Virus record (IMG/VR): IMGVR_UViG_3300042563_000961
Coordinates: 1 to 28,374 of that record
Reading direction: 5' to 3' (one strand)
Length of the DNA: 28,374 nt
DNA from: a virus
Shown here: piece by piece, positions 1 to 28,374 of the stretch
Layout: each line of letters begins with the position of its first letter
How positions within the stretch are numbered: position 1 is the stretch's first letter
Program-made: the position numbers and the translations under genes
Notes under the pieces: model-generated
The model's database searches: none
What the model was told of the DNA's origin: nothing
The model's input: the letters and a program-made list of their open reading frames with translations, nothing else

Positions 1-1676
1 GTTGATGTAATTTTCACATTGTTTACATAAACTGACGCTACTAGATTAGTATCTACCGGAGAATCTAAACAGGTTACGGTAATTGTATTTGTATCAGTAG
101 TAATTGTTTGTATTTCTAATACTGGTATTTTATAATTTACAGATTCGGCCCAAACATTAACTAAATTGTCATCTAGTTTTAAATAGGTAATAGAAGTTGA
201 GATAGTCTTACTTAAATTATTATCAATCAAAGTAATTGACTCTGACATAAAATAATTTTTAAATAGGTAGCTACCGGCGCCAATATTGTTTTGATATTTT
301 AATGGGAATCCTAAAATTTGATCGTTTGCGCCAGAACCTAGTTCGTATCCAAAAATTTGATTTCCTGTAAAACTGTTTGCTTCAGAAATATCTGTATAGC
401 TAGTACCGTTGTTAGTGAAGAGATCAAACAGCGGTGGTTGATTTACCTTGGTATGTTGTTGAGCATATAACCATTTGCTAGTAGCAACATTAAAATACCA
501 ACTTGTACCGTAATACTCTGTGCCTAAATTTACACTAACGGAATCTCTATCATTTGGAATTAGATCATCAGCACCAATAAGACGTAGTACAGGAACTTCT
601 CCTGTTAGATCAAAATTAACAGAAAATACTTTGCCCCTAACATCTATGTCAGTATCTACGTTAAAGACTACTCTATGTCCTTGCTGTAATAGCACACCGT
701 CAATATAGTATCCGTAGGTACCATCAACTGTAGCAAATGCATCAGTTGTAGTATCATCAATTAAATCAATGTTTTTAATTCCAGCTTTTCCAAAATTATA
801 TAATTGTAGATTAGGCTTAAATTCGATAATAGGACGTTTAGCTCTTGCTTCTAACGGATAGATCACCGGAACATTGTTAATCTCAGATGTAGCTCTAATG
901 ATTTCTTTATGGAACCATCTGTTGTAACGTGTCCATGGATTCAAGTCAGCGCTGGCTCTGCTAATTGTAGTATAATCAGGAGTCAATGGTAACTTTTTAT
1001 CACCATCAAATGGAAATTCGTCAAACTCTACATTGTCAAATTTTTCATCAAATACTGTAGCAGTCCTGTCATAAGAATCTAGTAATGCGTAGTTAATTAA
1101 ATTAATTGAAGACCCTACTCCTTCAACTATGTATACAACACTTGCAATTTCAATCTTCATTCCATTGCTTAACGCATATCCATTAGACATTGTATAGGAA
1201 GAATTGCCCACAATGTCGTTAACTGTTTCAGATACATCTAATGCAATAACATCAGGACCTGTTGGCAACCAATAATAGTTTGTAAAATTTATTAACTTGT
1301 CCCAATCAATTAATGGATCGTATGAATAGAATTTTGAATTAAAAATTGAATCAAGATTAGAATTCTTTCCGCCTTGTATTCTAATTTCGTTAATTAAATC
1401 GTCATAGGAAACAACATCAGTGATGTTATCATTTGCATCTTTAAAAACTAATGCTGGCTCTAAACTATAATTATTTCTTAAGGAAGATAACTCATCAAGA
1501 TAAAAATCTGTAGTAGGATTATAGTTAGGCGTTATCTTCGATCCAACAAAACCGTCAAGTCTTTCAACTTGAGGAGTTTGAATAAATTGATCAATTGTAC
1601 TAGATAAAAATTTAGAATTTTTATCAGTTCGTAGATATTCTGGTAGTAGGTTAACTGATTTCTTAATATCCGCCAT
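1..1676 (-). CDS. Large baseplate/tail structural protein, C-terminus beyond the window (gp7-position homologue)
   Basis: An open frame of at least 558 codons runs off the left edge. It starts with MADIKKSVNLLPEYLRTDKN, one base after the gp6 stop codon, and a GGAA stretch lies just upstream of the start. The N-terminal region reads like the conserved opening (LLPEYLRTDKN...FLSSTIDQFIQ) of large virion structural proteins that follow gp6 in aquatic T4-like phages; this is from memory, not a search. The rest is rich in Asn, Asp, Tyr and Ser with no cysteine-rich, nuclease or transmembrane signature, as expected of a beta-rich baseplate protein. Its place after gp53, gp5, gp25 and gp6 in one transcript matches the position of T4 gene 7, which encodes a wedge protein bound to gp6. 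The gp7 assignment rests on position only and the C-terminus is missing. Confidence 0.6.
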   Translation of the reverse strand, partial: MADIKKSVNLLPEYLRTDKNSKFLSSTIDQFIQTPQVERLDGFVGSKITPNYNPTTDFYLDELSSLRNNYSLEPALVFKDANDNITDVVSYDDLINEIRIQGGKNSNLDSIFNSKFYSYDPLIDWDKLINFTNYYWLPTGPDVIALDVSETVNDIVGNSSYTMSNGYALSNGMKIEIASVVYIVEGVGSSINLINYALLDSYDRTATVFDEKFDNVEFDEFPFDGDKKLPLTPDYTTISRASADLNPWTRYNRWFHKEIIRATSEINNVPVIYPLEARAKRPIIEFKPNLQLYNFGKAGIKNIDLIDDTTTDAFATVDGTYGYYIDGVLLQQGHRVVFNVDTDIDVRGKVFSVNFDLTGEVPVLRLIGADDLIPNDRDSVSVNLGTEYYGTSWYFNVATSKWLYAQQHTKVNQPPLFDLFTNNGTSYTDISEANSFTGNQIFGYELGSGANDQILGFPLKYQNNIGAGSYLFKNYFMSESITLIDNNLSKTISTSITYLKLDDNLVNVWAESVNYKIPVLEIQTITTDTNTITVTCLDSPVDTNLVASVYVNNVKITS

Positions 1677-1677
1677 G

Positions 1678-4600
1678 TTAGGTTCCACTGGTTGTTACAA
1701 TTGCTGATATTGATTTTATCTGCGATGCTGTAATGGCATCAATTATTTCTATGTCTGAAATATTTGCCCCATTGATAAAAATTTCATTTGAGAGACAGGC
1801 AACTTCGTACAAGCTACCAAAACTACCAACGCTTTTAGGAGTGACTACAAAATTAGTTATGTCAGGGGTTAGTTGGTTCATTACATAAGCCGACAATTCA
1901 CTAAAATAAAACGATTGTCCAAAATTCCAATTTTCTAAAGCAAAGAATTCATTAATTGCTACTAGTATTCTAGTTTTTAAATCATTATCTGTAGTTGGTT
2001 TTTCAGAATTTCTTACTGCTTTAAATTTAGCTTGTAAGCTAGTAGTAGCATTACTTCCAAATAATACTTTATATTTTACAGAATGAAAAATAATTTCATC
2101 GCTGATTGCCTTAATTGGTTCCAGACTGCTAGAGTAATTTTGTTCTAAACTACTGCTAGTCGGTGGTAATGGTTGTCTAGCAGAATTACCAGCAAGCCAA
2201 CTTCTTATTTCATTATCATATCCAGTAGTCAATACATAGATGTCTATAATATTTGATTTACTAGGGTCAATACGTCTATCAGATCCACTGTTATGTATAT
2301 AGTGGAAATTTAAATCCGATCTGCCTGCTCGAGCAAAATATTGATCAGTATATATTAATTTTTGAGTTAATTCAGACCAGTACTTAACAACATTTAAATC
2401 TGAGCTGTAAAAATAAAATAAATCGTTGTCTGCTACTAAATTTGTAGATTTATAAATGAAGAAATCGTCTTCAGTGTTAAAAGGAATTATTCCTGTAGTA
2501 AGAGTATATCGCAACCCATCACTTAATTTCTTAAAATAAACAAAATTCTGTTTGAATCCTGTTGTAGAATCAACGTATTCTGGGTTGACTATAGATTTAA
2601 AAGAGTCCGGATCTGCAAGCTGTCCAGTATTATTATAATCATAAAAACTTACTTTAACCTTTTTAGGTTCCACATATCCGTCAGGTTCAACTACTGGACC
2701 ATCAATTTGCCAAGAATAATCTGAAGTTAGTTTTCCTGAGAAACTATTTCCTAATAACCAAACACCTGATACTTTTCTAAATGCATTATTAGTAGCAATG
2801 TTAATGTAATAATCCCCATTCTCTCCTAATACAGAAGACGGATTAGTTGTTCCGCTATACCACTGACGAGTTGACTTAGGTTCTGGGTTAACTGATAAGA
2901 CATCAACTCTATCTTTAATAACAGAATTGTTTGTAAAATCATAGTTAATAGAATCAGTATCTATATAGAATGATGTTTCAGCTTGACTTTCAAATATAAA
3001 AAACAAATTCCTATAACGAACTTTGTAATTCTTTCCAGTCCAAACAAAAGCTATGATCCAGCTAGAATCTAATCCAGCATCGCTAACGTTACCTTGGTTA
3101 TCTAAACTAAAAGAATTAGTTAAATTTAAATTAGAATTTAAAATTATATCCCAAGTTCTGGCATCGCTCGATATTGTTAAACCAAAATTTCTTTGGCTCA
3201 TACAAAGATTTGCAATTTCATTTTCAATTGAATAATTTAAAGTATGAATATACTTAGGTACTACCTCAACTGGTACAGCTCCATGAGGAACACGACTTGC
3301 AAATATTACAGGACCAGTTCCGTCATCTAATGTACCAACTCCACTGTTGCCACCATCACCGATAACTTGGTATACCATAGACCACAGGTAGTCTTTGCCG
3401 CCTGCCGGAATAATACCTGAGGTAGGAACAGTTACTAGATTATTATTGCTGTCAAAGTACTTGCCAGTTGTTGGATTAAATTTAACTAGTGCGCCCGGGG
3501 AAACATATCTTAAATTTTGTTCTGAGTATTCACCTACTGCCATAACTCCTGAAATATTTGAGAAATAGCCTCGACTCTGTCCAGGTGTTTTATTAACTTC
3601 ATTCCATGTTAACGCCAATGAAGTTAAATCTAAATTTGTATATTTTTCAATATAAAAAGAACGAATGCCATTAGATAATACAACAGGGGCTAGTGTATTC
3701 TTAATAACAGATAGCACTTGATTTCTGCTAGTAAATTCAAACTCAAAATATTCTTCAGTTTCTTCTTGATACAAAATTCCATCGGCAGCAAAAATATTTG
3801 TTTTACTATAACCGCCGGTAACATCTGAAATGTCATAATATTTGCTTAGGCCGCTACTTACTCGGTTGACACTCTTAATTTTTAATATATCAGAACCTGC
3901 AGTCAGCGGAGCAATATTATAATCTTCTCCGGTAATCATTCTATTCTGTAGGTAATAATTTTGAGGAGCCTTAGTTTGAATGCTGGCGTTTGTTTCCGGT
4001 CCAGAACTATTACTAACTGTATACTGTAGACTTAGTGTTAATTGTAACGTGTGAGTTTGATTTGACCCGTTAACGTATGGTACTTGGATAACAATACCAC
4101 TCATTTGCTCAGGTTTAATAACATAAGACTTTCCATTACTCTGTCTATAGAATAATCTGAATTGCCCCTTGGGCAAATCGCCGAACACACCATCAGCAAA
4201 ATTTAAATCAATCTGATCATTTTCTCTAGGAGCAATTGCATAAATGGTTCGTAAATCTTTATTAAGACTATTGTAGATAACGTTGTTACTGTTGTTAATT
4301 GTAGGAACATCTGTCCACAATGTAGCAAAATTACCATCTTTATCTAGCTGCCATAACCACACATCTGTATCGTTAATATCAGGAGTATTGATTCCTACAA
4401 TTTCGTTAGGTACCGGATTATCAAGTGTAAACTGAACCATACTCAATGATCCCTGTTTAAACATAGTAAAGAATCCGGTATCTGCGCTACCCGATCCTTG
4501 ATTATCATTTTTATAAACAAAACTAAATTTGTTAGCAGGTTCGGGTGCAGCTTCATATACAAATGTTTTACCAATAAACGTACATGGTGCTACTTCAAAT

Positions 4601-5223
4601 CCCATTGATACTCCGTCAATGTTTTTATTATAGCTAAACAATGGAACATCAGTTGTTGCGCCGTTAAAATAATATTGCTCTGTTAAAATACCGTCTAATG
4701 TTTCTCTGTCAGCCGGATTTCCAAAATCAGAACTCATTGCAGAATTCATAATGTTAATGAATTGTTGGTACCAATTAGAATTAGTAGCATCATTCCATCC
4801 GATGGTAGTATTGGCTAAATTGTTTCCGTTAGAATCAATGACGCTGTCAGTTGTAGAAATAGCTGTAACTTTTAAAAAGCCGTTTGCAGGTGTGTTGCGC
4901 TTAGGACGATAGCTAATTAATTGTGCCAAACGTAGAATACTGTCACGACGTTGAGCAGTTTCTAAAAAGTTTTCTCGAGCATTTAAATCAACACGGAAAC
5001 TTAGATTTTGACCTAGATACGCAATAAGGTCAATTAGAGCAATATACTCACTACTGTCAATAAAATCGTTAAAATCTTCTGGATAATTTTCCTGAAGATA
5101 GGAAATCATTGTACGTCTTAGTGTTTCAAAGTCGTAGCTTTTAAAGTCAGCATTTCGGAAAGATTGGTAAACTTTTTTCCAATCTTCGCCGACCAGTAGT
5201 TGAGAGTTAGTTGAAGGAATCAT
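1678..5223 (-). CDS. gp6: Baseplate wedge protein gp6, unusually long
   Basis: This 1181-residue protein has the gp6 N-terminus at residues 25-110 (SYDFETLRRTMISYLQ, DFIDSSEYIALIDLIAYLG, then a run of Arg-rich helices with ENFLETAQRRDSILRLA). Its C-terminal 100 residues (DNDLKTRILVAINEFF, then an FSELSAYV...TPDITNFVV segment) look like the end of gp6/J-type wedge proteins. In T4, gp6 forms the ring joining neighbouring wedges and triggers baseplate opening. T4 gp6 is about 660 residues, so this version carries some 500 extra residues in the middle. Around residues 786-824 there is a YSGTTNP...LGENGDYYIN...VSGVWL block, a linker-type module more familiar from tail fibres. The start has only a weak A-rich ribosome site. 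An AATAAATA late-promoter-like box lies 18 nt upstream, and the next gene begins one base after the stop. Confidence 0.88.
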   Translation of the reverse strand: MIPSTNSQLLVGEDWKKVYQSFRNADFKSYDFETLRRTMISYLQENYPEDFNDFIDSSEYIALIDLIAYLGQNLSFRVDLNARENFLETAQRRDSILRLAQLISYRPKRNTPANGFLKVTAISTTDSVIDSNGNNLANTTIGWNDATNSNWYQQFINIMNSAMSSDFGNPADRETLDGILTEQYYFNGATTDVPLFSYNKNIDGVSMGFEVAPCTFIGKTFVYEAAPEPANKFSFVYKNDNQGSGSADTGFFTMFKQGSLSMVQFTLDNPVPNEIVGINTPDINDTDVWLWQLDKDGNFATLWTDVPTINNSNNVIYNSLNKDLRTIYAIAPRENDQIDLNFADGVFGDLPKGQFRLFYRQSNGKSYVIKPEQMSGIVIQVPYVNGSNQTHTLQLTLSLQYTVSNSSGPETNASIQTKAPQNYYLQNRMITGEDYNIAPLTAGSDILKIKSVNRVSSGLSKYYDISDVTGGYSKTNIFAADGILYQEETEEYFEFEFTSRNQVLSVIKNTLAPVVLSNGIRSFYIEKYTNLDLTSLALTWNEVNKTPGQSRGYFSNISGVMAVGEYSEQNLRYVSPGALVKFNPTTGKYFDSNNNLVTVPTSGIIPAGGKDYLWSMVYQVIGDGGNSGVGTLDDGTGPVIFASRVPHGAVPVEVVPKYIHTLNYSIENEIANLCMSQRNFGLTISSDARTWDIILNSNLNLTNSFSLDNQGNVSDAGLDSSWIIAFVWTGKNYKVRYRNLFFIFESQAETSFYIDTDSINYDFTNNSVIKDRVDVLSVNPEPKSTRQWYSGTTNPSSVLGENGDYYINIATNNAFRKVSGVWLLGNSFSGKLTSDYSWQIDGPVVEPDGYVEPKKVKVSFYDYNNTGQLADPDSFKSIVNPEYVDSTTGFKQNFVYFKKLSDGLRYTLTTGIIPFNTEDDFFIYKSTNLVADNDLFYFYSSDLNVVKYWSELTQKLIYTDQYFARAGRSDLNFHYIHNSGSDRRIDPSKSNIIDIYVLTTGYDNEIRSWLAGNSARQPLPPTSSSLEQNYSSSLEPIKAISDEIIFHSVKYKVLFGSNATTSLQAKFKAVRNSEKPTTDNDLKTRILVAINEFFALENWNFGQSFYFSELSAYVMNQLTPDITNFVVTPKSVGSFGSLYEVACLSNEIFINGANISDIEIIDAITASQIKSISAIVTTSGT

Positions 5224-5241
5224 ATTCTTTTCTAGATACCA

Positions 5242-5249
5242 TATTTATT
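5242..5249 (-). promoter_or_regulatory. Possible T4-type late promoter box before gp6
   Basis: On the minus strand this reads AATAAATA, one base from the T4 late consensus TATAAATA. It lies in the 46-base gap between gp25 and gp6, about 18 bases before the gp6 start. No -35 box is needed at late promoters. It may simply be AT-rich leader sequence. Confidence 0.3.
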
Positions 5250-5269
5250 GTAAAAATTAACCGCGCATA

Positions 5270-5707
5270 TTATTGTAGTACTAGACCAACTTTCTGATCA
5301 AACACTAATTTTAATGCTGACGATTGGTCGGTATTTTTCATCACAAGAACAATATCTATTAGATATCCTTGCTCGTATTCGTTAACTTGTATTTGTGTAG
5401 GATATACTCTAGGATCAGTGTTACATATAGTCTCAATATCTTTAGTTAATACATTCCTGATCTGCGGTGTCAACGGTTCCATAAGTATATCCCAAATAAT
5501 AGTACCAAAGGTGGGATTCATTACTCGTTGTCCTTTTCTTGTGTTGAAATGATTAAGAATATTTTGTTTAATCAAATCAAAGTCGTAGAGTTTAGATCCT
5601 CTGTTGTCGGGATTAGTTGTGCTAAAACCCTTATAATAGTGAGTCAGCTTGTTAGTATGTTGACTATTATAATTCGTAACATTAATTTCTAAATTCTTAT
5701 AGGGCAT
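5270..5707 (-). CDS. gp25: Baseplate wedge protein gp25 (gpW/gp25 family)
   Basis: A 145-residue protein, close to the 132 residues of T4 gp25. The family's core motif is clear at residues 57-82: RKGQRVMNPTFGTIIWDI followed by EPLTP and a helix ending in DIETICNTDPRV, which corresponds to the conserved G-E-R-x-M-x-P-x-F-G-T segment. gp25 is a small wedge component that sits at the inner baseplate next to the sheath-initiation site and forms part of the core bundle with gp6. Its location between gp5 and gp6 is the usual neighbourhood in aquatic T4-like phages. The gap to the gp5 stop is only 18 bases and AT-rich, without a strong Shine-Dalgarno site. The older name 'lysozyme-like' for this family is historical; no catalytic residues are seen. 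Confidence 0.93.
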   Translation of the reverse strand: MPYKNLEINVTNYNSQHTNKLTHYYKGFSTTNPDNRGSKLYDFDLIKQNILNHFNTRKGQRVMNPTFGTIIWDILMEPLTPQIRNVLTKDIETICNTDPRVYPTQIQVNEYEQGYLIDIVLVMKNTDQSSALKLVFDQKVGLVLQ

Positions 5708-5725
5708 GGTATATTTATTATTATT

Positions 5726-8020
5726 TTAAGAGCCGGTTTTTATAGGGTTGCCACTGCTGTCACTGAGGATGCCGCCACTGCCTGTACCTACTAATTTACC
5801 CTGTAGCTGTCCTAAAAAGCATTCATAATAACCCTTCTTCTTGGCTTTGATATCTGGCGTATTAAAGCCAATAGACTTGCAAGCCGCTTCAAAATAGTTA
5901 GGATCTGTTTGTGCAACCTTACATCTATCAAGCATGTATTTGACACTAACTTCAGCTGATATAGCAGGATCGCTTAACAATTTAGGGTTGTTAAGTAAAT
6001 CTTTGTTCACCATATTACCGTAACGTTTATAGTTGGCGCGGCCGGTTAACTGAATGTAACCTCGGCCTATAAAGTTGCCGCCGTCACCTGGCTGAGTATT
6101 ACCTAAACCTTTACCTTTAGCAGTTTGGTATCCGTACAAGAATTCAGGCAAACTGTTATTAGGGTTGCCTGCATATTGTTGGGCAAGTGCTTTATCACCT
6201 TTAAACACACTAGGAAACACTTGTAATAGTCTGTCTGCAGAGTAATTAAATCCTTCTTCAACTAACTTCCAACGACATTCGCCGCCTGCAATACCTAACA
6301 AAGAAGCTACTGCATAAGGACTTGTTATTCCATATTTGGCGCAGGCGGCTTTGAGGGCAGCAATACCTGGGGCGGCGGAACTAGCGTTAATATCTTTAGA
6401 AAATTCAGGAGTACAAGTTCCAGGAACAACTTCAGGTGGATTAGCAGGCTCTTGTTTGCCAGCAGCAGGATTAGGGGGAACGCCAGCAGCGACACGTGCA
6501 GATCCAGGTGCGTTTGCAAGAGTAACGTCTGTAGCAGTAGAACTAACTTTAGTAGGATTAATGTTTTCATGTTGCGGCCAAGGTTCGTGTGTTGGCACAC
6601 GTTGCATGATAGTTTTAATAGTTCCAGTATTATAAAACTTACCATCGCTCCATCCGTAGCTAACTTGTTTATCCGGTAGACTAAACAGTGGCAAATCTGG
6701 AGGAACTTCTGCAGACGTTGCAATGTTTGGGGCTCCGGCTGCTGGACCATTTAAATGTACATTTGATCCAGAAATTAATACATTTCCATTAGCACCTAAA
6801 TTAAGCACTCCGGCTGTACCTAGATTGATATTGCCTTCACCAGCAAGGCTTACTGCTCCCTCAGCAGAGAAATTAATTTCGCCGCCGGATTCAACGTCAT
6901 ACCCAAGTCCTGCTGTAATACTTACCAAACTACCAATTGTTTCGTCGTGCTTTCCTCTAACGGCAATTTTTTGGTCGCCATCAACTACAAGATAATTGTA
7001 TCCTGTAATGTTAGTTTCCATATTTTTACCTGCTCGCATCTGAATGTTGCGGCCTGCTTCTATATTAACATCTCGATCGGCACGGAAGTTAAAATCTGCT
7101 TCAGTATGAATACTAACACTGTCTGCGGCGTAGATATCAATCTTACCATTACTGGTCATTTCAATCCATGCGGTGCCTTTACTGTTAGCAATGTAGATTA
7201 AGTCTTGACTATTGTGCATTAAGATTTGATGACCTGTTCTTGTTCTAAGTCTAATCAGTTCATTCTGTCCGTTGACATCTCCGTCATCCATGACAAAACT
7301 ACTGCCGCCAAGTCTACTAACAGGTGCTTGTGCATTTCCTTCGTAACCCAACTTACCTCGTTTAGCACCAGCACTATCATCAAGCGGGCCAGGGGTGCTA
7401 ATACCAAACACTCCGCTAGGTACTTCTCGCCTTGCACTACTAGAAGTAACGCCGCGAGCTGTGTCTAACAACAATCCTTGCTGTACCAATCTATCTGCAA
7501 AAGGATGTACTGGTTTAGCAAATCTTTCTACGTTAGGGTTTTCTAACTTCTTAGAGCTTTTGTGAAATTCTGCAACGGGCAAATAATCTGTGCCGTATTT
7601 TCTACGCTGTTCTTTTGTGACCGCAACTTGTTTGCTGGCGGCAATACCAGGCACCATATGATTTTGAAATACATCAGCTACACATCCCATCCAATAACCT
7701 TGATTAGGATCTCCGTCAATAAAGATAACCATAACTGTGGTTCCAACGTCTGGAGGTACTGCCCAAAAACCGTAGCTCTTTTGTACATCATTAAAATCGC
7801 TGCTGTTAGTTCCTTCGTGCCTAATAGAAGTATTGCCTGCAAAAGGACTTAGGTAACGAACTACATAAGTTTCGCCTTGAATCTTTGTAGAGCTAGGCAT
7901 ACCTTTAATTAAAGCAACTTCAAGTCCGCCCATATAAGTTGGATCAAGATGGTTTGTTACTTCTGCAAGGAAGGGGCCCGGATTAGGTAGTGGGGCACGT
8001 TTTCTTGTTTCAAATCCCAT
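5726..8020 (-). CDS. gp5: Baseplate central spike gp5 with GH19-type muralytic domain
   Basis: 764 residues in three parts. Residues about 10-130 form a gp5 N-terminal OB-fold (PGPFLAEVTNHLDP, GFWAVPPDVGTTVMVIFIDG, GYWMGCV). Residues about 250-430 are a VgrG/gp5-like beta-helix spike with short repeats (IDIYAADSV, INIEAG-like, INLGTAGVLNLGANG). Residues about 555-745 look like a GH19 chitinase/endolysin fold: SPYAVASLLGIAGGECRWK with Glu581 at the usual catalytic-Glu place, FNYSADRLLQVFPS, GRGYIQLTGRANY. T4 gp5 instead has a T4-lysozyme (GH24) domain between the OB-fold and the helix, so here the enzyme is of another family and sits at the end. The role is local peptidoglycan cleavage as the tail tube passes. 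The usual His before the catalytic Glu is Gly here. The Shine-Dalgarno AGGATAA overlaps the stop of the upstream gene. Confidence 0.9.
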   Translation of the reverse strand: MGFETRKRAPLPNPGPFLAEVTNHLDPTYMGGLEVALIKGMPSSTKIQGETYVVRYLSPFAGNTSIRHEGTNSSDFNDVQKSYGFWAVPPDVGTTVMVIFIDGDPNQGYWMGCVADVFQNHMVPGIAASKQVAVTKEQRRKYGTDYLPVAEFHKSSKKLENPNVERFAKPVHPFADRLVQQGLLLDTARGVTSSSARREVPSGVFGISTPGPLDDSAGAKRGKLGYEGNAQAPVSRLGGSSFVMDDGDVNGQNELIRLRTRTGHQILMHNSQDLIYIANSKGTAWIEMTSNGKIDIYAADSVSIHTEADFNFRADRDVNIEAGRNIQMRAGKNMETNITGYNYLVVDGDQKIAVRGKHDETIGSLVSITAGLGYDVESGGEINFSAEGAVSLAGEGNINLGTAGVLNLGANGNVLISGSNVHLNGPAAGAPNIATSAEVPPDLPLFSLPDKQVSYGWSDGKFYNTGTIKTIMQRVPTHEPWPQHENINPTKVSSTATDVTLANAPGSARVAAGVPPNPAAGKQEPANPPEVVPGTCTPEFSKDINASSAAPGIAALKAACAKYGITSPYAVASLLGIAGGECRWKLVEEGFNYSADRLLQVFPSVFKGDKALAQQYAGNPNNSLPEFLYGYQTAKGKGLGNTQPGDGGNFIGRGYIQLTGRANYKRYGNMVNKDLLNNPKLLSDPAISAEVSVKYMLDRCKVAQTDPNYFEAACKSIGFNTPDIKAKKKGYYECFLGQLQGKLVGTGSGGILSDSSGNPIKTGS

Positions 8021-8023
8021 ATA

Positions 8024-11000
8024 TTATCCTATGTTAAAGGTTCCGTTTATTAATTTGTTTAGTGGACTAGCAGATGCGCTACTTCCAAATTTAGCACTAA
8101 CTGATCCTATTAAATTTTTATCTAGGATAGGAACAGATCCAGTTAATCCAGATAGTTGAGATTGGCCAGATACAGCTTTGTCTTTTATAGAATTAACATC
8201 CACTGCATTAAACTGCCCAGTAATATTAGAAAATGGGTTAACCTGCGATGTAGGTATATTAGCCAGCGCAGATGCAACTACCCCAGCTGGTAAAAGATTA
8301 CCTGATATACTTTTAATATCACTAACTCCGTATAAGTTTGCCACGGCAGTAGCGCCTCCTTTAGCAGCAACTTCGTTGACATAAGCAATGTCTACTCCAG
8401 GTGCAGGTGCAGTTGAATAAGGCATGGTAGGAGGAATATTTTTAATCTTGCTTGGAGAAATATAATCTAATACAACACCGGCGTCTGCAGCCTGAGAAAG
8501 ATTAACTCCTTCGGGTGTATTATTTCCAAAACTTGCAATTTGATTTAAAGATTTACTTTGGTATTGCCTACTTAAACCAGACAGTTGTGAAACGTCCAGT
8601 CCTGCCCGAGCACCAATTGCGTTGGGGTCAGCAGTAGATCCGTTAAATGCTGCAATCTTGCTGCCAATGTCGTTAACAAAGGGAGAAATTTTAGTTCCTA
8701 AACTACTAATTATTCCAACAGCGGCTACTCCTAATTCTTTTGTTCCGCCAAGTATACTGTTGACTGATCCGTTGGCTAGCCTAGTTGGATCAATTGTAGA
8801 ACCAAACTTAACATCTAATGCTGTAGGATCTGTGACTACACCTGGCAGTTTAATTGTGGCACCTTCTCCTATACCAGACCCTATGTTTGGTTTGTTAAGA
8901 ACAGATGCAATAGCTATACCGCCAATTGCCGTAGCAACAGCACCCAGTGCTCGGGGTACCGGAATGTTACCTGTTAACACGTTTGCGGCCACGGCAATTA
9001 AAGCAGCAGAACCTAATCCTGTTTGATTTATAGCTCCGAGGCCAGACGAATTTAATCTAATATTAGAAGATATATCAATAGGCAAAGGTTGCCCTATTAT
9101 AGAAGAACCTGCTGATAGTACCCCGGATCTTAATACACTGCCAGGGGTTTGCATTAACATTCCGGCTGTAGATCCGCCAAGGCCTCCTGTGGCCGCAGTA
9201 AAGTTACTTAACTCACCAGGTAAGCCGGGACTTGGCAAGCCCCTATTAAGTTGTTCCATTGCTGTACTTGAATCTAATCGTCGACTTGGATTTTCTGCTC
9301 TAGTAGTATCCGGAATAACACGATCAACAACCGACGGGGTAGTGATCATTCTATCGGCCGGGTCACTAGGAGCAATGTCCTGATCTAATATTTGTCCAGG
9401 TAACCTTAAAATTTGTAAACGCTGTTTAAATGTGCCGTCTTTGAAAGTACTAGTTGCTTGGTTAACTTTGTAGACTCCGCTAAATGGAATTAACTTAGGA
9501 TCAAAGTACATCATGCCTGTGTCCGGATTAATATCTATTGGGTTACGAAAATTTATCGTAATCAATACTTCGCTATAAATGTGGTCGGCTTCTCCGTCTT
9601 TAGTTTTTCCTCGCCCGTCGGGACTAGAAACATAATTGCCTACGCCGCCGGTGGCAATATAAAAAGGATCACCTAATAATTCTATTTCACCAACAATCAT
9701 ACTAGCTTTAGAATTAATGATAGCGTCGTGCATCTTCTTTGCTAGTATACCATATGAATCATTTAGCGGTTGACCGGCATTGCCGCCGGTGCTTTGAACA
9801 GAGCTTGTTTCAACTTTAGTAGGCGGACTAGGGAGTTGTTGGTTTTCTGTTGATTCTGAATTTGACGGATTTTGTTTCGTATCAACTGCATTATTAGGTG
9901 CGGCGCCAGTTTTGGCAGCCGGTATATCGTTATTACCCATAGCCGCAGGTACAGCTTCAAAAAATAATGTATTAAAATTGAGTTTAAAATTTATAATGTC
10001 TATATTCTTGCCGGTATAGATGTAATTGTATTCTCTTAGGCTTAATTTTTTTAATTTTTTATCATCTATCTGTTCTTGACCATAGGTAGGAATACGTGTG
10101 TAATGCACCTTGTAAGGTGTAACAACATATTCAAAATTTTGAAATGGTTTTTTTGATGATTCATTAATTATATCAAGATTAGTAACTTCCATTTTGACCA
10201 TAAAATATTCCATCATTCCAAAATCGTCAATACTTAACTTTACGTTTTTTAAAATGTCCCTAGCAAATTCGCTGTCACGAATAACAGAAGATATAGCCTC
10301 ATGTATATTCATTCCTTCAGCAAACTGAACTACAGTTTTTCCAGGAGTATACTTAACTGCTTCAGGCTCTTTAGCTTGTTGAGCAGCGGTAGGTTGTTGT
10401 GTTCCGGCTGCTTTATATGCTGTGGCTTTTTCAGTAGTGGCTGGATCAACCATCTTATATAGTGCATTGTCTTTTAAGATTTCAACTAACTTTGAAAGTC
10501 CAATTTTATTATCAGGAGTGTCTTTCCAACCTTCACCGTCTACCCAACTTGGAAACTTTATACTGTAGGTGTCGTGCTTATTACCTAGTGATTCTGTTTT
10601 ACCGTCTTTCTCAGAAAGTGCAACCTGTTCATTGACATTTTTAACCAAGTCTAACAAAATATCTTTAACAGTAATCCCCGACATCTGTATAGGTTTTTTA
10701 ACAACGTTTGGTTCCCCAAACGCACGTTCATTAAATGGAACTGCACTACATCTATATCTAGTTCCCCTTTCAGTAATATCAACCTCCATACCGGTAAGTC
10801 CTAAAGGAAAGAATCTTTCAGACTTGGGAATTTTTATTGGTTCTGAAAATTCGCCCTCATCAGGATAACCCCAAAATTCTAATTTTAGAACAAAACTAGC
10901 CTGCAGGTAAGAAGGATATCCGGCGGCAATAGCTGCAACATGGAGTGCTTCAATAAATCCGTTAATACTGTAGGGTTCAATAACTTCAAATTTAATTTGA

Positions 11001-11506
11001 GTTGGTAATGTAGTTCCGCCGGCATTAGTAAACGCCATTATTGTATCAACTTCTACATTTTCAAGAAACATATCAAATCGCCCAGGACTTTCTGTGTTAA
11101 ACCCATTTATTAATTCGGAGCCGTAGTCTCGTAAAGGAACATTCTTTTGTTCAGGAGTAAGATCTACTCGTCTAGGGTCCTGTGCAGCAAAATCAGCGCG
11201 GGCCTGCCGAGAAACTTCTCCTGAATTTCCCATATTGGCAGAGACAGTCATTTTAGAATTTCCCTTGCCTCCAGATTTTATTACCACTAGATCTAATTCA
11301 CTTTCTCTGTATTTTTTAGGATCTGTTAAGTATCCTTTTTTCAATCCAGCAAGAGTAAAACTATATGTAATAGATCTGTAGGAATTTAAAATGTTTGCTT
11401 CAGCAGATTGAACAACTTGAGGTTTTGCATTAACGTCTGCCTTGGCTTCGCCGTCTGGATTAGTTTTAGCTGTGTCAGTTTTTCTTTCAGCTTCATTTGC
11501 AGCCAT
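8024..11506 (-). CDS. Large baseplate hub-like structural protein (gp27-position)
   Basis: 1160 residues. The first ~560 residues appear folded (ITYSFTLAGLKKGYLTDP, FDMFLENVEVDTIMAF, ASFVLKLEFWGYPDEG, FFPLGLTGMEVDITERGTRYRC, VHYTRIPTYGQEQIDD, REYNYIYTGKNIDIINFKL). Several beta-rich blocks concern force- or ring-type structure rather than catalysis. A Pro/Gln/Ser linker follows (about 530-590), then a further folded block including FYIATGGVGNYVSS and a PGQILDQD segment. The last ~400 residues are Gly/Ala/Ser/Ile-rich and low in charge. It lies immediately upstream of the spike gene gp5, the position of the gp27 hub that forms a trimer with gp5. T4 gp27 is 391 residues, so this would be a much enlarged hub or a fusion; the homology is inferred from position. 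Its AGGATAA ribosome site is embedded in the gp53 stop. Confidence 0.6.
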   Translation of the reverse strand: MAANEAERKTDTAKTNPDGEAKADVNAKPQVVQSAEANILNSYRSITYSFTLAGLKKGYLTDPKKYRESELDLVVIKSGGKGNSKMTVSANMGNSGEVSRQARADFAAQDPRRVDLTPEQKNVPLRDYGSELINGFNTESPGRFDMFLENVEVDTIMAFTNAGGTTLPTQIKFEVIEPYSINGFIEALHVAAIAAGYPSYLQASFVLKLEFWGYPDEGEFSEPIKIPKSERFFPLGLTGMEVDITERGTRYRCSAVPFNERAFGEPNVVKKPIQMSGITVKDILLDLVKNVNEQVALSEKDGKTESLGNKHDTYSIKFPSWVDGEGWKDTPDNKIGLSKLVEILKDNALYKMVDPATTEKATAYKAAGTQQPTAAQQAKEPEAVKYTPGKTVVQFAEGMNIHEAISSVIRDSEFARDILKNVKLSIDDFGMMEYFMVKMEVTNLDIINESSKKPFQNFEYVVTPYKVHYTRIPTYGQEQIDDKKLKKLSLREYNYIYTGKNIDIINFKLNFNTLFFEAVPAAMGNNDIPAAKTGAAPNNAVDTKQNPSNSESTENQQLPSPPTKVETSSVQSTGGNAGQPLNDSYGILAKKMHDAIINSKASMIVGEIELLGDPFYIATGGVGNYVSSPDGRGKTKDGEADHIYSEVLITINFRNPIDINPDTGMMYFDPKLIPFSGVYKVNQATSTFKDGTFKQRLQILRLPGQILDQDIAPSDPADRMITTPSVVDRVIPDTTRAENPSRRLDSSTAMEQLNRGLPSPGLPGELSNFTAATGGLGGSTAGMLMQTPGSVLRSGVLSAGSSIIGQPLPIDISSNIRLNSSGLGAINQTGLGSAALIAVAANVLTGNIPVPRALGAVATAIGGIAIASVLNKPNIGSGIGEGATIKLPGVVTDPTALDVKFGSTIDPTRLANGSVNSILGGTKELGVAAVGIISSLGTKISPFVNDIGSKIAAFNGSTADPNAIGARAGLDVSQLSGLSRQYQSKSLNQIASFGNNTPEGVNLSQAADAGVVLDYISPSKIKNIPPTMPYSTAPAPGVDIAYVNEVAAKGGATAVANLYGVSDIKSISGNLLPAGVVASALANIPTSQVNPFSNITGQFNAVDVNSIKDKAVSGQSQLSGLTGSVPILDKNLIGSVSAKFGSSASASPLNKLINGTFNIG

Positions 11507-11510
11507 ACAA

Positions 11511-11807
11511 TTATCCTATCACTCTTTGTAGAGTAGATGCTTTGGGCAAATAAATTTTGACACCGGCTACCATATCAAATACCGGATCTTTGATAACTGA
11601 TCTATTTCTGACGGCGAACACCCACCACAGTTTGTGATCTTTATATAAATCATAGGCCAGCAAGTCAGGACGATGTTCATAGGTAGCAGTCAATTCAAAC
11701 AAGATATCATCTCTTTCGTTGGGTATGTCTCTAAAATTAATAACATCAAGGTAATTATTAACCATTGACGAATTATAATAAGGACTTGTTTTAGCGTACA
11801 TAGTCAT
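11511..11807 (-). CDS. gp53: Baseplate wedge protein gp53
   Basis: 98 residues from the chosen start MTMYAKTSPYYNS. The gp53 family pattern is clear: MVNNYLDVINFRDIPNERDD, then ELTATYEHRPDLLAYDLY, then the nearly invariant KLWWVFAVRNRSVIKDPVFD and a C-terminal GVKIYLPKASTL. T4 gp53 (196 residues) links wedges to the hub and shows LysM-like character; this shorter form is normal for aquatic relatives. The start was moved from a possible one at 11828 because the ATG at 11807 overlaps the upstream stop as TAATG and has AAGGATAT about ten bases before it. The two genes are therefore probably translationally coupled. The end (ATA GGA TAA) doubles as the ribosome site of the next gene. Confidence 0.9.
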   Translation of the reverse strand: MTMYAKTSPYYNSSMVNNYLDVINFRDIPNERDDILFELTATYEHRPDLLAYDLYKDHKLWWVFAVRNRSVIKDPVFDMVAGVKIYLPKASTLQRVIG

Positions 11808-12586
11808 TAAATATATCCTTGTTTCCAAAAGGCACCATCATTATAGCTAGCTACAGAAAATTTCTGCATTTCAGCTCTGCTATACATAGGCACACAGGTA
11901 ATTGCAATAGTAGATACTACAGGAACTGCGGTTGTACCAAAATCTATATGATTAGAAATTGTAAAATAGTCTACACTGTCGGGCATCTCTATTCTATAAC
12001 TTGTAATTGCTACGGGAACATTGTGCAACATTGCTTCACCACCGGCATATAATCTGCAAACAGGGGGTGGGGCGCCTGCATCTAGATCACCACCGAACCT
12101 CATTCTTGTTAAAGATTTTAAAAGATGCATAGTTGATAGATATATTACAGCATCGTCTGCGTTTTCTACAGAAAATTTTCCGCTAATTGAAATATTACCT
12201 ATATTACTTCTTTGATAGAAGTTAGTAGAAAAGTTCGAATGTAAAGGTTTTGATTCGGCGTATTCGGCCTTAGCTTCATAACTAACACTCGGAGTATACG
12301 GAAATAATATTCCTCCAATATTAGCAATCTCATCATTTGGTCCTTTAAGAAATTTAGTAATGTATTTTGGAGGAACTAATATTTTAACTCGGGTGTCATC
12401 TTTTGATAGGTTGCCTTTAATATCTTGAAACTCTACCTCCAGCTTTTCTGGTTTTTCTGGTTCTGCACCCTCGGGTACTCCTGGAACAACTCTTTCTCCA
12501 AAAGTAGAAGCACCCAATCGTGGGGAACGCTTTCTTACAATTTCTGTTCTTCTATCACTGCTAAGTTGATCGTATTCAGTAGCCAT
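11807..12586 (-). CDS. Probable tail-tube/baseplate junction protein (gp48/gp54-position)
   Basis: 259 residues, first gene of the minus-strand baseplate operon. Residues 1-60 are charged and Pro/Glu-rich. The remainder is a compact beta-rich domain: LVPPKYITKFLKGPND, GGILFPYTPSVSYEAKAEY, FYQRSNIGNISISGKFSVENADD, then LLKSLTRMRFGG, APPPVCRLYAGG, VPVAITSYRIEMPDSVDYF. The order of beta-strands and the FSVENADDA...YLSTMHLLKS helix recall tail-tube-like proteins such as T4 gp54/gp48, which cap the baseplate and start tube polymerisation. The assignment is by context and general resemblance, not clear sequence identity. The leader has a good Shine-Dalgarno site (GAGGA) and a weak late-promoter-like box at 12608-12615. 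Its stop shares one base with the gp53 start. Confidence 0.5.
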   Translation of the reverse strand: MATEYDQLSSDRRTEIVRKRSPRLGASTFGERVVPGVPEGAEPEKPEKLEVEFQDIKGNLSKDDTRVKILVPPKYITKFLKGPNDEIANIGGILFPYTPSVSYEAKAEYAESKPLHSNFSTNFYQRSNIGNISISGKFSVENADDAVIYLSTMHLLKSLTRMRFGGDLDAGAPPPVCRLYAGGEAMLHNVPVAITSYRIEMPDSVDYFTISNHIDFGTTAVPVVSTIAITCVPMYSRAEMQKFSVASYNDGAFWKQGYI

Positions 12587-12607
12587 TCTATAATTCCTCG
12601 TGTAGTA

Positions 12608-12615
12608 TATTTAAC
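12608..12615 (-). promoter_or_regulatory. Weak late-promoter-like box before the baseplate operon
   Basis: The minus strand reads GTTAAATA, two bases from the T4 late consensus TATAAATA, 21 bases before the first gene of the 12.6-kb minus-strand baseplate operon. It is the best candidate in the 111-base divergent gap. The spacing to the start codon is like that of the exact box at 17826-17833. Low certainty. Confidence 0.25.
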
Positions 12616-12641
12616 CAATAAATAAAACGCTCGTATAATGG

Positions 12642-12671
12642 TTGACATTACCATTTCTACAATGCTATAAT
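12642..12671 (+). promoter_or_regulatory. Consensus sigma-70 promoter driving gp55
   Basis: A perfect TTGACA (12642-12647) and a perfect TATAAT (12666-12671) are separated by 18 bases and lie 26 bases upstream of the gp55 start codon, within the divergent gap. A transcript would begin near 12678 and carry the AAGGATAA ribosome site of gp55. Such a promoter needs only the host housekeeping sigma factor, so gp55 and the recombination genes behind it would be expressed before phage late transcription. Confidence 0.75.
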
Positions 12672-12697
12672 GTCTTAATAAGGATAATAACAACAAT

Positions 12698-13630
12698 ATG
12701 ACCATTACACCAACCCCTGTTCCTACAGGTATCATTCCGTCAGGCAGAAAAGTAAAGTACTTAAACAATAGAGATCTACTGGCAGAAATTCATAGAAGTA
12801 AGAGTTCATTTTCAAGTTTTACCAGTCCGGAGTATAGCCAACATGATATAATTTTGTCCAATCTTGATAAAATTAATATTAGGACAATTGCAGATGCCAA
12901 GCGGGCTAAAGCAAAACGTATCGGAATTGCAACATTTGCACTGGCAAGGGCCAGTGGGGATAAAAAAGTTAAACTAATTGAATGTACTCCAGATTATAAA
13001 ACAATAGCCAAAGTTGATGTTGTGTTTAGGATCATGACGTTTGATCATATTCCGTTAGCACCTGGACGTAAGAAGACTGTTAAAAGTACAGCAGACGGGC
13101 ACGAAAAAGTAAACTTTCCTCCTTACCAACACTGGAAGTTTAATGAAAATGATGAGCTAATTTGTGTAGGTAAGAGTCATTGGAAAGGTCTAGTAGATAC
13201 TGGCAAATTTAGTAAAGAGCATGGCAGGATTACTGAAAATTTAGGCAAAATGTATATCAAACTAAGCGAACGATATGCACAGCGTAGCAACTGGCGGGGA
13301 TATACCTACGTTGAAGAAATGCGGGGCCAAGCAGTTCTTCAGTTGTCTCAGATTGGATTACAGTTTGACGAGTCCAAATCAGAAAACCCGTTTGCGTATT
13401 ACACCGCAGCCGTAACCAACAGCTTTACTAGGGTTCTCAACATTGAAAAAAAGAACCAAAACATTCGAGATGATATGCTAGAGTCACATGGACTAACTCC
13501 TAGTTTAACACGACAAAATCAACAAGAATATGCAGAAGAAAATGCTCGACAAGCAGAACTATACAAAAACTTCCGTATGCCCAAGAGTGAGGAAGACAAC
13601 TTGGAAGAATCTGAAGAGACTGATGTTTGA
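12698..13630 (+). CDS. gp55: Late-transcription sigma factor gp55, with a long N-terminal extension
   Basis: 310 residues. The C-terminal half holds the gp55 core at about 155-265: VGKSHWKGLVDTGKFSKEHG, then ENLGKMYIKLSERYA, SNWRGYTYVEEMRGQAV, SENPFAYYTAAVTNSFTRVL and NIEKKNQNIRDDMLE. The FAYYTAAVTNSFTRVL block is the sigma region-2-like helix pair. gp55 binds host RNA polymerase core and recognises TATAAATA late promoters together with gp33 and the gp45 clamp (knowledge of T4). T4 gp55 has 185 residues; this protein has about 140 extra at the N-terminus, beginning NNRDLLAEIHRSKSSFSSF, of unknown role. The start is supported by AAGGATAA ten bases upstream and by the consensus sigma-70 promoter. 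The last 15 residues are acidic. Confidence 0.9.
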   Translation: MTITPTPVPTGIIPSGRKVKYLNNRDLLAEIHRSKSSFSSFTSPEYSQHDIILSNLDKINIRTIADAKRAKAKRIGIATFALARASGDKKVKLIECTPDYKTIAKVDVVFRIMTFDHIPLAPGRKKTVKSTADGHEKVNFPPYQHWKFNENDELICVGKSHWKGLVDTGKFSKEHGRITENLGKMYIKLSERYAQRSNWRGYTYVEEMRGQAVLQLSQIGLQFDESKSENPFAYYTAAVTNSFTRVLNIEKKNQNIRDDMLESHGLTPSLTRQNQQEYAEENARQAELYKNFRMPKSEEDNLEESEETDV

Positions 13631-13655
13631 CTTTGTTTGTTAAAAAGTGTACACT
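13627..13655 (+). promoter_or_regulatory. Possible second sigma-70 type promoter before gp47
   Basis: TTGACT (13627-13632) and TACACT (13650-13655) are spaced by 17 bases, overlap the end of gp55, and sit 21 bases before the gp47 start. One mismatch in the -35 box and two in the -10 box make it weaker than the gp55 promoter. It could give gp47-gp46 an internal start. Confidence 0.35.
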
Positions 13656-13676
13656 GTCAGTAGGAGATAATAATAT

Positions 13677-14690
13677 ATGACCTTGTTTAAAAAGGTAGCA
13701 TGTTTTACAGACATACACTTTGGATTAAAATCAAATTCGGGAACGCATCTTAAAGACTGTGAAGAATTCGTTGACTGGTTTATTGCAGAAGCCCAGAAAG
13801 AAGGTTGTGAAACAGCAATCTTTCTTGGAGACTGGAGTCATAACCGTAACAGTCTTAATCTAATTACATTAGATACCAGTTTAAGGTGTTTAGAAAAACT
13901 AGGTGCTGCCTTTGAGCAGTTCTTTTGGTTTCCAGGTAATCACGATTTGTTCTATAAAGACAAACGTGACATCCATAGCTCTGCGTTCGGACGACATGTC
14001 CCCGGTGTAACCGTTGTCGAAGGTGTAACAACCATTGGTGAAGTCACGCTTGTTCCGTGGCTAGTGGGCGATGAGTGGAAATCAATGAACCAGCTTACCA
14101 GCAAATATGTATTTGGACACTTTGAACTGCCCCTATTCTATATGAATGCAATGGTGCAAATGCCGGATCACGGTGAACTCAAAGCTTCAGACTTTGGTAA
14201 ACCTGAGTATGTATTCAGCGGTCACTTCCATAAAAGACAAAACAAAGGCAATGTACACTACATTGGTAATGCATTTCCACATAATTTTGCAGACGTGTGG
14301 GATGACGATAGAGGAATGATGATACTAGAATGGGGTGGGGAGCCCGATTATCGCAACTGGCCAGATTGCCCTAAGTATAGAAACATCAAACTTAGTGATT
14401 TGTTAGATCGCAAAGACGAAGTTATGAAGTCCAAGATGCATTTTAAAGTTAATCTTGACATCGATATTAGTTACGAGGAAGCAAACTTCATTAAAGAAAC
14501 GTTTACTAACGAGTATGACATTCGAGAAATTAGTCTTATACAGGACAAGACCACACTAGACGGTACAATTGACGACAATCCAGATCAAAAATTTGAAAGT
14601 GTAGATCAAATTGTGTCCGAACAGTTAATCAATATTGAATCCGAACAGTTTGACAAAGCTGTATTACTGAATATCTATAACAATCTATGA
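13677..14690 (+). CDS. gp47: Recombination endonuclease subunit gp47 (Mre11/SbcD-like)
   Basis: 337 residues, matching T4 gp47 (339). The calcineurin-type metallophosphoesterase motifs appear in order: CFTDIHFG (Asp12, His14), FLGDWSHNR (Asp52), FPGNHD (Asn88, His89, Asp90), FGHFELP and FSGHFHKRQN. With gp46 it forms the Mre11-Rad50-like nuclease that resects double-strand ends to give 3' single strands for recombination-dependent replication. The start has a strong AGGAGATA ribosome site. The stop overlaps the gp46 start as ATGA, so the two subunits are probably translationally coupled. Confidence 0.95.
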   Translation: MTLFKKVACFTDIHFGLKSNSGTHLKDCEEFVDWFIAEAQKEGCETAIFLGDWSHNRNSLNLITLDTSLRCLEKLGAAFEQFFWFPGNHDLFYKDKRDIHSSAFGRHVPGVTVVEGVTTIGEVTLVPWLVGDEWKSMNQLTSKYVFGHFELPLFYMNAMVQMPDHGELKASDFGKPEYVFSGHFHKRQNKGNVHYIGNAFPHNFADVWDDDRGMMILEWGGEPDYRNWPDCPKYRNIKLSDLLDRKDEVMKSKMHFKVNLDIDISYEEANFIKETFTNEYDIREISLIQDKTTLDGTIDDNPDQKFESVDQIVSEQLINIESEQFDKAVLLNIYNNL

Positions 14691-16471
14691 GTTTTAAAAT
14701 AAAGAATATCACTGTGAAGAATTTCCTATCGGTAGGAAATCAAACACAGGCCGTTGATTTTGACAAAGAGCACCTCACGTTGGTACTAGGATCTAATTTA
14801 GATCTAGGTGGAGATGATACAGGGTCACGCAACGGCACAGGTAAGACTACTATGATCAATGCATTGAGTTATGCATTGTACGGTCAGGCATTAACTAATA
14901 TTAAAAAAGAAAACTTAATTAACAAGACTAACGGCAAAGGCATGTTAGTAACTGTTGAGTTTGAAAAAAATGCAGTAAAGTACAAGATCGAACGTGGTCG
15001 TAAACCTAATATATTAAAACTCTATGTCAATGATCAAGAATTAAAGACAGAGGATAAGGGCGAAGACGAAGCTCAAGGAGATAGCAGAGAAACACAAAAA
15101 GCTATTGAACAGATGCTAGGTATGTCACACACTATGTTTAAACACCTAGTGGCACTTAATACATATACTGAACCGTTCTTGTCAATGAAGGCTGCAGAAC
15201 AACGTGAAGTTATTGAACAACTGTTAGGCATTACTTTACTCTCTGAAAAAGCAGAAGTATTAAAATTACAAGTTAAAGAAAATAAAGATGCTATTCAAAT
15301 TGAAACAGTTAGGATTGAAGCTGTCAAGACTGCCAATGGAAATGTACAAAAAAGCATTGATAGTTTAAAAATTAAGAGTGCAGCTTGGGAATCTAAGAAA
15401 GAATCAGACATTGAAAACTTAGGTCGTGCAATGATGCGACTTGAAAATGTTGATATTGAGGTGGAGTTACTAGCACATGTCCAACTCAAACATTGGAATG
15501 AACACAATACTAAGGTACAAAACTTAAACAAACAAAAGGCCACATTAGAATCTGCTGTAGGTCAGGCTGAGAGAACCGTTAAGAAGTACGCAAAAGAATT
15601 AGAATCTCTAGGGAATAAAACATGTCATGCTTGTGAACAAGAGTTACATGATCATAAACATGAAGAAATGACCAAAACTGCAACCCAACATCTTGGGGAA
15701 TCCATAAAGTATTTTGACAAAGTGTCACATGACTTAAAAAAGATTGTAGATGAGATAGGAAACGATGATACATCACCTATGCCTAGAACATTTTATGATG
15801 CAGAAGCAGAAGCACTTGGACATAAAAACAATTTAACTAGCCTCGAGAATAGCCTAACTCTAAAAATTGATGAACAAAATCCCTATGAGGAACAGATTCA
15901 AGAATTAAATCGTACTGCTATTCAAGAAATTAATTGGGAAGTTGTTAACGAACTAATAAAACTTAAAGATCATCAAGAATTTCTTCACAAGTTGTTAACA
16001 AATAAAGATAGTTTTATCCGTAAGAAGATTATTGATCAAAACTTATTGTATCTAAACAAGCGCCTAAGCTATTACATTGACAAGCTAGGACTTCCACATC
16101 GTGTGGTTTTTCAAAATGATCTTACAGTTGAGATAACCCAGCTAGGACAAGATTTAGATTTTGATAACTTATCACGTGGAGAACGTAACAGGTTAATTCT
16201 AAGTATGAGCTTTGCATTTAGAGATGTTTGGGAAGGCTTATATCAAAGTATCAATTTGTTGTTTATTGACGAACTAGTAGATGCTGGCATGGATGCCGCA
16301 GGAGTAGAATCTGCTCTAGCGGTCTTGAAAAAAATGGCCAGGGAGAGAAATAAGAATATATACTTAATATCACACAAGGATGAACTAGTTGGTCGCGTAA
16401 ACAATGTTCTAAGAGTTATCAAAGAAAATGGATTTACCAGCTACTCAAACGATGTTGACTATGTCGAATGA
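14687..16471 (+). CDS. gp46: Recombination endonuclease subunit gp46 (Rad50/SbcC-like ATPase)
   Basis: 594 residues, close to T4 gp46 (560). Walker A is GSRNGTGKTT at residues 46-55. A long charged coiled-coil-like region is broken by the zinc-hook CHAC (Cys313, Cys316). The ABC signature is LSRGE at about 495-499, and Walker B is LLFIDELVDAG with Asp528-Glu529, followed by LISHKDEL with the switch His. It is the ATPase partner of gp47 in end processing. The gene starts by a four-base overlap with gp47, and a small ORF starts inside its last codons. Confidence 0.96.
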   Translation: MSFKIKNITVKNFLSVGNQTQAVDFDKEHLTLVLGSNLDLGGDDTGSRNGTGKTTMINALSYALYGQALTNIKKENLINKTNGKGMLVTVEFEKNAVKYKIERGRKPNILKLYVNDQELKTEDKGEDEAQGDSRETQKAIEQMLGMSHTMFKHLVALNTYTEPFLSMKAAEQREVIEQLLGITLLSEKAEVLKLQVKENKDAIQIETVRIEAVKTANGNVQKSIDSLKIKSAAWESKKESDIENLGRAMMRLENVDIEVELLAHVQLKHWNEHNTKVQNLNKQKATLESAVGQAERTVKKYAKELESLGNKTCHACEQELHDHKHEEMTKTATQHLGESIKYFDKVSHDLKKIVDEIGNDDTSPMPRTFYDAEAEALGHKNNLTSLENSLTLKIDEQNPYEEQIQELNRTAIQEINWEVVNELIKLKDHQEFLHKLLTNKDSFIRKKIIDQNLLYLNKRLSYYIDKLGLPHRVVFQNDLTVEITQLGQDLDFDNLSRGERNRLILSMSFAFRDVWEGLYQSINLLFIDELVDAGMDAAGVESALAVLKKMARERNKNIYLISHKDELVGRVNNVLRVIKENGFTSYSNDVDYVE

Positions 16472-16775
16472 TCAGATAAACAAATACAAGGAGTTGTACT
16501 CTCAACTTGTTAGTGCATTTGCCGGACTTCATAACGAAACACTATTGTTTGTTAGAACGAGAGGCAGAGAACCAGGGCTTGCTACTAGAAAACACCTTAG
16601 AGCAGTAGAAGGATTTGCTAAAGAATTAAAAAGGCAAGGACTACTAGTGTACAAAGAACATGTAGCAAACTTAAAAGCAGAGAAAAAACTGCAAAGAGAA
16701 GAAAAAGCAAGGCCAAAAAGAACAAAGCCAATGCCAAGAAAACCAAAAAAGGAAAAACAAAATGACAACAATTAA
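16461..16775 (+). CDS. Conserved small basic protein after gp46
   Basis: 104 residues if started at MSNDQINKYKELY (16461), overlapping the gp46 stop by 11 bases; an in-frame ATG at 16428 exists but lies deeper in gp46. Residues 8-65 form an amphipathic, probably helical domain (YSQLVSAFAGLHNETLLFVR, REPGLATRKHLRAVEGFAKEL). The last 30 residues are Lys/Arg/Pro-rich with no hydrophobic core. The basic tail suggests nucleic-acid binding, perhaps in support of gp46/47, but no known family is certain. From memory, small proteins with the ATRKHLR...AKEL pattern occur at this place in aquatic T4-like phages. It overlaps the next ORF by 14 bases. Confidence 0.75.
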   Translation: MSNDQINKYKELYSQLVSAFAGLHNETLLFVRTRGREPGLATRKHLRAVEGFAKELKRQGLLVYKEHVANLKAEKKLQREEKARPKRTKPMPRKPKKEKQNDNN

Positions 16776-16959
16776 CGAACAATTACAAACACAATTTGCA
16801 GAATTTTTAGCAGAAGATGCAAAATTTTCAGGTGGTAACAGCGCAGCCGGAACTCGTAGTCGCAAGGCTCTAGCAGAGTTAAGTAAGCTAGTAAAAGCAA
16901 GACGCAATGAGATCACAGAAGAAAAGAATGCTCGCAAGGAAGCTAAGACAGCAAAGTAA
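16762..16959 (+). CDS. Small histone-like/conserved phage protein
   Basis: 65 residues. The pattern GNSAAGTRSRKALAELSKLV followed by KARRNEITEEKNARK is, from memory, a conserved short protein in aquatic T4-like phages, sometimes annotated as histone H1-like. The C-terminal half is a basic, probably helical segment; the N-terminal half (NEQLQTQFAEFLAEDAKF) is acidic. No catalytic motif. An A/G-rich site (AAGGAAAAAC) precedes the start inside the upstream gene, which overlaps by 14 bases. A DNA-binding role is an inference from composition. Confidence 0.75.
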   Translation: MTTINEQLQTQFAEFLAEDAKFSGGNSAAGTRSRKALAELSKLVKARRNEITEEKNARKEAKTAK

Positions 16960-16962
16960 TCA

Positions 16963-17391
16963 ATGACTTGGTACCATAAAGGTTCTATAGTTACAGAACT
17001 GCCTGAAGATTGTGTGGGATTTGTTTATCTTATCTCATGCAATACTTCTGGCAGACTCTACATAGGCAAAAAGTTAGCAAAATTTAGTAAAACGACCTAC
17101 AAAACTGTAAAGTTAAAGAACGGCACAAAGAAGAAAAAGAAGATCAGAAGCAAAATTGACAGCGACTGGCAAGAATATTATGGCTCAAATATAGAACTTA
17201 ACAAAGACGTTGAGTTATTTGGCAAAGAAAATTTCACAAGAGAAATATTGCACTACTGTAAAAGCAAAGCAGAAACATCTTACATTGAGGCCCGCGAACA
17301 ATTCGACCGCAAAGTATTAGAATCCGATGAATACTATAACGGACAAATTTCTGTCCGTGTCCATGGCTCTCACATTAAATCCAAAATTTAA
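16963..17391 (+). CDS. SegE-like GIY-YIG homing endonuclease
   Basis: 142 residues. The GIY-YIG core is recognisable: CVGFVYLISC (residues 17-26) as the 'GIY' strand and GRLYIGKKLAKF (30-41) as the 'YIG' strand. These are followed by SDWQEYYGSN, FGKENFTREILHYC, then SYIEAREQFDRKVL with the conserved Glu, and EYYNGQISVRVHG. This order fits the T4 SegE type of free-standing homing endonuclease. There is no separate C-terminal DNA-binding domain; a Lys-rich insert (KLKNGTKKKKKIRSK) may take that role. It starts three bases after the preceding stop without a clear ribosome site, suggesting coupling. It lies directly before the 465-base structured gap, a likely point of insertion. Confidence 0.85.
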   Translation: MTWYHKGSIVTELPEDCVGFVYLISCNTSGRLYIGKKLAKFSKTTYKTVKLKNGTKKKKKIRSKIDSDWQEYYGSNIELNKDVELFGKENFTREILHYCKSKAETSYIEAREQFDRKVLESDEYYNGQISVRVHGSHIKSKI

Positions 17392-17825
17392 TTCAGTTTA
17401 AGCTCGCACAGGCTAATATCGTGTGCCGAACAGAAGAAACCTGGACCTAGGGTCGCAGGAATCCGCAGTCTTGCCGCTGAAGCAAGCACTTAACCACTAT
17501 CCTTTACAGGACGAGGATCGCAAATTCGCCGCGGTTTGGTTATTTGAAACAAGAATTTAGGCAAAATGAAGGGCTAGAGACGCCCTACGTAAGCAAGTAT
17601 GTTAGTGTATATTTGTTTACCGCCGCTGGAATAAGACACTGCTCGTGGTACAGGCCAACCGCCACTGTAATGCAGTAACACTAAGTGACATATGTTCAAC
17701 TCGAATAATGTTTTCTTTGCCCGGTCAGGGCAAAGTGTGACTGAACAATCTGAATAATATTATTTCGTCTTCGACGGAGTAATTGCTCTGAGTGTAAACG
17801 AAAGAGCAAATGAGCGTAAGCTCAT
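17392..17825 (+). other. Gene-free structured region, candidate noncoding RNA or degraded tRNA-like segment
   Basis: No open frame with coding character is seen in these 434 bases. Instead there are several hairpins on the plus strand: GCACA/TGTGC (17406-17426), CTTGC/GCAAG with a 7-base loop (17470-17486), ATCCT/AGGAT (17499-17518), AGGGC/GCCCT with a 7-base loop (17570-17586), an 8-bp stem CTTTGCCC/GGGCAAAG with loop GGTCA (17715-17735), CGTC/GACG with loop TTC (17766-17776), TTGCTCT/AGAGCAA (17783-17809), and AATGAGC/GCTCATT capped by a GTAA tetraloop (17809-17826). Read on the minus strand, 17470-17499 resembles a tRNA D-arm plus anticodon arm (TAGTGGTTAAG, then a loop TTCAGCG with U33), but no acceptor stem or T-loop follows. 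It may be a processed RNA, a long 3' leader/terminator zone of the gp55 operon, or an old tRNA remnant. Strand and limits are uncertain. Confidence 0.4.
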
Positions 17826-17826
17826 T
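17809..17826 (+). terminator. GTAA-capped hairpin next to the late promoter
   Basis: AATGAGC and GCTCATT pair perfectly over 7 bp with the GNRA-type loop GTAA. The stem abuts the late promoter box. It lacks a following T-run, so it is more likely an RNA stability/processing element or weak stop for upstream transcripts than a full intrinsic terminator. Confidence 0.35.
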
Positions 17827-17833
17827 ATAAATA
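17826..17833 (+). promoter_or_regulatory. Exact T4-type late promoter (TATAAATA)
   Basis: TATAAATA is identical to the T4 late promoter consensus recognised by gp55. It lies 23 bases before the ATG at 17857, so a start near 17838 leaves a short leader containing CAGGAT as ribosome site. No -35 box is expected. It fits late expression of the two virion-like genes that follow. Confidence 0.7.
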
Positions 17834-17856
17834 ACAAATACATTCAGGATATTGTT

Positions 17857-19227
17857 ATGGACATGCACCAATTATCTGCTAGATTAAGACAAATAGAAAA
17901 TTCTCCTAAGAAATCTATATTTGAAAGTATAGGTCACGGCGATCAATATTTTACTACTTGGGAAAGAGAGATTCACCCTTTACTATGTGAGGTTGCGTTA
18001 CAACCTGACCAGATTCAACAACTGTTTAAAAGCATAGAAACTGGTGCCGGCAGAAGTATGCTAGGTAAAGTGGGCGATGCTGCTGGTGCTGCCAAGGATA
18101 AGATAGGTGATGTGTGGTTTAATAAATTTGGAGGTATGCTACAAAGTAGTGCTCCTGTTCAAGCATTTGATCAAAAGTTTGAAGAAATTAAAACATCTAT
18201 TGCTGCAAAGAATCCCAAGCTAGCGGCTCAGCTGGCCAAATACGGAGAGTTTGCTAAGAGCAATCCTAACCTACATAAATTCTTGTTGGCCATTGCAGGT
18301 TCAGCCGCAGCCGCATTAGGTGTAGCGGCAGCAGGAGGAGTAGCTGCCGGAGCATTAGCAATAGGAACAGGCACTGGTATTGCAGTAGGCATTTTAAACA
18401 TTGCTGACCGGTTACTACAAGGTCAAAAAGCATCAACTGCTATCGGTCGTGGTGCTACTACAGGTGCCATTGCAGGCTTAGCCGCAGGTGGAGCAGCTAA
18501 AATTGGAGACATGGTTAAGGCAGGATTAAAGTCTGATATTATTGCAGATTTAAGAGGCATGAAGATCATGAGACATGATATGGATTATAACGGTGCTATA
18601 TTCAATGCCGTTACTAAGGAACCAGAAACATCAGCGTTAAAAAATGCATTTGATTCATTAATGCCAAAGTTCGGGTCAGGCGGAGTAGTTGATCCTAATG
18701 CAGTCAATAAGTTTGCAGAAATGATGGCAAAAGTTTCTAGCCCTGAATATCAAGAAATGATTGGTAAAACTAGAGAAATTGCCATAGCCGCTAAAGACGC
18801 CGCCAAATCAAGTATTGCGTTAGTTACTCAGTTACAACAAGTAGGCGCAGCAGTTGCAGGTGGTGTAGCCAGTGCGGCAACTAATCAACAACCACCTGCA
18901 CCAGTAAAAGAATCTCTAAATAATAAACAACTTAACGAACTGTTTGGTATTACAGGCAATAAAGTAGATGCTAGTACATTACAAAAAGCATGGGCGAAAG
19001 CAGGCAGTCCGACAGACAGCGATGAAGTTGCTAAGATATTACAAAGTGCAGGTGTGGATCCAGCAGTAATATCTAAGACTTTTACTGATATGTCACTGCC
19101 AGCACCAGCAGGCAAAGTTCAACCAACAATGGGTGCAGAACCGGTAAATATCAAAGACATGCTTGATCAGATATTGAAACTAGACCCTAAAGCTCAACAG
19201 CAAGTATTAGCATATCTTAAGAAATAA
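17857..19227 (+). CDS. Unknown virion-type protein with Gly/Ala membrane-like segments
   Basis: 456 residues; I do not recognise a named family. Residues 1-65 are a soluble helical head (LSARLRQIENSPKKSIFES, ALQPDQIQQLFKSIE). Residues 142-183 are a long hydrophobic Ala/Gly stretch (LLAIAGSAAAALGVAAAGG onward) and 197-214 a second (GRGATTGAIAGLAAGG), resembling glycine-zipper or membrane-insertion segments. The C-terminus holds two small helical units: LNELFGITGNKVDASTLQKA, and SPTDSDEVAKILQSAGVDP followed by a Pro/Ala linker and a final helix (IKDMLDQILKLDPKAQQQVL). The exact late promoter directly upstream points to a late, probably virion or lysis-related product. A protein ejected with DNA and inserted in the inner membrane is one option, a holin-like or membrane-anchored assembly factor another. 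The start is set by the promoter distance and CAGGATATTGTT leader. Confidence 0.7.
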   Translation: MDMHQLSARLRQIENSPKKSIFESIGHGDQYFTTWEREIHPLLCEVALQPDQIQQLFKSIETGAGRSMLGKVGDAAGAAKDKIGDVWFNKFGGMLQSSAPVQAFDQKFEEIKTSIAAKNPKLAAQLAKYGEFAKSNPNLHKFLLAIAGSAAAALGVAAAGGVAAGALAIGTGTGIAVGILNIADRLLQGQKASTAIGRGATTGAIAGLAAGGAAKIGDMVKAGLKSDIIADLRGMKIMRHDMDYNGAIFNAVTKEPETSALKNAFDSLMPKFGSGGVVDPNAVNKFAEMMAKVSSPEYQEMIGKTREIAIAAKDAAKSSIALVTQLQQVGAAVAGGVASAATNQQPPAPVKESLNNKQLNELFGITGNKVDASTLQKAWAKAGSPTDSDEVAKILQSAGVDPAVISKTFTDMSLPAPAGKVQPTMGAEPVNIKDMLDQILKLDPKAQQQVLAYLKK

Positions 19228-19238
19228 TAGGAACTCAT

Positions 19239-20384
19239 ATGAAAATTTCTCAACTCGTAGCAACAAAAACAAAAACACCATATTATGAAAGTGTTGCTAG
19301 TAGACTACCAAGAAAAATAAAATCTCAGCAGCACCTTTTAAATCTAGGGTATGTAATCACAGTCCAGGATTTAGGACTATCAAGAGCAAAAGCACTAGAT
19401 GAATCTTTTGCTGTTAATTTAATTAATTCATATCATAAGCAATGTTTAAACGAAGGAGTTGGTTCCTTCTTAGGAAAAGCTGCCGGTAACGTTGCAGGAG
19501 CAGTAGGTGCCGCAGGCCGTGGGATAAAAAATGCATGGGCTGATGCTAAAAAAGGATACTCTGATGCTAAAGCATCGTGGGATCCGGCTACCGGTGCTGC
19601 ACCGGCAGCACCCGGTACACCTCCAGCAGGTGGTACACCTCCGGCAGCAGGCGGAGCAGAACCGGCTACGCCACCAAGTACTTACGCAACACCAGCGGGA
19701 GGCGGCGACACTGGGCGCCCATATGTTGCTCAACCTGGTGCAGGCGCGGCACCTGAAGCACCTGCAACGGGCGCAGCACCTGAAGCACCAACTGCATCTG
19801 CACCGGCAGGTGATATAGGAAGTATAATGCAGGCTATTGATAAGTTAGATAAACCTACTAAGCAACAGCTAGCAGGCGAGTTAGAAAAGAGTATTAATGC
19901 CCCTGAGCCAGCAGCAGACAAACCAGCAGCTGGTAAACCAGGCGCAGCACCAGGTACACCTCCGGCAGCAGGCGGAGCAACACCTCCAGCAGCACCAGGT
20001 ACACCTCCGGCAGCAGGCGGAGCAACACCTCCGGCAGCACCAGGTGCAGCACCGGCAACAGAGCCACAAGGATCTATATACGATCCTGCAAAAGCTGCCG
20101 CTGATAAATTAGCAAAAAATCAAGCAGATGCTGACCAACGTAATGCTGACATAGAAAAAACAAAACAAGCTAATGCGGCTAAAGCACAACAAGATGCTGC
20201 CATTAAAGCAGCCGCAGATGCTGCCCGTGCTAAACCAGGATTCCAACAATCTCCAGAAGATAAATTGGCTATCAAAGCTGCTGAGCGAGCAGGCATTAGA
20301 GAATCTGAAGAAAAGAAAAAGAAACTTAAGAAGAAGAAAATAGTTGCAGAATTTAAGAGCAACTTTTTAGGAATGATGATTTAA
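19239..20384 (+). CDS. Unknown late protein with Pro/Ala/Gly repeat region
   Basis: 381 residues. A folded head of about 75 residues (MKISQLVATKTKTPYYESVA, QQHLLNLGYVITVQDLGLSR, FAVNLINSYHKQCLNEG) is followed by a Gly/Ala helix, then roughly residues 115-290 of Ala/Pro/Gly/Thr-rich low complexity interrupted by a short helix (SIMQAIDKLDKPTKQQLAGELEK is its neighbourhood). A charged Lys/Ala-rich helix (residues ~300-345) and a basic end (EKKKKLKKKK) finish it. It starts 11 bases after the previous stop behind GGAACT and shares its late transcript. The layout of head, extended linker and coiled tail suggests a flexible virion or assembly protein; no enzyme motif is seen. Its stop codon overlaps the stop of the convergent minus-strand ORF. 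Confidence 0.7.
   Translation: MKISQLVATKTKTPYYESVASRLPRKIKSQQHLLNLGYVITVQDLGLSRAKALDESFAVNLINSYHKQCLNEGVGSFLGKAAGNVAGAVGAAGRGIKNAWADAKKGYSDAKASWDPATGAAPAAPGTPPAGGTPPAAGGAEPATPPSTYATPAGGGDTGRPYVAQPGAGAAPEAPATGAAPEAPTASAPAGDIGSIMQAIDKLDKPTKQQLAGELEKSINAPEPAADKPAAGKPGAAPGTPPAAGGATPPAAPGTPPAAGGATPPAAPGAAPATEPQGSIYDPAKAAADKLAKNQADADQRNADIEKTKQANAAKAQQDAAIKAAADAARAKPGFQQSPEDKLAIKAAERAGIRESEEKKKKLKKKKIVAEFKSNFLGMMI
19953..20042 (+). repeat. Two 45-bp tandem repeats (15-residue Pro/Ala unit)
   Basis: Two head-to-tail copies of a 45-base unit (19953-19997, 19998-20042) encode GTPPAAGGATPPAAP twice; they differ at the CCA/CCG codon near the unit's end. A partial, diverged copy lies near 19614-19665. 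The unit keeps the reading frame, so copy number can change without breaking the protein. Confidence 0.85.
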
Positions 20385-20608
20385 AAGAACGGTAATCCTG
20401 AATCTTTAGTAGCCTTAAGATTGTCTTCAATAATATTTGTAATACAAGTTCTATCTTCAGGCGTTAATAAAAATGCTTCAGAGAATGATAGTCCACCTCG
20501 CATATACCAAGTTAGTCTAAACAATTCTTCGCGCATGGCTTTTGTATCATTTTCATAATCTCTTACAACTTTGTTTATTCCATCAAAGTCGAGATACAAA
20601 AGCCTCAT
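20381..20608 (-). CDS. -1 frame extension of the gp26-like protein (probable frameshift product)
   Basis: 75 codons after an ATG that overlaps the upstream stop as ATGA (MRLLYLDFDGINKVVRDYEN ... TPEDRTCITNIIEDNLKAT). The sequence has a normal soluble helical composition. No Shine-Dalgarno site precedes the ATG; the upstream bases are ACTTTTTTCGT. It lies in the -1 frame of the gp26-like gene. A slip on the T_TTT_TTC heptamer (20617-20611) would join residue 289 of the gp26-like protein through one Arg codon (CGT) to these 75 residues, giving a 365-residue fusion. Such G/GT-type fusions act as tape measure chaperones in lambda and many other tailed phages. Independent start by coupling at ATGA is the alternative. 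The stop overlaps that of the convergent gene at 20384. Confidence 0.75.
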   Translation of the reverse strand: MRLLYLDFDGINKVVRDYENDTKAMREELFRLTWYMRGGLSFSEAFLLTPEDRTCITNIIEDNLKATKDSGLPFF

Positions 20609-20617
20609 ACGAAAAAA
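20537..20617 (-). promoter_or_regulatory. Programmed -1 ribosomal frameshift signal
   Basis: On the minus strand, the heptamer T TTT TTC (20617-20611) is in the zero frame (ACT TTT TTC GTA TGA). After a 6-base spacer comes a perfect 12-bp stem: GGCTTTTGTATC at 20604-20593 pairs with GATACAAAAGCC at 20548-20537. The 44-base loop holds a second stem, CGACTTTG (20591-20584) with CAAAGTTG (20573-20566), 8 bp with one G-U pair. Heptamer, spacer length and structured downstream RNA are the three standard elements of -1 frameshifting, and the shift leads into the open 75-codon frame. Confidence 0.75.
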
Positions 20618-21477
20618 GTTGATGGATCAAACACTAGTGGAACTTCGATAAATTCTGTAGTAATACCCCTAGCTCGCATTGCTTCAGTAACTGGAACCTG
20701 TATTGGTTTAATTGCATTAATATCTTTTAATCGATCAAGATGATTTTGAATTACGTTAAAAATGTCTTTGTCAACATTTTCAATAAACTCTTTAATATGT
20801 TTAGGATTGTCAGTGGGTCCTTGACTTGAATCAATTCTAAATATGCTATGTTCGACTATTCCAATGGTTACTTCACTTAATTTGTTAAAACTTTCTTTAA
20901 ATGCCCGTATCTTTTCTTCATCACTGGCTGTATTGTTGTTGGCAATCTGTAACATTTTTTGTGTTTCAAATGTACTTACTGCACTGGTACTAATTCGTTT
21001 ATAGTCCATAGGACGAACATATACAGTTAAATCTTCGTTAATTGGAACAACTGGATCCCAGGTAATGTTGGCCATTAAACTGTCCATTACATTTCGAAGA
21101 TCTATTGTATATTCCATCTCATCTTCATCGTTTAATGTAATAGGTGTAACCATTTTTTCACCGTAGGTTGCAAGTCTAATACCAATAAGAATAACATCTA
21201 AATCAATGCTAGGAACATTCCATGCATTTTTAACATGAGGTATACAATGTTGGATCACATCAACAACTGCCTGTCCGCTCATTACGGCATCGGGAACTTT
21301 TAACATAAGTTCATCTTTAGCAGTCATTGAGTAAACTGGATATTCTCCTGTTTCGGAAGCAGCCAGTGAACCAGCAGGCCAGAATTCGCCCTGACTCGGT
21401 AATCGAATATAGATTTTTGGTTGCCTCATGAATGAAGCTAACGGGTTTGGCTGAATATTTGGTACTGATGTGACCAT
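20605..21477 (-). CDS. gp26: gp26-like baseplate hub/tail assembly chaperone
   Basis: 290 residues from MVTSVPNIQPNPLASFMRQP. The ATG at 21477 was chosen over one at 21516 because TCGGAGAT precedes it and the conserved region begins soon after: FMRQPKIYIRLPSQGEFWPAGSL, then YPVYSMTAKDELMLKVPDAVMSG, then VIQHCIPHVKNAWNVPSIDLDVILIGIRLATYG. From memory this matches the T4 baseplate hub gp26 family found in aquatic T4-like phages. The zinc-type CxxC seen in some members between the helices is absent here. The C-terminal half is helical (FKESFNKLSEVTIGIVEHS). It faces the tape measure gene across a 74-base divergent promoter region and ends in a -1 frameshift signal, which suggests a tape-measure chaperone role. 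Confidence 0.8.
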   Translation of the reverse strand: MVTSVPNIQPNPLASFMRQPKIYIRLPSQGEFWPAGSLAASETGEYPVYSMTAKDELMLKVPDAVMSGQAVVDVIQHCIPHVKNAWNVPSIDLDVILIGIRLATYGEKMVTPITLNDEDEMEYTIDLRNVMDSLMANITWDPVVPINEDLTVYVRPMDYKRISTSAVSTFETQKMLQIANNNTASDEEKIRAFKESFNKLSEVTIGIVEHSIFRIDSSQGPTDNPKHIKEFIENVDKDIFNVIQNHLDRLKDINAIKPIQVPVTEAMRARGITTEFIEVPLVFDPSTFFV

Positions 21478-21490
21478 GGTTTTAATCTCC

Positions 21491-21498
21491 GATAAATA
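21491..21498 (+). promoter_or_regulatory. Late-promoter-like box before the tape measure gene
   Basis: GATAAATA on the plus strand, one base from TATAAATA, 53 bases before the tape measure start in the divergent gap. It overlaps the minus-strand leader of the gp26-like gene. Confidence 0.4.
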
Positions 21499-21519
21499 AA
21501 CAATGAATACTAACACTCT

Positions 21520-21527
21520 TATTTATG
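21520..21527 (-). promoter_or_regulatory. Late-promoter-like box before the gp26-like gene
   Basis: CATAAATA on the minus strand, one base from TATAAATA, 42 bases before the chosen start at 21477. The transcript start would lie near 21514, giving a leader with the GGAGAT ribosome site. It also supports the start at 21477, since one at 21516 would leave no leader. Confidence 0.45.
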
Positions 21528-21551
21528 TGCTCATATAACTCATAAAAAACA

Positions 21552-23828
21552 ATGGCAGACGTAACTGGCTCAATAGGCAACGAATACGTAGAACTGAATA
21601 ACGCGGCAACAGAAGCTACGTTAAAACTTCTACTTGCCGCCGTCACAGGCGGAAACGCCAAAGCGAATATCAACAGCATTGGTACTAAGGCAGGTATAGA
21701 TCCGGCCACAGTGGCCAAAGTCAACGACGGTCTTAAAAATTCAGCCGTAGCTGGTGAAAAAAGTGCAGGAGCATTTAATAAAGTTGCAGCGGGTGGTACT
21801 AGTGCAGCACAAGGACTTGATAGATTAAGTACTTCTCTATCACCATTAATTGATAAACTTTTAGCGGGTACAGCACAGGCCAGCGATGCGTTTGGTGCAT
21901 TAGAAAGACTTCCAGGCGTACTTGGTGTAGTTATGGGACTATTTGGTAAAGTAGCTACATATCAACAAGATAACGTAAAAACGTATCAGCAGATAACACA
22001 AGTAGGTGCAAATTTTGGAGGCAGCCTTACTGACCTTAGACAAGCGGCACTGAACACCTACATGAGTCTAACTGAGTTTGGAACGTTTGTAAAATCAAAC
22101 GGAGAAGCACTTGCAAGAATGGGCGGAAGTGTTGATGGCGGCACTCGAGCATTTGTACGGCTAAGCAAAGATTTAATTAGCAGTGAAATAGGTACAAATC
22201 TTATGGCGCTAGGATACAGTACTGAGCAAATTAACAGTACTATGGCAACCTACATTGCAAGCACCGGTGGTAGAACTCGTCAAGAAATGCAGAATACACA
22301 GGCGCTTGCTGCCTCTACTGCTGCGTATATGACTGAGCTAGATGCATTAACTCAGTTTACAGGCGTAAGTAAAGACAAACTTGCAGAAGAAGGTAAAAAG
22401 GCAGCACAAAACGAAGCATTCCAACGTAAACTTTCTACAATGGACGAAGCTGAACGTGCAAAAACTAAAGCAGCATATGACAAAGCAGCAGCCAGCGGTA
22501 TTGCTGGTGCAACTGATTTAGTAATGTCAACTGCATTAGGACTTCCACCTGTTACAAAAGCAGCTCAAACTTTACAAGGTGTAGCCCCTGGAGTAGCAGC
22601 AGGTTTTAACGCAATGACAAAAACTGCCATGGATCAAACCAAGACCATGAAAGATGTTAACTCAGAATACGGAAAAACACTGTTAGCAGGCAAGGCAGCA
22701 AGTCAGCAATTTGGTCAAACAGGTGATGCTATTGCAACCATGGGCGGAGAATACGGTCAGGTAATGAATGGACTTATCGGTGCTGAAAACAAGTTACGGA
22801 CACAAGGTATTGCTGACGAAAAAGATTATGACAAGCGTCAAGAAGAAATAAGACTAAACAGAATAAAACAGGAGAAGTCTCAAGCAGCAGTAATGGCTGA
22901 AACTGATAAAGCCTTTAAAGAAATAGGGCAATCAACTAACGATTTATTAAGTCCTGCTATTAAATGGGCTACAGAAATGATAGCAACTATGTCTAAAGGA
23001 CTAGCATTTCTTATAACAGGCTTTACTGAATTAAATTTAGGTGCAAAATTATTAGTTGCAGGTATTGCAGCTTTAGTATTATGGAAAAGCAAAGAACTAA
23101 TAGCAGAAAAACTGGCAATGGCCAAAGATAAAGCATCAGATGCAATTTCAAAAGCTAAAGGAATGGTTCCTGGCAGTTCACCTGCAACTGCATTGTGGGT
23201 TAGAATAGTTGGTAAAGGAATGGTTGGCGCTGCCGCCGGCGCTGAAGATATACTAGACAAGAAAGATAAAAATAAACCAGACACTACTAAACCAAGCACT
23301 GAGGGCGGCGGCAAGGCAAGTAAACTAGGTAAACTAGCCAATGCAGCTAAAGGCGGTATTGGTAGTCTAGCAGGCGGACTGGTATTAGATTATGCGGCAG
23401 ACAAAGCCCGAGAAAGCGGAAACGAAAAAACTGCCGCAGGACTCGATATAGGTAGCTCTGCACTATCCGGTGCTGGTATGGGTGCAATGATGGGCAGTAT
23501 TGTTCCTGGAGTAGGTACAGTAATTGGCGGCGCAGTAGGCGGATTAGTTGGCGGCGCTTATGGTGCTTATCAAAATTGGGGCGGTCTAACTGGTAAAAAA
23601 CCCATGGCTGATGGTGGTATTGTTGATAGTCCAACAAATGCACTTGTTGGTGAAGCTGGCCCGGAGATAGTCTCGCCGATCAAATACTTTGAAAATTTAC
23701 AGACCGAGCTAGTAACGTTAAATAAACAAACAGTAGAAATGCTGAGATTTCTGAAAGAAACCGCAGAACAAACTAGAAATACTGCGGAAGCTACCAAAGG
23801 GTTAAGCGGAGATCTTTTTAAATTTTAA
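21552..23828 (+). CDS. Tail tape measure protein (gp29 counterpart)
   Basis: 758 residues. The N-terminal two thirds are Ala/Gly-rich long helices with few aromatics (AALNTYMSLTEFGTFVKSNG, MNTQ-type repeats, AEEGKKAAQNEAFQRKLSTM). One hydrophobic segment lies at about residues 495-515 (AKLLVAGIAALVLWKSKE), followed by a glycine-zipper stretch (GMGAMMGSIVPGVGTVIGGA onward). The end carries the tape-measure signature ADGGIVDSPTNALVGEAGPE followed by IVSPI, then a heptad helix (LVTLNKQTVEMLRFLKETAE). Tape measures fix tail length and leave the tail ahead of DNA. T4 gp29 is 590 residues; at about 0.15 nm per residue this would suggest a tail near 110 nm (rule-of-thumb inference). Position between the gp26-like chaperone and portal fits. 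The start has no strong Shine-Dalgarno site. Confidence 0.85.
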   Translation: MADVTGSIGNEYVELNNAATEATLKLLLAAVTGGNAKANINSIGTKAGIDPATVAKVNDGLKNSAVAGEKSAGAFNKVAAGGTSAAQGLDRLSTSLSPLIDKLLAGTAQASDAFGALERLPGVLGVVMGLFGKVATYQQDNVKTYQQITQVGANFGGSLTDLRQAALNTYMSLTEFGTFVKSNGEALARMGGSVDGGTRAFVRLSKDLISSEIGTNLMALGYSTEQINSTMATYIASTGGRTRQEMQNTQALAASTAAYMTELDALTQFTGVSKDKLAEEGKKAAQNEAFQRKLSTMDEAERAKTKAAYDKAAASGIAGATDLVMSTALGLPPVTKAAQTLQGVAPGVAAGFNAMTKTAMDQTKTMKDVNSEYGKTLLAGKAASQQFGQTGDAIATMGGEYGQVMNGLIGAENKLRTQGIADEKDYDKRQEEIRLNRIKQEKSQAAVMAETDKAFKEIGQSTNDLLSPAIKWATEMIATMSKGLAFLITGFTELNLGAKLLVAGIAALVLWKSKELIAEKLAMAKDKASDAISKAKGMVPGSSPATALWVRIVGKGMVGAAAGAEDILDKKDKNKPDTTKPSTEGGGKASKLGKLANAAKGGIGSLAGGLVLDYAADKARESGNEKTAAGLDIGSSALSGAGMGAMMGSIVPGVGTVIGGAVGGLVGGAYGAYQNWGGLTGKKPMADGGIVDSPTNALVGEAGPEIVSPIKYFENLQTELVTLNKQTVEMLRFLKETAEQTRNTAEATKGLSGDLFKF

Positions 23829-23839
23829 AGTAAAATAAT

Positions 23840-25567
23840 ATGGCTGGCTGGAAAAAATACTTCACATTAGTTGACACATCGGGTGCAATGAGTCCGGTTA
23901 ACGGTTCTGTTAACTCAGATAATCGTGCCAATCCTACGCATCGAAATTATTCTAGCTATTTGCCAGATGTATATTCTGGACATCCAAATCGTTTAGAACG
24001 GTACGGGCAGTACGATACTATGGATGCGGACAGCGAAGTTAATGCCGCATTAGACATTCTTGCAGAATTTTGCAGCCAGTTAAATGAAGAAAACGGAACA
24101 CCATTTCGTGTTTTCTTCAAAGAACAAGCTACACCTACAGAAGTAAAAATTATTAGAAAGTTCATGCAACAATGGACTAAGCTGAATAAATTTGAGAAAC
24201 GAATCTTTAAAGTTGTTCGCAATGTATTCAAATACGGAGATGTTTTCTTTGTAAGAGATCCTGAAACGCAGTCTTGGATGTACGTAGATCCGCAGAAGGT
24301 TGATCGCATTATCGTTAATGAAAGCGAAGGAAAGAAACCTGAACAATACGTTATACGTGATTTTAATCCTAACTTTGAAACACTTGCAACTACTGCTATT
24401 AGCCCCAGTAATACAACTGGTGGCGGCAGTCAATACGGCAGTAGTTTTGCTCCAGGCCAAGGCGGCGCAGGCGGCTCACGTGGCATGACAGGTGCATTCC
24501 CTACAAATTTAAATGGAAATAGATTTTCTAAAACAGAAAATCAATATAACATTGATGCTAAACATGTTATACATATTAGTCTAAGCGAAGGATTAGACAA
24601 CAATTTTCCGTTTGGCACTAGCTTACTAGAAAGCATTTTCAAAGTTTACAAGCAGAAAGAACTGCTTGAAGATGCTATCATTATCTATCGTATACAACGT
24701 GCTCCAGAACGTAGGGTATTTTATATTGACGTTGGTAACATGCCAAGTCACTTGGCCATGAGTTTTGTTGAGCGTGTGAAAAATGAAGTAAATCAACGTA
24801 GAATTCCAAGTGTAACAGGTGGTGGACAAACTGTAATTGATTCTGGATATAACCCTTTAAGCATTAACGAAGATTATTTTTTCCCACAGACAGCAGAAGG
24901 CCGCGGCAGTAAAGTTGAAGTGTTACCCGGCGGCACTAACCTAGGAGAAATCGATGATCTTAAGTATTTTACTAATAAGTTGTTTAGGGCTTTACGCATT
25001 CCTAGCAGTTATCTACCTACTGGTTCCGACGACGGAGGATCTAACTTCAATGATGGTAGAGTTGGAACAGCCTACATTCAAGAACTTAGATTTAACAAGT
25101 ACTGCGAACGACTACAGAGTTTAATGAACGAACAATTTGATACAGAATTTAAACTGTATCTGCATAATAAAGGCATTAATGTAGATAGTAATATATTTGA
25201 TGTTAAATTTAGCCCCCCACAAAATTTTGCCAGTTACCGTCAAACTGAAATGGATACTGCTCGCGTTAGTACATACACTAGTCTAGCTGAAGTTACACAC
25301 CTAAGTAAACGCTTTGCATTAAAACGCTTCTTAGGTCTAAGTGCAGAAGAAATGGCAGAAAACGAAACTATGTGGAAAGAAGAAAATGTAGATGAAGACG
25401 TTTCATTAACTGCTAATGCTGAACTCCGAAGTGTTGGAATTACTGCTAACGGCATGGGATCTGACATGAGCGCTATTGGTGGAGCAACAGCGGCACCATT
25501 ACCCGGAGAAGATGGAACGGGCGCAGCACCAGAAGCCGGCGCCCCTGCAACTCCACCTCCTGCATAA
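23840..25567 (+). CDS. gp20: Portal vertex protein gp20
   Basis: 575 residues, near T4 gp20 (524). Typical blocks are MDADSEVNAALDILAEFCSQ, FKVVRNVFKYGDVFFVRD, KHVIHISLSEGLDNNFPFG followed by LLESIFKVYKQKELLEDAII, YRIQRAPERRVFYIDVGNMP, and LEYFTNKLF-like FTNKLFRALRIPSSYLP. The dodecameric portal sits at one capsid vertex, nucleates prohead assembly with the core and passes DNA. A Gly-rich insert (about residues 192-225) and an Ala/Pro/Gly-rich C-terminal tail are variable parts. It begins 11 bases after the tape measure stop and leads the head-gene set gp20, small protein, core protein, gp21, gp22, the T4 order. Confidence 0.96.
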   Translation: MAGWKKYFTLVDTSGAMSPVNGSVNSDNRANPTHRNYSSYLPDVYSGHPNRLERYGQYDTMDADSEVNAALDILAEFCSQLNEENGTPFRVFFKEQATPTEVKIIRKFMQQWTKLNKFEKRIFKVVRNVFKYGDVFFVRDPETQSWMYVDPQKVDRIIVNESEGKKPEQYVIRDFNPNFETLATTAISPSNTTGGGSQYGSSFAPGQGGAGGSRGMTGAFPTNLNGNRFSKTENQYNIDAKHVIHISLSEGLDNNFPFGTSLLESIFKVYKQKELLEDAIIIYRIQRAPERRVFYIDVGNMPSHLAMSFVERVKNEVNQRRIPSVTGGGQTVIDSGYNPLSINEDYFFPQTAEGRGSKVEVLPGGTNLGEIDDLKYFTNKLFRALRIPSSYLPTGSDDGGSNFNDGRVGTAYIQELRFNKYCERLQSLMNEQFDTEFKLYLHNKGINVDSNIFDVKFSPPQNFASYRQTEMDTARVSTYTSLAEVTHLSKRFALKRFLGLSAEEMAENETMWKEENVDEDVSLTANAELRSVGITANGMGSDMSAIGGATAAPLPGEDGTGAAPEAGAPATPPPA

Positions 25568-25575
25568 ATACTGAC

Positions 25576-25821
25576 ATGTTTTTAAGAGAATTCATTTATT
25601 TTAACAAGGACCAGGCAGATATGTCTGACGATAATCGCTATGACTCAGACAATGATACTAGCGTTTTAAAGTCCAAAGATCTTAGGAAGACTAGATTAAC
25701 TCTACGTATGTTGAATGATTTGCGTAAAGCAAGTGATGCAAGAGAAGTTGAAACACGAGAAAATTTAGCTTTAGTTAGAAAAATGTATGCTCCACCTCCG
25801 GCAGCAGACGCTCCTATGTAA
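25576..25821 (+). CDS. Small protein between portal and prohead core (gp67/gp68-position)
   Basis: 81 residues from MFLREFIYFNKDQADMSDDN; a start at the internal Met (25621, with AAGGA upstream) is also possible and would give 66 residues. The core SKDLRKTRLTLRMLNDLRKA is basic and helical; the flanks are acidic (DDNRYDSDND) and the end is Pro/Ala-rich. From memory such a protein with the DxRKTRLTL pattern is conserved at this place in aquatic T4-like phages. T4 has gp67 and gp68 (prohead core) here, so a core or internal head role is likely but not shown. It sits nine bases behind gp20. Confidence 0.75.
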   Translation: MFLREFIYFNKDQADMSDDNRYDSDNDTSVLKSKDLRKTRLTLRMLNDLRKASDAREVETRENLALVRKMYAPPPAADAPM

Positions 25822-25892
25822 ACATATAGTTTAATATTTTTTGTAAAAAATTAAATATTTTAGACAAAATTATATTGAATTATGCCCTCTTC

Positions 25893-25917
25893 GGTCAAAA
25901 ACTGACGCTTTTTGGCC
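25893..25917 (+). terminator. Hairpin between portal operon and prohead core gene
   Basis: GGTCAAAAA and TTTTTGGCC can pair over 9 bp (one G-U) around a 7-base loop CTGACGC. A smaller exclusive hairpin (GTCA/TGAC) lies inside it, so the two forms could compete. There is no T-run after the stem, so terminator function is uncertain. The rest of this 173-base gap is very AT-rich, with a weak inverted repeat near 25830-25855. Confidence 0.35.
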
Positions 25918-25944
25918 TATTTCGTACACCTTTATCAAATAGTG

Positions 25945-25952
25945 TTTAAATA
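25945..25952 (+). promoter_or_regulatory. Late-promoter-like box before the prohead core gene
   Basis: TTTAAATA, one base from TATAAATA, 42 bases before the start of the prohead core protein. The following bases (ACAACA) resemble those after the exact box at 17826 (ACAAAT), giving a shared TAAATAACAA stretch. A transcript would carry the strong AGGAGATA ribosome site. Confidence 0.45.
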
Positions 25953-25994
25953 ACAACACAGCCTTGCCGCGAAACTAATATAGGAGATAAACGC

Positions 25995-27002
25995 ATGTCT
26001 ACAAAGTTTGAACAACTATTAGACTTAATCGTCAATGAAGAAATGGATAAAGCTAATGAGCTATTCCATGAAATCGTTGTTGAAAAGTCAAGAGATATCT
26101 ATGAGAATTTAATTGCTGAAGAAGCAGAAGAAGAAGAAATGGACGAAGCAGCCGACGAATCCGATGAAGAAGAAATGGACGAATCCGCTGAAGAAGACGA
26201 AGAAGAAATGGACGAGTCCGCTGATGAAGAAGCAGATGAATCTATTGATCTTGAAGACAGTTACAGCATGGAAGCCGACGACGAAGAAGGCGACATGGGC
26301 GGAGACGCCGCAGACGAATTTGGCGCAGATGTTGGCATGGACGACATGGGTGATGCCGGAGCCGAAGGTGGTGAAGACAAAGCTATTTTTGACATCAAGA
26401 ACGCTATTGCAGAACTAGAAGCAGCATTTGCTGACCTAGAAGCTGCTCAAGGTGGCGAGATGGGTGGCGATGAATTTGATGACGAAGAAGGTGAAATGGA
26501 CGACATGGGCGGAGAAGAGCCTATGAAGATGGGATTTCAAGAAGGTCGTCGTATGACACGTGAATACACCGAAACAGTTGGAACAAACTGGGATAAAGGT
26601 AGCACACAAAAAGCTCAAGGCCAATACGCAGGTGCTGGTACAGGCGATAAAGAAGGTGCTCCGGTAGAAGGTCGTAGTCCAGTTAGCAGTGGTTCTGGTA
26701 AGCCAACAAGTGGTGCAACAGCAAAAAATCTTGCACAAAGCCACACAGAAGGCGGAACTGACAAGGGCACAAGCCCTGGTAAAGTAAACAAAGGTATTAA
26801 TCCTGAATCCGGTGAAAAATTTGCCAAAGGTATCCACAACGTTGACGGTATGAAGTCTGGCGTTAAGACACTGAGCAAAGTTGCTGGCGGTCATGGTGCC
26901 GAGAAGAAGGGCGCAGGTCCAGGACCAGTAGGTTCAGGTACAGGCGACAAAGCTGGTCAAACCAGTATTGCCAAGATCCCTACGTTTCTTAAGAAACTAT
27001 AA
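25995..27002 (+). CDS. Acidic prohead core/scaffold protein (gp68-like position)
   Basis: 335 residues. The N-terminus KFEQLLDLIVNEEMDKANEL and the helix VVEKSRDIYENLIAEE resemble the opening of T4 prohead core proteins. Residues ~40-175 are strikingly acidic, with the motif EEEMDE three times and later Asp/Gly/Met-rich segments (DEEGDMGGDAADE). A helix (IKNAIAELEAAFADLEAA) follows, and the last 150 residues are Gly/Lys/Ser-rich, ending in IPTFLKKL. Acidic core proteins pack inside the prohead and are cut by gp21; candidate (I/L)-x-E cleavage sites such as LIAE and IAELE occur here, but processing is inferred. A strong Shine-Dalgarno site (AGGAGATA) and a late-promoter-like box precede it, and gp21 follows after 13 bases. 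Confidence 0.75.
   Translation: MSTKFEQLLDLIVNEEMDKANELFHEIVVEKSRDIYENLIAEEAEEEEMDEAADESDEEEMDESAEEDEEEMDESADEEADESIDLEDSYSMEADDEEGDMGGDAADEFGADVGMDDMGDAGAEGGEDKAIFDIKNAIAELEAAFADLEAAQGGEMGGDEFDDEEGEMDDMGGEEPMKMGFQEGRRMTREYTETVGTNWDKGSTQKAQGQYAGAGTGDKEGAPVEGRSPVSSGSGKPTSGATAKNLAQSHTEGGTDKGTSPGKVNKGINPESGEKFAKGIHNVDGMKSGVKTLSKVAGGHGAEKKGAGPGPVGSGTGDKAGQTSIAKIPTFLKKL
26125..26250 (+). repeat. Imperfect Glu/Asp-rich repeat within the core protein
   Basis: The block GAAGAAGAAATGGACGA recurs three times (coding EEEMDE) with spacing of about 40 bases between copies, in a run of GAA/GAC/GAT codons. It is imperfect and in frame; copy number may vary between relatives. Confidence 0.6.
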
Positions 27003-27015
27003 TTAGAGAACCTGG

Positions 27016-27645
27016 ATGAAACATTCATATCTAAGAGAGCACCTAAGTTTTGATCAGTCTGGCATCGTTTTAGAGTCAGATGATAAGGATGGAAAGAATC
27101 TTCACTTGAAGGGCATTGCCATTCAAGGTGGTATTCGCAACGCTAATCAACGTGTCTACCCTGTAGACGAAATTGAACGTGCTGTGAAAACACTTAATGA
27201 TCAGATTCAGAATGGTTACTCTGTCTTAGGTGAAGTTGATCACCCAGATGATCTTAAAGTAAATTTGGACCGAGTAAGCCACATGATTACAAACATGTGG
27301 ATGGAAGGTCCTAACGGTTACGGTAAGTTTAAAATCTTACCAACACCAATGGGCAACTTAATTAGAACTATGCTCGAAGCCGGTGTGAAACTTGGCGTCA
27401 GCTCACGTGGCAGCGGTAACGTTGATGACATGAGCGGTAAAGTATCAGACTTCGAAATCATTACTGTTGATATAGTTGCACAGCCTAGCGCCCCTGGAGC
27501 GTATCCTACACCGGTTTATGAGCACCTAATGAATGCTCGTGGTGGATTAAACGCATTTAGAGTTGCTACAGAAGTAAAAGAAGATCCAAAGGCCCAGAAA
27601 TATTTGAAGGAATCACTCCTACAAATTATTAAAGGTCTAAAATAA
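27016..27645 (+). CDS. gp21: Prohead maturation protease gp21
   Basis: 209 residues, like T4 gp21 (212). The S77-type protease motifs are present: LGEVDHPDD with His76, LGVSSRGSG with Ser129/Ser130 (one is the nucleophile), and ITVDIVAQPSAPGAY with Asp152. The opening KGIAIQGGIRNANQRVYP is a conserved strand in this family. The enzyme, built into the prohead core, cleaves core and capsid proteins after assembly. It lies between the acidic core protein and gp22, the T4 order. A GAGAACC site precedes the start. Confidence 0.95.
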   Translation: MKHSYLREHLSFDQSGIVLESDDKDGKNLHLKGIAIQGGIRNANQRVYPVDEIERAVKTLNDQIQNGYSVLGEVDHPDDLKVNLDRVSHMITNMWMEGPNGYGKFKILPTPMGNLIRTMLEAGVKLGVSSRGSGNVDDMSGKVSDFEIITVDIVAQPSAPGAYPTPVYEHLMNARGGLNAFRVATEVKEDPKAQKYLKESLLQIIKGLK

Positions 27646-27661
27646 GCCCGAGGAGAAATAA

Positions 27662-28374
27662 ATGTTGGACGCATTCAAACAATTAGTAGAGTCAGGAGTA
27701 ATGTCGGAAGAAGTTAAATCCGCCGTTGAGACTGCCTTCACTACAAAAATTCAAGAGAATCGCGACCAAGTTACCGCTGAACTTCGAGAAGAATTTGCAC
27801 AAAAATACAGCCATGACAAAACAGTTATGGTTGAAGCAATCGACAAGATGTTAAGCGAACGATTGGCCGCAGAAATGGCCGAATTGTATAATGACAAAAA
27901 AGCTCTAGCAGAAGCAAAACTAGCATATCAACAAAAGATTGCTGGCGATGCTAAGAAACTAGAAGGATTTGTTATGAAGCAATTAGGCAAAGAATTAGTC
28001 GAGTTCCAAGGAGACCGTAAGAAAGTTTCTGAGAATTTTGGTAAGCTAGAGCAATTTGTAGTACATGCTCTTGCAAAAGAAATCAATGAATTTGCAGTTG
28101 ACAAGAAGGATCTAGCTGAAACAAAAGTTAAGTTAGTTCGTGAAGCCAAAGCCAAATTTAACGATATTAGACAAGCCTTTATTAAACAAAGTGCTAAAGT
28201 AGTTGAAAACGCAGTTACTAAAACATTAACATCTGAAATCAAGCAATTGAAAGAAGACGTTGATAGTGCTCGCAACAATGATTTTGGTCGTCGTTTATAT
28301 GAAGCGTTTGCACAAGAATATGCAGGTTCCTTTTTAAATGAGAAATCCGAGACAAGTAAATTGTTAAAGATTAT
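27662..28374 (+). CDS. gp22: Prohead core scaffold gp22, 3' part beyond the window
   Basis: 237 codons to the right edge with no stop. It starts at MLDAFKQLVESGVMSEEVKS behind a good AGGAGA site 16 bases after gp21. The sequence is almost entirely charged helix (DDxx-free coiled coil rich in Glu, Lys, Ala: LREEFAQKYSHDKTVMVEAI, LAETKVKLVREAKAKFNDIR), as in T4 gp22, the main prohead scaffold. It forms the core around which gp23 assembles and is degraded by gp21. Length suggests that most of the gene is inside the window (T4 gp22 is 269 residues). Confidence 0.92.
   Translation, partial: MLDAFKQLVESGVMSEEVKSAVETAFTTKIQENRDQVTAELREEFAQKYSHDKTVMVEAIDKMLSERLAAEMAELYNDKKALAEAKLAYQQKIAGDAKKLEGFVMKQLGKELVEFQGDRKKVSENFGKLEQFVVHALAKEINEFAVDKKDLAETKVKLVREAKAKFNDIRQAFIKQSAKVVENAVTKTLTSEIKQLKEDVDSARNNDFGRRLYEAFAQEYAGSFLNEKSETSKLLKI

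Follow-up and report, generated by a model that had tools for sequence, protein, structure and literature searches.

Programmed -1 ribosomal frameshifting in a T4-like gp26 gene is predicted to yield the short and long forms of a tail assembly chaperone

The stretch of DNA analysed here (the window) comprises 28374 bases of a virus record. Its minus strand carries a gene for a 290-aa gp26-like protein (20605..21477; ATG start, GGAG at 21490-21487), which represents the putative short form, TAC-N, of a tail assembly chaperone (TAC). This protein was found to match PF12322 (T4_baseplate; E 8.8e-9, above the gathering score) and phrog_150 (baseplate hub; E 1.7e-11), membership of which is a hallmark of the TAC-N proteins of T4-like phages. 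When the gp26 profile was compared by hhalign with individual T4 sequences, the signal was too weak for use. AF2 models were obtained for TAC-N (pLDDT 79) and for the C-terminal domain described below, TAC-C (helical, mean pLDDT 84), and a fold search of the PDB with both models returned no significant match. Distant gp26 relatives (L082-L090) and T4 gp26/gp51 possess Cys pairs that resemble a zinc ribbon (CPxC ... CxxxxC, A4 consensus); in the gp26-like protein of the window lineage these pairs are replaced (ITLNDEDEMEY).

A gene for a 758-aa tape measure protein (21552..23828, plus strand) is divergent from the gp26-like gene, and proximity to such a gene is a further hallmark of T4-like TACs. 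Its product matches phrog_794 (tail length tape measure; E 1.9e-5) and phrog_10093 (E 6e-5), and contains the C-terminal motif ADGGIVDSP..VGEAGPE, of a type that is typical of tape measures. A divergent gene for a virion structural protein is located at the same place in RaK2, CBB, BF, PHA46, and XaC1, and that of RaK2 was noted as tape-measure-like. The other neighbours of the gp26-like gene encode a portal and a prohead protease, both of T4 type, as well as a wedge protein (gp25) and a spike protein that is gp5-like. Among named phages, the portal has its best relatives in jumbo phages (51% in Phosso, 49% in the PA5oct group), so that the window is, judging by sequence, probably a fragment of a T4-like jumbo phage outside culture.

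The gp26-like gene ends, in its zero frame on the minus strand, with GAT CCA TCA ACT TTT TTC GTA TGA. This reading contains the heptamer T_TTT_TTC (20611..20617), which has the X_XXY_YYZ form of a programmed -1 ribosomal frameshift site, followed by the 6-nt spacer GTATGA (20605..20610) that includes the zero-frame stop TGA (20607-20605). TTTTTTC occurs nine times on the minus strand of the window and four times on its plus strand. The -1 frame (TAC-C; 20381..20611, minus strand) is open from CGT (20611-20609) up to its stop (20383-20381), corresponding to 76 codons from CGT or 75 from an ATG at 20608. The 76-aa product made after a shift would read RMRLLYLDF...LPFF. A preliminary description of this locus had proposed the zero-frame heptamer with its 6-base spacer ahead of a stem, a 75-codon open -1 frame, a 290-aa zero-frame product, and a 365-aa fusion; all of these, with their coordinates, were recovered from the sequence. 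TAC-C gave no useful match to Pfam and PHROGs HMMs, the phrog_150 match of the 365-aa fusion did not extend into its C-terminal part, and hhalign produced a weak alignment of TAC-C to the C-terminal domain of gp51 (phrog_634; E 8.5e-4, probability 24%, 33 columns). The -1 ORF is convergent with a plus-strand gene for a 381-aa protein without family match (19239-20384), which it overlaps by 4 bases at 20381-20384.

Directly after the spacer lies the 5' arm of a stem, GGCTTTTGTATC (20593..20604, minus strand), which is perfectly complementary over 12 bp to the 3' arm, GATACAAAAGCC (20537..20548, minus strand), across a 44-nt loop, in agreement with the inverted repeat proposed earlier. It is the sole perfect 12-bp inverted repeat with a loop of up to 60 nt in the 28-kb window, for which 0.05 were expected from Markov sequences. 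The 44-nt loop also contains the proposed inner 8-bp hairpin (20566..20591, minus strand), formed by CGACTTTG (20591-20584) and CAAAGTTG (20573-20566) with one G-U pair. This hairpin was rejected as a defining part of the signal, as its pairing and position are not conserved and most relatives do not keep it in place.

Viral contigs were scanned three times for relatives; the gp26 part served as query in two of these scans, and the product of the -1 frame by itself in the third. Together with nine cultured phages, the loci obtained collapse to 159 distinct -1 ORFs. The in-frame heptamer was present in 79/79 loci of the first scan and in all loci of the two further scans that cover the site; four loci that were not caught automatically were inspected, of which three possess TTTTTTC and one is truncated before the site. 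The preliminary description had predicted conservation of the heptamer, of the frame order, and of the stem, with compensatory changes in the latter, and reduced synonymous change, and this pattern was observed. The heptamer codons are TTT followed by TTC in 156/156 sequences, without any synonymous change, whereas neighbouring codons vary in this respect (Phe at codon -5, TTT in 119 and TTC in 20; Asp, GAT in 103 and GAC in 31). The base ahead of TTT is always T, though the encoded residue varies, and the C that follows the six T never varies in the viral-contig set, even though a T there would preserve Phe. The zero-frame stop is found one codon past the heptamer in 124/156 sequences, four codons past it in 27, and 3, 6, or 11 codons past it in the rest.

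The -1 ORF is open in all relatives, and its protein is conserved among them. It measures 72-79 codons from the heptamer, with 78 codons in 144/156 distinct sequences. Its dN/dS value of 0.115 compares with 1.06 and 1.98 in the other two readings, and codon comparisons of this kind indicate that purifying selection acts on the -1 frame.

The stem starts 6 nt after the heptamer, within the range of 5-9 nt expected for a stimulatory structure. The first eight pairs form in all of the 57 nearest distinct sequences, in which a mean of 11.5/12 pairs was found at the true offset, compared to at most about 8 at other offsets, and the folding energy had a mean z of -5.0 relative to codon-shuffled sequence. 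Among 110 distinct sequences, the two arms covary with a score of 0.221, as compared to 0.055-0.088 for slid partners, and two-sided changes were counted in 116 cells versus 43 in shuffles. Examples of such compensatory changes are GTATC/GATAC, GAATC/GATTC, GATTC/GAATC, and ATATC/GATAT.

The arrangement extends far beyond the close relatives of the window. The heptamer and the frame order recur in the jumbo phages Phosso, MIJ3, RaK2, and Atu_ph07. In all, nine distant cultured jumbo phages, whose gp26 is 24-32% identical, have the heptamer ahead of an open -1 frame, and TTTTTTC followed by an open -1 frame was also found in the cyanophages S-PM2, P-SSM5, and S-RIM14, in Stenotrophomonas phage YB07, Aeromonas phage 65, and Vibrio phage PVA8. 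Some T4-like groups differ at the slippery site: phiM12 has TTTTTTTA with a T7 run at the end of gp26 (L256, 1364-1405), and Vibrio phage D494, which carries CTT TTC instead of TTT TTC, lacks a perfect heptamer (L261, 1382-1423); the -1 frame is open in both. In the cyanophages S-PM2 and P-SSM5 the annotation of the -1 product is gp51. The -1 ORF of S-PM2 matches phrog_634, and the gene order in this phage is gp26, gp51, and then a gene for a 1167-aa protein with tape-measure matches. Public records often present the -1 part as gp51 or as a hypothetical gene of its own, or omit it, so that these annotations can be corrected; in L083, L086, L087, and other public records, for example, the -1 domain is unannotated or appears as a separate hypothetical protein after gp26.

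We therefore favour the reading that a programmed -1 frameshift in a T4-like gp26 gene yields the two tail assembly chaperone forms TAC-N and TAC-NC, to which we assign a probability of about 0.93. As judged from the sequences, programmed -1 ribosomal frameshifting at the gp26-like gene is close to certain, and the short and long gp26 proteins are very probably a tail assembly chaperone pair. The site, the frame, and their conservation, the covariation, the selection, and the family are direct observations, from which we infer slippage in vivo, its efficiency, and the chaperone role. Most ribosomes would finish gp26 at 290 aa. Others would shift at T_TTT_TTC, where both tRNA-Phe, one in the P site and one in the A site, would slip back by one base and re-pair with TTT and TTT, aided by the stem that starts 6 nt downstream. 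These ribosomes would bypass the stop and add 76 residues, and the resulting fusion (...STFF-RMRLL...) would have 365 aa. The two products would then act as TAC-N and TAC-NC, as in the lambda gpG/gpGT pair, which has counterparts in P2 and Mu, with both forms binding the protein encoded by the divergent tape measure gene at 21552 and the C-terminal domain recruiting tube subunits. The earlier suggestion of a pair of the G/GT type is supported by the gp26 family membership, by the order of gp26, gp51, and tape measure genes in S-PM2, and by T4 gp51, a gp26-like protein with an extra C-terminal domain; the chaperone activity as such is deduced. The lambda heptamer is G_GGA_AAG and differs from the T_TTT_TTC of the window.

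An alternative that accepts the frameshift is that the two products are structural baseplate hub proteins instead of tape-measure chaperones, in line with the baseplate hub label carried by T4 gp26 and phrog_150. We consider this unlikely, given that gp26/gp51 directly precede the large tape-measure-like gene in S-PM2, that the short/long architecture corresponds to that of lambda G/GT, and that these genes were assigned as TACs by Vladimirov et al. 2022, as cited in PMC10885494. Other alternatives dispense with ribosomal slippage. In the window, an ATG that was omitted from the preliminary description overlaps the stop of the gp26-like gene (ATGA), so that translational coupling needed to be excluded, in which ribosomes that end at TGA would restart at this ATG and produce a separate 75-aa protein. 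The same overlap is seen in a minority of relatives, but most of them have a TAA stop and no ATG at the overlap, carrying GTATAAGG, GTCTAAGG, and similar junctions, and the small ORF thus generally lacks a start codon there. Coupling can be excluded as a general explanation because these relatives, with NNNTAAGG and no start codon, nevertheless keep the heptamer, the stem, and the ORF. Nor would it account for the heptamer, for the stem, or for the fact that TTT TTC never changes, and 32/156 distinct sequences have their zero-frame stop 3-11 codons further downstream; we regard coupling as very improbable. Transcriptional slippage on the T6 run, by which an added base would give mixed mRNAs that encode the same fusion, could draw on the presence of a T-run (T7 in phiM12), but it is hardly credible, as six T are short for slippage by RNA polymerase, the C next to T6 shows no change in the viral-contig set though TTT would keep Phe, and the register of the heptamer to the codons, the spacing of 6 nt, and the covariation of the stem fit slippage by the ribosome.

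A paper of 2016 (PMC5009743) had already described such frameshifting as widely conserved among long-tailed phages, with T4 as an exception. The TAC genes of T4-like phages were identified by Vladimirov, Gautam and Davidson (Virology 2022, 566:9-15), as cited in PMC12846349 and PMC10885494; the former refers to that study for polyT frameshift signals in T4-like TAC-N genes and the latter for the use of separate short and fused genes by some T4-like phages. The notion that such a frameshift was undescribed for T4-type gp26 fails in view of the 2022 study as cited in these two papers. Because both the 2016 and the 2022 work precede ours, the locus is not new in kind: going by the citing papers, a chaperone made by frameshifting has been known from T4-like phages since 2022, and the locus is a well-supported further member. 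It resembles the T4-like TAC-N/TAC-NC of Vladimirov et al. 2022, as they are cited, in its PF12322 family and in the poly-T slippery site in the TAC-N gene, and T_TTT_TTC is common to the window and other TAC members from cyanophages and jumbo phages. Unlike the T4-like TACs described in the citing papers, the window belongs to an uncultivated jumbo-type lineage, its tape measure gene is divergent and not downstream, and its lineage possesses a covarying stem of 12-18 bp with a usually long loop. For the TAC locus of Vandenendeviridae and Andersonviridae, PMC12846349 likewise reports that the TAC-N gene has a T-rich motif at which a -1 shift is conserved; the motif there is GTTTTT, and these are phage families other than that of the window. 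The word frameshift was absent from the papers that were found on phages of the RaK2, PA5oct, and Atu_ph07 type.

T4 gp26 and gp51 both match PF12322/phrog_150, as does the TAC-N of the window. Most of T4 gp51 matches the gp26 family and its C terminus matches phrog_634, the phrog of the S-PM2 -1 product, and for this reason gp51 looks, from its sequence, like a long form that is already fused and has a gene of its own. Genes 26 and 51 are separate in T4, unlike the arrangement in the window, and TTTTTTC was absent from T4 gene 26. The Vladimirov abstract reportedly states that frameshifting is conserved in several T4-like groups and that T4 uses genes 26 and 51, both of which that work is reported to name. 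The large body of comparative evidence indicates that T4-like phages outside the T4 group commonly have a short and a long gp26 made by frameshifting, and the separate genes 26 and 51 of T4 look like the exception.

The 5' arm of the stem begins about 6 nt past the heptamer in most relatives. In distant lineages it stays 6 nt after the heptamer and its best partner lies elsewhere in the -1 ORF, as in L122, L126, L129, L141, L148, L217, L233, L242, L244, and L245, with loops of about 8 to 62 nt (8 in L141, with arms GGATCTTATCT/AGATAAGATCC; 28 in L126; 43 in L233; 62 in L148). This turnover was detected by a best-stem search that gave stems of at least 12 bp in 74/159 sequences; its null distribution peaks at 6 bp, so that single cases with short stems can be due to chance. 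The stimulator is not universal, since the RaK2-type phages of enterobacteria have kept the heptamer and lack the long stem (z about 0). A tentative explanation, which we hold to be possible but doubtful, is that the stimulator is a relocating stem, with a 3' arm that has been re-created at several places of the -1 ORF under double coding constraint. No description of a covarying, relocating stem was found in the literature, in which Vladimirov et al. 2022 was represented by the papers citing it. The covarying stem provides a natural series for testing how stimulators work; if it does relocate, it could model the evolutionary turnover of frameshift stimulators and possibly tunes the chaperone ratio to tail length.

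Elsewhere in the window, a gene for a SegE-type GIY-YIG endonuclease (16963-17391; PF19835, E 1.2e-31) adjoins SbcC/SbcD-like genes at 13677-16471.
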